From assembly GCA_903875445.1 (NCBI GenBank), contig CAIQWD010000085.1:1-64000 (forward strand): 64,000 bases of DNA, in the 5' to 3' direction. Every line of letters begins with the position of its first letter. Position 1 is the stretch's first letter. This document shows, piece after piece, positions 1 through 64,000 of this stretch. The translations under genes were made by a program, and so were the position numbers. The stretch is from an uncultured delta proteobacterium (GTDB lineage: Bacteria > Desulfobacterota > Desulfobulbia > Desulfobulbales > Desulfocapsaceae). The notes under the pieces were generated by a model. It ran no database searches. It saw only the letters and a program-made list of their open reading frames with translations, and was not told the DNA's origin.

Positions 1-2
1 CC

Positions 3-182
3 GAGCACGGTGCCTATATCGGTGACCTGTTCATGAGTATCATCCACACCTGTGCTCTCGCCAAGATCAATCCCTTCGATTATCTCACGGCTCTGCAGAA
101 AAACACCTCAGCTCTGTTTGCCAATCCGTCTCGTTGGCTGCCCTGGAATTATAAGGAAAACTTCACATCTCCCGCTTGTTGA
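3..182 (+). pseudogene. IS66-family transposase, C-terminal remnant
   Basis: An open frame entering from the left edge gives 59 residues and a stop at 180-182. It contains GDLFMSIIHTC, NPFDYLTALQ and the ending WLPWNYKE, which match the C-terminal segment of IS66-type transposases (the part after the DDE catalytic core). Only the tail is inside the window, so whether the element is complete to the left cannot be judged. I see no recognisable IS66 terminal inverted repeat just downstream, which suggests an old or truncated copy. Family assignment rests on motif recognition. Confidence 0.75.
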
Positions 183-399
183 GCGAGATCCAGCACCAAC
201 TCCCCCACCGGACTTTACCAGCTATTGTACCTTCATGATAGGCAGGCTTGCCGAAAGGACACGAATAATCGTAACTGAAATAGTGTTTGTAAAAGTCTCG
301 AAGAGTAGCGGTCGCATCTTTTGGCTCTGCCAACACGGTAGAACTGAAGAAGGAGCATAAAGCTATGATTAAAATTGCCGGTATTTTTGTATTAAGCAT
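163..399 (-). CDS. Small exported protein, probably truncated at its 3' end
   Basis: This encodes 78 residues. The N-terminus is a good Sec signal peptide: a short charged start, a hydrophobic core and a VLA-E cleavage site near residue 24. The mature part is only about 54 residues, begins with KDATATLRDFYKHYF and has two Cys. I do not recognise a family. Its 3' end overlaps the IS66 remnant tail on the opposite strand, so the protein may have been cut short when the element arrived. There is no clear ribosome binding site before the ATG at 399. It follows a long imperfect palindrome (412-505) as the third minus-strand gene of the accessory strip. Confidence 0.45.
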   Translation of the reverse strand: MLNTKIPAILIIALCSFFSSTVLAEPKDATATLRDFYKHYFSYDYSCPFGKPAYHEGTIAGKVRWGSWCWISLNKREM

Positions 400-411
400 G
401 GGGTTATTCTA

Positions 412-505
412 CGCATTAGAACTTATGGTAAGCGGCTGCGGCCACCAACCTGCCCTTGAAAATTCAAGCCCGTTCCCGCCGTCCGCTTTAACCAATTGGT
501 TAGCG
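412..505. repeat. Long imperfect palindrome, attC-like (site B)
   Basis: Arms at about 412-442 and 476-505 pair imperfectly. They share the CGC end, GGT and AAGCGG/CCGCTT blocks, with bulged bases between. An inner palindrome (CTTGAA-AA-TTCAAG, 455-468) lies in the loop, and GGTTAGCG is at the outer right end. Nested stems with bulges over about 94 bp, lying between two small genes, are what integron attC sites look like, but the core sequences do not fit the R'/R'' consensus exactly. It could also be a terminator-like structure or another palindromic repeat. Confidence 0.35.
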
Positions 506-511
506 ATTGGA

Positions 512-1021
512 CTAGTTGGATTTGCTTCTGTTAGCCGTAATATCAATCCCTCTATCATTTGGCCTCCAATCCTGATACATAGAATCAAGGGCGTACCAGA
601 TTTGGTGAATTTTTTCCGCTATTTTTCTTCCCGTACGGTTTGTGATGCGCTTCATAGTTGCCTCCAGTCTTGCCGGGGGCTCAAACGGAACTGTCCGATG
701 TAGCTTCTCCCAGTTTGCACGTTGGTTGGAATACAATTCTTCAAATTTGACTATTTCTTTACGAACCCATAGCCACTCGCCATGATGCTCTTTTGGCAGG
801 TGCTCCTCAAAGATTGGATACAGTGGGCCATTAAATACAACCAACAACCTCGAACGAACATCCCCGCCACCTACTGCAAGACAGTATATAGCCTCAGAAA
901 ATTTCTGGTGTGCATAAAAATATGGAAACATACTCTGCCTTTTGATTCGTGAAGTTAACAAATAACGTCGATGAGTAACCTTGGGTAAAACCAAACGAAA
1001 CCTCACTTTGCTAGAAAACAT
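512..1021 (-). CDS. Hypothetical protein, 169 aa
   Basis: This open frame of 169 codons has an ATG at 1021 and no strong Shine-Dalgarno. The protein is basic at both ends, has no signal peptide or membrane segment, and is rich in aromatic residues (GEWLWVRKEIVKFEELYSNQ in the middle, followed by a helical, charged C-terminal half). I do not recognise the family. It sits between two attC-like palindromes (sites A and B) and points the same way as the HNH gene upstream, as a cassette gene would. The coding assignment rests on length and on its fit between the palindromes. Confidence 0.5.
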   Translation of the reverse strand: MFSSKVRFRLVLPKVTHRRYLLTSRIKRQSMFPYFYAHQKFSEAIYCLAVGGGDVRSRLLVVFNGPLYPIFEEHLPKEHHGEWLWVRKEIVKFEELYSNQRANWEKLHRTVPFEPPARLEATMKRITNRTGRKIAEKIHQIWYALDSMYQDWRPNDRGIDITANRSKSN

Positions 1022-1044
1022 TGCTCTATGTGATAGTTAACGTT

Positions 1045-1141
1045 GTTAGCTAACGCCTATTTTAACCTGCAGCACCAATTATATGACAGGAAAAGCAACC
1101 GCGCTGCTCGCGGTCAGGCTGAAAATTTTGTTCGGCTATTT
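1045..1141. repeat. Imperfect palindrome, attC-like (site A)
   Basis: The left end is the perfect palindrome GTTAGCTAAC (1045-1054), followed by GCCTATTTTAACCTGCAGC. The right arm (about 1115-1137) reads CAGGCTGAAAATTTTGTTCGGCT in pieces; its complement matches the left arm with bulges (AGC, AAC, ATTTT, CCTG blocks). On the minus strand this puts a GCGTTAGC-type core about 95 bp after a GCCGAAC core that overlaps the end of the HNH gene. That spacing and layout are typical of integron attC sites, though both cores deviate from consensus. Confidence 0.35.
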
Positions 1142-1887
1142 TTCTTTATAGATTTTCTTATTGTCTCAATATCAATAGGAGGATTTCTCCTATGAATAAC
1201 AGCATGACAGTTAGGGCAAACAGGAATTAAATCGGCTAACGGATCAACTTGATAACCTTCGCCAATTTGAGCCAAAGGGGTTAAATGATGAATATGAATA
1301 ATGCCTTCACCAAGACTTCCATAAGTGTTTTCAAAATCAAATTCACATAGTTGGCAAATACAGCCATAATGGGCAATGCAAATTTTTCTAGCTGTAGCAT
1401 TTCGTTCGTATACATTAACAGATATGGTCTTTGATGCCCCTTCAACCAACGGAATGAGAGATTGTGGTATTTCCTCCGGAAGATGACTCTCATTTTCCAG
1501 TTTCTTTTCTTCTTTTTTCTTTTCTGACAGTGGGTATGCGTTTGTAATAAGAAGATTAGCGACCGCAGGCAGTAACTCTATGTTCTTTATCTCTATAAAA
1601 TATGGGAATTCTTTATCCCATCCCTTTTCTACTTTGGGGCGCACATGAACAGAAAGTTGTTTCTGAAGGGCAGGTGCAACCGAAACGTCCCCCCTGAAGT
1701 AGACCCGAATAAAGCCCCCGACCGATCTATGATAAACATACGCGAATCTATTTTTGCCGGGCACATAAAGCGCACAAGTATCTTTCGACTCGCTTCGGAC
1801 TACATCTGGCAAAAAATGTTGTAGCTCTTCGACAAGCCTATGGCATAAATGTTGTGATTCTTTGCTGGCATTATTATGACTTGGCAT
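1114..1887 (-). CDS. HNH endonuclease domain protein
   Basis: This is 257 aa starting at ATG 1887. The C-terminal third is an HNH nuclease domain. The zinc Cys pairs are CQLC (about residues 178-181) and CPNC (about 223-226). Between them lies IHIHHLTPLAQIGEGY with the catalytic His pair, followed by DLIPVCPNCHAVIH, the standard McrA-like ending. The N-terminal 110 residues look like a separate folded domain of unknown role, joined by a Lys/Glu-rich linker (about 118-135). Such proteins are often restriction enzymes of modified DNA, but no methylase or partner is visible. It stands alone between attC-like palindromes, so it may be a cassette-borne defence or selfish gene. The nuclease domain is sure; the biological role is not. 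Confidence 0.8.
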   Translation of the reverse strand: MPSHNNASKESQHLCHRLVEELQHFLPDVVRSESKDTCALYVPGKNRFAYVYHRSVGGFIRVYFRGDVSVAPALQKQLSVHVRPKVEKGWDKEFPYFIEIKNIELLPAVANLLITNAYPLSEKKKEEKKLENESHLPEEIPQSLIPLVEGASKTISVNVYERNATARKICIAHYGCICQLCEFDFENTYGSLGEGIIHIHHLTPLAQIGEGYQVDPLADLIPVCPNCHAVIHRRNPPIDIETIRKSIKKNSRTKFSA

Positions 1888-2394
1888 TTTTTATCTCAGC
1901 CAAACAAGTTACTCTCTAGTTTTTCAGCTATCTCCAACCACTCACAAGTCTTGGCAGACCAAAGTGGCCGTTAGCAGACTGTATCTAACTGGTTACCCGC
2001 ATATTTAAGGGATATCTTGAAGCCTGCTACCATCCCATGATCAATTTGCCAACATATCTTGCAGCTCATTACACTCATTTTCTTACAGCGAGTAGCAGAA
2101 CCGAGTCAACATCGTTTCTATCTGAAATGGTAACGCTATTATTATGATTTCTGCACTAAATATTCATATAAATGGAGTGAAACCGATGTCCTTTCAGCTT
2201 TTTTGATAATTCTTCAAAAAATTCCGGCAGCCCTTGATGCTGGAATAGGCAAGAAGGTGTCCCGTATTTAAAGGAGTTTATCTCTTGTCCGGAAATGGTA
2301 ATATTAAAACGTAAGCAGTCGATAACGAAATATTACTATTTGTTCCTTGCAGGTGCTGGTAACGACATCCGGCAAGGCAAGAGGAGTGGGGTAT
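1888..2394. other. Intergenic stretch without a recognised gene
   Basis: About 500 bp between the divergent HNH gene and the ribbon-helix-helix gene. The left 100 bp contain attC-like site C. From about 2000 to 2300 I see only short open frames. One is a six-codon frame at 2185 preceded by a fair ribosome binding site (GGAG), perhaps the remnant of a broken gene. The composition is AT-richer than the downstream core genes. Confidence 0.5.
1930..1995. repeat. Short palindrome cluster with GTTAG/CTAAC cores (site C)
   Basis: AACCACT (1936-1942) can pair with AGTGGCCGTT (1963-1972), and GTCT/AGAC (1948-1959) forms an inner stem. Immediately beyond, GTTAG (1970-1974) and CTAAC (1985-1989) form an inverted pair; on the minus strand the latter reads GTTAGAT, a perfect fit to the GTTRRRY integron core. 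It lies just upstream of the HNH gene start. This is the third such structure in 1.6 kb. Confidence 0.3.
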
Positions 2395-2982
2395 ATGGAC
2401 GAGAAAACGACACCTTTTTTTCATTTACAATATTCCGAGGAGACCACCGCCGATCTGCGTGGCAGGCAGTCGGTGCGGACGACCTTCAAGCTGTCGGAAA
2501 GATCTATCGATGCCCTCAGTATTCTTGCCGGCCAGCTTGGCATAAAACAAAAATCGCTTTTTGATCATCTGATTGAGGATACCCAGGCTTTGCGGATGAT
2601 CGCCAGCGAATTTGCCAATGTCGGTCAGGCCGCCCAGCGGGTGGCAAAAACCTATGTGATATCCAGGAAGACCCTGGAAAACCTGGAAAGGGTTTCGGAG
2701 CAGTACAATACCCCGCGCGATGCCTTGGTTGAGTATTCGATCGAACGGATTTTGCCCCTCTTGGTCCGGGAAAAGGAAAAACACAGCAAGCGGAAAATGT
2801 TGGTGGAAGAACTCCAGGAATATCTGCACCAGGGCACGGCACTCCTGGCTCAGGCGGAAAACGACCTTGGTCGGGACGACCCGGTGTTTCTCGAAATCCT
2901 CGCCATGATACGGTCGGTAAACACCTGCTGCCACGAGCTTGAGCAGTGTGTGCTGCGCGGCAATAAGATCGAGAATTTTTAA
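2395..2982 (+). CDS. Tandem ribbon-helix-helix-like protein, putative regulator
   Basis: The start is set at ATG 2395 because GAGGAG lies 8-14 bases upstream; a longer frame exists but has no such site. The product is about 195 aa. Residues around 25-60 (SVRTTFKLSERSIDALSIL then a helix) look like a ribbon-helix-helix DNA-binding motif. A second, similar pattern follows about 55 residues later (AKTYVISRKTLENLERVSEQ). The C-terminal part is helical and charged, probably a coiled coil. It has no membrane segment. It lies 170 bp upstream of the fatty acid isomerase in the same direction, so it may control that gene. Function is inferred only from the secondary-structure pattern. Confidence 0.6.
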   Translation: MDEKTTPFFHLQYSEETTADLRGRQSVRTTFKLSERSIDALSILAGQLGIKQKSLFDHLIEDTQALRMIASEFANVGQAAQRVAKTYVISRKTLENLERVSEQYNTPRDALVEYSIERILPLLVREKEKHSKRKMLVEELQEYLHQGTALLAQAENDLGRDDPVFLEILAMIRSVNTCCHELEQCVLRGNKIENF

Positions 2983-3152
2983 TCCCATTATCGGAGTTGG
3001 TAGAGTTTCTTGATACCCTGCCGGTTTTGGTAAAGAACTGAAATAGTCTTGCAAAAGATTCAGTAAAATGATAGGTGATAGTTCAGTAGTTTGTGTGGTT
3101 GAGGGTCTTTTCCGCCTTCTTTTCATTGCACCGCTCACTTTTGGAGGGATGT

Positions 3153-5591
3153 ATGAATTATCCGCGCCTATCATTGTTGTTCCTGCTTCTCCTCGCCGGT
3201 TGTATCACCAACACCCTGCCGCCTGTTACCTTCACTGCACCTCAAGAGAAAATCGATTATCAGACCGAGGTGCAACCGATCCTGGTTAAGCGCTGCGTCG
3301 TCTGCCACAGCTGTTACAATTCTCCCTGCCAGCTGAAACTCGATTCCTTTGAAGGCCTTGAACGTGGTGCCAGCAAGCAGGCGGTTTACAACGCCAACCG
3401 CTTGCAAACCATGGAGCCGACACGGTTGTTTATGGATGCCCACAGTGTTTCCGAATGGCGCAGTAAAGGATTTCATGGCGTGACTAACAACACGGCGGGG
3501 TGTGGGCAGAACAATTCCATACTCCTTACGCTTCTCGAACACAAAAAAAATAATGGAATAAAAGATGGTGATGCTTTCAAACCGGAAGAGGATGTATGGA
3601 CCTGTGCCAATTCAGAAAGTGAACTTGGCGAGTATCTCAGCAAACACCCAAACCGGGGAATGCCCTATGGATTCCCGCCGCTGAAACCGGATGAATTTGA
3701 CAAAATTGCCGGCTGGCTGGCCCAAGGCGCTGCCGGACCGGAAGGAGTTGAAAAGGCGGTTCTCATGCAGATCCCCCCGGAGGATCAGGAAAAGATCGAG
3801 CAATGGGAAAACTTCTTTAATAAGACCGATGCCAAACACGCGATGACCGCCAGGTATCTCTATGAACATCTCTTTCTTGCGCACATCAAGTTTTCCACCA
3901 AGTCGAATATTTTTTATGAATTGGTCCGCTCCCGCACTCCGTCCGGGGCACCGGTAAAGGTAATCGCCACCACCCTTCCCTATGACGATCCGGGGGAAAA
4001 GCAATTTTATTATAGGTTCCGAAAAATCCATTCAACCATCGTCCATAAGACGCATATGGTCTTTGAACTTTCGGACCAGCAGTATCAGAGATTTCACGAT
4101 TTGTTCATCACGCCGAAGTGGCTGCTTCCGGAAGAACGTATCGGCTATGATCCTAAAATCAGCGCTAATCCTTTCAAGGCCTTCGAGCAGATTCCGACTC
4201 GTTCGCGTTACCAGTTTCTCCTCGATAATATCCACTATATTATCATGACCTTCATCCGCGGGCCGGTATGCAAAGGACAGGTTGCTCTCGATGTTGTGCA
4301 GGATCATTTCTGGGTGGTATTTCTTGATCCGGAGTATGATCTGAGCGTACAGAATCCGGGGTTTTTGCGGACCTATGGTGAGTTACTGGAAATGCCTCTC
4401 ATGAAGGAAAATTTCTTTGGTTTATTTTTAGCGACCATCAAGCGAGAGTATCGCAAAAAATCGACGGAATTTGCCCAAAAAAGGCAGGAGTACTACGCAG
4501 CCCATTATCGGTATCAGGAACCGGGTGCGTGTGCAATCTGGCCAGGCAGGACACCCAAGGAGGCAACCTGTGCAGTTAAGCCCGAGAGGAAAGACTGGCG
4601 CGAGGGCAAAAGTAAGGACAGCCCGCTCCTGACCGTGTTCCGCCATTTTGACAGCGCTTCCGTTGAGGCAGGGCCACAGGGAAACCTGCCCGACACCATT
4701 TGGGTGATGGACTATCCCCTGGTCGAGCGCATCTATTACTCGCTGGTAGCCGGGTTCAACGTCTTTGGGCATAAGATGCATCAGGGTTCCATTCGCGTCT
4801 ATATGGATGAGTTACGCCAGGAGGGAGAGACATATTTCATCGATTTTATGCCGAAAAATCGTCGCTATGCAATGATGAAGGAGTGGTATGGGGGGATGGA
4901 TCTGGAGCAGGTGAGTATCAATTATTCCATGTCGGATCTGGAGGCCGGCTTTGTCTTTACAACCGGTGAGCCGAAAAGGGAATTCGTTGAATACCTGGTG
5001 GACGAACACTTTAGCCCGGAGACGGGGATGCACTTTGATCGGAATTATCTCCGGGCCGGCGAGGAGTATCCGGAGTTGCTTGCCAAATATTCTAATATAG
5101 AGGAATATTACAAAGGATTCCAGGCTGTTTCGAAACCCGGAACGGCTTTCTTAAGAAAGGTTGCCGATCACAACGCCAACCTTGCTTATTTACGCATCAT
5201 AAAGGGTGCAGAAAAATCCGATAAGGATCTTTTTTTCTCGGTGGTTGTCAATCGTTGGCATGACGATGTCACCACCCTTTATGAAGAGGATTTGCGTTTA
5301 CGGCCGGAATTGGACAGTGCGGCATTTATCGAAGGTTTTATCGGCTCCTATCCCAACTATTTTTTTGAGGTACATGAAAGCGAACTTCCAGAGTTTTTCA
5401 CGATGCTCAAGACCTACGACGGTTCTAAGGAATCCCTGGCCTTACTCGATAAATTCGGGGTGAATCGAGCGAAAAAGGAGTTCTGGACGGAATATGACGA
5501 GTTCCAGGATAAGTTTAATAAATCGGACCCGGTGCAGGCAGGGATTTTTGATCTGAATCGCTACTACTATCGGGCGATGCTTGATAAATAA
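3153..5591 (+). CDS. cti: Fatty acid cis/trans isomerase (Cti), lipoprotein form
   Basis: Cti converts cis-unsaturated acyl chains of membrane phospholipids to trans, stiffening the membrane under solvent or heat stress; it acts in the periplasm and carries heme. The start is ATG 3153 with GGAGGG five bases upstream, giving 812 aa. The first 17 residues form a lipoprotein signal ending LLAGC. A heme c motif CVVCH lies at residues 48-52, followed by the Cys-rich CYNSPCQLKLDSFEGL stretch usual in the family. The length is slightly above the Pseudomonas and Vibrio enzymes (about 760-780). The lipobox suggests anchoring to a membrane, whereas classic Cti is soluble periplasmic. The preceding ribbon-helix-helix gene could regulate it. 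Family assignment is firm from motifs and overall layout. Confidence 0.85.
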   Translation: MNYPRLSLLFLLLLAGCITNTLPPVTFTAPQEKIDYQTEVQPILVKRCVVCHSCYNSPCQLKLDSFEGLERGASKQAVYNANRLQTMEPTRLFMDAHSVSEWRSKGFHGVTNNTAGCGQNNSILLTLLEHKKNNGIKDGDAFKPEEDVWTCANSESELGEYLSKHPNRGMPYGFPPLKPDEFDKIAGWLAQGAAGPEGVEKAVLMQIPPEDQEKIEQWENFFNKTDAKHAMTARYLYEHLFLAHIKFSTKSNIFYELVRSRTPSGAPVKVIATTLPYDDPGEKQFYYRFRKIHSTIVHKTHMVFELSDQQYQRFHDLFITPKWLLPEERIGYDPKISANPFKAFEQIPTRSRYQFLLDNIHYIIMTFIRGPVCKGQVALDVVQDHFWVVFLDPEYDLSVQNPGFLRTYGELLEMPLMKENFFGLFLATIKREYRKKSTEFAQKRQEYYAAHYRYQEPGACAIWPGRTPKEATCAVKPERKDWREGKSKDSPLLTVFRHFDSASVEAGPQGNLPDTIWVMDYPLVERIYYSLVAGFNVFGHKMHQGSIRVYMDELRQEGETYFIDFMPKNRRYAMMKEWYGGMDLEQVSINYSMSDLEAGFVFTTGEPKREFVEYLVDEHFSPETGMHFDRNYLRAGEEYPELLAKYSNIEEYYKGFQAVSKPGTAFLRKVADHNANLAYLRIIKGAEKSDKDLFFSVVVNRWHDDVTTLYEEDLRLRPELDSAAFIEGFIGSYPNYFFEVHESELPEFFTMLKTYDGSKESLALLDKFGVNRAKKEFWTEYDEFQDKFNKSDPVQAGIFDLNRYYYRAMLDK

Positions 5592-5628
5592 AACCCGATC
5601 TGCGGTTGGGAGGATTGACCGGGCTGAG

Positions 5629-5641
5629 GTCCCGCCGGGAC
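5629..5641. terminator. Short perfect inverted repeat between convergent genes
   Basis: GTCCCG-C-CGGGAC, flanked by GAG/CTC, lies in the 53-bp gap between the convergent cti and the GGDEF gene. There is no T-run on either side, so it is only a possible bidirectional terminator. Confidence 0.3.
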
Positions 5642-5644
5642 AGC

Positions 5645-7555
5645 TCAACTAACCGGAGGCGGAGCGGGGAAAGGTGTTGTTACCAGTTCGACACGATTTC
5701 GGCCGCCCGCCTTGGCCTGGTAGAGCGCCTCATCGGCTTTTTTGATCAATTCTCCGGCATTGTGAAAATCAGGGCACCAGCTGGCGACTCCGATGCTGAC
5801 GGTAAGGCGAATTTTCAGGTTGTCGGAGATACGGATGTCATGGTTTTCCACGGTTCTGCGCAGCCGTTCGGCAAGTTGACAGGTGTCGGCGGTGCCGCTT
5901 CTCGCGCTGATTACCAGGAATTCCTCACCTCCCCATCTGCTGACCATGTCGTAACTTCGGGCCTTTTCCTCAAGAAGTCTGGTTATTTGCCTGAGCACCG
6001 AGTCGCCGCTATCATGACCGTAGGTGTCATTGATCTGTTTAAAATGATCAATGTCGATCATCAGGCAGGACAGGGGTTCGCCGTAACGCTGCACCTCGGC
6101 AACGAGATTTTTCAGCCTCTGCAGAGCACTTCGACGATTGGGCAATCCGGTGAGAAAGTCGGTCATTGCCATATTCTGCAGCTTCCGATTGGTGGAGGCC
6201 AGTTTGGCGGCATAGCGGCGGATCACCTCACGGTCATTGGAGATAGTTTGTTGCGAGCGGATGAGCCGTTCGCCGCTGGAGATTCGCGCCTGGAGTACCT
6301 TGGCGGTGAAGGGCTTAATGATATAATCGTCGGCCCCGGCGTCAAAGGCCTGGACCAGTTGATCATCCGACTCGTTAGCGGTCAGCATGATAATATACAT
6401 ATGCTGGGTGACGCCGGTTTTGCGGAGGATCTTACACAGGTCAATTCCGCTCAAGAGCGGCATCCGCCAGTCGGTTAGGAGCACCTGCGGGCGATGTTCC
6501 AAGGCCAGTTCCAACGCCTCCTTGCCGTCTTTGGCGAGCAGCAGGGTCCGCTGTTCGGCGCTGAGCATCTTCTCCAGGCAGAGCAGGGTTATCGGATCGT
6601 CATCGACGGCTAGAATTGTGAGGGGCTCCTGCTTGCCCGGCTCTACCGCAAGCGTTGCATCATCCATGGTTTTTATTTGGTGGTAATTCGGGCAATGCAA
6701 GGTTGAGACCTCGAAGAATTCGCTGGCGGTCTGCCAGGAGGCGACGACCTGGTCGAAAAAAGGAGCGAATTGTTCGACGGGAAGAGCCAACTCTTCCGCC
6801 TGCTGTTCCACTGTGAAAAAGGTGTCGGTCAGGGGCAGCTCAAAGAGGCAAATTTTGGCAATATGCTTGGCGAGAGTCAGAATCTTGCGAATTTTTGCGG
6901 CGGTCTGGCACAAAGGTTTGCCGTCGGCCGGATCGGCAGGCACCTGCAGCGCCCGGATAAGAGGTTTGGGGAAGTGCCAGGAGTCTAGCAGGCCGCAGGT
7001 GAGCTCGGTTGTCGTCAGCCCGAAAAGCTGCATTTCCTTGTGCTCGGCCTTCTCAGGGTGGAGGTTTTTGAGCAGTAGGTTGCCGTACTCTTCCGGAAAG
7101 GCGGTGGCCAGAGCCAAGTCGCCGATGGCGCTGAGAATGCCGTAGGTTAAGAAGAGTTGCGCATCGTTACGATGCTGAATCGCCAGCGCCCGAGCGGCGG
7201 CACCCCGGGCCAGGGATTTTTGCCAAAATCGCTGATAGTCAAAATGCGAACACTTGCCGTAGCGGTATTGGCTGAGGAGAGAGAAGATTATCGCCATATT
7301 GGCCACGGATTCCGGGCCAAGGGTGGTCAAGACCAGGGCGACCGGGTCGCCCCCGGCGGTGCTGCCGACCAGCGGGCTATTGATGTAGCGGAGCAGATCA
7401 GCCGTAAATTGGGGGTTGCCGGTAAGGATCCGGGAACAGGTTTCCGGAGAATCCTGTTGGCCATAACATTGGGCAGTGAGATCCAGAGCGAACGCCGACG
7501 GTTGCGGCAGCGATTTTGTTTTGCAAATGAGAGTAAATGCCTGGTTTGTTTCCAT
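5645..7555 (-). CDS. HDOD - receiver - GGDEF diguanylate cyclase
   Basis: This is 636 aa. Residues about 1-290 form an HDOD domain (a non-enzymatic HD relative used in signalling). Residues about 320-440 are a response-regulator receiver (AVDDDPITLLCLEK, the phospho-acceptor Asp in LLTDWRMPLLSG, the conserved Lys in YIIKPF). Residues about 460-630 are a GGDEF domain with the active motif RWGGEEF. An RSYD sequence sits five residues before GGEEF, the position of the RxxD inhibitory site, so product feedback is likely. The enzyme would make cyclic di-GMP in response to phosphorylation of the receiver by an unlinked histidine kinase. No kinase or c-di-GMP effector is adjacent. The gene is convergent with cti. 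Confidence 0.85.
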   Translation of the reverse strand: METNQAFTLICKTKSLPQPSAFALDLTAQCYGQQDSPETCSRILTGNPQFTADLLRYINSPLVGSTAGGDPVALVLTTLGPESVANMAIIFSLLSQYRYGKCSHFDYQRFWQKSLARGAAARALAIQHRNDAQLFLTYGILSAIGDLALATAFPEEYGNLLLKNLHPEKAEHKEMQLFGLTTTELTCGLLDSWHFPKPLIRALQVPADPADGKPLCQTAAKIRKILTLAKHIAKICLFELPLTDTFFTVEQQAEELALPVEQFAPFFDQVVASWQTASEFFEVSTLHCPNYHQIKTMDDATLAVEPGKQEPLTILAVDDDPITLLCLEKMLSAEQRTLLLAKDGKEALELALEHRPQVLLTDWRMPLLSGIDLCKILRKTGVTQHMYIIMLTANESDDQLVQAFDAGADDYIIKPFTAKVLQARISSGERLIRSQQTISNDREVIRRYAAKLASTNRKLQNMAMTDFLTGLPNRRSALQRLKNLVAEVQRYGEPLSCLMIDIDHFKQINDTYGHDSGDSVLRQITRLLEEKARSYDMVSRWGGEEFLVISARSGTADTCQLAERLRRTVENHDIRISDNLKIRLTVSIGVASWCPDFHNAGELIKKADEALYQAKAGGRNRVELVTTPFPAPPPVS

Positions 7556-7851
7556 ATCCGTTCATTTTACTGGCTGTCGGCAGGAGCTGGTGGGGCACAT
7601 GATAATTTTCATTGTACCTGTAACTATAGCAGAAAACATCGGCTATTTGCCAAAAAACTTTACACTGCACCTACCTTCCGGGCTTAGCACAGCAGCAAGG
7701 TAGGCGCGAGGGGATCTTGATCGGGTGAAACCGGCAGCAAAGGGGAAGTAACCGTTTTCATCGGTGGTTCATCTGTTAACTTCAAATATTCAGAACAGTA
7801 TGGTATGATCGCGGTTTTGATTGGAAACCGGAATTTTACCGAGGAATCTGG

Positions 7852-8604
7852 ATGGGTATACAGGTCGAATTAAGTCAGTGGCTGGGGCAGGTGGCGGACA
7901 TCTTGCCGTTCGGATATGCCTTTGGCGCCGGAATGGTGTCGGCGGTTAATCCCTGCGGTTTTGCTTTGCTTCCGGTCTATCTGACGCTCTATCTGGGAGC
8001 GGATGATAGCCGGTTTCGCGATCAATCCCTGTTTCTCAGGCTGTTGAAGGCCTTTTGGATAGCCTTGGCGGTGGCCTCCGGTTTCGCCCTGCTTTTTGGC
8101 GTCGTTGGGGTTATTGTCTCGGCCGGAGGAACCTTTCTGATGGAGATAATGCCCTGGCTTACCGTTGTCGTCGGCTTAGCCTTGATGCTCCTAGGGGGCT
8201 GGATGCTCCTCGGCAATACCCTGTCGTTCCACTTTATCCTTAAGTTTGCCGGGAAAATCGGTGATCCGCGGGAAATGTCCGTTCTCGGTTTTTTTCTTTT
8301 CGGCGTAGCCTTCGGGGCGACTTCACTCGGTTGCACCTTGCCGATTTTTCTAATGGTTGTCGGCAGTTCGGTGACAGCCGGAGATTTTACCACGGGTTTT
8401 TTCCAGTTCCTCAGTTATATTCTTGGAATGGGCAGTGTCCTGCAGATCCTCACTCTCGGCATCGCCGTGGTGAAAGAAGGCGTTGTCGTCGGGGCTCTGC
8501 GGCGGGTCCTGCCCTATGTCCAAAAGGTCTCTGCCCTGCTGCTCCTTGGCGCCGGGGGATATATTATTTTTTTCTGGTTGTCCAGCGGCCTGCTCCTGGG
8601 ATAA
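7852..8604 (+). CDS. ccdA: CcdA-like thiol-disulfide transport membrane protein
   Basis: This is 250 aa, almost entirely hydrophobic, with six or seven membrane helices. The two conserved redox Cys of the CcdA/DsbD core are present in NPCGFALLP (about residue 36) and SLGCTLPIF (about residue 164). These proteins carry electrons from cytoplasmic thioredoxin across the membrane to periplasmic partners, usually for cytochrome c maturation, which fits an organism with DsrJ and other multiheme proteins. The ATG at 7852 has GAGG about eight bases upstream. It is followed after 74 bp by rarD. A periplasmic partner is not adjacent, though a TlpA-like protein is encoded at 32.5 kb. Confidence 0.82.
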   Translation: MGIQVELSQWLGQVADILPFGYAFGAGMVSAVNPCGFALLPVYLTLYLGADDSRFRDQSLFLRLLKAFWIALAVASGFALLFGVVGVIVSAGGTFLMEIMPWLTVVVGLALMLLGGWMLLGNTLSFHFILKFAGKIGDPREMSVLGFFLFGVAFGATSLGCTLPIFLMVVGSSVTAGDFTTGFFQFLSYILGMGSVLQILTLGIAVVKEGVVVGALRRVLPYVQKVSALLLLGAGGYIIFFWLSSGLLLG

Positions 8605-8678
8605 CTCTTCTTTTACACCCGGATCCGCCACCTTTGACCTCGGTTTGACGAGGCTTCCGGCTCCCGGCGGGAGGTTTG

Positions 8679-9581
8679 ATGAACAAATACAGCGGCGTGC
8701 TGGCCGCGATCGGAGCCTATATCCTCTGGGGGGTGCTGCCTGCCTACTGGAAGCTGTTACGCGGGGTGCCGGCCTACGAAATTCTCAGCCACCGGATGGT
8801 TTGGTCGCTCCTCTTGACCATGGGGCTCATTGTCCTGCTTGGGCGCAAGGATGCCTTTTTCCGGGCGGCGAGGGAGAAGAAAAACCTCATCACCTTTTCA
8901 ACCACGGCTCTCCTCCTGGCAATCAATTGGCTGTTGTATATCTGGGCCGTCAATGCCGGCTTTATCGTCGAGGCGAGTCTCGGGTACTTTATCAACCCGA
9001 TGATCAGCGTGCTCTTCGGCATGGTTTTCTTTCGGGAAAGGCTGCGCGTTCTGCAATGGATGGCGATTGTCTTTGCCGTTCTCGGCGTTCTCTATCTTAC
9101 CTTCTATTATGGCCAGTTCCCCTGGATTGCCTTGGTGTTGGCGGTGACGTTTGCGATTTATGGCCTCCTCCATAAAAAAAATTCCCTTGGCCCGCTCGAT
9201 GGCCTGTGTCTTGAAACGGCGGTATTCTTTGTCCCTTCCCTGGTCTTTCTTCTCGGTCTTGAATATGTGCAGGGCGGAGCCTTTGGGCACGTCGGGCTTT
9301 CCGGTTCCCTCCTTCTCGCCGGAGCCGGTATTATTACTACAGTGCCTTTGCTGCTCTTTGGGTATGCCGCGCAACAAATCCCGCTTTCCACCCTCGGGCT
9401 CCTACAATACCTGGCCCCTTCGATCAACCTCTTCCTTGGGGTCTTTGTCTATGGTGAAGATTTCAGTAGGGAGAGGATGGTCGGCTTTCTCTTGATCTGG
9501 GTGGGACTTGCGCTCTATGTGGCGGAGAATATGCTGTATCGCTTCCGGCTGCAAAGAAGAACACTGGCCGACCGGGGTTAG
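8679..9581 (+). CDS. rarD: RarD-type EamA family transporter
   Basis: This is 300 aa with about ten membrane helices and the internal duplication typical of EamA (drug/metabolite) permeases. The N-terminal GAYILWGVLPAYWKLL and the following SHRMVWSLL are characteristic of the RarD branch, whose natural substrate is not established. A TTG codon lies just before ATG 8679; I prefer the ATG, with GGAGG ending five bases upstream. It lies 74 bp downstream of ccdA on the same strand, possibly co-transcribed, and is convergent with the receiver gene 26 bp away. Confidence 0.85.
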   Translation: MNKYSGVLAAIGAYILWGVLPAYWKLLRGVPAYEILSHRMVWSLLLTMGLIVLLGRKDAFFRAAREKKNLITFSTTALLLAINWLLYIWAVNAGFIVEASLGYFINPMISVLFGMVFFRERLRVLQWMAIVFAVLGVLYLTFYYGQFPWIALVLAVTFAIYGLLHKKNSLGPLDGLCLETAVFFVPSLVFLLGLEYVQGGAFGHVGLSGSLLLAGAGIITTVPLLLFGYAAQQIPLSTLGLLQYLAPSINLFLGVFVYGEDFSRERMVGFLLIWVGLALYVAENMLYRFRLQRRTLADRG

Positions 9582-9607
9582 ATGGTGGAGGGGTGAAAAA
9601 AACGGCG

Positions 9608-9988
9608 TCAGGGTTGCAGTAACTCGTCAATCGCCCGGTACAGCGGGGTTATTTCAATTGGCTTGGACAGATATTTTGCAAAGAGGTACGGGCTGTTTTC
9701 GGGAATTTGCGGCGGGAATTCGCCACTGATCGCGACCACGGGAATGTTCTCGGTGGCAGGGTTGGTGCGCAGGGCGGTGAGAACGGCATATCCGTCCATG
9801 TCCGGGAGACATATATCCAACAGAATCAGATCCGGGAGGTCTCGCCTGGCTGTTTCGATACCGCTTTTGCCGTCGGCCGCCATGAACAGCGTCAGATATT
9901 CTTTACGTTCAAGGATGAGCTGCACCAACTGACGATTGGCTTGGTTATCTTCAATATAGAGAATTTTGTAGATCCGCTGGTCGGTCAT
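9608..9988 (-). CDS. Single-domain response regulator (receiver)
   Basis: This is 126 aa and only a receiver domain: acidic pocket IEDN near the start, phospho-acceptor Asp in LILLDICLPDMDG (about residue 56), the conserved Ser/Thr in VVAISG, and Lys in KYLSKPIE. There is no output domain, so it must act by protein contact or phosphotransfer. The ATG overlaps the stop of tex by four bases, so the two are translationally coupled, an odd partner for an RNA-binding accessory protein. No kinase is nearby. Confidence 0.85.
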   Translation of the reverse strand: MTDQRIYKILYIEDNQANRQLVQLILERKEYLTLFMAADGKSGIETARRDLPDLILLDICLPDMDGYAVLTALRTNPATENIPVVAISGEFPPQIPENSPYLFAKYLSKPIEITPLYRAIDELLQP

Positions 9989-12114
9989 GGGTCTTTACGC
10001 ATCGACAGGGCGATGCGGTTTCTCTGTCGGTCGATTTCCATGACCCGGACCTCGACTTTTTGTCCGACCTTCACCACCTCGCTCGGATCTTTGACAAAAC
10101 GGTCGGCCAGTTGGCTGACATGGATGAGACCGTTCTGCTTGATGCCTATATCGGCGAAGGCGCCAAATTTAGTGACATTGGTGATTATCGCCGGGAGACG
10201 CATGCCTTCCTGCAGATCGTCCATGCTGCGGAGTCCTTCGGCGAAGTGAAATTGCTCGAAGGATTGTCGCGGATCCCTGCCCGGCTTGGCGAGTTCGGCC
10301 ATGATATCGACCAGGGTCGGCAGGCCGACCGAGTCATCAAGGTAAGGTTTCAAATCTATGTTCTGCCGGATCGTTTCCGACTGCAGGAGGTCATCAATCC
10401 GCACGCCGGCATCCGTCGCCATCCGTTTCACCAGTGCATACCGTTCCGGGTGCACGGCGCTGGCATCAAGGACATTGCTGCCGTTCCTGATGCGCAGGAA
10501 CCCGGCGCACTGTTCAAAGGCTTTCGGACCGAGGCGGGCCACCTTGAGCAGTTCCCTGCGGCTGGTAAAGGGGCCGTTGCTGTTTCTGTGGGCAACGATG
10601 TTGCCGGCAAGCGTCGGGCCGAGGCCGGAGACATAGGTCAAGAGTTCGCAGCTGGCGGTGTTCAGTTCAACACCGACACTGTTGACACAGCTCTCGACCA
10701 CCTCCTGCAGACCTTTCTTCAGCTCCCCTTGATTGACGTCGTGTTGGTACTGGCCGACGCCGATCGATTTCGCGTCGATCTTCACCAGTTCGGCCAAGGG
10801 ATCCTGCAGGCGTCTGCCGATGGAAACGGCACCACGCACGGTAATGTCATGGTCGGGGAATTCGGAGCGGGCAATTTCCGAGGCGGAATAAATCGATGCC
10901 CCGTCTTCGTTCACCAAAGTGATGATGATGCCGGCGTCAAGCCCGAGGGTCCGGATAAATTCCTCGGTCTCCCTGCCGGCCGTGCCGTTGCCGATAGCGA
11001 TGGCCTCGATTTGGTGTTTTTTCACCAAGCCGGTAATGATTTCGCTCGCCTCGGCAAGCTTTCGGCCACCGTGCGTCGGAAAGATGGTGGTGGTGTCGAG
11101 AAGCTTGCCCTGGCCGTCGAGACAGACGGTCTTGGCTCCGGTGCGATAGCCGGGATCAAGCGCCAGCACCCGCTTCTGGCCGAGAGGTGGGGCCAGCAGC
11201 AGTTGGCGGAGATTGTCGGCAAAAACCTGGATGGCTTCGCCGTCGGCGCGGGTTTTGAGATTCCCGGTCAGCTCATTTTCCAAGGAGGGGGCGAGAAGCC
11301 GCAGGTAGCAGTCGTCGAGGGCCATGGCCACTTCCTCCTGCCAAGGACCAGCCTGCAGATGTCTTTTTTTCAGGAGGCGCAGAGCGCTTTCTTCCGGTGG
11401 CCGGATGCTGAGGCTGAGGATCTTTTCCTGGGCGCCGCGGAACATGGCAAGCAACCGGTGTCCCGGAGCCTTTGCAGCGGGTTCCCGCCAGTCGAAATAA
11501 TCTTTATATTTTTCACCCTGGGCCATATTTTTTTTCACCACCTGGGATTCGATGGTCGCCTGCTCGTGGAAATGGCGGCGCAATTCGGCCCTGGTTGGTT
11601 GGTTTTCGCTGATGTCTTCGGCAATAATATCTCTTGCCCCGGCCAGGGCGTCCTCGTCGCCGGCGACACCTTTTTCCGGGTCGTGAAAGAGGTGCAGCTG
11701 TAGCGGTCGAATGCCTTTTACCAGCTTCTCGGCCAGAGGTTCCAGGCCTCTTTCCCTGGCCATCAGACCGCGGGTCTTGCGTTTTGGCCGAAATGGCAGG
11801 TAGATGTCTTCGAGTTCGGTGAGGCTCTCTGCCTTGTGCAGCTGTTTTGTCAGGGTCTCGTCGAGGAGTTCGAGCTTAGTAAGGGTTTCGATAATGGTTT
11901 GACGACGCTTATCAACCTCCAGCAGTTTCTGGTGCTGCTCGCGAATGGCGGCGATTGCTACTTCATCGAGTGAGCCGGTAAGCTCTTTACGATACCGGGC
12001 GATAAAGGGCACGGTGCCGCCATCGGAGAGAAGGCTTAAGGTGTTGCTGATCTGTTGTTCCTGGAGGTTCAGGTGCCCGGCTATCTGTCGAATATATGTT
12101 GTTGGTGCGGTCAT
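9985..12114 (-). CDS. tex: Tex family RNA-binding transcription accessory protein
   Basis: This is 709 aa. Tex proteins bind nucleic acid through an S1 domain and act in transcription; the yeast relative is Spt6. The sequence has the N-terminal helical region starting HLNLQEQQISNTLSLL, the conserved TVPFIARYRKE (about residue 33), the YqgF/RNase H-like core (VLALDPGYRTGAKT, about residue 310), the helix-hairpin-helix region (CVNSVGVELNTAS onwards) and a C-terminal S1 domain (GAFADIGIKQNGLIHVSQL) ending in KDP. The length is slightly short of E. coli Tex (773). Its stop overlaps the receiver gene. Confidence 0.93.
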   Translation of the reverse strand: MTAPTTYIRQIAGHLNLQEQQISNTLSLLSDGGTVPFIARYRKELTGSLDEVAIAAIREQHQKLLEVDKRRQTIIETLTKLELLDETLTKQLHKAESLTELEDIYLPFRPKRKTRGLMARERGLEPLAEKLVKGIRPLQLHLFHDPEKGVAGDEDALAGARDIIAEDISENQPTRAELRRHFHEQATIESQVVKKNMAQGEKYKDYFDWREPAAKAPGHRLLAMFRGAQEKILSLSIRPPEESALRLLKKRHLQAGPWQEEVAMALDDCYLRLLAPSLENELTGNLKTRADGEAIQVFADNLRQLLLAPPLGQKRVLALDPGYRTGAKTVCLDGQGKLLDTTTIFPTHGGRKLAEASEIITGLVKKHQIEAIAIGNGTAGRETEEFIRTLGLDAGIIITLVNEDGASIYSASEIARSEFPDHDITVRGAVSIGRRLQDPLAELVKIDAKSIGVGQYQHDVNQGELKKGLQEVVESCVNSVGVELNTASCELLTYVSGLGPTLAGNIVAHRNSNGPFTSRRELLKVARLGPKAFEQCAGFLRIRNGSNVLDASAVHPERYALVKRMATDAGVRIDDLLQSETIRQNIDLKPYLDDSVGLPTLVDIMAELAKPGRDPRQSFEQFHFAEGLRSMDDLQEGMRLPAIITNVTKFGAFADIGIKQNGLIHVSQLADRFVKDPSEVVKVGQKVEVRVMEIDRQRNRIALSMRKDP

Positions 12115-12299
12115 CTTTGTCGTTTAGGGTTGAGGAAAAGGGGATGGGCAATTCCGGTAGATACTAGTCCGCCGACCAGAAGAATGCAAGAGGCCGGTTG
12201 GCGGTAGAAACAGTTTGATATTCAGGGGAGGAGAAGATATGCTGAAGGTTCGAAGAGGCGAGGTTTACAGAAGATCATTCACCCAGGCAACGAAAGCGT

Positions 12300-12791
12300 A
12301 TGGACCACAAGTTGGAGATTTTGGCAGAGAGCCTCCCGAAGGCAATGTTGCAGGCGCTTACTCCGGAGGCTATTGAAGCTGTCCCCGCACACTTTTTGCG
12401 CGGCGATATGATAGCCATATATGCCTTTCCTTTTAAGATAGGCAGGGAGTCGAGGGTTACGAACATCAACGGTAAACTGGAAAAGATGGAGCGTCCCAAA
12501 AATGATGACAGCACTCCCACCAACGATCTCTATCTCCTTGATCGTGGCCATCGGCTGAATATCTCAAGGGAGCATTTTGAGATTGTCAAAAGTGATGGGG
12601 GATATACCCTGGTCGACCGAGGAAGCGCTTGCGGCACCAAGATCGAAGGGCGAAATGTCGGAGGCCATGATACCGGCGGGGCAGCGGTACTGCAGGATGG
12701 TGACGAGATTGCCGTCGGCGCCGTCGGCACGCCATATATCTTTCGTTTTATAACTTTCGACGAGTACTGCCTGGTTCGGAAGGCAGAGTGA
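12300..12791 (+). CDS. FHA domain protein
   Basis: This is 163 aa and cytoplasmic. From about residue 40 it carries a forkhead-associated domain, recognised by KIGRESR (the phosphothreonine-binding Gly-Arg), then ISREHFEI (the Ser-Arg-x-His signature), DRGSACGTKIEG (Gly-Thr near an Asn-like turn) and a final IFRF strand. FHA domains bind phosphothreonine peptides. No Ser/Thr kinase or secretion system is adjacent, so the partner is unknown. The first 40 residues are a helical extension. It is followed by a strong inverted repeat and is convergent with folP. Confidence 0.75.
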   Translation: MDHKLEILAESLPKAMLQALTPEAIEAVPAHFLRGDMIAIYAFPFKIGRESRVTNINGKLEKMERPKNDDSTPTNDLYLLDRGHRLNISREHFEIVKSDGGYTLVDRGSACGTKIEGRNVGGHDTGGAAVLQDGDEIAVGAVGTPYIFRFITFDEYCLVRKAE

Positions 12792-12806
12792 GCAGCTGAT
12801 AGGTTA

Positions 12807-12857
12807 GGGGCCGTTAAGAAATAACTTATACTATTTTCACCATTTCTTTACGGCCCC
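12807..12857. terminator. Bidirectional stem-loop between FHA gene and folP
   Basis: Arms GGGGCCGTTAAGAAAT (12807-12822) and ATTTCTTTACGGCCCC (12842-12857) pair with one mismatch over 16 bases around a 19-base loop. It lies in the convergent gap and can serve both strands. No long T-run follows. Confidence 0.6.
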
Positions 12858-12940
12858 TTATGCCGTTCATGACATTGAAACGGATTACTTATTGTTGAAC
12901 GACGGCTTAAGACAACCGCAAGGTCGCTTTGCCAATGGGT

Positions 12941-13750
12941 TCAGGAAGCACCGGCAATGGCGGCGGCGACCAGGAGTGCCTGGCGGGTCGCGGCAACATT
13001 GTGAACTCTGACGATCGAGACACTTTTGTCGGCCAAGAGAGCCGAGGCAACGGCAGTTGCCATATCCCTTGCCGCTTCCAGAGGAATTTCAGCGATCTCC
13101 CCGAGAAATCGTTTGCGGCTGTGGCCGAGAAGCACCGGTAAACCAAGTGTTGCCAGTTCTTCCAGGTGTTTTAAAATGGAAAGATTGTGCTGCAGGGTCT
13201 TGCCGAAACCGATGCCGGGATCAAGGATCAGGCGATTGCGGTCGACACCGTTTTCAGTAAACCAAGCGACACGCTCCTTGAAGAAGGCAATGATTTCCCT
13301 GGTGACATCCACATAAACCGGCTTCACCTGCATGTCGGCAGGGGTGCCCTGCATGTGCATGATGATTACCGGCACCTGGGTATTTTGCACAAGTGTCAGC
13401 ATCTCCGGATCGTTACGCAGTGCCGAAATATCATTGATGATATCGGCTCCGGCCTTGAGCGCCTGGTGGGCTACGACCGCCTTGGTGGTATCGATGGAGA
13501 TAGGGATTCTATGTTTTTTGCGGACGGCCTCTATTACCGGAATAACCCTTCGTAATTCTTCCTCGGCGGTTACCGGTTCGGCAAAGGGGCGGGTGGACTC
13601 GCCACCCACATCGAGAATATCGGCACCGTCACTGATCAGTTGGTCGGCCTGGGCGATAGCTGCCGCATGGGAGGCGAAGTTGCCGCCGTCGGAAAACGAG
13701 TCGGGCGTCACATTGAGGATGCCCATTATCTTCATTTGTCCAACTGTCAC
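12941..13750 (-). CDS. folP: Dihydropteroate synthase
   Basis: FolP condenses 6-hydroxymethyl-dihydropterin diphosphate with p-aminobenzoate in folate synthesis and is the sulfonamide target. The product is 269 aa. Motifs visible are MGILNVTPDSFSDGG (about residues 9-23), GADILDVGGESTRP (pterin site), a DTTKAVV strand, the DIINDISAL strand and VLLGHSRKRFLGE near the C-terminus. The start is a GTG at 13750 that overlaps the ftsH stop as GTGA; an in-frame ATG five codons later is also possible. The overlap shows coupling to ftsH, an ftsH-folP pairing common in bacteria. Confidence 0.95.
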   Translation of the reverse strand: MTVGQMKIMGILNVTPDSFSDGGNFASHAAAIAQADQLISDGADILDVGGESTRPFAEPVTAEEELRRVIPVIEAVRKKHRIPISIDTTKAVVAHQALKAGADIINDISALRNDPEMLTLVQNTQVPVIIMHMQGTPADMQVKPVYVDVTREIIAFFKERVAWFTENGVDRNRLILDPGIGFGKTLQHNLSILKHLEELATLGLPVLLGHSRKRFLGEIAEIPLEAARDMATAVASALLADKSVSIVRVHNVAATRQALLVAAAIAGAS

Positions 13751-15732
13751 TTCGCTTCCCGAGGCTCTTCCGGTTTCTCAAGGGTCGGTTCTTGGGGCGG
13801 CACATCTTCGACAGGTGTTCCTTCAGGGCTTGCCGCTACGGGAGTAACCTCGGCAGCAACTGGGGGTTTATCCTTCTTGGAGGCAGCTCGCTTTCTTGCA
13901 GCTTTGGTTGCGGTGATTTGCGAGGTGTACTGACCAGGGCGCAGGTCCTCGATAATCCGCTCAATATCGGGAAGGATGATGGTCTCTTTTTCCAGAAGTT
14001 CCTCGCTCATGCGAACCAGAATATCCTTATGCTCTTCCAAGAGGAAACCCACTTTCTCCATGGCGGTATCGATGATTTTTTTGACTGCAACATCGATCAA
14101 CCTGGCTGTATCTTCACTGAAATCGCGGTTGTGGCCGATCTCCCGGCCAAGGAAAATCTGTTCTTCCTTCTTGCCGTAGGTGAGAGCCCCGAGTTCCTCG
14201 CTCATCCCCCATTCGCAGACCATTTTTCGCGCCAGTGCGGAAGCCCTTTCAATATCATTGCCGGCCCCGGTGGTGATTTCGTTGAAGATTATTTTTTCTG
14301 CGAGGCGCCCGCCATAGAGGATGCAGATGGTGTTTTCCAGGTAGGTTTTGGAATGGGTGTATTTGTCGTCGGTCGGCAGTTGCATGGTCAGGCCAAGCGC
14401 CCGACCGCGCGGAATGATAGTTACTTTATGGATAGGATCGGTATCGGCCAACAACCAGGCCACCAGGGCGTGACCGGCCTCATGGTAGGCGGTGATTGCT
14501 TTTTCTTTTTCACTGATGATCATCGATCGCCGTTCCGCGCCCATCATGATCTTGTCCTTGGCCCTGTCGAGCAAGTCGAGGTTGATCTCCTTAGCCCCGG
14601 TGCGGGCGGCCATGAGGGCGGCCTCGTTGACCAGATTTTCAAGGTCGGCACCGGTGAAGCCCGGAGTACCGCGGGCCAGGATCTCCAGATCGATATTGGC
14701 TGCCATTTTGGTCTTTTTGGCATAGATCTCAAGAATTTTCTGACGTCCACGAACGTCCGGAACGGGGACGATAACCTGACGATCAAAGCGCCCCGGTCGC
14801 AGAAGGGCCGGGTCGAGAACATCGGGACGGTTGGTGGCCGCGACGATAATAACGCCGTCATTGCTTTCAAAGCCATCCATCTCGACCAGCAGCTGGTTGA
14901 GGGTTTGTTCCCGCTCGTCATGGCCGCCGCCGAGGCCCGCACCGCGATGCCGACCGACGGCGTCAATCTCGTCGATGAAGATAATGCAGGGCGCGTTTTT
15001 TTTGCCCTGGGCGAACATGTCGCGAACCCTGGAGGCGCCGACGCCGACAAACATCTCGACGAAATCGGAACCGGAAATACTGAAAAACGGCACGTCCGCC
15101 TCGCCGGCAATGGCCTTTGCCAAGAGGGTCTTGCCGGTACCCGGTGCTCCTGCCAGGAGAACGCCGGTGGGAATTCTGCCCCCAAGCGCCGTGAATTTCC
15201 CGGGGTCTTTGAGGAAATCGACTATCTCTTCAAGTTCTTCCTTAGCCTCGTCGATCCCTGCCACATCGGCAAAGGTAATTTTATTATTACTCTGCTCGGT
15301 CAATCGCGCCCGATTTTTGCCGAAGGATAATGCGCCACCCTTGCCGCCGCCCTGCATCTGTCGCATGAAAAAAACCCAAACGCCGATCAGCAGGAGCATG
15401 GGGAACCAGGAGACAAAAATGGTCATAATAAAAGAGTCTTTTTGGACTTCTTTAACGTTTATATCGACTCCGGTCTTCCTGAGAATAGAAATAAGCTCGG
15501 TGTCGGCCATCGGATAGATGGTCTGAAACGGTTTGCCGTCCTGCAGGGTGCCGGAAAGCACATCGCCACTGATGGTGACACGGGTGATCGCCTTGCTCTC
15601 AATGCTCGACATGAACTCGCTATAGGTGAGCGAGGTTTGAGTGGTTTGCGGCTTATTGAAAAGATTGAAAAGAAGGATCATGGTCAAGCCAATCACCAAC
15701 CACATGCTCAGATTTTTATAAAAAGTATTCAA
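13747..15732 (-). CDS. ftsH: ATP-dependent zinc metalloprotease FtsH
   Basis: This is 661 aa. FtsH is a membrane-anchored hexameric AAA protease that degrades misfolded membrane proteins and regulators. Two membrane segments flank a short periplasmic domain (about residues 10-25 and 105-125). The AAA module has Walker A GAPGTGKT (about 195), Walker [14 protein letters not shown] and the second region of homology. The zinc site is HEAGH (about 415). The C-terminal tail (last 60 residues) is Ala/Pro/Lys-rich and probably disordered. The start is TTG at 15732 with GGAG seven bases upstream; the resulting N-terminus [16 protein letters not shown] is typical of the family, and no better ATG exists upstream. 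Confidence 0.96.
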
Positions 15733-15889
15733 CGAAGTCTCCGGTGCTCCTGGTTATCTGTAGTGCTTCATTTGTTTTGGCCGGCTGCACAGCATGAACC
15801 TCTTCCTGACTTCCAGGATCTCTGTGCACGCACTAAAGGTAAATCGAAAAAATCGAATGTCGAGCAATAAGTGAATTATTCTTAACCTA

Positions 15890-18800
15890 TCACCTGGGTC
15901 GTGTAAAATACTGTACAGGTTGAACGCCCGGCTGCTTCTTCTGCATTTCCCGCATTCCCTTGACCAAGGCCGCGGCTCCGCTGGCTGTGGTGTTATAGGG
16001 GATGTGATAGTCAAGGGCGGCTCGGCGGATGCTGTAGGAATCCTCAGTGGTTCTTTTGCCGAGCGAAGTATTGACGATCCAGGAGATTTCACCGTCCCGT
16101 ATCTTGTCGAGGATGTGCGGTCGACCCTGGGAAATCTTATTGACGAGCTGACAGGACACCCCTGCTTCGTGCAGGCATGCGGCAGTGCCGGTGGTCGCAA
16201 AAATGGTGAAGTTCAGTTCGACCAGTTCTTTGGCGACGAGAACGATGGTATTCTTGTCACTATCGCGGACACTAATGAAGACATTGCCGGAGAGGGGTAC
16301 CTTGGAGCCGGCCGCCAGCTGCGATTTGGCAATGGCCAGACCGAGATTGTCATCGATGCCCATGACTTCGCCGGTGGATTTCATCTCCGGGCCGAGCAGG
16401 GTGTCCACCTTTTCAAAGCGGTCAAAGGGAAAAACCGCCTCTTTAACTGCCCAGTGCGAGATGATAACCTCGGTTGTCAGTCCAAGTTCTTCTAAGGTAG
16501 CGCCCATCATCACCTTGGTGGCCAGTTTGGCAAGCGGCACGCCTGTCGCCTTGCTGACAAAGGGGACGGTACGCGAGGCCCGGGGATTGACCTCAAGGAC
16601 ATAGAGGTCGCTGTCTTTTATGGCGAACTGGACATTCATCAGACCGATAACCCCGAGTTCCTCGGCCATTGCCTTGGTCGCCCGCTTGATTTCCTCGATG
16701 GCAGCGGTACTGAGAGTATGTGGCGGCAGAACGCAGCAGGAATCGCCGGAATGGATGCCGGCTTCTTCAACGTGTTCCATGATGCCGCCGATGATCGTCC
16801 GGTGGCCGTCACAGATGGCATCGACGTCGATCTCAATGGCATCTTTCAAGAATTTGTCGATAAGTATCGGGTGTTCAAGAGTGGTGCCGCCAATGGCGAT
16901 CATGAAGTCCCTGATCCCCTTATCGTTGTAGACGATACGCATATCCCGGCCGCCAAGGACGTAAGAGGGCCGGACGACCACCGGATAGCCGATTCGTTCA
17001 GCCGCTTCCAGGGCTTCTTCGAGGGTTCGGACGGTATCGTTATCGGGCTGGCGGAGGCCCAGCTTATGCAAGAATTGCTGGAAGCGTTTGCGGTCCTCGG
17101 CCCGGTCGATGGCGTCCGGCTGGGTGCCGACAATTTTCACCCCCATCTCGGCCAGAGGAACGGCGAGGTTGAGCGGTGTCTGGCCGCCGAACTGAACGAT
17201 GACTCCATCCGGCTGTTCCTGGTCGATAATATTCAGGACATCTTCTCGGGTGAGGGGTTCGAAGAAGAGTTTGTCGGAGGTGTCGTAGTCGGTGGATACC
17301 GTTTCCGGGTTGGAGTTGATCATGATCGATTCGACGCCGATCTCGCGGAGGGCAAAAGCGGCATGGACGCAGCAATAGTCGAATTCGATGCCCTGGCCGA
17401 TACGGTTCGGGCCACCGCCGAGGATAACGATTTTTTTGCCGGTGGTGACCTTGGCCTCGTTCTCGGCTTCGTAGGTTGAGTAGTAGTAGGGCGTATAGGA
17501 TTCGAATTCGGCGGCGCAGGTATCCACCAGTTTGTAGACCGGCAGAACCGCCAGTTTCCGGCGAAGTGTGCGGATGGCATTTTCGTCGGTGCCGGTGAGA
17601 AATGCCAGCTGTCGATCGGAAAAGCCGCGTTCCTTACAGTACTGGAGAAAGTCGCTGTCCAGTCCCTGCAGGCCGCGTGCCGAGATCTCTTCTTCCGTCT
17701 CGACGATCTGCTTAAAGTTGTAGAGAAACCACGGATCGATTTTGGTCAGGGCGTTGAGTTCCGCCAGATCCATGCCTCGTTTCAAGGCCTCGTAGATATG
17801 GGAAATGCGCCGTGAGTTGGGCACCCGCAGGCCGAGTTCCAGGTCTTCCCTGTCAAGGTGCGAAAGCACCTGTTGGCCGTCGCCGCCGAAACCGAACCGG
17901 CCGGTTTCCAGCGAGCGCATGGCCTTTTGAAACGCCTCCTTGAAAGTCCGGCCGATGGACATGGTTTCACCCACCGATTTCATCGAGGTGGTGAGGAGAT
18001 CGTCGGCCTCGGGAAATTTCTCAAAGGTCCAGCGGGGAATTTTCACCACGCAGTAATCGATGGACGGTTCGAAGGCGGCGAGCGTCTCGCGGGTGATGTC
18101 GTTTTTCAGTTCATCAAGGGTATAGCCTACCGCCAGTTTGGCGGCAATCTTGGCGATAGGAAAACCGGTGGCCTTCGAGGCAAGTGCCGAACTGCGCGAC
18201 ACCCGCGGGTTCATCTCGATGACCATCATCTCGCCGTCTTCCGGATTGACGGCAAACTGGACGTTCGAGCCACCGGTCTCAACCCCGATCTCGCGGATGA
18301 TGGCGATGGCTGCGTCGCGCATCTCCTGGTATTCCCGGTCGGTTAAGGTCTGGATGGGGGCTACGGTGATACTGTCGCCGGTATGCACGCCCATGGCGTC
18401 GACGTTTTCGATGGAGCAGATGATGACGACATTGTCGTTGCGGTCGCGCATCACCTCCAGCTCGTACTCCTTCCAGCCTAAAAGACTGCGCTCCAGCATG
18501 ACCTCACTGGTCATCGACAGGTCGAGGCCGGCGGTGCACAGGGTTTCCAGTTCCCGACGATTATAGGCGACGCCGCCGCCGGTACCGCCGAGGGTGAAAC
18601 TCGGCCTGACGATGAGGGGAAAGCCGAGTTGGTCGCCGCCCACCATGGCGGCATCGAGGGTTTTGACGATTATCGATTCCGGCACCTTGAGGCCTATGCG
18701 TCGCATGGCGTCACGGAATTCTTCCCGGCCTTCGGCCTTTTTGATGACGGCGATGTCGGCGGCCAGGAGTTCGACGTTGTATTTGTCGAGAATGCCCATC

Positions 18801-19111
18801 TCCGCCACTTTGATGGCGGTATTCAGGGCGGTCTGACCGCCAAGGGTCGGCAACAGGGCGTCGGGGCGTTCCTTCTCGATGACCTTGGCGACGAATTCCG
18901 GGGTGATCGGTTCGATATAGGTGCTGTCGGCCAGTTCCGGGTCGGTCATGATGGTCGCCGGATTGGAGTTGATGAGTACTACCTCATAGCCTTCCTCTTT
19001 CAGGGCCTTGACCGCCTGGGCACCGGAATAGTCGAATTCGCAGGCCTGGCTGATGATGATGGGGCCGGAGCCGATGATGAGGATTTTCTTGATGTCTGTT
19101 CTTTTCGGCAT
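15890..19111 (-). CDS. carB: Carbamoyl-phosphate synthase large subunit
   Basis: This is 1073 aa, the full length for CarB, which makes carbamoyl phosphate from ammonia (delivered by CarA), bicarbonate and two ATP for pyrimidine and arginine synthesis. It begins [20 protein letters not shown]. The two homologous ATP-grasp halves are clear: the same motif returns near residue 558 as [20 protein letters not shown]. The [17 protein letters not shown] metal-binding segment in the first half has its counterpart [17 protein letters not shown] in the second. The C-terminal 130 residues form the allosteric MGS-like domain. It is transcribed after carA with a 77-bp gap. Confidence 0.97.
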
Positions 19112-19188
19112 GATCTGTCCGTGGTTGCTGTCGTTATGAGTTGTCCGGCCTAAGTGAAAGTTGTGTGCCTAATCGTGCACTCTCCCTG

Positions 19189-20310
19189 TTAGCCGCGCAT
19201 CATGTTTATAAAGCGATCAAAGAGATAGATGGCGTCATGCGGTCCCGGGGCATGTTCCGGATGATACTGGACGGAAAAGGCCGGAAACTTGGTGTGGCGC
19301 ATGCCTTCCAGGCTGTTGTCGTTAAGATTGATGTGGGTTATTTCCACCTCGCCTTGCGGCAGGCTGTCGATATCGATGCAGAAGCCGTGGTTCTGGGCGG
19401 TGATCTCCACATGGCCGGTGGTTAGATCCTTGACCGGCTGGTTGCCGCCGCGATGACCGAATTTCAGTTTGTAGGCCGTACCGCCGTAGGCGAGACCGAG
19501 CATCTGATGCCCGAGGCAGATGCCGAAGATCGGTTTTTTGCCAAGCAGTGCCCTGATGGTATCGACGACTCCCTCGACTCCGGCCGGGTCGCCGGGACCG
19601 TTGGAGAGAAAAACTCCGTCCGGCTGCATGGCCAGGACGGCCTCGGCACTGGTGTGGGCAGGCACCACCTGTACTCGACAACCCTTCTCGGTCAAGATTC
19701 GCAATTGGTTGAATTTTATGCCGAAATCAAAGGCTACAACCTTCAGCGCTCCTTTTGGACCGGTTTCGGCGGTGGTGAAATTGCTGCCTGGAACCGGACG
19801 ATTGTCGGCCCAGCCGTAGGGCTCTTTGCAGGTGATATCCTTCACCAGGTCGATACCGAGAAAGCCAGGCCACTGGTTGGCCCTTTGAACCAGGGATTCA
19901 TGGTCAAGATCAAGCGTCGAGACCATGCCCTTCATCGCCCCTTTCGAGCGGATGTGCCTGACTAAGGCCCGGGTGTCGAAACCTTCTACCCCGAGTACTC
20001 CGAATTCCTGAAGGAAATCGGCGAGGGGTCGGGTGGAACGATAGTTCGAGGGATAGGCGTTGTATTCCTTAATCAGAAAGGCCCTGGGGTGGATTGCCGC
20101 TGATTCCATGTCTTCCGGGTTGATTCCGTAATTGCCGATCAGCGGGTAGGTCATGGTGACGATCTGCCCGGTGTATGACGGATCGGTGAGAATCTCCTGG
20201 TATCCGCTGAGGGATGTATTGAAGACAATTTCCCCGACAGCCTCGCCGTGACCGGTAAATGATTGCCCGGTAAAGGTGGTTCCATCTTCCAGGGCGATAA
20301 GTGCTTTCAT
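19189..20310 (-). CDS. carA: Carbamoyl-phosphate synthase small subunit
   Basis: This is 373 aa, the glutamine-hydrolysing subunit. The N-terminal domain ([20 protein letters not shown]) is typical of CarA. The class I amidotransferase domain has the nucleophile Cys in [11 protein letters not shown] (about residue 263) and the catalytic His/Glu in [12 protein letters not shown] near the C-terminus. The ATG at 20310 is preceded by AAGGA. It is the first gene of the carA-carB series; a good sigma-70-like promoter lies about 210 bp upstream, leaving a long leader in which I see no recognised attenuator. Confidence 0.97.
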
Positions 20311-20522
20311 GGCAGTTTTCCTTTATGTGCGTCGGACATCGTTGCGGGCTGCTTGCTGGCTATTGGCAAAGGGCAGGATGCGTAGCCGCCGTGGTTCATG
20401 TAAGTGCTGCGATTTCAGGCCATTGTTGATGTTCAGCTGTGGTTGATTTACCCCGCATGTCATCGCAAGTGGGTGGAGGGGAGTGTTTTTTGTCCCTCTT
20501 GAATATGCAGACAAAACTTCAA

Positions 20523-20552
20523 TATATAACTTGATAGGGCTACTTTCGTCAA
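20523..20552 (-). promoter_or_regulatory. Putative sigma-70 promoter for carAB
   Basis: On the minus strand TTGACG (20552-20547) is followed after 18 bases by TATATA (20528-20523). This is the best promoter-like pair in the region and points to carA, with a predicted leader of about 200 bases. Spacing is one over the optimum. Confidence 0.5.
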
Positions 20553-20829
20553 CCCTAAACGGTTAAAAGTCCTGCCTGCCGGTGCATCAGAGACAGTGTG
20601 GTAATGCAGTGAAAATACCCACAACGATTTATCCATATCAGTGAATGCAGTCGAGAGTAAATATTATTGATTGATTTGTCGAACGGAGCTGATTAAAATC
20701 AAGCATCTCACCGCCGGTCGGTAGCCGACGTTCCGGCAGAGTCAGTAAAGAATGGAACCGGGAGCCCCCCGGTGGAAACTCAAAAAAAAGTTACGGAAGA
20801 TTCCGGACTGAACCGGACAAGGAGCTGCA
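20553..20829 (+). other. Leader region of pycAB with hairpins
   Basis: This is the upstream half of the 519-bp gap between the divergent carA and pycA. It has no coding signal that I trust. Close to pycA there are GC-rich inverted repeats (for example ACCGGG-AGC-CCCCGGT at about 20757-20773 and CCGGACTGAACCGG just before the ribosome binding site). These could fold in the leader RNA and affect translation. No known riboswitch consensus was recognised. Confidence 0.35.
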
Positions 20830-22272
20830 TTGAAAAAGAAAATTCTCGTAGCCAATCGCGGGGAAATTGCCATCCGCCTCACCAGGGCTATCCAGGAACT
20901 CGGCTATGAGGCCATTGCCGTATACGAAACCCCGGACGAAATGTCGCGACATATCCGCATTGCCGATGAGGCGATCCTCCTTGGTGATGGTCCGCGTTGC
21001 GATTACCTCAGTATTGAAAAGATTATCCGAGCGGCGAAAAAATCGGGGGCCTGCGCCATCCATCCGGGCTACGGGTTCCTCGCCGAGAATCCGTTTTTTG
21101 CCAAGGCCTGCGAGAATAACGGGATCATCTTCATCGGTCCGACCTCGGAAATCATCCTTAATCTCGGCAACAAAGTTATTGCCCGCAAGATCATGGCCGA
21201 GGCGGGGATTCCCATGGTGCCCGGCACGCAAAACCTGAAACAGGGCCGGGAGGGCGTTGCCGAGGCGCTGTCTTTCGCTGCCAAATATGGCTACCCGATA
21301 ATGCTCAAGGCCACATCCGGCGGCGGCGGTCGGGGAATTCGTCGGATTGAAACGGATGCCGAGATGCAGGAAATGATCCCGGTAGCCCGCGCCGAGGCCC
21401 TGGCAGCCTTTAATGACGATTCCGTCTTTCTCGAGAAGGTGGTTATAAATCCGAAACACGTTGAGGTGCAGATTCTTGCCGACAGCCACGGTCATACGGT
21501 ACACCTCGGCACAAGGGACTGTTCGATTCAGCGTCGCAATCAGAAGCTCATTGAGATCGCCCCGTCGATGATTAACAACCGCCCGCTGCTTGACGAGATC
21601 TGCGATACCGCGGTCAAGGCCGCCAAGGCTGCCAACTATCTCAACGCCGGGACGGTTGAGTTCCTGATTGATAAGGACCAGAATTACTATTTCATGGAGA
21701 TCAACACCCGAGTGCAGGTGGAACATACGGTGACCGAAATGATCACCGGTATCGATATTGTCAGAAACCAGATCAATATTGCCTTTGGTAAGCCCCTCTC
21801 CTTCACCCAGGAGGATGTGCAGATCCGTGGCCATGCCATTGAGGTACGGATCAACGCCGAGGACCCGAAAAACGATTTCATGCCGGAAGGGGGAAAAAAG
21901 GTTACTGTTTACCGTTCGACCGGTGGTTTCGGCGTGCGACTCGACGGCTTTGTCTACCAGGGCTATGTAATCCCCGAGGTGTATGATTCCTTGTTGGTTA
22001 AACTGACGGTGCATGGTTTTACCTGGGAAGAAACGGTCGGACGACTGAAGAGGTGTTTACACAACTTTGCCATCAGGGGGCCGAAAACGACCATCCCGTT
22101 TTATATGAACATTGCCAATGAAAAGGATTTCGTCACCGGCAATTTTGATACCTCCTATATTGAAACCCATCCACATATCTTCCATTATGACGAGGATGCC
22201 AGCGAGGCTGGGAAATTGGCGAGATTTATTGCTCAAGTTCATTACTCCCGAGAAAATCCGTTTGCCAAGTAG
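20830..22272 (+). CDS. pycA: Pyruvate carboxylase subunit A (biotin carboxylase)
   Basis: This is 480 aa. It carboxylates the biotin carried by subunit B using ATP and bicarbonate. The sequence shows KKILVANRGEIAIR at the start, HPGYGFLAENP (about residue 78), the glycine-rich ATP loop SGGGGRGIR (about 161) and MEINTRVQVEHTVTE (about 289), all standard for biotin carboxylases. It could be called accC by similarity, but the next gene encodes the pyruvate carboxyltransferase/biotin subunit, which argues for a two-subunit pyruvate carboxylase. The start is TTG at 20830, preceded by AAGGAG; no suitable ATG is nearby. Confidence 0.9.
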   Translation: MKKKILVANRGEIAIRLTRAIQELGYEAIAVYETPDEMSRHIRIADEAILLGDGPRCDYLSIEKIIRAAKKSGACAIHPGYGFLAENPFFAKACENNGIIFIGPTSEIILNLGNKVIARKIMAEAGIPMVPGTQNLKQGREGVAEALSFAAKYGYPIMLKATSGGGGRGIRRIETDAEMQEMIPVARAEALAAFNDDSVFLEKVVINPKHVEVQILADSHGHTVHLGTRDCSIQRRNQKLIEIAPSMINNRPLLDEICDTAVKAAKAANYLNAGTVEFLIDKDQNYYFMEINTRVQVEHTVTEMITGIDIVRNQINIAFGKPLSFTQEDVQIRGHAIEVRINAEDPKNDFMPEGGKKVTVYRSTGGFGVRLDGFVYQGYVIPEVYDSLLVKLTVHGFTWEETVGRLKRCLHNFAIRGPKTTIPFYMNIANEKDFVTGNFDTSYIETHPHIFHYDEDASEAGKLARFIAQVHYSRENPFAK

Positions 22273-22334
22273 ACTTTTTTTGAGGGGCAGAAACCCATCA
22301 ACTTGAGAGTGTTTTTAATAATAAGGAACAGAGA

Positions 22335-24242
22335 ATGACACGCATTATTCAGGGCAGTCCCGTTAAAGATATACTTGCCACCTTGCGCACGGCCAAGGGC
22401 TATTTCATTACCAACACGGCTCGCGACCAGTCCCAGTCCGACTTCAAAAACCGGATCCTCCTGCATACCGACCTCATGGCCGCGGAAAATCGTGACAAAG
22501 CCGGATATTTTTCGCTAGAGATTACCGGTGGTGCATCGATTCATGTGGATATCCTGCGCAAGCAGGTCGATCCCTTTCAGAAGCTGAGAAAGCTTCGGGA
22601 AAAAATGCCGAACACCATGTTTCAGACCCTCTGCCGGGGGGTGAATCTCTTTGGTTATCGACCCTATCCACAGAACATCATTCGTTTTACCGTGCGAGAG
22701 TTCGCCAAATATGTCGATGTCTGGCGCACCTTTGATTTTCTCAATTATGTCCCAAATATGCATGCAGTCTTTGAGGAAGTGGGCAAGGCCGGAAAACTGA
22801 ATGAACCGTGCATCTGCTTTTCAACCGGACCGGAGCACAGCAACGAATATTATGTCGCCAAGGCGGGAGAGATCATCGCGGTAACCGGCCGGGATATAAC
22901 CCTGTGCATCAAGAACCACGGCGGTTTGGGGACACCGAAAAGGATCGGGGAACTGGTTGATGCCCTGAAACAGAAATATGCCGATGTCCCTATTCATTAT
23001 CACGGCCACAATACCGATGGCAATGATGTCGGCAGGATTGTTGAGGCGGTGCGCAACGGGGCGACGATAGTCGATGCCGCCGATTCATCGTTCACCGGTT
23101 TTTACGGACCACCGCCGGTGTTGACGGTCGTCCAGACTTTGAAAGAATACGGCTATGACCCGGTGGGTCTGGATGAGGAGGCGGTTATCGCCACCTCCGA
23201 GGTCATCCGTGATCAGCGTCGCTATTATGAGCAGTTTGAGTCGCAGATCAAGGGTTTTCAGCCAACCGTACAGATCCACAAACTGCCCGGTGGAGCAATG
23301 GGGTCAAGCCTTGAGCAGGCGGCCAAGGGAGGGTTTCTCGACCGTATGCCGGATATCCTGCACAAGGAACTGCCCCGGGTGCAGAAGGAACTCGGCAACT
23401 ACTGGTCGGTTACCCCCGGCTCGCAGATTCTCTGGACTACCGCGGTGGCCAATGTGCTTGGCGGGGAGCGTTACGGCAATCCCTCCGGTGATTTGCGTAA
23501 TCTTCTGCTTGGCAAATACGGGCCATTCCCTTTCTATCGGCCGGAGGAGTGGATATACCAAAAGGTCCTCGGCGATGACTGGCGAGAGGTACTGGAAAAA
23601 GAGGGAGGGGTCGATGCCGTTGCCGATATGGATATGGCCCACGAACGCTATGCGTTAGCCGAACTGCTCGGAGTCGAACCGACCGACGAACAGCTTATCC
23701 TGTATCTGCAGTATCCCAATGATGCAGTGGAATTTTTCAAGTTTTCGGAAAAATACGGTCAGGTTTACGTCCTGTCGCCATCGATATTTTTTCGCAAGGG
23801 CGGCTATGCTGTTGGAGAAAAAATCACCTTCAGGGATCACCACGGCAAGGAACATATGATTGAGGTTGGGCCCTCGCCGGTGAATGACTCCGGCGAAACC
23901 AGTGTCTATTTCAATGTTGACCATCATCCTTCAATTTTCAATTTCAAGGCGAAAACGGCGGCAGGAAAACAAGGTGAGGCACCCATTCTCAGCAAGGAGG
24001 AGATTCTCGACTTGGCCAAGGCGGGTGATGTCCGTTCGCCGTTTTCCGGAAAAATTGTCGAGATCACCGTGGATGAAGGGCAGGAGGTCCTGATCGGAGA
24101 CAGGGTGGCAATCATGGAGGCCATGAAGATGCAAACCCCTATCCTTGCGGAAATGGGCGGAATTGTAACGTTCATCAATGCCAAAAAAGGCGACAGCCTT
24201 AAGCCGGGCGGCAAAATTTTGAAAATCGATCCTAACGAATAG
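22335..24242 (+). CDS. pycB: Pyruvate carboxylase subunit B (carboxyltransferase plus biotinyl domain)
   Basis: This is 635 aa. The N-terminal carboxyltransferase barrel has the RDQSQSDFKNR motif (about residue 30), the metal-binding HYHGHNTDGND (about 222) and the conserved LPGGAMGS (about 316). A conserved carboxylase domain follows. The last 75 residues are a biotinyl domain with the biotin-accepting Lys in IMEAMKMQTP. It makes oxaloacetate from pyruvate; the fold is shared with oxaloacetate decarboxylase alpha. Because the gene follows a biotin carboxylase by 62 bp, and no membrane beta or gamma subunits are present, pyruvate carboxylase is the better call. A perfect hairpin follows the stop. 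Confidence 0.88.
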   Translation: MTRIIQGSPVKDILATLRTAKGYFITNTARDQSQSDFKNRILLHTDLMAAENRDKAGYFSLEITGGASIHVDILRKQVDPFQKLRKLREKMPNTMFQTLCRGVNLFGYRPYPQNIIRFTVREFAKYVDVWRTFDFLNYVPNMHAVFEEVGKAGKLNEPCICFSTGPEHSNEYYVAKAGEIIAVTGRDITLCIKNHGGLGTPKRIGELVDALKQKYADVPIHYHGHNTDGNDVGRIVEAVRNGATIVDAADSSFTGFYGPPPVLTVVQTLKEYGYDPVGLDEEAVIATSEVIRDQRRYYEQFESQIKGFQPTVQIHKLPGGAMGSSLEQAAKGGFLDRMPDILHKELPRVQKELGNYWSVTPGSQILWTTAVANVLGGERYGNPSGDLRNLLLGKYGPFPFYRPEEWIYQKVLGDDWREVLEKEGGVDAVADMDMAHERYALAELLGVEPTDEQLILYLQYPNDAVEFFKFSEKYGQVYVLSPSIFFRKGGYAVGEKITFRDHHGKEHMIEVGPSPVNDSGETSVYFNVDHHPSIFNFKAKTAAGKQGEAPILSKEEILDLAKAGDVRSPFSGKIVEITVDEGQEVLIGDRVAIMEAMKMQTPILAEMGGIVTFINAKKGDSLKPGGKILKIDPNE

Positions 24243-24250
24243 GAAAATTA

Positions 24251-24296
24251 CCGCCTTTTATCGGAGGTGAGTCATGAGGACTCCGATAAAAGGCGG
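24251..24296. terminator. Perfect 16-bp stem-loop after pycB
   Basis: Arms CCGCCTTTTATCGGAG (24251-24266) and its exact complement (24281-24296) are separated by 14 bases, starting eight bases after the pycB stop. It sits between pycB and the convergent rhomboid gene, and the A/T block inside the stem gives a short T-run in either direction. It is a likely bidirectional terminator. Confidence 0.65.
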
Positions 24297-24331
24297 GTGG
24301 GTTTCCCGGATGAGTTGTTTTTGCCATTGGC

Positions 24332-25177
24332 TCACTTGCCAAACAAGAGAAAGAGGATACCGTTCAGGCACGACCAGGCGAGAATCAGGCCGGTGCCGAT
24401 GATACACCCCATGGCCAGGACCTTGTGGCTGAAGGTTTCCTGCTTTTTTTCTCGATATCCAAGCAGATAAGCAAGAAGCGCACCGACCGCCATGCCGCCG
24501 CCGTGCCCCCAGTTGTTAATCCCCGGGACCAAAAAGCCGAAGAGGGCAATCCCAACCGCCCAACCACCAATCTGGCTGAAGATATCCCGGCCATAGATTC
24601 CGCCACGGCTCCGACCGTAATACAGCAGGGCGCCGATCAGGCTGCAGATCGCCGCCGAGGCACCGATGGTGAACGACACTCCGGCCAGGCTGGAGATGAA
24701 AAAACCACCGACGCCGCCCAGAGTGTAAAGGATAATTGTCCTGTTGGTGCCGAATTCAAGGATCATAAGCGGTGCGAGTTGGCGCAGGGCCAGCATATTA
24801 AAAACCAGATGCAGCAGTCCGCCATGCAAAAAACCGGCGGCCACCAGGGACCACCAGCGTTGTAGCTGAAACAGGGGCATGGCTCCGGTCGAGCCGAGAA
24901 TCAAGAGGCTTTGGTTGGATGGAGCGAGAAACTCGAAGGGATTAAAGCCGGTGAAGCGTGGGTCAATGGCAATGGCGAGGATAAACATGATGACGTTGAC
25001 GGTTATGAGCACGGTCACCAGAGGGTAGGCGTCGCTAGCACTACCGGCCAGGAGGGTGTTTTTCCACCGCGAGCCCGGGTGCTTCATACCGCAATAGGGA
25101 CAGCGGTTGAGCGACCGGTTTATGAGTTTTCGACAGCCGGGACAAAGCTGCGATCCTGCGGTATTGGTTTCTGGCAT
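24332..25177 (-). CDS. Rhomboid intramembrane serine protease with N-terminal zinc ribbon
   Basis: The start is ATG 25177, preceded by AGGAG at six bases; a longer frame lacks such a site. The product is 281 aa. Residues about 10-35 contain two CxxC pairs (CPGC, CPYC), a zinc-ribbon-like head on the cytoplasmic side. Six membrane helices follow. Catalytic Ser is in TIGASAAICSLIGALL and catalytic His in NWGHGGGMAVGALLAY; the L1-loop HGGLLHLVFNMLAL is also present. Rhomboids cut membrane proteins within the bilayer. Substrates are unknown. It is convergent with pycB. Confidence 0.9.
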   Translation of the reverse strand: MPETNTAGSQLCPGCRKLINRSLNRCPYCGMKHPGSRWKNTLLAGSASDAYPLVTVLITVNVIMFILAIAIDPRFTGFNPFEFLAPSNQSLLILGSTGAMPLFQLQRWWSLVAAGFLHGGLLHLVFNMLALRQLAPLMILEFGTNRTIILYTLGGVGGFFISSLAGVSFTIGASAAICSLIGALLYYGRSRGGIYGRDIFSQIGGWAVGIALFGFLVPGINNWGHGGGMAVGALLAYLLGYREKKQETFSHKVLAMGCIIGTGLILAWSCLNGILFLLFGK

Positions 25178-25314
25178 ATTTGCTCCTACAGGATGATGGC
25201 TTGAGAAAAGTGGGGAAACCAAGGCTATTCACTCGGTTTGGGGAAAACCTTGCCTGACTGTTTTTTTGCTGGAGTTGCCACTGGGTGTTGATTGCGGCAA
25301 GAAGAGAAACAAGG

Positions 25315-25335
25315 GGGGTGGCAGGAGACCACCCC
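25315..25335 (-). terminator. Stem-loop terminator after the cmoAB/SLOG genes
   Basis: On the minus strand GGGGTGG-TCTCCTG-CCACCCC lies 16 bases after the stop of the SLOG-like gene and is followed by a pyrimidine-rich tract (CCTTGTTTCTCTTCTT). It fits an intrinsic terminator for the minus-strand genes. Confidence 0.5.
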
Positions 25336-25351
25336 GAAGAACGGTTGTCTG

Positions 25352-25900
25352 TTACTTGCCGGCGAAGGAATCCTCGAAAAGTTTATCAATGGCTTCTCGT
25401 CCCGCATCGCTCAGATACCGGGTGCCGCTGCCGACGAAGGTGTCATATTCAATACGCGGGGAATCTTCTTTCCAGCTGTTTTTCCAGGTAAACCATTTCT
25501 TTTGCGGTTGATCGAAAACATGCAGGGGACGATTAAACATCTTGGCCAGTTCAACTGCCCAACCGGTACCGCCTTTAACCGAGCCATCTTCCTGGATAGC
25601 ACCGATGACAAACACCTGGTGGCCGCTGTTGACCATGTGGAATATGGTTTGCAAAACCTTGCGGATTTTTTCCGTCTCGTAGTAGGTGCGGTTGAGCATA
25701 CGTGAGGCGAGTTCCATGCTGATATCACCCCTTTCGAGTTGTTCCTTGCCGAGAATGCTGACATTTTGCTCGCGGGTCAGTTTATGGCCTTCAAACGAAT
25801 AGACAACCTCGTTTATCCCCATTCTTTCCGCTGCTTCGCCAAATGTTGCCTCGGCACCTTTCAAACCACTGCTGTACAGGGTGTATTTTTTTAAATCCAT
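25352..25900 (-). CDS. SLOG/Rossmann-like conserved hypothetical protein
   Basis: The start is ATG 25900 with GGAG about nine bases upstream; a longer frame reaches into the next gene region without a site. The product is 182 aa and cytoplasmic. LYSSGLKGAEATFGEAAE near the start and the later VFVIGAIQEDGSVKGGTGWA look like the glycine-rich nucleotide-binding turns of the SLOG/DprA/lysine-decarboxylase-like Rossmann superfamily. No catalytic residue set is evident. It lies 100 bp downstream of cmoB in the same direction and is closed by a terminator, so it may be the third gene of a cmoA-cmoB transcript. Whether it acts on tRNA or nucleotides is unknown. Confidence 0.6.
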   Translation of the reverse strand: MDLKKYTLYSSGLKGAEATFGEAAERMGINEVVYSFEGHKLTREQNVSILGKEQLERGDISMELASRMLNRTYYETEKIRKVLQTIFHMVNSGHQVFVIGAIQEDGSVKGGTGWAVELAKMFNRPLHVFDQPQKKWFTWKNSWKEDSPRIEYDTFVGSGTRYLSDAGREAIDKLFEDSFAGK

Positions 25901-26000
25901 TCTAGGGCTCCTTGGTATATGAGAAAAAATAAGCGTTGATCCAGTGTAACCATAGTTGTCGGGAATGGCAACACTCGCCGCCATTTTTACTGGGAAGGGC

Positions 26001-26963
26001 TCAAGCTTTTTTCCGGCCTTTAACAAAGATGCGCCAGGGTGCCGGATAGCCCTCGACGGTCACGGTCGGGTTGTCCGGGGCGATAAAGTCGGCATAGGAC
26101 TCAAAGGTCATCCAGTCGGTCCGGCGCTGCTCGGTCCCTGACATGGGATGACTGCAGAACATCTCAATATCGGCAAAGCCGGCTTTTTTCATCCAGTTGC
26201 AAAGGCAGGCCCCGGTTGGCACAAAGTAGGTGCCGGGGACCTTGGCATAGGTGTCGGTCGGGAAAAGCGCCATCGGCTGCTCACCCGGGATGGCCTGGGA
26301 CTCGACAATAAGGGTCCCTTCCGGTTTCAGGGCGGTCAGGATATCGCGGAGGGTATCGACCGGAGATGGGCGATGATAGATGATTCCCATCAGGAACACC
26401 ACATCAAAACAGGAGTTGAAGAGGGGCAGATGCTCGACGCCGAGGAGATCGATGTCGAGACCGGGGCATCCGGCCATGCCCTGCAGGGCCTTGAAACAGT
26501 AATAATGCTGCACCGAAGGCTCGAAACCGAGGACCAGTTTAGGCCGCGCCGGGGTCATGCGAAACATGTAATAGCCGTTATTGCAACCGATATCGGCAAT
26601 GATTTTGCCGGAGAGATCGGGCAGGGCCGGGCGAACCCTTTGCCATTTTCTTTCGCTGCGCCATTCGGCGTCGATCTCGATGCCGAATACCGAAAACGGT
26701 CCTTTGCGCCAGGGCATGAAGGCCTTGAGACGGTCGGTGATGATCCGCCGGTCGGAATCGTTGATTTCTTGGGAGTCGCCGATGATCACCGTGTCGTCGC
26801 TGCAGTCGACACGGGTGGCGCGATACTGCGCGAGTTGCAGGGCCGGTGTGCGATAGCGGAGAAATCCTTTCTTGTCCTGGTTCACCCAGGCCAGGCGTTT
26901 GCTCTGTTCTTTGACAATTGTATCGATATTGGCCGAAGCGGGCAGGTACGAAAGATAATCCAT
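26001..26963 (-). CDS. cmoB: tRNA U34 carboxymethyltransferase CmoB
   Basis: This is 320 aa. CmoB transfers the carboxymethyl group of carboxy-S-adenosylmethionine to 5-hydroxyuridine at tRNA position 34, giving cmo5U, which widens wobble reading. The SAM-binding core is visible as IADIGCNNGYYMFRM (about residue 124) and LLGVEHLPLF. The N-terminal half (RKGPFSVFGIEIDAEWRSERKW) and the YFVPTGACLCNWMKKAGF segment are characteristic of CmoB rather than of a generic methyltransferase. It follows cmoA by 15 bp on the same strand. Confidence 0.93.
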   Translation of the reverse strand: MDYLSYLPASANIDTIVKEQSKRLAWVNQDKKGFLRYRTPALQLAQYRATRVDCSDDTVIIGDSQEINDSDRRIITDRLKAFMPWRKGPFSVFGIEIDAEWRSERKWQRVRPALPDLSGKIIADIGCNNGYYMFRMTPARPKLVLGFEPSVQHYYCFKALQGMAGCPGLDIDLLGVEHLPLFNSCFDVVFLMGIIYHRPSPVDTLRDILTALKPEGTLIVESQAIPGEQPMALFPTDTYAKVPGTYFVPTGACLCNWMKKAGFADIEMFCSHPMSGTEQRRTDWMTFESYADFIAPDNPTVTVEGYPAPWRIFVKGRKKA

Positions 26964-26978
26964 GGTTGGGTAAGAAGG

Positions 26979-27716
26979 TCAGACGGGTTTTAGCGCCACG
27001 AAGGAGGCGAAGTTGAACCAGCGAAAATAGGTTTCGACGGAGGTAAAGCCGGCCTTGCCGAGCATCGCCTGGTTTTCTTCGACCGAGAAGGGAATAAGGA
27101 CGTTCTCCAGGGCCTCCCGTTTCTTGGCAATCTCAAGCTCCGAGTAGCCACGGGATTTTTTATACTGATGATAGTTGGCTATGTATTCGCGATTCAGGCG
27201 GCGGTCATGGCTGATGACCTTTTCGCTGATCAAAAGAACCCCGCCGGGTCGCAGGTTATCGAAGAGTCGGGTAAGAAAGGCTTGGCGTTGCAGGGGTCTG
27301 ATGAACTGCAGGGTATAGTGGAGGATTATCCCGCCCGCTCCTTGGTGATCAAAGGCGGTAATGTCTTCAAGGGCAAAGGAGAGGCTATCCTGTTTGCTGT
27401 ACAATTCCGCTTTTAACCGGGCCTTGTCGAGCATCGGACCCGAGTTGTCGAGGCCGATAAAGTGCAGCTTCTTGTGGTCCAGGAGGCGACTGAAAAGGAG
27501 CAGGCTGGTGGCGGTGGCGCAGCCTAAATCATAGACGGTATCGCCCGGTGTAAGAAAGGTATCCAGCAGCTGGGCCGATGCCTTTATCACCTCCTGGTAG
27601 AAGGGAATGGAGCGATCCAGCATGTCGTCGAAGACTTCGACCACCCGTTCGTTAAAAACGAAGTCCTCCGGTACGTAATCGACATTAAAAAGGGTATCTT
27701 TCGGGGAATCTGTCAT
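26979..27716 (-). CDS. cmoA: Carboxy-S-adenosyl-L-methionine synthase CmoA
   Basis: This is 245 aa. CmoA makes carboxy-SAM from SAM and prephenate, supplying CmoB. The SAM-binding motif is VYDLGCATATSLLLFSRLL (about residue 62). FNERVVEVFDDMLDRSIPFY near the start and GVLLISEKVISHDRRLN in the second half are family signatures. It is the first gene of the cmoA-cmoB pair. The presence of a full cmo5U route implies tRNAs with U34 modified in this way, although prephenate supply genes other than aroA are not in the window. Confidence 0.93.
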   Translation of the reverse strand: MTDSPKDTLFNVDYVPEDFVFNERVVEVFDDMLDRSIPFYQEVIKASAQLLDTFLTPGDTVYDLGCATATSLLLFSRLLDHKKLHFIGLDNSGPMLDKARLKAELYSKQDSLSFALEDITAFDHQGAGGIILHYTLQFIRPLQRQAFLTRLFDNLRPGGVLLISEKVISHDRRLNREYIANYHQYKKSRGYSELEIAKKREALENVLIPFSVEENQAMLGKAGFTSVETYFRWFNFASFVALKPV

Positions 27717-27923
27717 TATTTCACTATACCATCAATGAAAGGGGTGGAAAACATAAAACCGGCTATCAGCATGGCGGGTCGGCAGGGAAAATTGGACTTG
27801 CCTTGTCTCTTCTCAGCCGGTATAAACGTAGTGCCTGCGATTTGCAGGATCATTTTCGTGGTCTCCCGAACCGGCAAAATCCTCGTCGGTCCATTCAGAT
27901 AAAAGGTTTATCAGGTTGTTTGT

Positions 27924-28580
27924 ATGTCCAACGAACTGGATTTTGATCAATTACTCAGTAAATACAAGGCCGACCCCTTTACCTATGTGGATATTTTTTC
28001 GGTGCACACCGGGAGGGTATCGTTTAAGGCTGGAGTAGGTCAGGAAGTGGCTTCTGCCGGTGGTGAATGGCTACAGATCCTCGGTACAGCCCTCTATGAG
28101 ATCAACCGCGAGAGGAATCCGCGGATCGTCAACGCCCAGGTTAATGGGATTGTCGCCCACATCAACAGCGAGCTGGAAGGTCAGTTCGTCGAAGCCGGGG
28201 TGAAGCTCATGACCATCAAGCATCCGCTGAAGAAGAAGGAAATAATTGAAATCATCCTCAAGGATGTTCTGTCTCTCTTCCCGGCCCCGGAATCGGCGAA
28301 ATACTTCTTTGCCATCGATATTCAGTCGAGGATCGATAAAAAGGGCGCACGGGCGGTGACCATCGAGCCGGGTGAGGAGATTCTCACCATGTCCCTCATG
28401 AAACGGGATACCCCTGTATTTTATAAGGGAGAACGTGGAGTTATTCATTCGATCTATTTCAAGCCGGGGCTCTCCGTTGGCCAGGGGGAACCTCTTTTGG
28501 GGGTATGTGCCCCGGAAAAGCTGCCGTTGATCCAGAAGATCATCACCCGGGTCAAGGCCGAATGGGACAGTGAGCACTGA
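27924..28580 (+). CDS. Protein with two biotinyl/lipoyl-like barrel domains
   Basis: This is 218 aa and cytoplasmic. Residues about 70-105 (AQVNGIVAHINSELEGQFVE then a KLMTIKHPL strand) resemble half of a biotinyl/lipoyl barrel-sandwich fold. A second similar unit is at about 170-200 (GVIHSIYFKPGLSVGQGEPL). Neither contains the canonical EAMKM or DKA lysine loop, so covalent biotin or lipoate is doubtful. It lies 29 bp upstream of the biotin ligase gene in the same direction, which suggests a link to biotin carboxylases. The role is unknown; it may be a scaffold or regulator. The domain call rests on pattern only. Confidence 0.55.
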   Translation: MSNELDFDQLLSKYKADPFTYVDIFSVHTGRVSFKAGVGQEVASAGGEWLQILGTALYEINRERNPRIVNAQVNGIVAHINSELEGQFVEAGVKLMTIKHPLKKKEIIEIILKDVLSLFPAPESAKYFFAIDIQSRIDKKGARAVTIEPGEEILTMSLMKRDTPVFYKGERGVIHSIYFKPGLSVGQGEPLLGVCAPEKLPLIQKIITRVKAEWDSEH

Positions 28581-28609
28581 GCGTCTTTTCGTGCCTTTTT
28601 AAGAAAATC

Positions 28610-29530
28610 ATGGCTGACAACCAACCCACTCCCCAGGCAGTGTTGCAGCGATTGCGCCGCGAGCTTTTGCTGCAGGATGCTTCCGTGCGGTATGATAGGA
28701 CGGAGATAGTTCGTTACGGCGCCTTTGTCGGCTCGGTCATAGAGTGCCACGATCGGTTGCCGCGGGCCATGGATCATGCTCGCAGCCTGATTGCTGCATG
28801 CGCCGGCAGCGGACGGGCGCTGGCCAGCGGTACGGTTATCCTCGCCGATGAAATGAGTCTGTGTAAGGGTCGGTTCACCCGTTCATGGCACGCACCGCGC
28901 GGCGGGGTGTGGGGGTGTATGGTCTTTGCCAATACGCTTTTGCCGCAGTGGCGCAGTTTCATTTCTCTGACCGCAGGGGTGGCCTGTTGCGAGGCGGTGC
29001 GCGAGATATGCGGGGCACCGAGTTGTCTCCGCTGGGTCAACGATGTTCTTGTCGGGGGCAGAAAACTTGCCGGTTTTCTGGTGGAAAGCTACACGGAGGC
29101 GCTGCACGGCGAGGAATTCGCCCTGGTCGGTTTCGGCATCAATGTCAACAACATCTCCTTTCCGTCGGAGATTCAGGGGACTGCGACAAGTCTTTGCCGG
29201 ATTCTCGGCAGGGATATCGATCTTACCGAATTCACGACAATCTTTCTTGCAAAATTGGCATTCACCTTCGGTATTCTCCACCATGAAGAGGCCCGGGATC
29301 TGCGAGGGGACGGGTTTTCCGGCAGGCAGGGGAACCACCTTCTTCTCGATAGATGGCTGAGTCTCTCCGACACCCTTGGCAGGCGGGTGCTGTATGGATT
29401 CGATGTGATGACCGCGCCGCAATACCAGGCGGAGGTAATGGGTTTGGACCCAAGCGGCGGACTTATCCTTCGTCTTGCCGATGGCTCGGTGAAAACCGAA
29501 TACAGCGGAGAAATTCGTTATCTCGAATAG
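28610..29530 (+). CDS. birA: Divergent biotin--protein ligase
   Basis: This is 306 aa. Biotin ligases activate biotin as biotinyl-AMP and attach it to a carboxylase lysine. Typical segments are seen: WVNDVLVGGRKLAGFLVE (about residue 143) and LVGFGINVNN (about 173). The normal adenylate loop GRGRxGRxW is replaced by LCKGRFTRSW (about 85), keeping G, R, R and W but losing the first and last Gly. There is no N-terminal helix-turn-helix; instead a 70-residue extension of unknown fold precedes the catalytic domain, so it should not act as a bio operon repressor. A nearby substrate is PycB. Lipoate ligase is less likely given the KLAGFLVE and GINVNN motifs. Confidence 0.75.
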   Translation: MADNQPTPQAVLQRLRRELLLQDASVRYDRTEIVRYGAFVGSVIECHDRLPRAMDHARSLIAACAGSGRALASGTVILADEMSLCKGRFTRSWHAPRGGVWGCMVFANTLLPQWRSFISLTAGVACCEAVREICGAPSCLRWVNDVLVGGRKLAGFLVESYTEALHGEEFALVGFGINVNNISFPSEIQGTATSLCRILGRDIDLTEFTTIFLAKLAFTFGILHHEEARDLRGDGFSGRQGNHLLLDRWLSLSDTLGRRVLYGFDVMTAPQYQAEVMGLDPSGGLILRLADGSVKTEYSGEIRYLE

Positions 29531-29581
29531 AGGGTATTTGCCTGCGCTTTTTGCCTCGTCCGCCCTTCCGGATTAGCCGCT

Positions 29582-30328
29582 CTAGCCACCATACGCCTGC
29601 ATGATCCTCCACGACACGATATCCCTTTGGAACAGGTGTCTGCCGTATGCATGAAGAATCGCCAGGGCTTCCTGGCGGATGGTTCCGGAGATCTTCAGGC
29701 GATGCAGGCGCGCAAGCGGCAGGTCTTGTGCCGAGCGGAGAATCTTTATCGTCCCGTGCGACAGGGCGATTCCTCTCAAGGAACCGCTGATACATCCGGA
29801 ACAGATGATTCTGCCGCTGCTTGGGTCAAAGCTGTATCTTGCCTGGGGAATGACCTGGTTGGCACACCTGCCGCATGTCGAAAGATCCGGCCGGTAGCCT
29901 ACATACTCAAAGTAGCGGATGAGAAAAAGGATAAGAATGGCTTTCGGTTGCTGAAAGAGATTGAGGTGGTGCAGGGACCAGAGGCTGAGGCGAAATATCC
30001 GTTCATCCGGTTCCTCTTCTCGTATCCCGACGAGCAGGAATTCGCGAATAACCGAGGCAATGGTGTAGAGTTCCAGATCATAACGGATATTGAGAAAGCT
30101 TGTATGCAGCTCGGCCTCGGCGAGAAAAGCCAGGCTTCTGCCCGCTTTTTTCGTGCAGACGATATGGAGAAAGCTGAAGAGTTCGAGCTTGTTGACGAAG
30201 CGCCGCTGACTTTTCTTGGCCCCTTTGGCGATGGCAGCGATTCGACCTTCCGTCTGGCTCAACATGGTGACGATCAGGTCCGACTCACCATGATCGGTGC
30301 AGTCGAGGACAATGGCATCTGTTTCCAT
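29582..30328 (-). CDS. recO: DNA repair protein RecO
   Basis: This is 248 aa. RecO works with RecR and RecF in loading RecA on gapped DNA. The N-terminal OB fold begins with TDAIVLDCTDHGESDLIVTM and continues SQTEGRIAAIAKGAKKSQRR, a RecO signature. A zinc site is formed by CGRC and CSGC (about residues 153-180). The length is standard. It is the last gene of the surA-rodZ-recO series, with 16 bp to the preceding gene. Confidence 0.92.
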   Translation of the reverse strand: METDAIVLDCTDHGESDLIVTMLSQTEGRIAAIAKGAKKSQRRFVNKLELFSFLHIVCTKKAGRSLAFLAEAELHTSFLNIRYDLELYTIASVIREFLLVGIREEEPDERIFRLSLWSLHHLNLFQQPKAILILFLIRYFEYVGYRPDLSTCGRCANQVIPQARYSFDPSSGRIICSGCISGSLRGIALSHGTIKILRSAQDLPLARLHRLKISGTIRQEALAILHAYGRHLFQRDIVSWRIMQAYGG

Positions 30329-30344
30329 GGTGCCGGTTTAAGGG

Positions 30345-31250
30345 CTATCTCAGGAGGTATTCGGGAATCGCCAAAGTGATGCAATCATTGTCCGGTTTGG
30401 GCAATTCGAGCGGGGTTTCGTTTAAAGAGATTTTCGCACTGCTATTGACCGGCAGGGTGAGTATCAGTTTTTCCGCCGCCCGCCAGCTTACCTGTTCGCC
30501 GCCCTTGAAGGTCATAGAGCGTTGCGGGTTGTCATCAAGTGTCAGGGAAATCTTTGTTTCTTCCTGGAAGACCGCATTGATATGGTATTTGGTCGTTCCC
30601 GTTGCACTGAGGTTCTCACGACCATCCGGTTGGCTGGTGGCGGCCGTTGCCATGGTGGGGCTTGAAAGATCCAGCAGGTTGGGTTTTGCCGGTGTCGTGT
30701 TCCGGCTCTGGGCCATAGCAAAAACCGATTGCGGAACCGTTGCTTGCTTGCCTCCGTTCTTCGCTTGCAGCACCTGCTGGGCATCATCGAGACTGCGCAG
30801 TTTGATGCTCAGGTAAGAAGCCGGGTTCCAGGAAAAATACCAGCAGAGAAAGGCACCAAACAGAAGAAGCAGCAAGAGCGAAAGACCAAAATAAGCAAAG
30901 GGCAAAGAACTCGGGGGGTCAGCGAGATTTTTCATGTTCTGTGCGAGTCTGTTGGGCGGAGGGGTGTTGTATTGATTTTCCTTCGGCAGGTTTTTCCGCT
31001 CCTTTCCATACATCGCAAGTACTTCCACCGGATCGAGAGAAAGGCACTTGGCGTAAATGGTATAGAAGCCCCGGGTAAACACCTCCGCCGGTAGGGCGGC
31101 AAAGTTACTCTCTTCTATGGCCAGAAGATTTTTTGGTGAGATCCGTGTCCCTTCGGCGACCGCCTCTAGGTCAAGTCCCAATTTGATGCGTGTTTCGCGG
31201 AGGAATTCTCCGAGGAGTATATTATCCATACTAGTGGAAGGGAGTGACAT
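30345..31250 (-). CDS. rodZ: RodZ-like helix-turn-helix membrane protein
   Basis: This is 301 aa. The N-terminus is an Xre-type helix-turn-helix (GEFLRETRIKLGLDLEAVAE to LPAEVFTRGFY), the arrangement used by RodZ to bind MreB. One membrane helix lies near residues 118-137 (FGLSLLLLLLFGAFLCWYF), and a periplasmic DUF4115-like domain fills the C-terminus. RodZ links the cytoskeleton to cell shape. The ATG at 31250 has no visible ribosome binding site; a second ATG seven codons later is possible. surA precedes it by 30 bp. Confidence 0.82.
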   Translation of the reverse strand: MSLPSTSMDNILLGEFLRETRIKLGLDLEAVAEGTRISPKNLLAIEESNFAALPAEVFTRGFYTIYAKCLSLDPVEVLAMYGKERKNLPKENQYNTPPPNRLAQNMKNLADPPSSLPFAYFGLSLLLLLLFGAFLCWYFSWNPASYLSIKLRSLDDAQQVLQAKNGGKQATVPQSVFAMAQSRNTTPAKPNLLDLSSPTMATAATSQPDGRENLSATGTTKYHINAVFQEETKISLTLDDNPQRSMTFKGGEQVSWRAAEKLILTLPVNSSAKISLNETPLELPKPDNDCITLAIPEYLLR

Positions 31251-31280
31251 AATTTATTTTTAGATAACCAACAGTTAAGG

Positions 31281-32303
31281 TTATAGCTTTTGGATATAAG
31301 CGCTCTCTTTGAGCTTTTTAACCCATTCGGAATAGGCGACTTTCATTTTTTCTTCGTAGAGTTTCTCCCTCATCTCCTCTTTCAGTTTGTCATAGGCAGA
31401 GGAGGTTGAAGCTGCTTCGTCCTTGGTCGAGAGTAGTTTGAAGAATTGGTAACCATCGGAGGTTTCGATGATCTTACTCACTTCTCCCGGTTTTAGAGGG
31501 GCAATAGCCGTTCGCATGACCGAAGCCATGTCATCGAGACTGAGAATGCCGAGATCGCCGCCATCGCTCGCCGAGGGTAAATCGGAGAATTTTTTGGCGA
31601 TATCCTTGAAGTCCTGACCCTTGTTCACCAGCTCCAGAGCGCGCTCCGCCCGTTTCCTGGTTTCCGTCTTATCTTCTCGTTCTTTTCCCGGTTCGTTCAC
31701 TTCAGGGTTCCATTGGAATCCCATCTGCAGCAGGTAGAAACTGCCCTTTTCGGTTTTGGCGGTATAATGTTCCTTGTAATAGTCGCGAATCATTTCATCG
31801 GTGACGACTATTTTGGAGCGTACATCTAAGCTGACGAGCTTACTTTGCAAGACTTGATCGCGCAGCTGTTTTTTATAGGTTTCCTCGGTCATACCGGAAC
31901 GTTCTAGTTTCTTTTTAAACTCCACCGGGTCGAGACCTGAACGGCTGCGTGTATTGTCGTAAGCGGCGGCAAGCTCTTCGTCGGTTACTGTGGTGTTGGT
32001 CAATTTTGCCCGCCGGTTGATGAGACGGCGGTCAATCAGTCCGTTGAGGGCGGCTTCCCGTGCTTCAGTCAAGGCGTTTGCTAATGATGCTTGCCCGGAT
32101 GACTCTTTGACCATGGCTTGATATATCCTTCCGGCTTCTTCTTCAACCTCGGAGAGAGTGATCACCTCGTCGTTGACAATCGCCAGAACTTTATCGACCA
32201 GTTCTGCTCCGCCGGTAGACGGAAGACACAAGCCTAGAAGGAAGAGTGCCAGAATCTTGCCGAGGCATCTTCTCGTGGAACAAATCAAAAACGAATGTTT
32301 CAT
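31281..32303 (-). CDS. surA: SurA-like periplasmic peptidyl-prolyl isomerase
   Basis: This is 340 aa. A Sec signal peptide occupies roughly the first 32 residues. The SurA N-terminal chaperone module (LVDKVLAIVNDEVITLSEVE, residues about 35-55, and the helical KKLERSGMTEETYKKQLRDQ) is followed by one parvulin rotamase domain (about 185-290: ALELVNKGQDFKDIAKKFSD, GGDLGILSLDDM, LKPGEVSKIIETSDGYQFFK). SurA helps fold outer-membrane proteins such as LptD. E. coli SurA has two parvulin domains; here only one is visible. Confidence 0.87.
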   Translation of the reverse strand: MKHSFLICSTRRCLGKILALFLLGLCLPSTGGAELVDKVLAIVNDEVITLSEVEEEAGRIYQAMVKESSGQASLANALTEAREAALNGLIDRRLINRRAKLTNTTVTDEELAAAYDNTRSRSGLDPVEFKKKLERSGMTEETYKKQLRDQVLQSKLVSLDVRSKIVVTDEMIRDYYKEHYTAKTEKGSFYLLQMGFQWNPEVNEPGKEREDKTETRKRAERALELVNKGQDFKDIAKKFSDLPSASDGGDLGILSLDDMASVMRTAIAPLKPGEVSKIIETSDGYQFFKLLSTKDEAASTSSAYDKLKEEMREKLYEEKMKVAYSEWVKKLKESAYIQKL

Positions 32304-32546
32304 TGATATCCTAAAATAATAGAGTAGTTCTTATGGCCCTTCACGGTAGGTAATAAAACCATTTACCCAGAGTTCGGGTAAAAAGCTATTATTATTGCGG
32401 CGAATCGAGCAATTTCGCAACAGCGCCGGTAGTGGAATCCCGCCGAGTCATCTTGCCCGTTGTTGACTTTCAAGGAATATGGAATAAATTGTCGCAAGAG
32501 TATATCATAGAAGAGCCAATAATGAAATCATCCTGGGAGTAGAATA

Positions 32547-33050
32547 ATGAAAAAACAGCGGAAATGTATCTTTGCCATTCTGGCTTTCCTTATGATATCG
32601 GGTGGATTGATGTTGCCTGAGAAAATCATTGCAGCCACCAAAATGCCATCATTTGCTCTTGAGAATGTCCGTGATGGAAAGATTGTCGACTCGAGCATTT
32701 TTAAAGGTAAGGTACTCCTGTTAACTTTTTTTGCTACCTGGTGCGGACCCTGCGTGGAGGAGGTTCCCACATTAGTCAAGTTGCATACGGATATGGTGGA
32801 TGCCGGTTTCTCGGTGATCGGTATGTCTGTCGATCAGCAGGGTCCGGCTACAGTTGCAAAATTCATTGAAAAAAAAGCGATCAACTACCCCGTGTTCCTG
32901 GCTGAAGCAAAGACATCTAACGATTTTGGCGGGATATATGGTATTCCCGTGGCATTTCTTGTCAACAAAACTGGCAATGTGGTGAAAAAATACACCGGGT
33001 ATGTTACCCATACCGTTCTCGAAAAAGATATTCGCAGTTTACTCAACTGA
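32547..33050 (+). CDS. TlpA/ResA-like periplasmic thioredoxin
   Basis: This is 167 aa with an N-terminal signal peptide or membrane anchor (about residues 6-30, ending IIAA). The redoxin fold shows the active site TWCGPC (about 70), the cis-Pro in YGIPVAFLV (about 133), and FSVIGMSVDQQG. Such proteins reduce apocytochrome c or other periplasmic thiols and take electrons from CcdA-type partners; a ccdA gene lies at 7.9 kb. It is followed after 14 bp by a methyltransferase gene. Confidence 0.85.
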   Translation: MKKQRKCIFAILAFLMISGGLMLPEKIIAATKMPSFALENVRDGKIVDSSIFKGKVLLLTFFATWCGPCVEEVPTLVKLHTDMVDAGFSVIGMSVDQQGPATVAKFIEKKAINYPVFLAEAKTSNDFGGIYGIPVAFLVNKTGNVVKKYTGYVTHTVLEKDIRSLLN

Positions 33051-33064
33051 TTGATTTCATAATA

Positions 33065-33757
33065 ATGGATATACGAACTCTTCCCGAGCCGGAACGACAG
33101 ATATACAATCGTATCAGGGCCAAATATAAACTGACCTTTGACCGGTTTGATATTGGTGAAAAACGACTTCGACTTTTAAAGATTGCCGATCTTGAGGAAT
33201 TTCTCGACGGCAAGGATCCCTTCGCCAACGTGTCGGAATTCCCTTTCTGGATTCGGCTCTGGGACGCCGCCATGGTGCTGGCTTACGTGCTTGGGTCGCA
33301 GCGGGATACGGAAGGCAAACAGCTCCTTGAACTGGGAGCCGGACTCGGTGCCCCGGGTCTTGCTGCGGCTGCTGCCGGTTACACGGTAACCCTCAGCGAC
33401 TATGAAGATATCATTATGGATTTTCAGCGGGTGAGTGCCGCGGCATCAGGCTTGAAGGGAATTTCATTCGTTCACCTCGATTGGCTGGAAAGCCGGACAC
33501 TTGGGCCATTTGATATCTTGGCCGGTGCGGAAATCCTCTTTCGGGACGATTTTTTCGAGCCTCTGCTCAATATTTTTTCAACCCTCCTGAAGCCGGAGGG
33601 GACGATCTTTTTAGCCCATGATGCGACCCGGCAGAGCCTCTCAAAATTTCTCAAGCTTGCCGACAAAGATTTCGATATTGCCATAAAAAAACAGACCATC
33701 AGGCGCGATGGCAAGGAAAAAACCATTATAGTCAATCGCTTGCGCCATAAACAATAG
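33065..33757 (+). CDS. Small SAM methyltransferase (METTL21/Nnt1-like)
   Basis: This is 230 aa and cytoplasmic. The SAM motif is LLELGAGLGAPGLAAAAAG (about residue 79), followed by VTLSDYEDIIMDF and the post-motif LDWLESRTLGPFDILAGAEI. The FWIRLWDAAMVLAYVL lead-in resembles the lysine methyltransferase family METTL21/Nnt1, whose members methylate protein lysines. The substrate cannot be told from sequence. It lies between the TlpA-like gene and sirC on the same strand. Confidence 0.75.
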   Translation: MDIRTLPEPERQIYNRIRAKYKLTFDRFDIGEKRLRLLKIADLEEFLDGKDPFANVSEFPFWIRLWDAAMVLAYVLGSQRDTEGKQLLELGAGLGAPGLAAAAAGYTVTLSDYEDIIMDFQRVSAAASGLKGISFVHLDWLESRTLGPFDILAGAEILFRDDFFEPLLNIFSTLLKPEGTIFLAHDATRQSLSKFLKLADKDFDIAIKKQTIRRDGKEKTIIVNRLRHKQ

Positions 33758-33833
33758 CTCCTAAGAGGACAACATTTTCTCTTGGTTGAGGTTTGACCGC
33801 CTTCCCGGGAACACCACAAAAAGAACGACACTT

Positions 33834-34520
33834 ATGCCTTTTTATCCAGTTAATCTGCAAATAACCCACCGACTCTGCGTGGTAGTCGGTGGCGGCGGAG
33901 TCGCTCTGCGCAAAGTCAGAGGTCTTTTAGAAGCCGAGGCGCGGATCCGAGTTATCAGTCCGACCATCGCAACGGAACTGCGTATTCTCTCCGATGCAGG
34001 GAAAATCGAGTGGTTGCAAAGAGGCTATGTCGAAGGAGACCTGAAGGGTGCGTTTCTGGTGTTCGCCGCCACTAATGATCGTGACGTCCAGCTTCGGATA
34101 AAAAATGAGACGGCAAGGTCGGCCGGTATTCTCAATAGTGCCGATGATCCCGGCGGCAGTGATTTCCATGTTCCTGCTCATTTTCGCCGTGGCAAGATGC
34201 TGGTAACCATTGCCACCGGAGGCGGCAGCCCTGCCTTGGCAAAGAAGATTCGGGGGCAGCTGGAAGAAGCAATCGGACCGGAATACGAGGCAGTGGTCGA
34301 CCTTCTTGCCCTGATAAGGGAAAGGCTGCTTGACGGGCAAGATGAGACGGCGGTGCACACCGAACTGTTCGGCAGATTGCTGCAAATGGGGATAGTCGAT
34401 CTGCTGCTTGCGGCCAACTGGTTTGAATTGCAAATGTTGCTCCTGCGCGAGCTTCCGGCGGAAATCGATGCCGTTGCCTTGGTTCGGCAGTTTCTTGAAA
34501 AGCATGATACATTAAGGTAA
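33834..34520 (+). CDS. sirC: Precorrin-2 dehydrogenase / siroheme synthase-type protein
   Basis: The start is ATG 33834 (an earlier TTG would add 16 residues); the product is 228 aa. It oxidises precorrin-2 to sirohydrochlorin with NAD, on the way to siroheme and, in sulfate reducers, heme. It shows the NAD-binding VVVGGGGVALRKVRGLLEAE (residues 16-35), FAATNDRDVQ and the catalytic-region SADDPGGSDFHVPA (about residue 103). The CysG methyltransferase domain is absent, so this is the stand-alone Met8/SirC/CysG-N form. hemA follows two genes later, and the cluster sirC-ccsA-hemA is consistent with tetrapyrrole synthesis. Confidence 0.88.
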   Translation: MPFYPVNLQITHRLCVVVGGGGVALRKVRGLLEAEARIRVISPTIATELRILSDAGKIEWLQRGYVEGDLKGAFLVFAATNDRDVQLRIKNETARSAGILNSADDPGGSDFHVPAHFRRGKMLVTIATGGGSPALAKKIRGQLEEAIGPEYEAVVDLLALIRERLLDGQDETAVHTELFGRLLQMGIVDLLLAANWFELQMLLLRELPAEIDAVALVRQFLEKHDTLR

Positions 34521-34582
34521 TGAAACAGCCTTGGCGGGAAAGTTAACCGCCATGCCTGACACTCTTGTTTACTGGGAAATCC

Positions 34583-35410
34583 ATGGAAGAACTCACTTAC
34601 CTCCTTTTTCAGGCGATTCTTGGCATTGCTTTTGTCGTCACCGCGGCTTATTTGGTTTATTTTATTAGTCAAAATAAACAGATTCGCAAAATTGCCCGGG
34701 TTCTTATGGTCGTTTCGGGAGTTCTCCAATCCCTCTATATCCTTGTACGTTTTGCGCTTGCCGGTTATACCCCGATTACCTCGCAGCACGAGGCGGTGTT
34801 TTTTTTCGCCTGGGCCACCACCTGGGCCTATCTTTCTTTCAGGTGGCGGCATTCTGTAAAAAACTTCGGTACCTTTGTTTCTGTCCTTATTTTCTGTCTT
34901 ATCGTTATTTCATCGTTTTCTGAAAAAAAAATCGACCCTCTGCTACCGGCTTTGCAGAGTCTGTGGTTGCCTATTCATGGCGGGGTTTCCCTTATTGCCT
35001 ATGGTTTTCTCTCGCTCGCCTTCTGCGGCGGCCTGATGTATTTGCTGCTGGAGAGGGAACTCAAAAGCAAGAAATTCGGTTATTTTTTTTCCCGGTTTCC
35101 CTCTCTTGATGCTCTCGATCAACTGAATAATCACTGCCTTACCGCGGGCTTTATCTTTTTGACAATAGGTATCGTCACTGGTTCCATCTGGGCTCGGCAG
35201 GCCTGGGGAACTTACTGGCAATGGGATCCCAAAGAAACCTGGTCGTTGATTACCTGGTTCATATACCTGGTTCAACTCCATCAACGGTTTACCGTCGGCT
35301 GGCGCGGTAAGAGGGCCGCCGTTATGGCGGTGATCGGTTTCACTGCAGTTATTTTTACCCTGTGGGGCGTAACATATCTGCTTGGAGGGGTGCATAGTTA
35401 TGCCAGGTGA
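34583..35410 (+). CDS. ccsA: CcsA/HemX-family membrane protein
   Basis: The start is ATG 34583 (a TTG six codons earlier is less likely); the product is 275 aa with about eight membrane helices. The tryptophan-rich heme-binding segment WGTYWQWDPKETWSLITWF (about residue 211), flanked by conserved His, marks the CcsA family, which delivers heme for cytochrome c assembly in system II. HemX proteins beside hemA share this fold and help set GluTR levels, so either role is possible. Its stop overlaps hemA by 11 bases. Confidence 0.85.
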   Translation: MEELTYLLFQAILGIAFVVTAAYLVYFISQNKQIRKIARVLMVVSGVLQSLYILVRFALAGYTPITSQHEAVFFFAWATTWAYLSFRWRHSVKNFGTFVSVLIFCLIVISSFSEKKIDPLLPALQSLWLPIHGGVSLIAYGFLSLAFCGGLMYLLLERELKSKKFGYFFSRFPSLDALDQLNNHCLTAGFIFLTIGIVTGSIWARQAWGTYWQWDPKETWSLITWFIYLVQLHQRFTVGWRGKRAAVMAVIGFTAVIFTLWGVTYLLGGVHSYAR

Positions 35411-36689
35411 AAATATCATTTTGCTCGGGGTGAATCACAAAAATACTCCGGTGGAAATACGTGAGCAAATTGCTGTGTCCGGCGGTTACGAAGAGCCGCT
35501 TGCGGCATTAAAGCAAATTGCCGGCCTGCGTGAATGCTACCTGCTTTCCACCTGCAATCGCGTCGAGTTGCTGCTGGTCGCTGAGCCACAATTCGATATA
35601 GAAGACAAGGTTGTCGCCTTTCTTTTTGGCGAGCAGATTCCCCGAACAGAGGCAAATCACTACCTCTATCTTCTCTATGGCCAGGAAGCAGTACATCATT
35701 TATTCATGGTCGCCGCCAGCCTTGATTCCATGGTGGTGGGAGAAGTGCAGATACTCGGGCAGTTGAAAGAAGCCTATCGGCATGCCGCCCGTTTCGGTTG
35801 CACCGGGCCACTTCTCAACAAATTACTGCATAAATCCTTTTCTGTTGCCAAAAGGGTACGAAGCGAAACGGCTATTGGTTCCTCTGCTGTTTCGATTAGT
35901 TATGCTGCAGTCCAGCTTGCCAGAAAAATATTCGGTAATCTCAAAGACAAAAAGGTACTCCTTATCGGTGCCGGGGAAATGGCCGAACTTGCCGCCGAAC
36001 ATCTGGTCGGACAGGGAGTGGCCGAGGTGATCGTTGCCAATCGCACCTTGAGCAGGGCGGTTGATTTGGCAAAACGTTTTCACGGCAAGGCCATTTCCAT
36101 CGGGGAGCTGGTGCCACAACTCGAACATGTCGATATCATAATCAGCTCTACCGGCGCGACCGATATTATCCTCCATAAAGATGAGGTGAAATCGGTAATG
36201 CGGGCGCGGATGAACAGCCCTCTGTTTTTCATCGATATTGCCGTGCCCCGCGACCTTGATCCACGCCTTATTGAAATTGACAATGTCTACCTGTATGACA
36301 TCGATGATCTGAGCAATGTCGTTGAAATCAACAAATCGGAGCGCGACAAGGAGGCGGTAAAGGCCGGTCGCATTGTCGATGAGGAAACGCTCAAGTTTCA
36401 GCGCTGGTATCAAGGAGTGGCGGTAACTCCGACCATTCAAGCCCTGAAGAAAAAATTGGACGATATCGCCCTTGGTGAATTGGAAAAAACCTTGGCCAGG
36501 ATGCCTCAGGTGGATGATATTGACCGCAAAACCCTGGTGAAAATGGTGGAGGCCATGGTTGCCAAAATTCTCCACGACCCGCTGATGTACCTCAAGAGCG
36601 AATCATGCGCCGGGCGCGACAATAGTGATCTCAAAGTAACGATTGTGCGCGAATTGTTTGGCCTGACCAAGGAAGAAGATGGGCGGTAA
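35400..36689 (+). CDS. hemA: Glutamyl-tRNA reductase
   Basis: The start is ATG 35400, with GGAGGGG about eight bases upstream, overlapping ccsA; the product is 429 aa. HemA reduces glutamyl-tRNA to glutamate-1-semialdehyde, the first step of the C5 tetrapyrrole route. It shows the active Cys in LLSTCNRVELL (about residue 50), SSAVSISYAAVQLA, the NADP fold VLLIGAGEMAELAAEHL (about 186) and the C-terminal dimerisation helices. The length is normal. It overlaps a downstream unknown gene by 11 bases, so the four genes are probably one transcript. Confidence 0.96.
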   Translation: MPGENIILLGVNHKNTPVEIREQIAVSGGYEEPLAALKQIAGLRECYLLSTCNRVELLLVAEPQFDIEDKVVAFLFGEQIPRTEANHYLYLLYGQEAVHHLFMVAASLDSMVVGEVQILGQLKEAYRHAARFGCTGPLLNKLLHKSFSVAKRVRSETAIGSSAVSISYAAVQLARKIFGNLKDKKVLLIGAGEMAELAAEHLVGQGVAEVIVANRTLSRAVDLAKRFHGKAISIGELVPQLEHVDIIISSTGATDIILHKDEVKSVMRARMNSPLFFIDIAVPRDLDPRLIEIDNVYLYDIDDLSNVVEINKSERDKEAVKAGRIVDEETLKFQRWYQGVAVTPTIQALKKKLDDIALGELEKTLARMPQVDDIDRKTLVKMVEAMVAKILHDPLMYLKSESCAGRDNSDLKVTIVRELFGLTKEEDGR

Positions 36690-37182
36690 CCTCAGCGAAA
36701 TCCTGGAAGATGAGTGGTATTTGGTGAGGCACTCCGGAGAAACGCCGGAAATTGCGCTGCATTCGGCTCTTTATTATCTCACCCGGGCAAAAGATGGGCC
36801 ACGGGCAACTCTCAATAAAGAGCAATTCGATATGCTTCGAGAGGCGGCGGTCGAGCGTTTTTTGGAAATTGTCCTCCGGGATTTGCAACACGCCAACTGT
36901 TGTACTAAGACATACCGGGGGCTCCGTCGATCGATTATCAACTATCGGCGATTCTGCACCTTCTGCGAGCGGCAGAAGATGGATCCGGGCGGAGTGCGGA
37001 GGCAAGCAGCCGATGCTCTTCAAGTTTTTCTGACAACAGAGCATGCCGAAGTAAGCAGCGGAAAACGGCCGTCAATAATCAACTGCAGCCACCGTGAATT
37101 GAAGGTTTTCGCGGCTGAACTGGGCGTTGATCTGATAAACAAATTTGCCGGAATTGCTGCTTACTGCCTCTCTGCCGATTGA
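36679..37182 (+). CDS. Hypothetical protein coupled to hemA
   Basis: This is 167 aa and cytoplasmic; its ATG overlaps the hemA stop by 11 bases, indicating translational coupling. The N-terminal LSEILEDEWYLVRHSGETPE is acidic and helical. The middle holds a Cys cluster (CC near residue 74 and CTFC near 94), and Arg-rich helices follow. I do not recognise the family. The tight overlap with hemA suggests a role with GluTR or heme supply, or only co-expression. No paralogue is seen in the window. Confidence 0.65.
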   Translation: MGGNLSEILEDEWYLVRHSGETPEIALHSALYYLTRAKDGPRATLNKEQFDMLREAAVERFLEIVLRDLQHANCCTKTYRGLRRSIINYRRFCTFCERQKMDPGGVRRQAADALQVFLTTEHAEVSSGKRPSIINCSHRELKVFAAELGVDLINKFAGIAAYCLSAD

Positions 37183-37434
37183 TTTTCCATCATCACGCAG
37201 GCATTGCCTTATTCCGGGCCAGTAACAACAGACTACTGCGGTTTCCAGGAGGAGAGGGGGCGATCGCCGCCTATCTTTTTGAAGGCGTTTGGTGGGGTTC
37301 TTGCCGTGAGTGGGAATCTGTTTTTATTTTTTCAGGGAAATATCTTTGTCATGGTATTTGTTTAGCTGTTCTGTTATCTCTTGTGGGATAAATATGGACT
37401 GTCTTTGGCTGCCGAACCCCCTCTTTTAAGAATT

Positions 37435-39615
37435 ATGAAAATTATACGCAATTTCCTCGTGTTCCACCTGTTGTTCTGTTTGCTTTCCCTTTCCGCAATA
37501 TCCGACGCTGCGCCCGGTGAAGCCGGGAAAGTTGACCAAAAGCGAAACAGATTTATCGGCTACCTGCTCAGCAAGCAACTGCCAGCTCTCCATTTCAGTG
37601 ATAAGGTAATCAATAATGAACTGGCCCAGAACATTTTTTACCTTTACATAAAGCAGTTGGATTACCAAAAACGATTTCTCCTTAAAAAAGATGTCGAGCA
37701 ACTTCGTGCTTTCGCACCTTATATCGGTGATAATTTGGCCAACGGCCGCATCACTCTGCCGGATACCGGCTACGATATTATTAACGAAAAAATCGACTTG
37801 GTGCAGAAGGCGGCTGAAGCCATGCTGGCCAACAACAGTGTAAAGATTCCTACCGGTTCCGGAGACCTGTTTGTCGGCAATTTCGATGTCAGAAGAAAGG
37901 AGTCATACGAGACAGACCCTGAGAAAACTAATTTTGCAGAAAATATAGGAGAATTAAAGGAGCGATGGCGGAAATTGCTTAAAGCTCAGGTCATTTCTCA
38001 GTTTCTCGATCTTGAAGAGGAGCAGGCCAAACCGAAGGACAAGGAAAAGGTCGGCAAAAAGAAGAGTGAGGAGGAACTGTGGCAGGAGGCACTCACCAAA
38101 GTCAGTAAACGCAACAAGACCTTCTTCCAACGTATGCACCAAGAAACCCTGCAGGATCATTACGACAGATTTTTCAACTGTGTCGCCAGGGCCTTTGATC
38201 CGCACACCAACTATATCCCGCCGGCCGGCAAGGAGCAATTTGATATCAGTATGCGAGGCAGCCTGGAAGGCATTGGTGCGCTCCTTCGGGAGGACGATGG
38301 CTTTATCAAGGTTATTCGAATAATTCCCGGCAGCGCCTCGGCCAGACAAGGCACCCTGAAAGCTGAGGATATTATCTTGCAGGTGGCACAGGAAGGGGAA
38401 GAGCCTGTGGATATAACCGATATGCGGTTGCGGGATGCCGTTCGGCTCATTCGCGGACCGAAAGGGAAAGCGGTTTCCCTGACGGTCAAAAAGATTGAGG
38501 GCAGTTCTCAGGTTATTAGAATTATAAGAGATGTCGTACAAATTGAGGAAACTTTCGTTAAAAGCACGATCATCGAATCGACCGGTGGACGAAAAACAGG
38601 GTACATTTATATTCCGACTTTCTATCGTGATTTTGAGGGAATTCGCAATGGTTCAAAGGGGCGCAATTCCACCGATGATACTCTGAAGGAGATCGTTGCA
38701 CTGAAGAAAGAAAACGTCGATGGCATCGTTCTCGATTTGCGCGACGATGGTGGAGGAGCCTTAGTCGATGCTGTGGATATAGCAGGACTATTCATAAAGT
38801 CCGGGCCGGTGGTGCAGGTGAAGAACAGCTTTGGCGATAAAAAAATCCTCAGTGATACCGATGCAAAAGAGTATTACAGTGGCCCCTTGGTGGTGCTGGT
38901 CAACAAGTTTTCGGCCTCGGCATCCGAGATCGTCGCCGCCGCCCTGCAGGATTACAAACGAGCCGTAATTGTCGGGGGCAAACATACCCACGGCAAAGGC
39001 ACGGTGCAAACGATTATCGACCTCAATGAAAATATTCCTCTTCTCCATATGCGGAAATATGACGATCTTGGGGCACTGAAGATAATGATCCAAAAATTCT
39101 ATCGGGTAAATGGCAGTTCGACTCAATACAAAGGAGTGGAGCCTGACATTTTTCTGCCGAATCTCTTTGAACATATCAAGTCCGGCGAACGTTATCTCGA
39201 TTTTTCTTTGCCCTGGGACTCCATCGAACCGGTTAAATTCACTCCTTGGAGTGAAAAATCTTTTGATTTCGAATCACTTCGCAGGCTGAGCCGTGAGCGT
39301 GTCGAGAAAGATGAGGGACTGAAAACCATAGCCGAGGAGGCAGTGAAAGCTGCCGATCGTGCTGAACATAGCGTAATGCCAATAGATCTTGAGGATATGC
39401 GCAATCAACGACAAGAATCACGGCTTATGCGGGAAAAAATTGGCGCCCATTATCGTAAATATCGCGAAGAGCAGGGAGATGGCAGTGATTTTGAGGAATC
39501 GGACGACGATAAGGGTGACCCGAAAGAAATCTGGCTGAAGAATGTCAAGGAGGATCCTTATATTCGCGAAGCTGTAAATATTGTTGGCGATATCAGCCGC
39601 CTTCCAAGGTTGTGA
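37435..39615 (+). CDS. prc: Tail-specific (C-terminal processing) protease Prc
   Basis: The start is ATG 37435, giving 726 aa with a signal peptide (about residues 1-25, ending SDAA). Prc is a periplasmic serine/lysine protease that cuts unstructured C-termini. An N-terminal helical domain precedes the PDZ (about 230-330: ISMRGSLEGIGALLREDDGF, IIPGSASARQGTLKAED). The S41 core follows, with nucleophile Ser in FSASASEIVAAALQDY (about 495) and catalytic Lys in THGKGTVQ. The C-terminal DUF3340-like helices end near 720. The length exceeds E. coli Prc (682), mainly in the tail. A 252-bp gap upstream has no gene that I trust. Confidence 0.92.
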   Translation: MKIIRNFLVFHLLFCLLSLSAISDAAPGEAGKVDQKRNRFIGYLLSKQLPALHFSDKVINNELAQNIFYLYIKQLDYQKRFLLKKDVEQLRAFAPYIGDNLANGRITLPDTGYDIINEKIDLVQKAAEAMLANNSVKIPTGSGDLFVGNFDVRRKESYETDPEKTNFAENIGELKERWRKLLKAQVISQFLDLEEEQAKPKDKEKVGKKKSEEELWQEALTKVSKRNKTFFQRMHQETLQDHYDRFFNCVARAFDPHTNYIPPAGKEQFDISMRGSLEGIGALLREDDGFIKVIRIIPGSASARQGTLKAEDIILQVAQEGEEPVDITDMRLRDAVRLIRGPKGKAVSLTVKKIEGSSQVIRIIRDVVQIEETFVKSTIIESTGGRKTGYIYIPTFYRDFEGIRNGSKGRNSTDDTLKEIVALKKENVDGIVLDLRDDGGGALVDAVDIAGLFIKSGPVVQVKNSFGDKKILSDTDAKEYYSGPLVVLVNKFSASASEIVAAALQDYKRAVIVGGKHTHGKGTVQTIIDLNENIPLLHMRKYDDLGALKIMIQKFYRVNGSSTQYKGVEPDIFLPNLFEHIKSGERYLDFSLPWDSIEPVKFTPWSEKSFDFESLRRLSRERVEKDEGLKTIAEEAVKAADRAEHSVMPIDLEDMRNQRQESRLMREKIGAHYRKYREEQGDGSDFEESDDDKGDPKEIWLKNVKEDPYIREAVNIVGDISRLPRL

Positions 39616-39627
39616 AATAGCCCAAGA

Positions 39628-39690
39628 CCCCTCTCTTTACAGCCTTTTGAGCGTGTTGAGCACGACAAAAATATTCTTGAAAAAGAGGGG
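39628..39690. repeat. Inverted repeat between prc and the dsr locus
   Basis: CCCCTCTCTTT (39628-39638) pairs with AAAAAGAGGGG (39680-39690) with one mismatch, and CGTG-TTGAG-CACG (about 39652-39664) forms an inner stem. It may terminate prc or lie in the leader of the dsr genes. A weak promoter-like pair, TTGAAA with TAGAGA 17 bases on, overlaps the right arm. Confidence 0.4.
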
Positions 39691-39795
39691 AAAAGGTGCT
39701 AGAGATGTCAATTTGTGAATGGGCATTCATTCGTCTTTCTTTCTCCTGTCGACCGTTCACGGAAGAATAACTCCTTAATTACAGGTTGTATTTGC

Positions 39796-40338
39796 ATGGA
39801 TCTTGCCGAAGGTTTCCGGAACCACAGAGAAAAAATCGTGAATAAATGGGTAGAATACGCCCTTTCTACCTATATTTCGTCAGGATTTTTCATCAAGGAA
39901 CGTGATCAATTTGCCAATCCTGTCGGTGGCAATATCCGGGAGGCCTTGAACAGACTCTTTCCCCTGCTGGTCAGGGGGGCTGATTCCAAGGAATTTCTTG
40001 CGCCTCTTGAGCAAATTATGAGCATCCGCTCGGTTCAGGAGTTTTCGCCATCCCAGGCCGTGGCCCCTTTGAATGCCGTAAAACATATCACCAGGGAGGT
40101 TTTTGCCGCCGACAAGGAGCGCAAAAACCTAGTGCACGAATTGTATGATTTCGAGTTCGCCGTCGATCTCGCGGTACTTGCTGCCTTTGATATTTACATG
40201 CAATTCCGGGAGCGTCTCTGCCAGGTGCGAATCGCTGAAATTAAGTCGGGAAGTCACATATTAACAGACAGCAGGTGTCCCTCAAAACTGCTTTCTGCAG
40301 ATAATAACAGAGTTTTAACAAAGGCTAACGGTATTTAA
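39796..40338 (+). CDS. RsbRD_N-domain protein upstream of dsrM
   Basis: The start is set at ATG 39796 because the product then begins MDLAEGFRNHREKIVNKWVE, the normal start of RsbRD N-terminal domains; an upstream TTG would add 27 poorly fitting residues. The product is 180 aa, helical and soluble. In RsbR/RsbT sensors this globin-like domain senses signals; here no STAS domain follows, so it is a stand-alone copy. It is 78 bp upstream of dsrM on the same strand. Stand-alone RsbRD_N genes next to dsrMKJOP occur in other sulfate reducers, which suggests a regulatory or redox-sensing role that is not settled. Confidence 0.72.
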   Translation: MDLAEGFRNHREKIVNKWVEYALSTYISSGFFIKERDQFANPVGGNIREALNRLFPLLVRGADSKEFLAPLEQIMSIRSVQEFSPSQAVAPLNAVKHITREVFAADKERKNLVHELYDFEFAVDLAVLAAFDIYMQFRERLCQVRIAEIKSGSHILTDSRCPSKLLSADNNRVLTKANGI

Positions 40339-40416
40339 CTGGTCTCCATGCGGGAAACAGCCGGCTCTGTTTTACTGCGTGGTTTCCAAAACAGTTCAAT
40401 TGAAGCGAGGTAAGAA

Positions 40417-41436
40417 ATGAAGTACGCCTTCTCATTCCTAGCAGTCATAGCGTTGATACTGATTGCTTGGCTCGGATCTCAGATACCGGGGATGCCCTAT
40501 TTATTTGGTGTCGCCCTGCCGTATCTGGCCATGATGATCTTCCTGGGCGGCTGTGTCTACAAAGTGGTGCAATGGGCGAAATCCCCGGTACCATTTCCGA
40601 TACAGACTACCTGCGGGCAGGGCAAATCGCTGGATTTTATCAAGCATGACAGGCTGGAAGCTCCTTCCACGAACGCCGAAGTGGTAGCAAGAATGTTTTT
40701 GGAAATAGTGACCTTCCGGTCTCTTTTTAGAAACACCAAATCGGAAATTCATGATGGACCGCAAATCACCTATGAGTCATCCAAATGGCTGTGGGTATTT
40801 GCGCTGATTTTCCACTATTCCTTTCTGTCCATCGTAGTCCGTCATATGCGTCTTTTCCTTGATCCGGTTCCGGCCTGGATCGGCTGGTGGGAATTCATCG
40901 ACGGCATCTTTGAAGTGGGTGCGCCCGGCTGGTATATAAGTGATGTCGGTCTGGTTGTAGGCTGTCTCTTGCTGTTCAGCAGAAGATTGATTACCCGCCA
41001 TGTTCGTTATATCTCTTTGATGAATGATTATTTTCCCCTGGTTCTAATCTTTACCATCGCGGTAACCGGTATTCTCATGCGCTACGTACTGCGAACCGAC
41101 ATTGATATCGTCAATATCAAACACCTCACTGTCGGATTGGTTTCCTTGTCTCCGACCATAGGCGCCAAAATCGGCTCCATTTTCTTCATTCATGTGTTTC
41201 TGGTCTGTGTACTGCTTGCCTATTTCCCCTTCAGCAAGCTCATGCACTTTGCCGGCGTGTTTCTCAGCCCAACCAGGAATCTCAAAAACAATAGTCGGGC
41301 AGTGCGCCATGAGAATCCTTGGAATCCACGGATCCTCCCCCACTCCTACGCCGGATATGAAGATGAATTCCGCGAGTTTATGGTTGATGCGGGAATCCCG
41401 GTTGAAAAGGAGTTATCCCCGGCAAAGGATGAATAA
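40417..41436 (+). CDS. dsrM: DsrM, membrane cytochrome b subunit
   Basis: This is 339 aa, related to NarI. It binds two hemes b and exchanges electrons with the quinone pool. Six membrane helices are visible, with candidate heme ligands in IFHYSFLSIVVRHMRLF (about residue 130) and in FFIHVFLVCVLL and FSKLMHFAG near the C-terminus. The ATG at 40417 follows GAGGT at a good distance. dsrK follows after 42 bp. It is the first gene of a standard dsrMKJOP operon. Confidence 0.93.
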   Translation: MKYAFSFLAVIALILIAWLGSQIPGMPYLFGVALPYLAMMIFLGGCVYKVVQWAKSPVPFPIQTTCGQGKSLDFIKHDRLEAPSTNAEVVARMFLEIVTFRSLFRNTKSEIHDGPQITYESSKWLWVFALIFHYSFLSIVVRHMRLFLDPVPAWIGWWEFIDGIFEVGAPGWYISDVGLVVGCLLLFSRRLITRHVRYISLMNDYFPLVLIFTIAVTGILMRYVLRTDIDIVNIKHLTVGLVSLSPTIGAKIGSIFFIHVFLVCVLLAYFPFSKLMHFAGVFLSPTRNLKNNSRAVRHENPWNPRILPHSYAGYEDEFREFMVDAGIPVEKELSPAKDE

Positions 41437-41478
41437 TACGGTTATTGACCCAAAACCAGCTTAAGAGGAATAGTTACG

Positions 41479-43107
41479 ATGGCAGTTCCAAAATTACAAC
41501 AATTATCGAAAAGCGTAGTGCAGGGACCATCCTTGGCGACAGGAGCGATACCTACCAGGGACTGGATGGACATCCCGGTGGTTTTCAAATCCGGGAATTA
41601 CGCCTACCCTGCCAAAAAAGAGAAGGTGGAATACCTGAATAAGCAGTCCGGACTGCATTTTCCTAATGCCCGGGAGTGGTCTCCCGAGGATGAAGACTGG
41701 AAACTACCGGAAGGCTGGCAGGAGATCATTCTCAAAGGCCTCAAGGAACGGCTTGAGAAGTTCCGCTCCTTGAAAATCTTTATGGATTGCTGCGTTCGTT
41801 GCGGAGCGTGCGCCGACAAGTGTCATTTCTTTCTTGGCACGGGTGATCCCAAAAATATGCCGGTACTGAGAGCTGAACTCTTGAGGTCGGTATACCGAAA
41901 CGATTTCACTCTGGCCGGGAAAATTCTCGGTAAAATGGCCGGAGCAAGGGAGATGACGGTAGCCGTTCTGAAGGAGTGGTTCATGTACTCCTATCAATGT
42001 ACCGAGTGTCGGCGTTGCTCGGTGTTCTGTCCCTACGGCATTGACACCGCCGAAATAACCATGATGTTGCGGGAACTTTTGCACCTGGTCGGAGTAGGTA
42101 TCAACTGGATCCTCGAGCCGGCTTCCAATTCCAACCGCACTGGTAACCATATGGGGTTACAGCCCCATACCTTCAAGGATAATGTCGAGTTCCTCGTCGA
42201 TGATGTGGAAAATCTTACCGGGGTGAAACCGAATATATCCTTTAATAGAAAGGGTGCGGAAATACTCTTTATCACCCCATCGGCCGACGTCTTCGCCGAA
42301 CCTGGGCTGTATACCGCTATGGGCTACCTGATTCTCTTTGAGGCTATCGGGCTTGACTACACCTGGTCCACCTATGCCTCCGAGGGCGGTAACTTCGGTC
42401 TTTTTACCAACAATGAGACGATGAAGAAACTCAATGCGAAGATGTACGCCGAGGCGAAACGCTTGGGTGTGAAGTATATCATCGGTGGTGAGTGCGGTCA
42501 TATGTGGCGTGTCGTCCATCAGTATATGGATACCATGAACGGTCCTGCCGATTTCCTGGAAATCCCGAAATCTCCGATTACCGGCACAGTCTTTGATAAC
42601 GCCGCATCGACGAAAATGGTGCACATCAGTGAGTTTACCGCCGATCTTATTAAAAACGGCAAAATTAAGCTCGATAAGAGCCGAAACAGTCACGTCAAGG
42701 CGACCTTTCACGATTCCTGTAATACCGCCCGGGCGATGGGGCTTCTTGAAGAACCGCGTTACATCCTCGATCACGTTGTCGATTGGGTCGAGATGCCGGA
42801 GAATACTATTCGCGAACAGACCTTCTGCTGCGGTTCCGGGACCGGCCTCAATACCGATGAGATCATGGAACTGAGAATGCGCTCTGGATTGCCGCGTGCC
42901 AATGCAGTGAAATATGTTCATGAGAAACATGGCGTGAACATGCTGTCCACTGTATGTGCAATCGACAGAGCGACACTCACCTCCCTTATGAACTACTGGA
43001 ATCCCGGCGTCGGAGTCTGTGGGTTGAGTGAGCTGGTTGCCAATGCGATTGTTCAAGAGGGTGAAACACGCGGTGAGCTTGATGAAGGCCTCCGTACCAT
43101 GCTATAG
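41479..43107 (+). CDS. dsrK: DsrK, cytoplasmic iron-sulfur (HdrD-like) subunit
   Basis: This is 542 aa. It is the catalytic-type subunit of the complex, related to heterodisulfide reductase HdrD, and faces the cytoplasm, where it reduces the DsrC disulfide. Two 4Fe-4S motifs are seen: CVRCGACADKCHFF (about residue 107) and CTECRRCSVFCPYG (about 174). CCG-type motifs follow (HDSCNTARAMG about 413, EQTFCCGSGTGLN about 450), giving the special cluster site. GAGGA lies upstream of ATG 41479. It is followed by dsrJ after 32 bp. Confidence 0.95.
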   Translation: MAVPKLQQLSKSVVQGPSLATGAIPTRDWMDIPVVFKSGNYAYPAKKEKVEYLNKQSGLHFPNAREWSPEDEDWKLPEGWQEIILKGLKERLEKFRSLKIFMDCCVRCGACADKCHFFLGTGDPKNMPVLRAELLRSVYRNDFTLAGKILGKMAGAREMTVAVLKEWFMYSYQCTECRRCSVFCPYGIDTAEITMMLRELLHLVGVGINWILEPASNSNRTGNHMGLQPHTFKDNVEFLVDDVENLTGVKPNISFNRKGAEILFITPSADVFAEPGLYTAMGYLILFEAIGLDYTWSTYASEGGNFGLFTNNETMKKLNAKMYAEAKRLGVKYIIGGECGHMWRVVHQYMDTMNGPADFLEIPKSPITGTVFDNAASTKMVHISEFTADLIKNGKIKLDKSRNSHVKATFHDSCNTARAMGLLEEPRYILDHVVDWVEMPENTIREQTFCCGSGTGLNTDEIMELRMRSGLPRANAVKYVHEKHGVNMLSTVCAIDRATLTSLMNYWNPGVGVCGLSELVANAIVQEGETRGELDEGLRTML

Positions 43108-43139
43108 ACAATCCTGAACAGAACATAGGAGTAAAGGTA

Positions 43140-43541
43140 ATGTACAATAAAGGAACAATAATACCGGGATTGATCATCTTTGTCCTGTTGATAACTTTCC
43201 CGCTCTGGTTCAACGCGTTCTCGAAAGCAAGCACGGCACCGAAAATTGAGCTGCCACCAGGTGGACAGAAGGAGTGTGTCAAACCTGCTGCGGAAATGCG
43301 CGCTCAGCATATGGTACTGCTCAACGAATGGCGAGATGACGTCCTGCGTAACGGTAATCGTGTTGCAGTGACTGCCGGTGGGAAGGAATACCGCAAGGGT
43401 TTACAGACGGCTTGTATGGCCTGTCATACCAACAAGGAGAAATTTTGCGACTCCTGCCATACGTACACATCTGTAAAACCCTACTGCTGGGATTGTCATT
43501 TGACCCCGAGTGTAGCTGCGGCAAAGAAGGAGACAAACTAA
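43140..43541 (+). CDS. dsrJ: DsrJ, periplasmic triheme cytochrome c
   Basis: This is 133 aa with an N-terminal membrane anchor (about residues 5-24). Three heme motifs are packed at the C-terminus: CMACH, CDSCH and CWDCH (about residues 98-125). The extra Cys upstream (KECVKPAAE, about 46) matches the Cys that serves as an unusual heme ligand in DsrJ. AGGAG precedes ATG 43140. Its stop overlaps the dsrO start by one base. Confidence 0.93.
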   Translation: MYNKGTIIPGLIIFVLLITFPLWFNAFSKASTAPKIELPPGGQKECVKPAAEMRAQHMVLLNEWRDDVLRNGNRVAVTAGGKEYRKGLQTACMACHTNKEKFCDSCHTYTSVKPYCWDCHLTPSVAAAKKETN

Positions 43542-44365
43542 TGGATATGCAAAGAAGGAATTTTCTAAAAATTGCCGGAGTCACGGCTCTGGCCGGCATC
43601 AGTGCACCGGTTGTTGTCAATCTGACATCATCTGCCCTTGCCTCTTCCGATCAGGGGCAAACCGCAGTGGCGCATCCTGCACCTTCCGGTGCGCATGGAG
43701 AGGATGCCCCTCAGGGAGTACGCCTTGGCCTACTCATTGATATGCGAAAACTCTACGGCCATCCCGAGCTTCTTGATAAGGCGACCGCAGCATGCCATAA
43801 AGTACACAATGTTCCGAAGATCGATAACAAAAAAAGTGAGATCAAGTGGATATGGAAGACACCTTTTGCCAATGCCTTCACCGATCAATCGAATAACCAT
43901 GCCTCAAAAACTGCCAGGGAAAACGATTTCTTAGTTCTCTGTAACCACTGCGATGAGCCCCCTTGTGTTCGGGTCTGTCCGACCAAGGCGACTTTTAAGG
44001 ACAAAAAGACCGGCATCGTTGCTATGGATTACCATCGCTGTATCGGTTGCCGTTTTTGTATGATGGGTTGTCCCTATGGGGCACGAAGTTTCAACTGGAT
44101 GGATCCGCAACCCTTTATCAAGGAATTGAATCCTAATTTCCCTGCTCGAATGCGCGGTGTTGTCGAGAAATGCAACTTCTGTGGGGAACGTCTGGTACTT
44201 GGCAAAGAGCCCGCGTGTGTAGAGGCCCTCAAGGAAGTCGGAGCGATCGTTTTTGGGGATCTAAATGATCCCCAATCAGAGATTCGCCGAATTCTTGACA
44301 AGGAGCATACCATCCAACGGCAAGCAGCCCTTGGAACCAAACCGTCAGTCTTTTACATAGTGTGA
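43541..44365 (+). CDS. dsrO: DsrO, periplasmic ferredoxin subunit
   Basis: The start is ATG 43541, sharing a base with the dsrJ stop and preceded by GGAG; the product is 274 aa. The N-terminus MDMQRRNFLKIAGVTALAG is a twin-arginine signal, so it is exported folded. Ferredoxin-like Cys groups follow: CNHCDEPPCVRVCP (about residue 137), CIGCRFCMMGCPYG (about 167) and CNFCGERLVLGKEPAC (about 211). It pairs with DsrJ and DsrP on the periplasmic side. dsrP follows after seven bases. Confidence 0.94.
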   Translation: MDMQRRNFLKIAGVTALAGISAPVVVNLTSSALASSDQGQTAVAHPAPSGAHGEDAPQGVRLGLLIDMRKLYGHPELLDKATAACHKVHNVPKIDNKKSEIKWIWKTPFANAFTDQSNNHASKTARENDFLVLCNHCDEPPCVRVCPTKATFKDKKTGIVAMDYHRCIGCRFCMMGCPYGARSFNWMDPQPFIKELNPNFPARMRGVVEKCNFCGERLVLGKEPACVEALKEVGAIVFGDLNDPQSEIRRILDKEHTIQRQAALGTKPSVFYIV

Positions 44366-44372
44366 GGGTGTC

Positions 44373-45548
44373 ATGATAGAAAAAGCGTTAAAAGGAAACT
44401 CTAACTACTGGATGTGGCTCGCATTTCTGAGCGCATTCATTGCGGTGGGAGGGATCTGTTATCTCCGACAGTTTCTCTATGGTATGCATTTGACAGGTAT
44501 GGGGCGCGACTTGTCCTGGGGATTATATATTTCCCAGTTCACCTTCCTGGTCGGTGTGGCGGCTGGAGGCTTGATGCTGGTTCTCCCCTATTATATCCAT
44601 AATTATAAGGCGTTTGGCAGAATTACCATTCTTGGTGAATTCCTGGCTATTGCCTCTATCGTTATGTGTCTCATGTTCATTATGGCCGATATTGGTCAAC
44701 CGCTGCGCGGACTGAATATGATTCTGCACCCGACCCCGAACTCCATGCTCTTCTGGGATATGGTGGTATTGCTCGGGTATCTGGGCCTGAACGTGATCTG
44801 CGGATGGGTTATTCTCACCGCCGAACGAAAGCAGGTCAAGCCTCCGAAATGGGTCTATTTTTTCGTTTATCTTTCTTTGCCGTTCGCAGTCTCGATCCAT
44901 ACTGTAACTGCAATGCTTTACTGCGGACTGCCTGGTCGTCATTTCTGGCTGTCGGCGATCACCGCCCCACGATTCCTTGCTTCCGCCTTTGCAGCCGGTC
45001 CGGCTTTGATTGTTATTGCCTGTCTGGTCATGAAACGGATAGCTCATTTTGATGCCGGCCAGGAAGCGATCAAAAAGCTGACAACGATTATTATGTATGC
45101 GGCGCTCATCAATGCTTTCTTTGTTGGTTTGGAATTTTTTGTCGGTTGGTATTCAAATATTCCCGGACACAAACATTCACTCGAGTACCTCTTTTTTGGC
45201 CTTGAGCACCATGGCCATGTGTACAACAATCTGGTGCCGTTCATGTGGACCTCGGTTTTCTTCTGTTTTGGGGGACTTGCACTTTTTGGCTATATGAAGA
45301 TAAAAGATGCCTTCAACGATGCATGGGTTGGTATTGGCTGTCTCATGATTTTTATTGCTCTCTGGCTCGACAAGGGGCTCGGCTTTGTCATGGGTGGCCT
45401 TGTTGTTAATCCCCTTGACGAAATCGTCGAGTATTATCCGACCGCCAATGAGATTGGGATTACTTTAGGGATCTGGGCTACCGGTTTTTTCCTGGTTACC
45501 GTTCTCTACAAAATTGCTATAAAAGTTGAACATGAGGTGGAAGGCTAG
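44373..45548 (+). CDS. dsrP: DsrP, NrfD-like integral membrane subunit
   Basis: This is 391 aa with about ten membrane helices; it is a member of the NrfD/PsrC family that works with quinones. The N-terminal region GMGRDLSWGLYISQFTFLVG and the downstream LIVIACLVMKRIAHFDAGQE are typical of DsrP. It ends with VEHEVEG, followed at 33 bases by a strong intrinsic terminator, so it closes the operon. The five dsr genes are in the usual order. Confidence 0.93.
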   Translation: MIEKALKGNSNYWMWLAFLSAFIAVGGICYLRQFLYGMHLTGMGRDLSWGLYISQFTFLVGVAAGGLMLVLPYYIHNYKAFGRITILGEFLAIASIVMCLMFIMADIGQPLRGLNMILHPTPNSMLFWDMVVLLGYLGLNVICGWVILTAERKQVKPPKWVYFFVYLSLPFAVSIHTVTAMLYCGLPGRHFWLSAITAPRFLASAFAAGPALIVIACLVMKRIAHFDAGQEAIKKLTTIIMYAALINAFFVGLEFFVGWYSNIPGHKHSLEYLFFGLEHHGHVYNNLVPFMWTSVFFCFGGLALFGYMKIKDAFNDAWVGIGCLMIFIALWLDKGLGFVMGGLVVNPLDEIVEYYPTANEIGITLGIWATGFFLVTVLYKIAIKVEHEVEG

Positions 45549-45581
45549 AGCAATACCTTCGCATCATAAATGAGATACTGA

Positions 45582-45612
45582 GCCCCCGACTTGTCGGGGG
45601 CTTTTTTTTTTG
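45582..45612 (+). terminator. Intrinsic terminator of dsrMKJOP
   Basis: GCCCCCGAC-TT-GTCGGGGGC (45582-45601) is a perfect nine-base stem followed by eleven T (45602-45612). It is the clearest intrinsic terminator in the window and marks the end of the dsr operon. Confidence 0.93.
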
Positions 45613-45675
45613 TTAAAAGGGAGGTAAGAAAAAAGGGAGCGATGGGGAGCTAATGAAAAAAACAGAGGATTTAAT

Positions 45676-46320
45676 TTGCAAAAAAAACGTGTGCTTATAG
45701 TATATTACTCATATACTCAGCAAACCAAGATGCAGTTAAAGAAATTCATCTTAGGTTTAGAAAGTGCCGGGATTGAGGTCAGTCAGGAACGGCTGGAACC
45801 TCTTACTCCCTATGAGTTCCCTTTCAGGACCAATATGCGTCTGACGGCAGCAATGTTTCTGACTTTTTTTCAAAGGCGCATGGCGATCAGCCCTGTATCC
45901 GATGCTTGTTTAGGAGCCTGGGACTGTATAATCCTCGCCGGGCCGACGTGGTCCTATCATCCCAGTGGGCCTGTGCTCGATTTTCTTGATCGCTATGGCA
46001 GTAATGTGTGTGGTGGAAAAATCGTCATACCGTTTATCTCTTGCAGGTCGTATTGGCGCTTGCATTATTGGACCCTGAAAAGACGACTTGGCTTGTACGG
46101 AAGTAAAGTTGAAAAACCCATTGTCTTTATGCACCCTCAAAAGGAGCCTTGGCGCTTTTTCGGGCTTATTCTCCAATTGCGGGGTAAAATCATGCGACGT
46201 GAAAACTCCTGGTTCAGACAGCGTTATCCGAGTTACGGCCATAGCAAGCAACAAGGGGAAGAAGCCATGGAAGAGGGCAAAAAACTTGCTGGAAAATTGT
46301 TAAACGATTGGTGTGGATGA
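45676..46320 (+). CDS. Flavodoxin-like protein
   Basis: This is 214 aa. KRVLIVYYSYTQQTKMQLKK at the start has the flavodoxin FMN phosphate loop pattern (S/T-x-T-x-x-T). LGAWDCIILAGPTWSYHPSG (about residue 76) is the second FMN-binding loop. It therefore probably binds FMN. The C-terminal half is basic and atypical, with no known partner motif. The start is TTG at 45676 with AGAGGA about seven bases upstream; no ATG is suitable. It is downstream of the dsr terminator, so it is separately transcribed. The electron partner is unknown. Confidence 0.7.
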   Translation: MQKKRVLIVYYSYTQQTKMQLKKFILGLESAGIEVSQERLEPLTPYEFPFRTNMRLTAAMFLTFFQRRMAISPVSDACLGAWDCIILAGPTWSYHPSGPVLDFLDRYGSNVCGGKIVIPFISCRSYWRLHYWTLKRRLGLYGSKVEKPIVFMHPQKEPWRFFGLILQLRGKIMRRENSWFRQRYPSYGHSKQQGEEAMEEGKKLAGKLLNDWCG

Positions 46321-46363
46321 AGGATCCTGTGTACTCCTGCCATCTTGAGAAAAGGGAGTAATG

Positions 46364-46382
46364 GGGATTTTTAATCCCTTTT
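46364..46382 (+). terminator. Short terminator between flavodoxin gene and prepilin peptidase
   Basis: GGGATT-TTT-AATCCC (46364-46378) followed by TTTT lies 44 bases after the flavodoxin stop, between convergent genes. The stem is short (six pairs). Confidence 0.45.
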
Positions 46383-46388
46383 CGGGAA

Positions 46389-47180
46389 TCATGGCCATTG
46401 GCCGGTGAGGTAGAGTGTATAGTAGTGGAAAATATTATCTGAAAAGAAAACATATACCAAGGCTGCAAGGGAAAGGAAGGGGCCGAAGGGGATACGGGTT
46501 TGGCCCCCTTTTTTTTGGCTGCGCATGGCAATGATACCTATGATTGAGCCGGTTGTTGAACTCATAAAGATGATGAAGGGTAGTGCTTGCCAGCCCAACC
46601 AGGCGCCAATCATAGCGAGAAGTTTAATGTCTCCTCCGCCCATCCCATCAATTTTCCGGAGAAGAGTATAGAGAAGGGCTATGGCATAGAGCACACCACC
46701 TCCTACCAAGAGGCCGATGAGAGAACTCTGCCAGGTCACCGTGTTACTCACCAGGGAGAAAAGAACGCCAAGGACTATACCGGGCAGACTGATTACATCC
46801 GGAATGATCTGGTGCCGGATATCGATAAAGATAATGACCAGGAGCGCAGCGGAAAAAACAAAATAGCCGACAGTAGCAACAGAGAATTGAAACCGGTGGA
46901 CAAGGGCGACCGTGACAAGAGCCATGAGTAGTTCTACAAGTGGATACTGCAAGGAGATAGAGCCACGGCAATGGCCACAACGACCGCGTAAAAAAAGATA
47001 ACTGAGGATCGGAATATTTTCATACCAGTGCAGGGGAGCATTGCACCGGGGGCAATGCGAGGCAGGAAAGACTATTGACTGGTCCGGCTCGGGAAGTCGC
47101 AGGATGACGACATTAAGAAAACTGCCGACAACGGCACCAAAGAGGGCTGAAAGGAGAAGAAGGGAGCTTTCGGTAATCAT
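46389..47180 (-). CDS. pilD: Type IV prepilin peptidase / N-methyltransferase
   Basis: The start is taken at ATG 47180 (a TTG nine codons earlier is possible); the product is 263 aa. It cleaves and methylates type IV pilins and type II secretion pseudopilins. GAVVGSFLNVVILRLP opens the protein. Zinc Cys pairs CPRC and CGHC lie near residues 42-70. The two catalytic Asp motifs IDIRHQIIPD (about 125) and GGGDIKLLAM (about 190) are present, with eight membrane helices. No pilin genes are nearby. Confidence 0.93.
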   Translation of the reverse strand: MITESSLLLLSALFGAVVGSFLNVVILRLPEPDQSIVFPASHCPRCNAPLHWYENIPILSYLFLRGRCGHCRGSISLQYPLVELLMALVTVALVHRFQFSVATVGYFVFSAALLVIIFIDIRHQIIPDVISLPGIVLGVLFSLVSNTVTWQSSLIGLLVGGGVLYAIALLYTLLRKIDGMGGGDIKLLAMIGAWLGWQALPFIIFMSSTTGSIIGIIAMRSQKKGGQTRIPFGPFLSLAALVYVFFSDNIFHYYTLYLTGQWP

Positions 47181-47246
47181 GGTCGAGATACTTTGTTTGA
47201 ATGCCAATGGAAAAGTCGGAAAAACTTATTAATTGTATAGGTGTGT

Positions 47247-48035
47247 ATGTCACAATACCAGGAAATAGCAACTGTTGCCCGAATTGAAAAATTCGCCAAT
47301 AAAAACTTTCGACTCACCCTCGATTGTCCGCAGATTGCAGCCAGTGCCAAACCAGGGCAATTTGTCATGATCCGGACGGGAATCGGTAAGGATCCCTTGT
47401 TACGCAGGCCGTTCTCTGTTCATCAGACGAGTTCGGGAGGCAGATTACAAATCTACTTCAAGGTAGTCGGCAGGGGTACGGAAATTCTCGCCCAGGTAAA
47501 AACAGATCAAGAAATATCGGTCTTGGGGCCTTTGGGGCGGGGCTTTCGTCTCAATGTGAACGCACCGGCGATCCTTATCGGAGGGGGTTTGGGCATAGCA
47601 CCGATGCTTTTTCTGGCAAAGGAAAACTGTCGCCTGAAGCGGAATTGCGCCAACGATTTGGTTCTTCTTGGGGCTCGGGAGAAAAATGAAGTGGAGCACC
47701 TCCTTGACGACTTCAAACGGTTGGGGTTGCGACTGTTAATCGCAACCGATGACGGCTCGCTCGGGCATCATGGGTTGGTGACCGAGATCCTGCAGTCCAC
47801 AATCCTGCCTCCCGGCTGCACCGTCTATACCTGCGGACCTGAAGCGATGATGGCGGGAGTGAGTAGGATATGTCAAGCTCAAGATATTCCCTGTCAAGTT
47901 TCCGTGGAAAGCGTCATGGCCTGCGGCATGGGAGCCTGCCTGGGCTGCAGTCGGCCGGCAAAGGACGGCAGCTATACCCATGTCTGCCTCAATGGGCCGG
48001 TCTATGACGCGGAGGACTTGCTATGGACTATGTGA
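47247..48035 (+). CDS. pyrK: Dihydroorotate dehydrogenase electron transfer subunit
   Basis: The start is ATG 47247; the product is 262 aa. PyrK passes electrons from PyrD to NAD through FAD and a 2Fe-2S cluster. Motifs: the FAD-binding DPLLRRPFSVHQ (about residue 51), the NAD-binding ILIGGGLGIAPMLFLAKE (about 109) and the iron-sulfur CGMGACLGCSRP with a later Cys (about 222-240). Its end overlaps pyrD by 13 bases, the usual type 1B arrangement. Confidence 0.93.
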   Translation: MSQYQEIATVARIEKFANKNFRLTLDCPQIAASAKPGQFVMIRTGIGKDPLLRRPFSVHQTSSGGRLQIYFKVVGRGTEILAQVKTDQEISVLGPLGRGFRLNVNAPAILIGGGLGIAPMLFLAKENCRLKRNCANDLVLLGAREKNEVEHLLDDFKRLGLRLLIATDDGSLGHHGLVTEILQSTILPPGCTVYTCGPEAMMAGVSRICQAQDIPCQVSVESVMACGMGACLGCSRPAKDGSYTHVCLNGPVYDAEDLLWTM

Positions 48036-48967
48036 TTCCTAGAGATGAAAATCTGCCGGATCTGCGGGTGAATATCGGTTCTCTGGAGATTGCCAATCCG
48101 GTCATGACTGCCTCGGGTACCTTTGGCTACGCCAGGGAATTCGAGAATTTGATGAACCTGCATCGTCTCGGGGCCGTCATTGTCAAGGGGATTTCCCTGT
48201 ATCCTCGGGCTGGCAATCCGCCGCCGCGAATCGTCGAAACCGCCTGCGGTATGCTTAATGCCATCGGTTTGCAAAATGTTGGAGTGGATCGGTTTATAAC
48301 CGAGAAGATGCCCTATCTTCATGGTTTGAATGTTCCGGTCATCGTCAATATTCTCGGTGATTCCCTTGCCGAATATGAAGAGATTACTGTGCGATTGGCC
48401 GGTGTTCCGGGGGTCTCCGGAATTGAAGTGAATATCTCGTGTCCGAATGTCAAAAAAGGCGGTGTGGCCTTCGGTACCGATCCGATCATGGCGGCGGCGG
48501 TGACCGGCGCAGTAAAGAAAAAGACGGATGTGCCGGTGATGGTCAAACTTTCTCCTAATGTCTCGGATATTACGGTCATTGCCAGGGCCGTCGAAGATGC
48601 CGGAGCGGATGCCATTTCCCTGATCAATACCCTCATAGGTATGGCCATTGATTTGCCGACTCGCCGTCCAGCATTGGCCAATATTATCGGCGGCTTGTCT
48701 GGTCCAGCAATTAAACCGGTGGCTCTACGTATGGTTTATCAGGTTGCCAGGGTGGTGTCGGTGCCGGTCATCGGTATCGGTGGTATCGAGTCGGCGGAAG
48801 ACGCCCTGGAATTCATGCTCGCCGGAGCGACCGCAGTGCAGATCGGTACTGCCAATTTTATCAACCCCAGGGCCAGTGAAGAAGTGGTTGAAGGAATCGA
48901 GGCGTATGCCAAAGCTGAAAAATTGCTTTCCATCCGTTCGATAATCGGTGGTTTGCGACTTGAATGA
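48023..48967 (+). CDS. pyrD: Dihydroorotate dehydrogenase, catalytic subunit (type 1B)
   Basis: This is 314 aa. It oxidises dihydroorotate to orotate in pyrimidine synthesis, with FMN. The catalytic Cys is in EVNISCPNVKKGG (about residue 137). PVMTASGTFGYAREF near the start, GLSGPAIKPVALRMVY and the FMN loop VIGIGGIESAEDALEFMLAG are typical. GGAGG precedes the ATG inside the end of pyrK, so the two are coupled. aroA follows after 74 bp. Confidence 0.95.
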   Translation: MDYVIPRDENLPDLRVNIGSLEIANPVMTASGTFGYAREFENLMNLHRLGAVIVKGISLYPRAGNPPPRIVETACGMLNAIGLQNVGVDRFITEKMPYLHGLNVPVIVNILGDSLAEYEEITVRLAGVPGVSGIEVNISCPNVKKGGVAFGTDPIMAAAVTGAVKKKTDVPVMVKLSPNVSDITVIARAVEDAGADAISLINTLIGMAIDLPTRRPALANIIGGLSGPAIKPVALRMVYQVARVVSVPVIGIGGIESAEDALEFMLAGATAVQIGTANFINPRASEEVVEGIEAYAKAEKLLSIRSIIGGLRLE

Positions 48968-49041
48968 AATCCCTCTGGCAAAAAGCAGAACAACACACAA
49001 TGTTTTACCCAATTTGAACAATTTCCTGGTGCGAGAAACCC

Positions 49042-50313
49042 ATGATAGAAATACAACCTGTTGCAAAAGTGAATGCTGTCATAGAAGTGCCCGGCTCGAA
49101 AAGCCTGACCCAAAGAGCGCTCATCGCAGCTGCTTTGGCAAAAGGAGAAAGCAGGCTTATCGGGCCGCTGGAGAGCGAGGATACTGCGTATTCGGCCCAA
49201 GCCTTAATGCAGATGGGTGTGGTTATAGAGAAAAACAGAGATTGGCGGATATGCGGCAATGGCGGCTTGATAAAACCATCCGGGGAGCCGATTTTTCTTG
49301 GTAATAATGGGACTGCCACGCGTTTTCTTACCTCTGTTGCCGCTCTTGGCAATTCGCAGTATACCATCGACGGCGATGCTCGCATGCACCAGAGACCTAT
49401 CGGGCCGTTGCTGACTGCCTTGCGAGGATGGGGAGTAGATATAAAATCACAACGGGGAACCGATTGTCCGCCTCTGCAGATCAATGGCCGGGGCTTGGCC
49501 GGCGGGACGACGATTTTGCCCGAAGGCAAAAGCAGCCAATACCTTTCCTCCCTCTTGCTGGTAGCACCGTATGCCAAAAGACCGGCTACTCTCAGGGTTG
49601 AGGGACAGATTTTCTCCAAACCCTATGTTGAGATGACTCTCGCGGTCATGGCCGATTTCGGCATCCTGGTAGAGTGTGCCCGTGATTTCAGCTCCTTTTC
49701 CGTGCCGCAGGGCTGTTATCAGGGCAGGGAATATCGCATCGAGGGAGATGCCTCCAATGCTTCGTATTTCTGGGCGGCAGCGGCGGTCACCGGCGGTCGG
49801 GTAACAGTGACTAATATCCCGGTTCCGTCGTTGCAGGGTGATGCCATGCTGGTGCCGTTACTCGGTCGCATGGGCTGCCATGTGGAGAAAACCGGTGAAT
49901 GCATAACTTTGCAGGGTGTTGAGAGGCTTGAGGGGATACACGTTGATATGGGAGATATGCCGGATGTGGTTCCGACGCTGGCGGTTGTTGCCGCCTTCGC
50001 CCACGGGACGACGGTGATTGAAAATATTGCGCATTTGCGCATCAAGGAGTGTGATCGCCTTTCTGCGGTGGTAACGGAACTCAGCAAATTAGGGGTAAAG
50101 GTCGAGGAACGGGAATCGGCCATGATTATTCATGGCGATGGTGGGGTTCATCTTAAAGGCGCCGAGATTTATACCTATGCCGACCATAGAATGGCGATGT
50201 GTTTCGCGGTTGCCGGTCTCAGGATACCTGGGGTGAAAATTAGCGGAGAAGAATGTGTCGGAAAGTCCTTCCCCGATTTTTGGCAGCGGTTCGCTCTTCT
50301 GGCCGGCAAGTAA
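49042..50313 (+). CDS. aroA: 5-enolpyruvylshikimate-3-phosphate synthase
   Basis: This is 423 aa; AroA joins phosphoenolpyruvate and shikimate-3-phosphate in aromatic amino acid synthesis. Motifs: PGSKSLTQRALIAAALAKG (residues about 16-34), LGNNGTATRFLTSVAALG (about 88-105), the Arg-containing MHQRPIGPL and, near the end, RIKECDRLSAVVTELSKLG and YADHRMAMCFAVAGL. The LGNNGTATR loop, rather than the E. coli LGNAGTAMR, is the type seen in some class II enzymes. A strong stem-loop ends the gene. Confidence 0.95.
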   Translation: MIEIQPVAKVNAVIEVPGSKSLTQRALIAAALAKGESRLIGPLESEDTAYSAQALMQMGVVIEKNRDWRICGNGGLIKPSGEPIFLGNNGTATRFLTSVAALGNSQYTIDGDARMHQRPIGPLLTALRGWGVDIKSQRGTDCPPLQINGRGLAGGTTILPEGKSSQYLSSLLLVAPYAKRPATLRVEGQIFSKPYVEMTLAVMADFGILVECARDFSSFSVPQGCYQGREYRIEGDASNASYFWAAAAVTGGRVTVTNIPVPSLQGDAMLVPLLGRMGCHVEKTGECITLQGVERLEGIHVDMGDMPDVVPTLAVVAAFAHGTTVIENIAHLRIKECDRLSAVVTELSKLGVKVEERESAMIIHGDGGVHLKGAEIYTYADHRMAMCFAVAGLRIPGVKISGEECVGKSFPDFWQRFALLAGK

Positions 50314-50332
50314 GACGACTTTGGCTAGTTGC

Positions 50333-50374
50333 AAAACCGGTCATGAGGCTTTCGCCGCCTCATGACCGGTTTTT
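50333..50374. terminator. Terminator after aroA
   Basis: AAAACCGGTCATGAGGC (50333-50349) and GCCTCATGACCGGTTTT (50357-50373) form a perfect 17-base stem with a seven-base loop, followed by another T. A-runs and T-runs at both ends allow action in both directions, fitting the convergent CsgG-like gene. Confidence 0.85.
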
Positions 50375-50396
50375 CATGGAGCCTCTACCTGAAAAA

Positions 50397-51182
50397 CTAT
50401 TTCTGTCTGTCTATTTTAGCAACCGCTTCCTGAACCAAACGCTGCACCACGGTATCCAAGGTAACCAGTTGCGAGGCGTGACCAGACATCCCGAGGATAG
50501 CCTGGGACTTGCGTCCTGTTTCCATCTTCTTCTCAACATAACCTGTGGATACCTGTTCGGAGGTGGATGCATCGGTTATCTTGTAACGCAGCCCCACGAG
50601 CCATACGGCAGCATGCTCGCTTGCCTTTGCCGATGAAATGGCAGTGTCACTGATTGCTCCGGCTCTTCCACCGACCGCGGTCCCAACGATTGAACCGATA
50701 GCATTGCCGTCAAATCCCTGTCCGGCTTCACCAACTTCCTCAGCTTTGAGAATGTCGAATTTGACAAACCATTGGGTCGAACTGAATTTTCCTTTCTTAA
50801 ATTTCTTCAGAGCATCGGGGGAGCCCATGTTCACTGCCAGTTCGATCTCCTTGAGCATCGGCCCCAAATCGGATCGTTCAAGCACCTTGAAATTGGCATT
50901 GCTCAGTTCGACTTCGGCAAAATCGGCAATATTGTTTGGAGTCACTTTTTGGGTAAAAGTAGCACTGCTGCTTTTAATATTTCCAGGAAGGACTATGAGC
51001 GTTGGGCCTTTCTTCCCGGCGTTGGCATATTCAACCGGTTGATACATGTTATCGTCGGCAACTCGATTAGCCTCTTGGGACGCAGCCCCGCCGGCACCGG
51101 TACTGGTAGGAACACAGCCGGAAAGGAAAACCGAAAGGTTGATAAGAGAGAGAGAAAGCATAACATAAAAAAGGTTTTTCAT
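50397..51182 (-). CDS. CsgG-like outer-membrane lipoprotein
   Basis: The start is ATG 51182 with AGGAGG nine bases upstream; the product is 261 aa. The signal ends at a lipobox (FLSGC, Cys about residue 23), so the protein is lipid-anchored. The remainder resembles the CsgG family: the FKVLERSDLGPMLKEIELAV strand-helix (about 104-123), SEHAAVWLVGLRYKITDAST, and a C-terminal helix LDTVVQRLVQEAVAKI. CsgG forms the curli export pore; here no csgA, csgB, csgE or csgF genes are present, so another role is likely. It is the last gene of a three-gene minus-strand series. Confidence 0.7.
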   Translation of the reverse strand: MKNLFYVMLSLSLINLSVFLSGCVPTSTGAGGAASQEANRVADDNMYQPVEYANAGKKGPTLIVLPGNIKSSSATFTQKVTPNNIADFAEVELSNANFKVLERSDLGPMLKEIELAVNMGSPDALKKFKKGKFSSTQWFVKFDILKAEEVGEAGQGFDGNAIGSIVGTAVGGRAGAISDTAISSAKASEHAAVWLVGLRYKITDASTSEQVSTGYVEKKMETGRKSQAILGMSGHASQLVTLDTVVQRLVQEAVAKIDRQK

Positions 51183-51270
51183 AATTCCATCCTCCTGAAC
51201 TTTTAAAGAAGTTATTCCATGCAGCTTACAGTAGCAACCTGTTTGTTGCATGAGGTCGTAATACGCACCA

Positions 51271-52653
51271 TCAATTATTCACCGCGCCGGATGCACCAGC
51301 CCCAATGCCGGGATTCATTCGGGTCACCTTGTCGCGCAGATCTTTATCCTGGATAAGTTTATTAATACGCTCCGGGGAAGCTGTAGCCAGCGATGCCGGA
51401 AGGCTGTTCTGCATTGATTGCTGAAGCAATTCCGGGTGAGATCCGGCATCAACGGCGATCCGGACCACGTTGCCATGCTGCGACATCAGTTTCAATTGAG
51501 GTCCATCGAGTTTGGCGTTCAACGGCTTGAGAACGGTACTGTTAATTGTCTGGGCAAAATTCCCACCGCTGCTGGTACATTCTACCTCAAACTGGCTAAG
51601 TCCGTTTGTCTCAAAATTGATGAGTTCGGCATTAAGGATGTTTCGAAGTCCGGCAAACTCATCTTTAAAAAGCATAGCGGTATCATAATCGGGCAATCCG
51701 GTGAGTTGGATCTGGTATTTTTGCGAAGGCTTTAGCAGCTGTGACTCGAAAAAGTCCTTGGAAAACTCTTCACCTATGAGTTTGCCGATGTCTTCCAAGG
51801 CTTGATCTTCGTCGGCCCATGCTTTGTTCTTCGGAACCTTATTGTTAAAATAGATTTCTTCTCCGGTATGGTTATTAATACATTTAACGGTCCAGGAGGT
51901 AAGGACATGCTTGGTTACCTGGAGGCCTGAAGCCTTGAGGTTGATTGATGTCTGTTTGAATTTTGCCTCGCCGATGACCGAGAAGTCGGCGACCTTCCGA
52001 TTCGACTTGGCGGCCCCGGCATCCTGCTGCAGCAGTTGGGTATATGCTTCCGACCAAACCCGATAGCCGAAATTGACAAAATGTTCTTTCAGGATATTGT
52101 CGGCGATTGATGAATTCTCCGGAACGTCGTCAGAGCTTCGTTTGGCATCACGAACAACGACTGCCACCGAGATGGTCGGATTGCCATGTTCTTTGATGAG
52201 GCTGAGCCTGTTTTCACGGGACAAGCTCTGCAGGGCGGTTTTGACATCGGCAATAAAGACCTCAGCCTTGATCTGCATATGCATTAAACCGTTTTCGCCA
52301 AGTCTTGGGGGAGATTGTTCGAGTATCTGTTTTATCAATCCCTTTGATTTGGAAAGCACCTTGTCCTCGATGAGGAGGTAGTTTTCAACCAGGGTGCTGC
52401 TTTCCACATACACGCCGACGGCCTTTTCTATCGCCTGCCGTTGGGCATCCCGGCGCAGATCTTCAACCATTAGGCCCTTGTCTTTCTTGTACATTTCGGC
52501 ATTCGGATCGGCCAGTCCCTCGGCGGTGACGATAAGGGTTTCCGCCTTGTCAGCGCTAGTTGCAATGCTTGGAGCAAGAAACAGTACTCCGGCCATGAAC
52601 AGACAAAATGTCCGGCAGAACCGGATAGAAAATGTGTACATGCTGGTTTTCAT
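51271..52653 (-). CDS. Exported protein with FlgT-like N-terminal domain
   Basis: This is 460 aa. A signal peptide covers about residues 1-33 (ending ATSA). The segment LIVTAEGLADPNAEMYKK, then DLRRDAQRQAIEKAVGVYVE and the following VLSKSKGLIKQI, resembles the N-terminal domain of FlgT, a flagellar H-ring protein, and of LPP20-like lipoproteins. The middle has a LLKEHFVNFGYRVWSE-like fold unit and the C-terminus (about 330-440) is unassigned. No flagellar genes are nearby. It lies between the CsgG-like and 225-aa genes, five bases from the latter. Confidence 0.65.
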   Translation of the reverse strand: MKTSMYTFSIRFCRTFCLFMAGVLFLAPSIATSADKAETLIVTAEGLADPNAEMYKKDKGLMVEDLRRDAQRQAIEKAVGVYVESSTLVENYLLIEDKVLSKSKGLIKQILEQSPPRLGENGLMHMQIKAEVFIADVKTALQSLSRENRLSLIKEHGNPTISVAVVVRDAKRSSDDVPENSSIADNILKEHFVNFGYRVWSEAYTQLLQQDAGAAKSNRKVADFSVIGEAKFKQTSINLKASGLQVTKHVLTSWTVKCINNHTGEEIYFNNKVPKNKAWADEDQALEDIGKLIGEEFSKDFFESQLLKPSQKYQIQLTGLPDYDTAMLFKDEFAGLRNILNAELINFETNGLSQFEVECTSSGGNFAQTINSTVLKPLNAKLDGPQLKLMSQHGNVVRIAVDAGSHPELLQQSMQNSLPASLATASPERINKLIQDKDLRDKVTRMNPGIGAGASGAVNN

Positions 52654-52657
52654 CTGA

Positions 52658-53335
52658 TCATTTGCCTCCCCTGCAATAGTCTTTAAAAAGCTGATAGGTG
52701 ATTTCCTGGGATTGTTTTTTTACAAGTTTTTGGATGGTGTTGAGGACATCGGCATCGGAGAAGGTTGTCTCATTGATCTGGGCGCTGGAGATCAGGTTGC
52801 CGCTACGATCGAGGAGAGAGAGGTTGATTGTCACAAACACCTCATCAATATTGACGACTCTATTGATTTGGCTGCGGGTGGAAATGATGCCCTTGAGCAT
52901 AAAATTGGCGCTCAGCCGGTCGGCGGCGGACACAGCCGCATCAATGTTATTGTTGAGAACCGCCTCCTGCTCGACCCTGGCGATTTGCGCATTAATTTCG
53001 GCAGCCGTATAGGTCTTCAGGCCAAGTTGCTGAAAGCCGCCATTGAGTTCATCGACCAAGTTGCCGTATACCGATTTTTTCGTAGCGGATTTGCTGTCCC
53101 AATCCCGGGAGTAAAGGGTATTATCCCGGTGAATTTCGCCGATCATCGTGGCGATTTTTGCAGCTTTCAGAGACTTTGGGCAATGCAATGTGGCGAGAGA
53201 ATTGCCTCTGCCGGTTGTTGTGTCCTCGATGGCCTCTTTTTGCGCCTCCTCCGAGAAAGAAAAGCAGGAAGCGGAATACGGGGAGAGGATGGCAATAATA
53301 ATGAGCAAGAGAGCAAGTCGGAATCTTGATTTCAT
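52658..53335 (-). CDS. Exported protein of the CsgG/FlgT-like operon
   Basis: This is 225 aa with a signal peptide (about residues 1-25, ending SCFS). The mature protein carries three Cys. The middle (LNGGFQQLGLKTYTAAEINA, then RLSANFMLKGIISTRSQINR, then VFVTINLSLLDRSG) has the alpha/beta pattern shared by CsgG- and FlgO-like proteins, but the match is weak. It is the first gene of the series and overlaps nothing; the downstream FlgT-like gene starts four bases after its stop. Its function is unknown. Confidence 0.6.
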   Translation of the reverse strand: MKSRFRLALLLIIIAILSPYSASCFSFSEEAQKEAIEDTTTGRGNSLATLHCPKSLKAAKIATMIGEIHRDNTLYSRDWDSKSATKKSVYGNLVDELNGGFQQLGLKTYTAAEINAQIARVEQEAVLNNNIDAAVSAADRLSANFMLKGIISTRSQINRVVNIDEVFVTINLSLLDRSGNLISSAQINETTFSDADVLNTIQKLVKKQSQEITYQLFKDYCRGGK

Positions 53336-53535
53336 AGTGATGGTTACTCCTCAACCCTGAACTATTTTTCTCTAGATTACCGGAATCGGCAAATCTTCGC
53401 CAAATTTTTTGTAACCGGTGCGCCAATGGAGCGACAAGTGCAAAGCCTATTTATTCATAAGTTTAGTCAATAACCGAAAAATATCAAAGTTTTCTTTTAC
53501 AGAAAAAATACTCTCTCCTTTCAGGTCATTGCCAG

Positions 53536-53736
53536 TTATCGACGATCCGAGCCTTCGGGGGCATGTCCGAGGATAGCCCCCTTCATGACTCCGACATATT
53601 CGTCCTGCAGGTCGAAGCCGGTGCAAAGAGTTATGATGGGTGAATTGTTTGTGATGTTCCTTGCCAAAGATTGTAATGGAAGTACCAATTCATTTATGGG
53701 TAAGTGAAGAAAACCCGTCAGCAAATGGACAATCAT
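53536..53736 (-). pseudogene. Frameshifted remnant of a SAM hydroxide adenosyltransferase (DUF62)
   Basis: This 66-codon frame starts at ATG 53736 overlapping the mltA stop as ATGA. Residues 33-57 (PIITLCTGFDLQDEYVGVMK and on) match the start of the SAM hydrolase/hydroxide adenosyltransferase family, which reads roughly IITLTTDFGLxDEYVGVMKGVIL. At about 53556-53560 the match jumps to the next frame, where PKARIVD continues the family pattern, then meets a stop; the remaining 230 or so residues of the family are absent. The first 32 residues have no counterpart. The Asp of the TDFG motif is also changed to Gly. It is therefore a decayed, truncated copy. Confidence 0.65.
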
Positions 53737-54947
53737 CTTAATTGAGGTTTTTCAAGAGGCTTTTGCACCAGGAAATAGAGTTTACCATCTTCCTTCATGT
53801 GGTTGGCGGCAAATTCGGCATTTTCCCCGTGACCGAAGAAAACATCGACTCGCCCCGTTCCTTTAATGGCGGCTCCGGAATCCTGGGGAAAAACAAATCT
53901 GGTCAATGGCCTCCAGCCGGCGATCTGTCCGTTCTTCCCGAGCTTCGGTATCCGGGATACCAGATACCCGAGAGTGCCTCCCGGAAGGGCTGTGTCGTCC
54001 ATAGCAATGGAGCGGCCGGGGATGAGAACCTCGCCGCTGCTCCCTACGGGGCCAAGATCATTGCCCCAGTTAAAAAAAATAAAGCGGGGGTTGTGGTGCA
54101 GGATGCGCTGTTGTTTGTCCGGGTGCTGTTGCAGATATGTTCTGATGGCCGGGATGGTGGCGTCTTCAAGCGCCATTGCTTTTTCATCTACCAGTAATTT
54201 CCCGATGCTTTTGTACTCAAGTCCGTTGGAGCCGGCGAAGTGGACTGCCCAAATCGATTGGTCAGGGAATTGAATTTTTCCGGATCCTTGGACATGAAGA
54301 AGAAAGGCATCAAAGGGGTCTTTAAGAAAGGCCAGTTCATTACCCTGCAACAATTCACAAGTCGTTTCTATTTCTTGGCGACTCCAATAGGCCACAAGCT
54401 GGTGGTCATGACCGTATCGACCAATCTGGAGTTCTCCGTTTGATCCAAGGGAAGTGATGAGCGAGGGTGGAGGGGAATAAATGGGGGTGAGAAACGGTGT
54501 TTGCCGGGTGAGACTGCCTGCAAAAATCGGTTCGTAATAGCCGGTTACCAGCATGCTTCGGCGCCCTTGGTCCTTGCGGCCGCCGGCCTGGTAGACCAGA
54601 TAGTTGTCGGTCAGGAAGCGTTTAAGCGTCTCCGGCGAGGGGTTTTGGTCGAGTTTCTCGAGAAAGGTTTCAAGAGAATGAAGAAGCCAGCTATTACTGT
54701 ATGTTTCGGTCCCGAAGGAGATACTTTCCGCAGGATTCTGTTTCTTTAAATAGGAGAGATGGTGGCGGGTGCATTCGATCAACGATGCACGATCCATATC
54801 GTCGACAAAGACAGGGGATTCAATTTGTCGCAAGCGGTAGAGTGGTTGGTAACTTTCTTTGATCAGAATAAGGTAGATCAGCAGGCAACCTGCCGCGGCA
54901 AGCAGGCAAAACAAGGCGATGAAGCGAAGGCGTGCCCGTTGAACCAT
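53733..54947 (-). CDS. mltA: Membrane-bound lytic murein transglycosylase A
   Basis: The start is ATG 54947 (a TTG two codons earlier is possible); the product is 404 aa. MltA cuts the glycan strands of peptidoglycan. The N-terminus is a hydrophobic anchor with a possible lipobox (AAAGC). LVTGYYEPIFAGSLTRQTPF (about residue 135) is the family start. The 3D catalytic domain near the C-terminus contains AMDDTALPGGTLGYLVSRIP, FVFPQDSGAAIKGTGRVDVF and the Asp-rich DVFFGHGENAE. It follows mltB by 13 bp. Confidence 0.93.
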   Translation of the reverse strand: MVQRARLRFIALFCLLAAAGCLLIYLILIKESYQPLYRLRQIESPVFVDDMDRASLIECTRHHLSYLKKQNPAESISFGTETYSNSWLLHSLETFLEKLDQNPSPETLKRFLTDNYLVYQAGGRKDQGRRSMLVTGYYEPIFAGSLTRQTPFLTPIYSPPPSLITSLGSNGELQIGRYGHDHQLVAYWSRQEIETTCELLQGNELAFLKDPFDAFLLHVQGSGKIQFPDQSIWAVHFAGSNGLEYKSIGKLLVDEKAMALEDATIPAIRTYLQQHPDKQQRILHHNPRFIFFNWGNDLGPVGSSGEVLIPGRSIAMDDTALPGGTLGYLVSRIPKLGKNGQIAGWRPLTRFVFPQDSGAAIKGTGRVDVFFGHGENAEFAANHMKEDGKLYFLVQKPLEKPQLR

Positions 54948-54960
54948 TGGCAATTATCGG

Positions 54961-56055
54961 TTAGTTTTTAAATGCTTCGGCCATTTCAGCAACCGCCATG
55001 GCATATTTGCTGCTGTGGTTATATTCATTTATTGCTTGCATGTTAGGATATCCGGCGACGAAACGCATTCCCCCCCCTTCCTGTGGAGCCAGCTCCAAAC
55101 CGATGATGGAAAATTGTCCGTCTTTGGGCGGTGGTGTCAGGGTGACGTTTTGCAGTGACGTCAGTTGACGCCAATCGATACGCCCTTTCCTTCCCTCATT
55201 ATAGGTTTGGACGAGGATCTCGGAGCGCAGTTCACGGCCAAGTTCAGCATACAAGGGAGCATCGATTATCCATCCGAAACTACTCAGGTAATTAGCGATT
55301 GATGCAAAAATGTCAGGCAGTGAATGAATGAGATCAGGGTGCTTATCACCATCAAAAGCCACCGCATATTTGTTGAAGCTGGAGGGCATAAACTGAGCTT
55401 GGCCAAAGGCTCCGGCATAGGAGCCTTTGATGCTCAATGGGTCGAGGTCATTGTCACGGCAGAGGATAAGGAAATTGATCAGTTCGTTGCGATAAAATGG
55501 AGATCTTCGCGGATAGGCGGAGTAGAGGGTGTTCAGGGTCTGGAACAGGTTGAATCCCCCCTGATTAGCACCGAATCTGGTTTCAATTGCCCATATAGCC
55601 ACAATAACCTCCCTATCTACCTTGAACTTGGCTTCAATACGATCGAAGAGGAGCTGATAAAGAGCAAGGTGCTGCTTGCCGATGGCAATCACCATGGGGG
55701 TAATGAAAAGGGATCGATATTGATAGTAGGGTTTGACTTCTCCCTGTCGATCCATGAGCTGGAGAATCTTTCGATCGATGTGCAGGTCGGCAAAGAGCAG
55801 TTGAAGCTGGGATTTGGTAAAATGATATTGTTCCTGCAACTCACGGAAGAGATCCTGGTATTGTGTACCGGCAACATCGATAGGCTGGCCATCGGTAACA
55901 AGATCGGCGGCGAGTGGAGCGGAGTCAGTGCCATAGATGGTGCCAGGAAACGAGATGAGGAGTGATGCGAAAAGGAGCCCGGATAAAAAATACTGGAGGC
56001 AGCGGTCGATTAGGGATACTCCTCCGGCCAAGTGGATAAAAAAATGAGAGGTCAT
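54961..56055 (-). CDS. mltB: Lytic murein transglycosylase B-like
   Basis: This is 364 aa with a signal peptide (about residues 1-43) but no lipobox, so it may be soluble periplasmic. The SLT_2 domain has the catalytic Glu in AIWAIETRFGANQGGF (about residue 155), then AYPRRSPFYRNELINFLILC, SYAGAFGQAQFMPSSFNKYA (about 208-227) and NYLSSFGW. It is adjacent to mltA, so two cell-wall lyases are made together. The DHH gene ends two bases before it. Confidence 0.9.
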   Translation of the reverse strand: MTSHFFIHLAGGVSLIDRCLQYFLSGLLFASLLISFPGTIYGTDSAPLAADLVTDGQPIDVAGTQYQDLFRELQEQYHFTKSQLQLLFADLHIDRKILQLMDRQGEVKPYYQYRSLFITPMVIAIGKQHLALYQLLFDRIEAKFKVDREVIVAIWAIETRFGANQGGFNLFQTLNTLYSAYPRRSPFYRNELINFLILCRDNDLDPLSIKGSYAGAFGQAQFMPSSFNKYAVAFDGDKHPDLIHSLPDIFASIANYLSSFGWIIDAPLYAELGRELRSEILVQTYNEGRKGRIDWRQLTSLQNVTLTPPPKDGQFSIIGLELAPQEGGGMRFVAGYPNMQAINEYNHSSKYAMAVAEMAEAFKN

Positions 56056-56057
56056 TG

Positions 56058-57017
56058 TCAGGAGTAAAACGAGTGAAACGTGTTGAGGAAATGGTCGAGC
56101 ATATCCTTTGGCAGGCTATTGATTCCGGCTGCTGCTGCACGGCCACCACCACTAGGGTAGAGTTTGCAGAGGGTGTCGGCATGTCTCTGATCTGCAAATG
56201 GGGCTCGGATGCTGATCCGCAGTGATCCGTCCTGGTTTTCGGTAATAATGGCGTGAGCCGCAGTTGTCCGCTCTCGTGCCCGTAAATTCGAGAGGACCCC
56301 GACAATCCGGCGTGCCCATGGCGCATCCGGCAGATGGTAGACCCTGTTTTTTCCGGGTTTTCCTACTTCTTTCTCTTGCATCGCCAAGGCTATGTCTGCC
56401 TGGTATGCTGCTTGTAAGGTGCCGACCTGCGATGAATTTTCGAGATACTCGAAAGGATCGGAGTATGGTTCGATGGCCTCGTAAAGATCCCGGGGATGAA
56501 ACAGGAGATCCTCGAAGGTTAAGCCGTAGCCATTGTAATTGAACAATTCACCTAACTGACGCAACGAACCGATTTGTTGCTCACTCAGGCGAAAAGTTTT
56601 TGCCAGTTCCATAGCAGGTTCGTGGAGATTGTCGCCAAATGCCCCGCAGATAGCCCAAAGACCATGGTGGTTATGGAGAACCCTATTGACAATTAGAGAG
56701 GTACACATTGCCGGGTTGGTGTCGATATGTGTCTGCAATGCCGGGCTGTTTATCGGCGCACCGGCAAAATGATGATCAAAGTAGGTAACTCCGTTGTTCT
56801 GTTGTAAAAGTTTCTGCAGTGCAGTGCGGTTGCTGTCGAGGGAGATGTCGAACACGTCCAGGGAACAATTGTGGACATTTTCAAGTTGTGAGAGCAAACA
56901 AATATCCCTTTTAACTCCGGTCAGCAAACACCTTTCCTCCGATAACGGGTTATGCAGGCGATACTGATGGAGCGAGAAGATTCCATCGGCATCACCGTTG
57001 AAAATGTCATAGTGCAT
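56058..57017 (-). CDS. DHH-family phosphoesterase-like protein
   Basis: This is 319 aa and cytoplasmic. The N-terminal FNGDADGIFSLHQYRL (about residues 5-20) and VTYFDHHFAG (about 77-86) are the metal-binding motifs of DHH phosphoesterases (RecJ/NrnA/PDE families), with the DHH triad as DHH. A C-terminal DHHA1-like part ends with YPSGGGRAAAAGINSLP (about 290). It could hydrolyse nano-RNA or cyclic dinucleotides; the sequence does not decide. It lies 77 bp after lptD and overlaps nothing. Confidence 0.72.
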   Translation of the reverse strand: MHYDIFNGDADGIFSLHQYRLHNPLSEERCLLTGVKRDICLLSQLENVHNCSLDVFDISLDSNRTALQKLLQQNNGVTYFDHHFAGAPINSPALQTHIDTNPAMCTSLIVNRVLHNHHGLWAICGAFGDNLHEPAMELAKTFRLSEQQIGSLRQLGELFNYNGYGLTFEDLLFHPRDLYEAIEPYSDPFEYLENSSQVGTLQAAYQADIALAMQEKEVGKPGKNRVYHLPDAPWARRIVGVLSNLRARERTTAAHAIITENQDGSLRISIRAPFADQRHADTLCKLYPSGGGRAAAAGINSLPKDMLDHFLNTFHSFYS

Positions 57018-57094
57018 GGACCGGAGATCTCCTCGCCCGAAACCATTTGATGCCGCAACTACGAGCCAAGCGACGCTTTTGCACCCTGAAACCT

Positions 57095-59506
57095 TTAGTC
57101 AGAACCAAGAGGAATACCGAATGCAGAGCCGATGCCGATGTTCGCCAGGTTGAATGATACGATAAATGCGGTGTCGACGGTTGTGTGTTGGGTCAAAAAA
57201 GTCACCGACCAGCAAGGCGCCATATAGGTCAGGAAGCTGTTGGCTGTTGTTGTTGTGTCCTGTGACAAGGAATGCTCGATTTTCGCTCCGGCTATCCAAT
57301 TGTTGACGAACGGTAGAGTAGTGCGGAAGTTCGCGTTAATCTGTTTGATTTCGTCTGTGAGTGGAGTGCTCTTGGTGTCGTTCAGCTCCGTGTAGCCTAT
57401 TGCCTTGTAACTATAATCGACACCCAATCGATCTCCGCGGCTGTCCCGGTACTGACCACCAAAGGTGTGGCTGGTAAAGTTGTGGTCATAGACATCATAG
57501 GAGGATTTGTAGATAATCTTAGCAAAACGTGATGGAGACCAAGAGAGTTTTCCGTAAATAGCCGAGAACGGTTCATTCGACGGGTCTTCGTACAGATGAT
57601 ACGATTGCTGTACTAGTAGGGTCAATTTATCCCAGGGGTTTCGCTTCCCCTTATCCTGGCCGGAAAGGGATACCTTATCCTGGCCGGAAGGGGATATCGG
57701 GTTTAATGAGGTAAGCATACCATAGGTAAAGGTATTTCTTTGGGAGATCAGGTCAATATCGTCCCATTGGGGCAAATTGGTCTGATCAAGAAACGGGATA
57801 TACTCATATTTGACGAATGGTCGCACCTGATGGGTAAAACCTTCTGAAGTACTGTCTCCGGTGAAATAATCTCGTTCGAGAGTGGTTGCTGTTTCGATCT
57901 TGTAGTCCGGTAATAATCTATTTTGGGTAACATTATTATTCCACGCAGCAGTGCCATAGGTGTGAACATCATAAAAAGTGTCACGGAGGGCGACCGTCGC
58001 CAAAGTTTCCAGATATGGGCTGATAGGAATCGGAACGGAAACATCTGGGTTAAGATCGATTCGTTGTCCTCCTATACCATCCTTGCGCCAGTAGTTGACA
58101 TAGTTGGCCTTCCAATCAAAAAAGGAATAGGTTTCGCCAATAGGTACTGCGCCGGCGAAAGTGACTGAGGGTAAACTCCAAAGTTGGGTATTGAAAGTAC
58201 TGGCATTGGTGTCTATCTCATCGATTGCCACCAGATCTGCCTCCAGAGCCATGCCTTTGAAACGACGAACAGTCTTTAATGAATTCTGACGATTGATGTC
58301 GGTTTCGTTTTGGAACCCTCGGCCAAAGGTTTGTAGATAGTCGCTGTGCGTTTTACTGAAACCATTAGTACTGGAATTAAACTCGGTCAGATAATCCTGG
58401 TCGGAAACTATATCCAGATCGAGACGGGTTCGCCATGCGTCTCCAAAGGATTCGTCAGCTTTCCCCCGAATCCAGTACCTGTCAACGTTGTTATGGGTAT
58501 ATTTGGTATCTGTGAAATAGCTGGTATTTGAGGGTTCTGAGAGTGCGTCATTGAGAAAACTTGCGGAAAACAAGCCTTTGTTGGTGTCACTCGAGGCATA
58601 ACGAAATTCAGCCCCGGGCATGAAACCGCGTTTGGAATAGTATTCGGGGAAAAATGTGGCATCGGCCGAATCAGAGATATTGAGAAAGAAAGGGAGGTCG
58701 AGACCCACTCCGCTGATATTTGAAGTAGAAAAATAAGGGAAGAGGAAGCCGGTTTGGCGGGTGTTTTTTGCCGGCAAAATCATATACGGTGTGTAGAAGA
58801 TCGGCACATCCTTAATATTGAACCATGCGTTCTTCAGTACCGCATATCCACCCTTGGTGATTTCCGTATCGGCACTGGCGATGCTCCAGGGCGGGGTTTC
58901 GCCTTCCGTAAGTTTACAGGTGATCACCCAGCCATCATCAATGTGATACGTGTCGAATCCGGTTTTCTCGACTGATTTTCCTTCCAGGTGCAGAGGGGGT
59001 GCATTACGAAGGATGGTAGCATCATTAAATTTTCCGGTATCCTTGGTGAGATTGAGTGTCGCTTCCTTGGCGAAAAGTTGTTCATCATTTGTGGTTATAT
59101 GGACATTGCCTTTGGCCTTTATGGACTCAAGTTCTACATCATAGACAATCCAGTCGGCATTTATGGTGACCGTTATATGATATTCGGGAGTATTGACTTT
59201 CTCTACCTGGTTGGCACCAACTACCGGTTCTTCGACTTTTTCTTCGAGGAGCTCTGACCAGTCGGAAGCTCCTTGTTTTTGATTGGGTCTTGGAACTATT
59301 TTTTCATTTTTCTCAAGAATGACATTGCCTTGGGCGACAATGCTATTCGGGTTTTCGTAGCGGAAAATTTTGTCGGCGGAAATATTCCATTTTTCGGTAG
59401 CAACCATTTCGCCAAAAACATCTTGGGGGACGCTGTTTATCAGCTGGAAAAAGAGAAGGAAAAGCACCAGACGCAGACCGGAGATTTGAGGTAGGCGGAG
59501 GGACAC
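57095..59506 (-). CDS. lptD: LPS-assembly outer-membrane protein LptD
   Basis: This is 803 aa with GTG start at 59506 and AGGAG eight bases upstream; a signal peptide covers about residues 1-32. The N-terminal OstA/LptA-like jellyroll (WNISADKIFRYENPNSIVAQ, GNVHITTNDEQLFAKEATLN) sits in the periplasm, followed by the beta-barrel that inserts lipopolysaccharide in the outer membrane. The barrel carries DVPIFYTPYMILPAKNTRQT, a typical LptD segment. A short in-frame tandem duplication (SGQDKVSLSGQDK) lies at about residues 605-618. It depends on SurA-type chaperones; one is encoded at 31-32 kb. Confidence 0.9.
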   Translation of the reverse strand: MSLRLPQISGLRLVLFLLFFQLINSVPQDVFGEMVATEKWNISADKIFRYENPNSIVAQGNVILEKNEKIVPRPNQKQGASDWSELLEEKVEEPVVGANQVEKVNTPEYHITVTINADWIVYDVELESIKAKGNVHITTNDEQLFAKEATLNLTKDTGKFNDATILRNAPPLHLEGKSVEKTGFDTYHIDDGWVITCKLTEGETPPWSIASADTEITKGGYAVLKNAWFNIKDVPIFYTPYMILPAKNTRQTGFLFPYFSTSNISGVGLDLPFFLNISDSADATFFPEYYSKRGFMPGAEFRYASSDTNKGLFSASFLNDALSEPSNTSYFTDTKYTHNNVDRYWIRGKADESFGDAWRTRLDLDIVSDQDYLTEFNSSTNGFSKTHSDYLQTFGRGFQNETDINRQNSLKTVRRFKGMALEADLVAIDEIDTNASTFNTQLWSLPSVTFAGAVPIGETYSFFDWKANYVNYWRKDGIGGQRIDLNPDVSVPIPISPYLETLATVALRDTFYDVHTYGTAAWNNNVTQNRLLPDYKIETATTLERDYFTGDSTSEGFTHQVRPFVKYEYIPFLDQTNLPQWDDIDLISQRNTFTYGMLTSLNPISPSGQDKVSLSGQDKGKRNPWDKLTLLVQQSYHLYEDPSNEPFSAIYGKLSWSPSRFAKIIYKSSYDVYDHNFTSHTFGGQYRDSRGDRLGVDYSYKAIGYTELNDTKSTPLTDEIKQINANFRTTLPFVNNWIAGAKIEHSLSQDTTTTANSFLTYMAPCWSVTFLTQHTTVDTAFIVSFNLANIGIGSAFGIPLGSD
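57650..57696. repeat. Two-copy tandem repeat inside lptD
   Basis: CCTTATCCTGGCCGGAA begins at about 57649 and again at 57673 (24-bp period, eight codons), differing by single bases in the following GGGATA. On the protein it duplicates the stretch SGQDK. It looks like a slippage or local duplication event in a loop of the barrel; the reading frame is kept. Confidence 0.6.
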
Positions 59507-60246
59507 GATAGACTCCTGTGGAGAAATTATTGTGGCAATCGTAAAGATCTTTTGGAATTACTCGAAGTGAGTAACAACATAACAGATCCCGGTGCTCATT
59601 CATAACTGCAAAAAAGCCTGACATTGAGGGCAAAAGGCAATGCCGATCATTGAGGAGGCATTAAAATCCGGAATGTACGGTTCTCAGCGAACACTGTCAA
59701 GTTTAAAGTCATGTGTTTGATTCCTGAAGTATCAAACATCGTTCCTATATGATTAGGAAAAACATAATTCATGAGAAAACTCAAGAGGTCTAAACGGAGG
59801 AGTGGGAAGCGAAGAAAAAACCCCTGCATGTTTCTGAAACCAAATAGTATTTGTGTTTCACAGCAATTGACAGTACTAATGTTCCGGGGAAGGAGTGGAT
59901 ACCTCCCCGCTGCGATGGAATCCAGCAAGTCGGGAAATCCGAGGCCATCCGCCGGGTTGCGGAAAAGCCTGGTCGTTCCTACAATCAAAATGGAGGTATG
60001 GATTCAGTAAGTTTAAGCATTTTCAGCCTGTTACCCCTTGAATCATTTGTGGCCTGCGGTTTTATCTCCTGCAGCCTCCGGCTGAAATTGACCTTGCGGA
60101 ATGCGTGCCGGCAGATTTGGAAAACGAAAAAAGCGGTGATTATTATATTGCCGAGTCAATGAATTGGCTTGCAATGTAGATACTCACCCAAAAAAATGTT
60201 CCGGATATCTTCTGGGAAATGATGATAACGGGAGAAGAGGTTGAAT
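59507..60246. other. Unassigned 740-bp gap between lptD and the RNase gene
   Basis: Open frames up to 113 codons exist on both strands but none has a convincing product, start site or codon bias. About 59880-59910 contains a GC-rich hairpin (GGGGAAGG with ACCTCCCC), followed by further short complementary blocks up to about 59970. These could be a structured RNA, a decayed gene or mobile-element debris. No riboswitch or ncRNA consensus was recognised. Confidence 0.4.
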
Positions 60247-62481
60247 ATGGTAGAAAATAAAGATGACGATACTGAGAAAAAAGTTGTGCAGATTAAAGCA
60301 ACAACCGGTGCATGGTGGAAAAGTACAACAGCATCTGAAGCTCCTCCGGTTGCCACGGAGGCTGTTCAGTCGAAAAAAGTGCCGGCTAGGAAAAGATCCC
60401 CACGCCTAAAAGTTGCCCCTTTGAAACAATCGGAAACGAACGAACCGGTTGCATCTGTACCTGTTGCGGCAGCAATCGCCGGTAACGATCAAACAACTGG
60501 GGCAGGGTTAATACCTTCTAAACCTGCTAGGAAAAGACCTCCGAGAAAACGCCAGGGGACTAAAAACCTCAAGCCCGAAGAACGGCTTGATCGTCCCAGT
60601 GAAGAGAGCCTCGAAGCAGGAGGCGGGGAGAGTCTCGAAACAGTCGGTACAGCGACCAAAGACGAGGAAGAAAGAGGTTCACGGGATCGGCGAAAAGCAA
60701 AGAGTGGTCGTGGACGGAGAGGCAGAAGAGGTGGAAAAAAATCGGTTTTGCATGAAGAACAAAGTCTTGGGGTAGCAGACGATAGTATTGAGGGGGTTAA
60801 TAGTGAAGGTCATATCGTCTCGGATAGATTTCAGCAAGGTGATACCGATGAAGATCAGGGCGATGCCGCATACGACGAAGATGACTTGATTGATGAGGGG
60901 TTGGAAGAAGACGAACCGGAAGAAGCGGCCCATGAAGAGGTGAAGAGAGTCTGTAAGCTTTTAATCAATGCCGAAGAGCCGGAGGAGTGTCGATTGGCTC
61001 TGCTCGAAGATGGAAGGCTCGAATCCATCCATGTTTCGACAATCTCCAGAACCCAGACCAAAAATAATATCTACAAAGCCCGAATAGTGGCAATTGAGCC
61101 GAGCCTGCAGGCAGCGTTTGTCGACTACGGCACAGAAAAGAACGGGTTTCTGCCATTCAGCGAAATTCATCCCGAGTATTATAAGCAGGAACAGAGCAGC
61201 AATATACGTCATCTGGTGGAGACGCACCAGTGGAAAAAGCTCAGTATTATCGATGTGATAGAAAAGGGCCAGGAGGTTCTGGCCCAGGTGGTCAAAGAAG
61301 AGGTTGGCAAAAAAGGGGCCAACATGACCACCTATCTTTCCATTCCCGGGCGGTGTGTTGTCTTAATGCCGGGATCCGATTCTTCGGGAATCTCCAGGAG
61401 AATTTCCGGCGAGGAAAAAAGATCCCAACTGCGGGGAGCGATGAATTCCATCGATTTACCCGAGGGAATTGGTTGGATCGTTCGTACTGCAAGTGTCGAT
61501 ATTAATGAGGAAGCCCTTTCCCGAGATGTCAAATACCTTATGCATCTTTGGGATGACATTAAAGAGAAAGGGCAGGGAATGAAAGGTGTCGGGCTGGTTT
61601 ATGAAGACCAGGAGAGTATCCTCAGATTTCTCAGGGAACATTTCGATCCGTCCATTGAGGAAATTCTGGTTGATGATCGAACCGCCCTCGAACAGGTAAA
61701 AACCTTTGTCGAGATGCTGCCGGAGAAGCAGAGAAATGTAAAGGTTCGACTGCATCAAGGGGCCCGGCCAATCTTTAATCAGTACAGTGTTGAAGATCAG
61801 ATAGAGTCGATTTACCAACCCCAGGTCAGTCTGCCTTCCGGCGGTTCAATCGTAATTAATCCGACGGAGGCTTTGGTGGCCATAGACGTCAACTCCGGTT
61901 CCACCTCGAAGGGCAAAAATTTTGAAGCTTCGATTTTTCAAGCGAACATGGAGGCGGCCGCGGAACTTGCCAGGCAGCTCCGACTCAGGGATCTTGGTGG
62001 TTTGATCGTTGTCGATTTCATCGATATGCGCAATCGCAAACACATCATGGCTGTGGAAAAGAAGGTCAAAGATTCGATGAAGAAAGACAAGGCCAAGGTT
62101 GATTTCAGCCGAATATCCAAATTCGGGTTGATGCAAATTTCCCGACAAAAGCTTGGAGCTCCCATTGAGGCAGGGAATTACCGACGCTGTGAACACTGTA
62201 AGGGGCGCGGAACAGTCAGATCGGTGGAAACCCTCTCCCTCTACTATTTGCGGCGTATTCAAACCGGCGCGAGCCGAAAGGGCGTGGGGCATATCGAATG
62301 TCATTTTCCAATTGACGTGGCTTCATATCTTCTTAATAACAAACGGTCTGAACTCCACGATATGGAGAAAAGATATGAAGTCGAAATTTCCATTACCGCT
62401 CGGCCGGATATGAAACCCATGGATAACGAGTTGCTTTTTCATAAGGCGGAAAAAGAGGCAAAGGAAAAAAAACAGGCTTGA
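60247..62481 (+). CDS. rng: Ribonuclease E/G with long charged N-terminal extension
   Basis: The start is ATG 60247 with AGAGG eight bases upstream; the product is 744 aa. Residues about 1-235 are low-complexity: basic runs rich in Arg/Lys, then an acidic block (60850-60940) rich in Asp/Glu. The RNase E/G core follows: S1 domain (about 255-350), RNase H-like part, catalytic Asp residues in VAIDVNSG and LIVVDFIDM (about 540 and 580) and the zinc-link CEHCKGRG (about 650). It lacks the E. coli RNase E C-terminal scaffold; the N-terminal extension may replace it. It processes rRNA and turns over mRNA. tRNA-Arg follows 38 bp later. Confidence 0.92.
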   Translation: MVENKDDDTEKKVVQIKATTGAWWKSTTASEAPPVATEAVQSKKVPARKRSPRLKVAPLKQSETNEPVASVPVAAAIAGNDQTTGAGLIPSKPARKRPPRKRQGTKNLKPEERLDRPSEESLEAGGGESLETVGTATKDEEERGSRDRRKAKSGRGRRGRRGGKKSVLHEEQSLGVADDSIEGVNSEGHIVSDRFQQGDTDEDQGDAAYDEDDLIDEGLEEDEPEEAAHEEVKRVCKLLINAEEPEECRLALLEDGRLESIHVSTISRTQTKNNIYKARIVAIEPSLQAAFVDYGTEKNGFLPFSEIHPEYYKQEQSSNIRHLVETHQWKKLSIIDVIEKGQEVLAQVVKEEVGKKGANMTTYLSIPGRCVVLMPGSDSSGISRRISGEEKRSQLRGAMNSIDLPEGIGWIVRTASVDINEEALSRDVKYLMHLWDDIKEKGQGMKGVGLVYEDQESILRFLREHFDPSIEEILVDDRTALEQVKTFVEMLPEKQRNVKVRLHQGARPIFNQYSVEDQIESIYQPQVSLPSGGSIVINPTEALVAIDVNSGSTSKGKNFEASIFQANMEAAAELARQLRLRDLGGLIVVDFIDMRNRKHIMAVEKKVKDSMKKDKAKVDFSRISKFGLMQISRQKLGAPIEAGNYRRCEHCKGRGTVRSVETLSLYYLRRIQTGASRKGVGHIECHFPIDVASYLLNNKRSELHDMEKRYEVEISITARPDMKPMDNELLFHKAEKEAKEKKQA

Positions 62482-62519
62482 GTTAGCAATCAATCTGAGG
62501 TATATAGCAACACGTCAAA

Positions 62520-62596
62520 GCACCAGTAGCTCAGCTGGATAGAGTATCTGACTACGAATCAGGGGGTCACAGGTTCGAATCCTGTCTGGTGTACCA
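62520..62596 (+). tRNA. tRNA-Arg (anticodon ACG)
   Basis: A 77-base cloverleaf: the acceptor stem GCACCAG pairs with CTGGTGT (first pair G-U); the anticodon stem-loop CTGACTACGAATCAG gives ACG; the T arm contains GGTTCGAAT; and the 3' CCA is encoded. ACG, read as inosine after modification, is the usual tRNA for CGU/CGC/CGA. It lies just after the RNase gene and before a terminator, possibly co-transcribed. Confidence 0.95.
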
Positions 62597-62604
62597 GTAA
62601 ATTC

Positions 62605-62640
62605 AAGGAGTTAAGTTATTTTTCGCTTAACTCCTTTTTC
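62605..62640 (+). terminator. Terminator after tRNA-Arg
   Basis: AAGGAGTTAAG (62605-62615) and CTTAACTCCTT (62626-62636) form a perfect 11-base stem with a ten-base loop, followed by TTTC then TTTT. It starts eight bases after the tRNA CCA. Confidence 0.85.
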
Positions 62641-62863
62641 TTTTATTACTGTTTTTTTACTTTTTGCGTCGGAGTTGGGTAACAAATGAAATAATGGGTG
62701 AGAGCCGCAAAAAGATGAAAAGAATAATTTTGACCCGGAAATCACGGCATGTTTTCACATTCTTAAAAGACTTTCAAATAAAAATCGAATATGGTAAATT
62801 TGGGTTAAAAACTACATTTTTATCAATTGTTTCCTAGGAAAAAGAATTTTTTCGAGTTATGAT

Positions 62864-62892
62864 TTGGCAACATCATACTAAGGGCATATTTT
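62864..62892 (+). promoter_or_regulatory. Putative promoter of the outer-membrane protein gene
   Basis: TTGGCA (62864-62869) and TATTTT (62887-62892) are 17 bases apart in an AT-rich stretch, ending about 58 bases before the TTG start of the next gene. The rest of the 62641-62950 gap has no gene that I can see; it is strongly AT-rich. Confidence 0.5.
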
Positions 62893-62950
62893 ATGTATGC
62901 TGTAAACTTTTAACATCATCTATCATCTAACACGGTGAGGAGGGAGAGAA

Positions 62951-64000
62951 TTGAAACAAAAACTATTTTCATTTTTCATCATGGCATTATTGCTTGTTTC
63001 TGTGAGTGCTGCAAACGCGGCCACCACTCTAGTGGAAATAGGCAGGAGTCCTTTTCATCAGCCGCCGCTGAAAACCAAAGAAGATCTTGTTTCCATGCTC
63101 AAGGCAAAGAATCCTGAGGTCGCCAAAGGTTTTGCCTTGGCTGGTCGGAGTGACCTGTATGAACCTTTCATGGATCAAGTGACCAAAACAAAAATCGACC
63201 TCGTTCAGTTTCCCAAAGGATCCCAGTTTGCATGGATGTTTTATAAGAAAAAAGGCAAAGGTACAGTACGTATTGTTAAGGACGTAACCTGGGGGGGTAA
63301 TAAACCATTCCCTGGATTCCAGTTCTCTATTGAGAAATCAGGGATTAGTTACACCTTTGTTATTCCGCTTGGTTGTGGCAACGTGGCCTTAATGGGAGAG
63401 AGCAAAATTCCTGAGGTTGCAGTCGCCCCGCCGAATAGGCCGCCGCAGTGCGGGATGACCGTTACTCCGACTAAAACTTTCTGCGGTGAAACTGTCTCCG
63501 TCGATGCGCGCACTTCGACCGATCCAGATGGTGAAATTGCCAAAATGACCATCGCTGTTGTTGATGCAAGTGGCAAAACCGTGAGCGAGAAAGTGGTTGA
63601 GGGCAAAACCCTCATGGGTGATGTTGCCGTACCATGTGGAACCAATACCCTCAAGGTAACCGTTACCGACAATAAGGGAATGGATGCCAGTTCTCCTGCA
63701 TGTGCCGTGCAAGTTACCGGAATCAACAGGGTACGATTTGTTGGGGACCTGGGAGCCTATTATATGTTTGATCCGGCCACTTGGCTGTTTGGGCGGGCTG
63801 GTGCCGAGTACAGATTCAATGAAAACTTTTCAGTGCTTGGGATGGTTGGCGGTGCGCCGAAAATCCATGGTCGGGATGGCAAATCGGCCTTTCTCGTAGA
63901 TTTGCTCGGTGAATATAGCTTCGATAGGTATTTTGTTGACCTTGGTGTGGGCGGATGGATCACCAATGGCGACAGTGATATCCCAGTGGAAAAAAGCCAA
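62951..64000 (+). CDS. Outer-membrane beta-barrel protein with PKD-like domain (partial)
   Basis: The frame opens at TTG 62951 after GAGGAGGGAGAG and stays open for 350 codons to the window edge, so the 3' end is missing. A signal peptide (residues about 1-22, ending SAANA) is followed by a globular part (about 25-150). A PKD-like beta domain follows (about 155-255: SVDARTSTDPDGEIAKMTIA, two Cys pairs, LKVTVTDNKGMDASS). Then comes the start of an OmpA/OMP-type beta barrel (DLGAYYMFDPATWLFG to WITNGD). It may end with a peptidoglycan-binding domain outside the window. No specific function can be named. Confidence 0.72.
   Translation, partial: MKQKLFSFFIMALLLVSVSAANAATTLVEIGRSPFHQPPLKTKEDLVSMLKAKNPEVAKGFALAGRSDLYEPFMDQVTKTKIDLVQFPKGSQFAWMFYKKKGKGTVRIVKDVTWGGNKPFPGFQFSIEKSGISYTFVIPLGCGNVALMGESKIPEVAVAPPNRPPQCGMTVTPTKTFCGETVSVDARTSTDPDGEIAKMTIAVVDASGKTVSEKVVEGKTLMGDVAVPCGTNTLKVTVTDNKGMDASSPACAVQVTGINRVRFVGDLGAYYMFDPATWLFGRAGAEYRFNENFSVLGMVGGAPKIHGRDGKSAFLVDLLGEYSFDRYFVDLGVGGWITNGDSDIPVEKSQ

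Follow-up and report, generated by a model that had tools for sequence, protein, structure and literature searches.

The operon and its gene boundaries

Within the window, the whole 64,000-nucleotide stretch of DNA analyzed here, three successive minus-strand open reading frames form an operon. Gene A (52658 to 53335) encodes a 225-amino-acid (aa) exported protein that is weakly LpoB-like, gene B (51271 to 52653) a 460-aa exported, FlgT-like protein, and gene C (50397 to 51182, probable start) a 261-aa lipoprotein with a CsgG fold and a conserved glycine zipper. Only 4 bases separate A from B. Read from its first ATG, gene C spans 50397 to 51251 and encodes 284 aa; an AGGAGG site precedes the ATG at 51182, however, and the product is therefore likely to be 261 aa long, with the start given in the first-pass annotation probably too early. 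From 51182, gene C lies 88 bases beyond B and its product carries a lipoprotein motif ending in SGC. A hairpin with a 17-bp stem and a 7-base loop follows gene C at about 50333 to 50373 on the minus strand, with a folding energy of −39.1 kcal/mol (computed for 50321 to 50385), and is placed between gene C and a convergent gene whose end is at 50313. It is absent from the terminator list, the pattern for which requires a T run after the stem.

The tight operon of three exported-protein genes proposed in the first-pass annotation is thus present, and the genes stay together elsewhere: of the 25 loci retrieved with B, 15 preserve the A-B-C order (L031 to L042, L048, L051, and L053), gene A adjoining B in as many. 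In L055, B and C are visible in a locus cut by the contig end; in the remaining 9 loci, B was found without A or C (tblastn, E value of 0.01).

The product of gene A matched Pfam LpoB below the curated score (E value of 0.0069; 16.7 bits versus a cutoff of 22.3). Among its homologues, 17 of 18 matched LpoB at an E value of ≤0.1, all weakly (best, 0.00039). No sequence relation between A and C was detected by hhalign, and comparison of the A, B, and C profiles with the sequences of solved structures gave best E values of only 0.057, 0.24, and 1.6 for the three.

FlgT-like domains in gene B

The predicted structure of the gene B product (pLDDT 75.1, pTM 0.65) comprises an N-terminal FlgP/FlgT-type domain (residues 39 to 142, approximately), a CsgG/TolB-N-like middle domain (about 157 to 309), and a further C-terminal domain (310 to 403). 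FlgT (8z5n) is its top Foldseek match, with an E value of 3.1e-7 over 408 columns. Since superposition over the whole chain is poor (TM 0.20/0.25, root mean square deviation [rmsd] 24.5), the likeness rests on domains, and the FlgT fold was found for the N-terminal and middle ones. VIA ranked HpaA (8t8d; Z 10.7, rmsd 4.5, 140 aligned) above FlgT (3w1e; Z 8.1, rmsd 8.1, 213 aligned). Matches of the C-terminal domain to ribosomal chains (VIA Z of 6.6 to 7.1) were taken as a common arrangement. By sequence, none of 26 B homologues matched the FlgT family (FlgT_N) at an E value of ≤0.1, and in NCBIfam B matched LipL46 far below the cutoff (E value of 0.029; 13.1 bits versus 400). The FlgT-like character first attributed to B therefore holds for fold and not for sequence family. 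When the single B protein was compared with 146 genomes from the window's order, 18 gave a match, five near full length (G000, G067, G131, G006, and G078); the remaining matches were partial, mostly N-terminal, and to relatives.

Gene C has a CsgG fold but is a doubtful pore

CsgG (4uv2) is the best fold match of gene C (Foldseek E value of 3.6e-7; TM 0.41/0.49), and VIA aligned 168 residues of CsgG 6l7a with a Z score of 13.0 and an rmsd of 4.8. Because FlgT (Z 11.9) and PelC (Z 11.4) score within 2 of CsgG, the fold evidence does not point to CsgG alone. The model itself has a pLDDT of 64.7 and a pTM of 0.62, and the stretches at the places of the CsgG membrane hairpins (153 to 190 and 225 to 239) were modeled at a pLDDT under 50. 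Against Pfam CsgG, the window protein falls under the curated score (E value of 0.018; 14.8 bits versus 20.8), and 11 of 18 homologues match at an E value of ≤0.1 (best, 0.00032). The earlier description of C as CsgG-like is accordingly borne out in fold, while the Pfam cutoff is unmet. An ordinary curli CsgG was rejected for this gene, on the cutoff and on direct hhalign comparison with Escherichia coli CsgG (E value of 0.022 over 20 columns).

A glycine zipper (residues 159 to 171) occupies the site of the first CsgG membrane hairpin, and the place of the second corresponds to a 13-column gap relative to E. coli CsgG. The zipper is present in 17 of 18 aligned rows, L037 being the exception; this count was taken from the alignment, as the automatic list dropped L051 through a position filter. 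With a zipper standing where CsgG has its first membrane hairpin, a pore function for C is doubtful. The zipper could instead form membrane helices, in which C would resemble TraT, a surface-exclusion lipoprotein reported to form a barrel of alpha helices that has no pore (PMC11733297). The fold match to TraT (VIA Z 8.6, rmsd 5.4, 132 aligned) is nevertheless weaker than that to CsgG.

A second locus with FlgP-like, CsgG-like, and repeat proteins

On another contig of the window genome (contig C69 of G000, about 112010 to 116270) lies a second locus encoding a repeat protein, a 116-aa exported protein, cl20 (a CsgG-like lipoprotein), and cl3 (a tandem FlgP-like LPP20 protein). The first-pass annotation, which likened the operon to a set including FlgP, thus has its FlgP counterpart in cl3, although not within the operon. 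The cl3 profile matches solved chains named FlgP (E values of 1.7e-5 and 3.4e-5) as well as chains named only "Lipoprotein" (best, 6.9e-7), and the two halves of the protein are homologous to each other (4.4e-8). LPP20 was matched at an E value of ≤0.1 in 5 of 11 cl3 members; the member in L044 passes the Pfam cutoff (26.5 versus 25.9 bits), and that of the window genome lies below it (0.0023). The N-terminal domain of B is related to the second half of the cl3 family (E value of 8.3e-6). In the FlgP/FlgT-type fold, ring formation reportedly goes with an insert after the helix, according to PMC12222027; the B-cl3 alignment spans the post-helix segment where such an insert would sit.

By sequence, cl20 is homologous to CsgG: hhalign aligned 172 columns with E. 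coli CsgG at an E value of 1.5e-5, using a profile of three rows from which the window genome's own member was left out, and Pfam CsgG was matched by 6 of 13 members (best, 2.2e-8). We therefore move the pore candidacy proposed for the operon away from C, with its zipper, and toward cl20, which on these comparisons is the better channel candidate. Counting against a cl20 channel, the window genome's own member (L111) failed to match Pfam CsgG, and the cl20 profile retrieved no CsgG among solved structures and nothing below an E value of 0.079. No sequence relation between C and cl20 was detected by hhalign. A small 128-aa family of the second locus was considered as CsgF and rejected (E value of 0.081; hhalign, 0.036).

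The repeat protein on C69 is built from 36- to 37-residue units. Its profile matches pentapeptide-type and designed beta-helices (best E value of 1.9e-5, which may be compositional), a hint from which a beta-solenoid can be guessed. The repeats contain a G..N.A...[SQ] pattern reminiscent of curli; we claim no curlin relation, because none of the 15 proteins tested contains QxGxxN.

Co-occurrence and linkage across genomes

Among 395 genomes of the phylum, B occurs in 11, cl3 in 13, and both in 11 (Fisher 1e-19, shared ancestry ignored), with B present in six taxonomic families. In 10 of the 11 shared genomes the two genes are no more than 4.1 kb apart, the window genome being the exception. 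Gene C occurs in 5 of the 395, every one within the B set, and went undetected in the other 6 of the 11 B genomes; the constant pair is therefore B and the FlgP-like protein. In G124, a genome of the same genus that is 98% complete and has FliF, searches for B, cl3, cl20, and the repeats all came back empty.

Wider counts were made over 30 genome handles, chosen for carrying B (G124 excepted) and representing 29 distinct genomes, G006 and G153 having identical coordinates; G485/G154 and G375/G167 likewise share coordinates across samples. Automatic ORF picking may select a shadow ORF (e.g., opposite cl3 or the C69 repeat gene), and profile searches were therefore used. At an E value of 0.001, cl3 was found in 27 of the 30 handles; 26 matches were strong, and that in G164 was weak and covered only part of the protein (1.4e-6 over 81 positions). 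Repeats occur in 15, cl20 in 14, and both in 13 of the 29 distinct genomes (Fisher 1.9e-5, again ignoring shared ancestry), and a repeat gene lies ≤4 kb from cl3 in 12 of 13 distinct genomes having both repeats and cl3. Both halves, the A-B-C genes and those of the second locus, come together in a single cluster in two distant genomes (L039 and L042). As to the linked substrate gene that the first-pass annotation proposed looking for, the repeat protein is a candidate, although its linkage is confined to other genomes and, in the window genome, to the second locus.

A two-locus envelope assembly and its alternatives

The homologies, co-occurrence, and linkage computed here, from which we infer ring formation, a channel, and the direction and substrate of export, lead us to favor, by a modest degree of belief, A-B-C as one of two loci of a nonflagellar envelope assembly, a ring and channel exporting the repeat protein. 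The repeat protein would leave the cytoplasm via Sec, and cl20 would act as the outer-membrane channel. FlgT and FlgP form rings at the outer membrane in polar flagella; B and cl3 may similarly build periplasmic rings there, with the lipid-anchored, CsgG-fold C and A as putative ring or adaptor subunits. The exported protein, guessed to be a beta-solenoid, would be displayed as a fiber or layer. The operon was originally read as a whole device, perhaps a pore, ring, or export machine. The CsgG and FlgT folds and the conserved cluster agree with that idea, which must nonetheless be widened to both loci, as A-B-C appears to be only half: cl3, cl20, and the repeat protein are on another contig.

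Several observations weigh against the two-locus assembly. Of the 11 phylum genomes carrying B, just 2 contain the repeat family, and in G256 the family occurs with neither B nor cl3; there would therefore be another substrate elsewhere, or the system has another function. Six of the 9 loci without A and C have a WD40-caspase-cluster gene instead. In the window's genus, moreover, the genes around A-B-C are lptD, mltB, mltA, and aroA-like, and the second locus lies elsewhere. No CsgE or CsgF homologue was recognized, the 128-aa family giving only the weak CsgF match described above.

The curli system (type VIII secretion; CsgG, CsgA, CsgB, CsgE, and CsgF) offers one close parallel, as cl20 is a CsgG homologue beside a Sec-type exported short-repeat protein and C has the CsgG fold. 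Unlike curli, the present set adds FlgT/FlgP-like partners, and its repeat period is 36, with QxGxxN missing as noted above; the minimal curli repeat is given as X6QXGX2NX10 in PMC3521004. The curlin repeat (PF07012) was found in none of the 30 handles, the window genome included, with a positive E. coli control, in keeping with the absence of curli genes first described. A bolder formulation, which we hold only tentatively and consider less likely than not, is a new outer-membrane export machine apart from curli and flagella, in which FlgT/FlgP-like rings would surround or feed a CsgG-type channel secreting long 36-residue-repeat beta-solenoid proteins into an undescribed surface fiber or layer, other clades joining the same ring core to a WD40-caspase module. 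A full-text literature search returned no paper on such a system. If true, FlgP/FlgT ring proteins are not flagellum specific, their relatives traveling with a CsgG homologue and large repeat proteins; this would open a testable path to how flagellar outer-membrane disks were recruited and would indicate that sulfate reducers and related bacteria make a class of surface polymer not yet described. With the gene set and its partners delineated and G124 available as a natural negative from the same genus, direct testing is possible.

In an unlikely alternative, although the likeliest of the three considered, an envelope-stress or conflict module is made up of B, cl3, A, and a TPR lipoprotein; its output would vary by clade (WD40-caspase in Chromatiaceae and others), and the repeat link would be secondary. 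L145 has a near-continuous row of TPR lipoprotein, cl22-like, cl3, B, A-like, WD40-caspase, and OmpA-TPR genes; WD40-caspase-cluster genes lie near B in L043 to L047 and L054 (Pfam-checked in L043 and L145); G078, which belongs to the window's order, carries next to B a gene that distantly matches this cluster (4.8e-6); and a paper on putative conflict systems contains the words caspase, WD40, and Chromatiaceae (PMC10907252). In the window's genus, however, and also in L039, L042, and L048, the partner genes encode CsgG-like and repeat proteins, none of the genes there falling within or matching the caspase cluster.

That A-B-C is a flagellar accessory, an outer-membrane ring of FlgO/FlgP/FlgT type encoded away from the flagellar genes, we regard as very unlikely. 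In its favor are the domain-level likeness of B to FlgT, the match of cl3 to solved FlgP, and the presence of FliF in 25 of 30 handles (24 of 29 distinct genomes), including the window genome, where it is on another contig. FliF also accompanies C wherever C was seen at the B locus, except in G146; this counts against the two-locus assembly, since a flagellar role for C is conceivable on such a distribution. Compared with the Vibrio ring set, however, the C-terminal domain of B is unmatched to that of FlgT, and B has no FlgT_N match. Recurrent neighbors of B and cl3 are, as far as annotated, cl20, repeats, and DUF2807 or TPR/caspase genes rather than motor genes, and the operon's neighborhood fits the lack of flagellar genes already reported. 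B occurs without a FliF match in G146 and, together with cl3, in G078 (99% complete), G159, G160, and G168 (the last three with no completeness given), whereas G124 has FliF and neither B nor cl3. The tandem of two FlgP-type domains in cl3 recalls FlgQ of the Campylobacter FlgP/FlgQ disk, said in PMC12222027 to resemble a 2-FlgP repeat.

Equally improbable is a peptidoglycan-linked module in which A would be an LpoB-type activator and the operon would go together with mltA- and mltB-like genes. In its favor, genes matching MltA and SLT_2 precede the operon on its own strand, an order retained in close relatives, and LpoB matches are widespread among A homologues. All of those matches are weak, however, that of the window protein falling under the cutoff, and A-B-C occurs in L037 to L042 without an mltA- or mltB-cluster gene in the fetched flanks.

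A conserved operon of exported proteins

The first-pass annotation described three exported-protein genes in one minus-strand operon, and this observation was confirmed. Gene A (52658-53335, minus strand), gene B (51271-52653, minus), and gene C (50397-51182, minus) are co-directional, with spacings of 4 bases (A-B) and 88 bases (B-C); ribosome-binding-like purine-rich sites precede all three starts, and a strong hairpin lies 3' of gene C. The ORFs of A and B each begin with a signal-like segment, as judged by sequence. The gene C start at 51251 is probably too early, because AGGAGG precedes the ATG at 51182, which yields a lipoprotein signal ending in SGC. Of 18 aligned homologues, 17 carry the lipoprotein cysteine at the matching place; the sequence aligned for the remaining one, at locus L051, starts past this position.

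Scanning genome contigs with B as the query gave 25 loci. The three-gene cluster is conserved, with A, B, and C in identical order at 15 of the 25; one further locus ends at a contig edge, with B and C visible. At nine loci A and C were not found by tblastn (E 0.01), and one locus lacking both by this search (L052) carries an A-like gene by clustering. According to record titles, the hosts are Desulfobulbaceae and Desulforhopalus metagenome-assembled genomes (MAGs), Desulfarculales, a Desulfovibrionaceae MAG, Fundidesulfovibrio, a Sulfurospirillaceae MAG, Halochromatium, Thiohalocapsa and other purple sulfur bacteria, a Magnetococcales MAG, and a Verrucomicrobia MAG. Identity to the window proteins ranges from 44 to 88% for B (25 aligned relatives) and from 51 to 89% for C (17 aligned relatives).

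Between an mltA-like gene and gene A lies a short remnant of a SAM_HAT (SAM hydroxide adenosyltransferase) gene (53551-53658, minus; best match, 72% across 36 aa), and a full-length ORF of this cluster occupies the same place in L032-L035 (Pfam-checked in L033). Elsewhere in the window, a row of nitrate-reductase-gamma-like, iron-sulfur plus CCG-domain, and NrfD genes (40417-45548, plus) resembles a DsrMKJOP operon, consistent with a sulfate reducer.

Predicted folds of A, B, and C

The model of C (mean pLDDT, 64.7) finds its best fold match in CsgG (Foldseek, 4uv2, E 3.6e-7; VIA, 6l7a, Z 13.0, rmsd 4.8, 168 aligned); in the VIA ranking FlgT (Z 11.9) and PelC (Z 11.4) follow closely. The pLDDT falls below 50 in residues 153-190 and 225-239, which we take to be the expected places of the CsgG membrane hairpins. 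In 17 of 18 homologues the first of these stretches holds a glycine zipper. Such a zipper would also suit membrane helices like those of TraT, whose alpha-barrel forms no pore (PMC11733297), and C is therefore a doubtful pore candidate.

The model of B (pLDDT, 75.1) matches FlgT by Foldseek (8z5n, E 3.1e-7, 408 columns, TM 0.20/0.25) and by VIA (3w1e, 213 residues aligned, Z 8.1, rmsd 8.1). Its middle domain is nearest to HpaA (VIA, Z 10.7, rmsd 4.5, 140 aligned), and residues 310-403 form an additional domain for which structure comparison found no clear FlgT counterpart. The proposed relation to CsgG and FlgT holds by fold for the models of C and B. For A, a likeness to LpoB was detected in 17 of 18 homologues, weak in every case.

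A probable larger unit with a second locus

In L039 and L042, A-B-C sits inside a longer cluster that encodes cl20 (a CsgG-like lipoprotein), a small exported protein, cl3 (a tandem FlgP-like, or LPP20, protein), and a DUF2807 protein, together with an exported protein of 36-residue repeats that is present once or twice; the L039 cluster also holds a trypsin-PDZ (HtrA-like) protease. Clustered with A-B-C at both loci, the repeat protein supplies the candidate for a linked substrate. In the window genome, profile searches placed cl3, cl20, and the repeat protein together on contig C69, apart from A-B-C: the repeat gene (112010-113413), a gene for a 116-aa protein, cl20, and cl3, reaching the contig end. 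Further repeat matches lie at C69 69195-70013 and C18 2641-4953, and a divergent one on C24 adjoins a second cl20. The first-pass guess of an envelope system pointed the right way; the unit exceeds the three genes proposed and has a different make-up, its second half apparently lying elsewhere.

Among solved chains, the profile of cl3 hits some named FlgP (E 1.7e-5 and 3.4e-5) and others labelled only "Lipoprotein" (best E 6.9e-7). Its halves are mutually homologous (E 4.4e-8), and its second half is homologous to the N-terminal domain of B (E 8.3e-6). A study of the Campylobacter motor assigns FlgP, Lpp20, and FlgT one common fold, in which the ability to form rings goes with an insert that follows the helix, and likens FlgQ to two FlgP repeats (PMC12222027). 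The match of cl20 to Escherichia coli CsgG (E 1.5e-5, 172 columns) is a rough one of a single sequence against a three-row profile; Pfam CsgG matched 6 of 13 cl20 members and did not match the window genome's own. Dueholm 2012 (PMC3521004) regards non-curli CsgG matches as likely paralogues within a larger family. Curlin was found in none of the 30 genome handles of the B-selected sample described below. In full-text searches of a library that covers few subscription journals, the papers naming two of CsgG, FlgT, and LPP20 all concerned flagella and none mentioned CsgG; other searches for the combination gave a review on flagella or unrelated papers. No paper on such a combined system was found, and curli and flagellar disks each had literature of their own.

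The repeat proteins begin with signal-like segments and are strongly periodic at 36 residues (or 74, in a doubled variant), with an identity of 0.72 at lag 36 in the 777-aa protein of the window genome. In L118 (6982-11639), a repeat gene has an ECF sigma factor gene and a repeat-subtilase fusion in its vicinity, and in L143 (9555-14222) the same sigma-factor pair, by similarity, adjoins repeat genes. These neighbors suggest that the repeat gene is under regulation and its product processed. The L118 gene between sigma factor and fusion, guessed from its position to encode an anti-sigma factor, gave no anti-sigma Pfam match. A same-genus genome encodes a 1,453-aa protein with the same repeat type (L115:9978-14339). 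Small exported proteins (L039:2624-3169, L042:12987-13337, L052:2719-3147, and clusters 22, 23, and 36) share a "GNxxLM"-like mature start with FlgP-like proteins at low overall similarity; none of four tested gave a meaningful Pfam match.

Co-occurrence across genomes

In one even sample from the phylum (395 genomes, E 1e-25), 11 genomes have B, 13 have cl3, and 11 have both; cl3 stands without B in G393 and G541. The association (Fisher test, 1e-19) ignores ancestry; B spans six families. In 10 of the 11 genomes B and cl3 lie at most 4.1 kb apart, the exception being the window genome. C was detected in five genomes (E 1e-15), every one within the B set. The repeat profile matched four (E 1e-20): the window genome (G000), G485, G541 (with cl3, without B), and G256 (without either), and the repeat protein is therefore not a universal partner.

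A second sample, of 30 handles representing 29 distinct genomes, was picked for B except for same-genus G124. Here, cl3 occurs in 27 handles (one weakly, G164), repeats in 16, cl20 in 15, and the flagellar marker FliF in 25. Repeats and cl20 occur together in 13 of the 29 distinct genomes (Fisher test, 1.9e-5), and of the 13 distinct genomes that have both repeats and cl3, 12 have a repeat match no more than 4 kb from cl3 (exception, G169). In G146 and G147 repeats are present, and cl3 and cl20 were not found; in G124, B, cl3, cl20, and repeats were all unmatched and FliF is present.

Proposed function and other settings of B

From the homology, gene order, and co-occurrence computed here, we infer that B and cl3 most likely make oligomeric rings on the periplasmic side of the outer membrane and that cl20 is most likely the channel. 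C and A would most likely serve as additional subunits, in a ring or as adaptors; the repeat protein is most likely the cargo, its direction of passage being conjectural too. We lean slightly toward export of the repeat cargo through the ring and cl20 channel, and the lean stays slight mainly because the core appears with at least two outfits. In the other ARRANGEMENTS, purple sulfur bacteria (L043-L047 and L054) have B near genes for a TPR lipoprotein, a FlgP-like protein or shadow ORF, a WD40-caspase protein, and an OmpA-TPR protein; L145 has a similar set plus an A-like gene. The WD40-caspase-cluster genes near B at all these loci were Pfam-checked in L043 and L145, and that of L043 also has PDZ and peptidoglycan-binding domains.

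Related genes occur elsewhere in the window genome. A second exported pair on contig C18 (L056:8314-10968), also present in same-genus G067 (L058), comprises one protein of 375 aa that matches FlgT_N weakly and one of 487 aa that matches CsgG, FlgO, and, less strongly, FlgT_C. The pair adjoins an OmpA-cluster gene and what we take to be a FecR-like gene. On contig C42 (L139:9061-12346), a second copy of C is followed by two genes, the first for an OmpA-domain protein and the second for an FHA-GGDEF protein; this set is perhaps linked to c-di-GMP.
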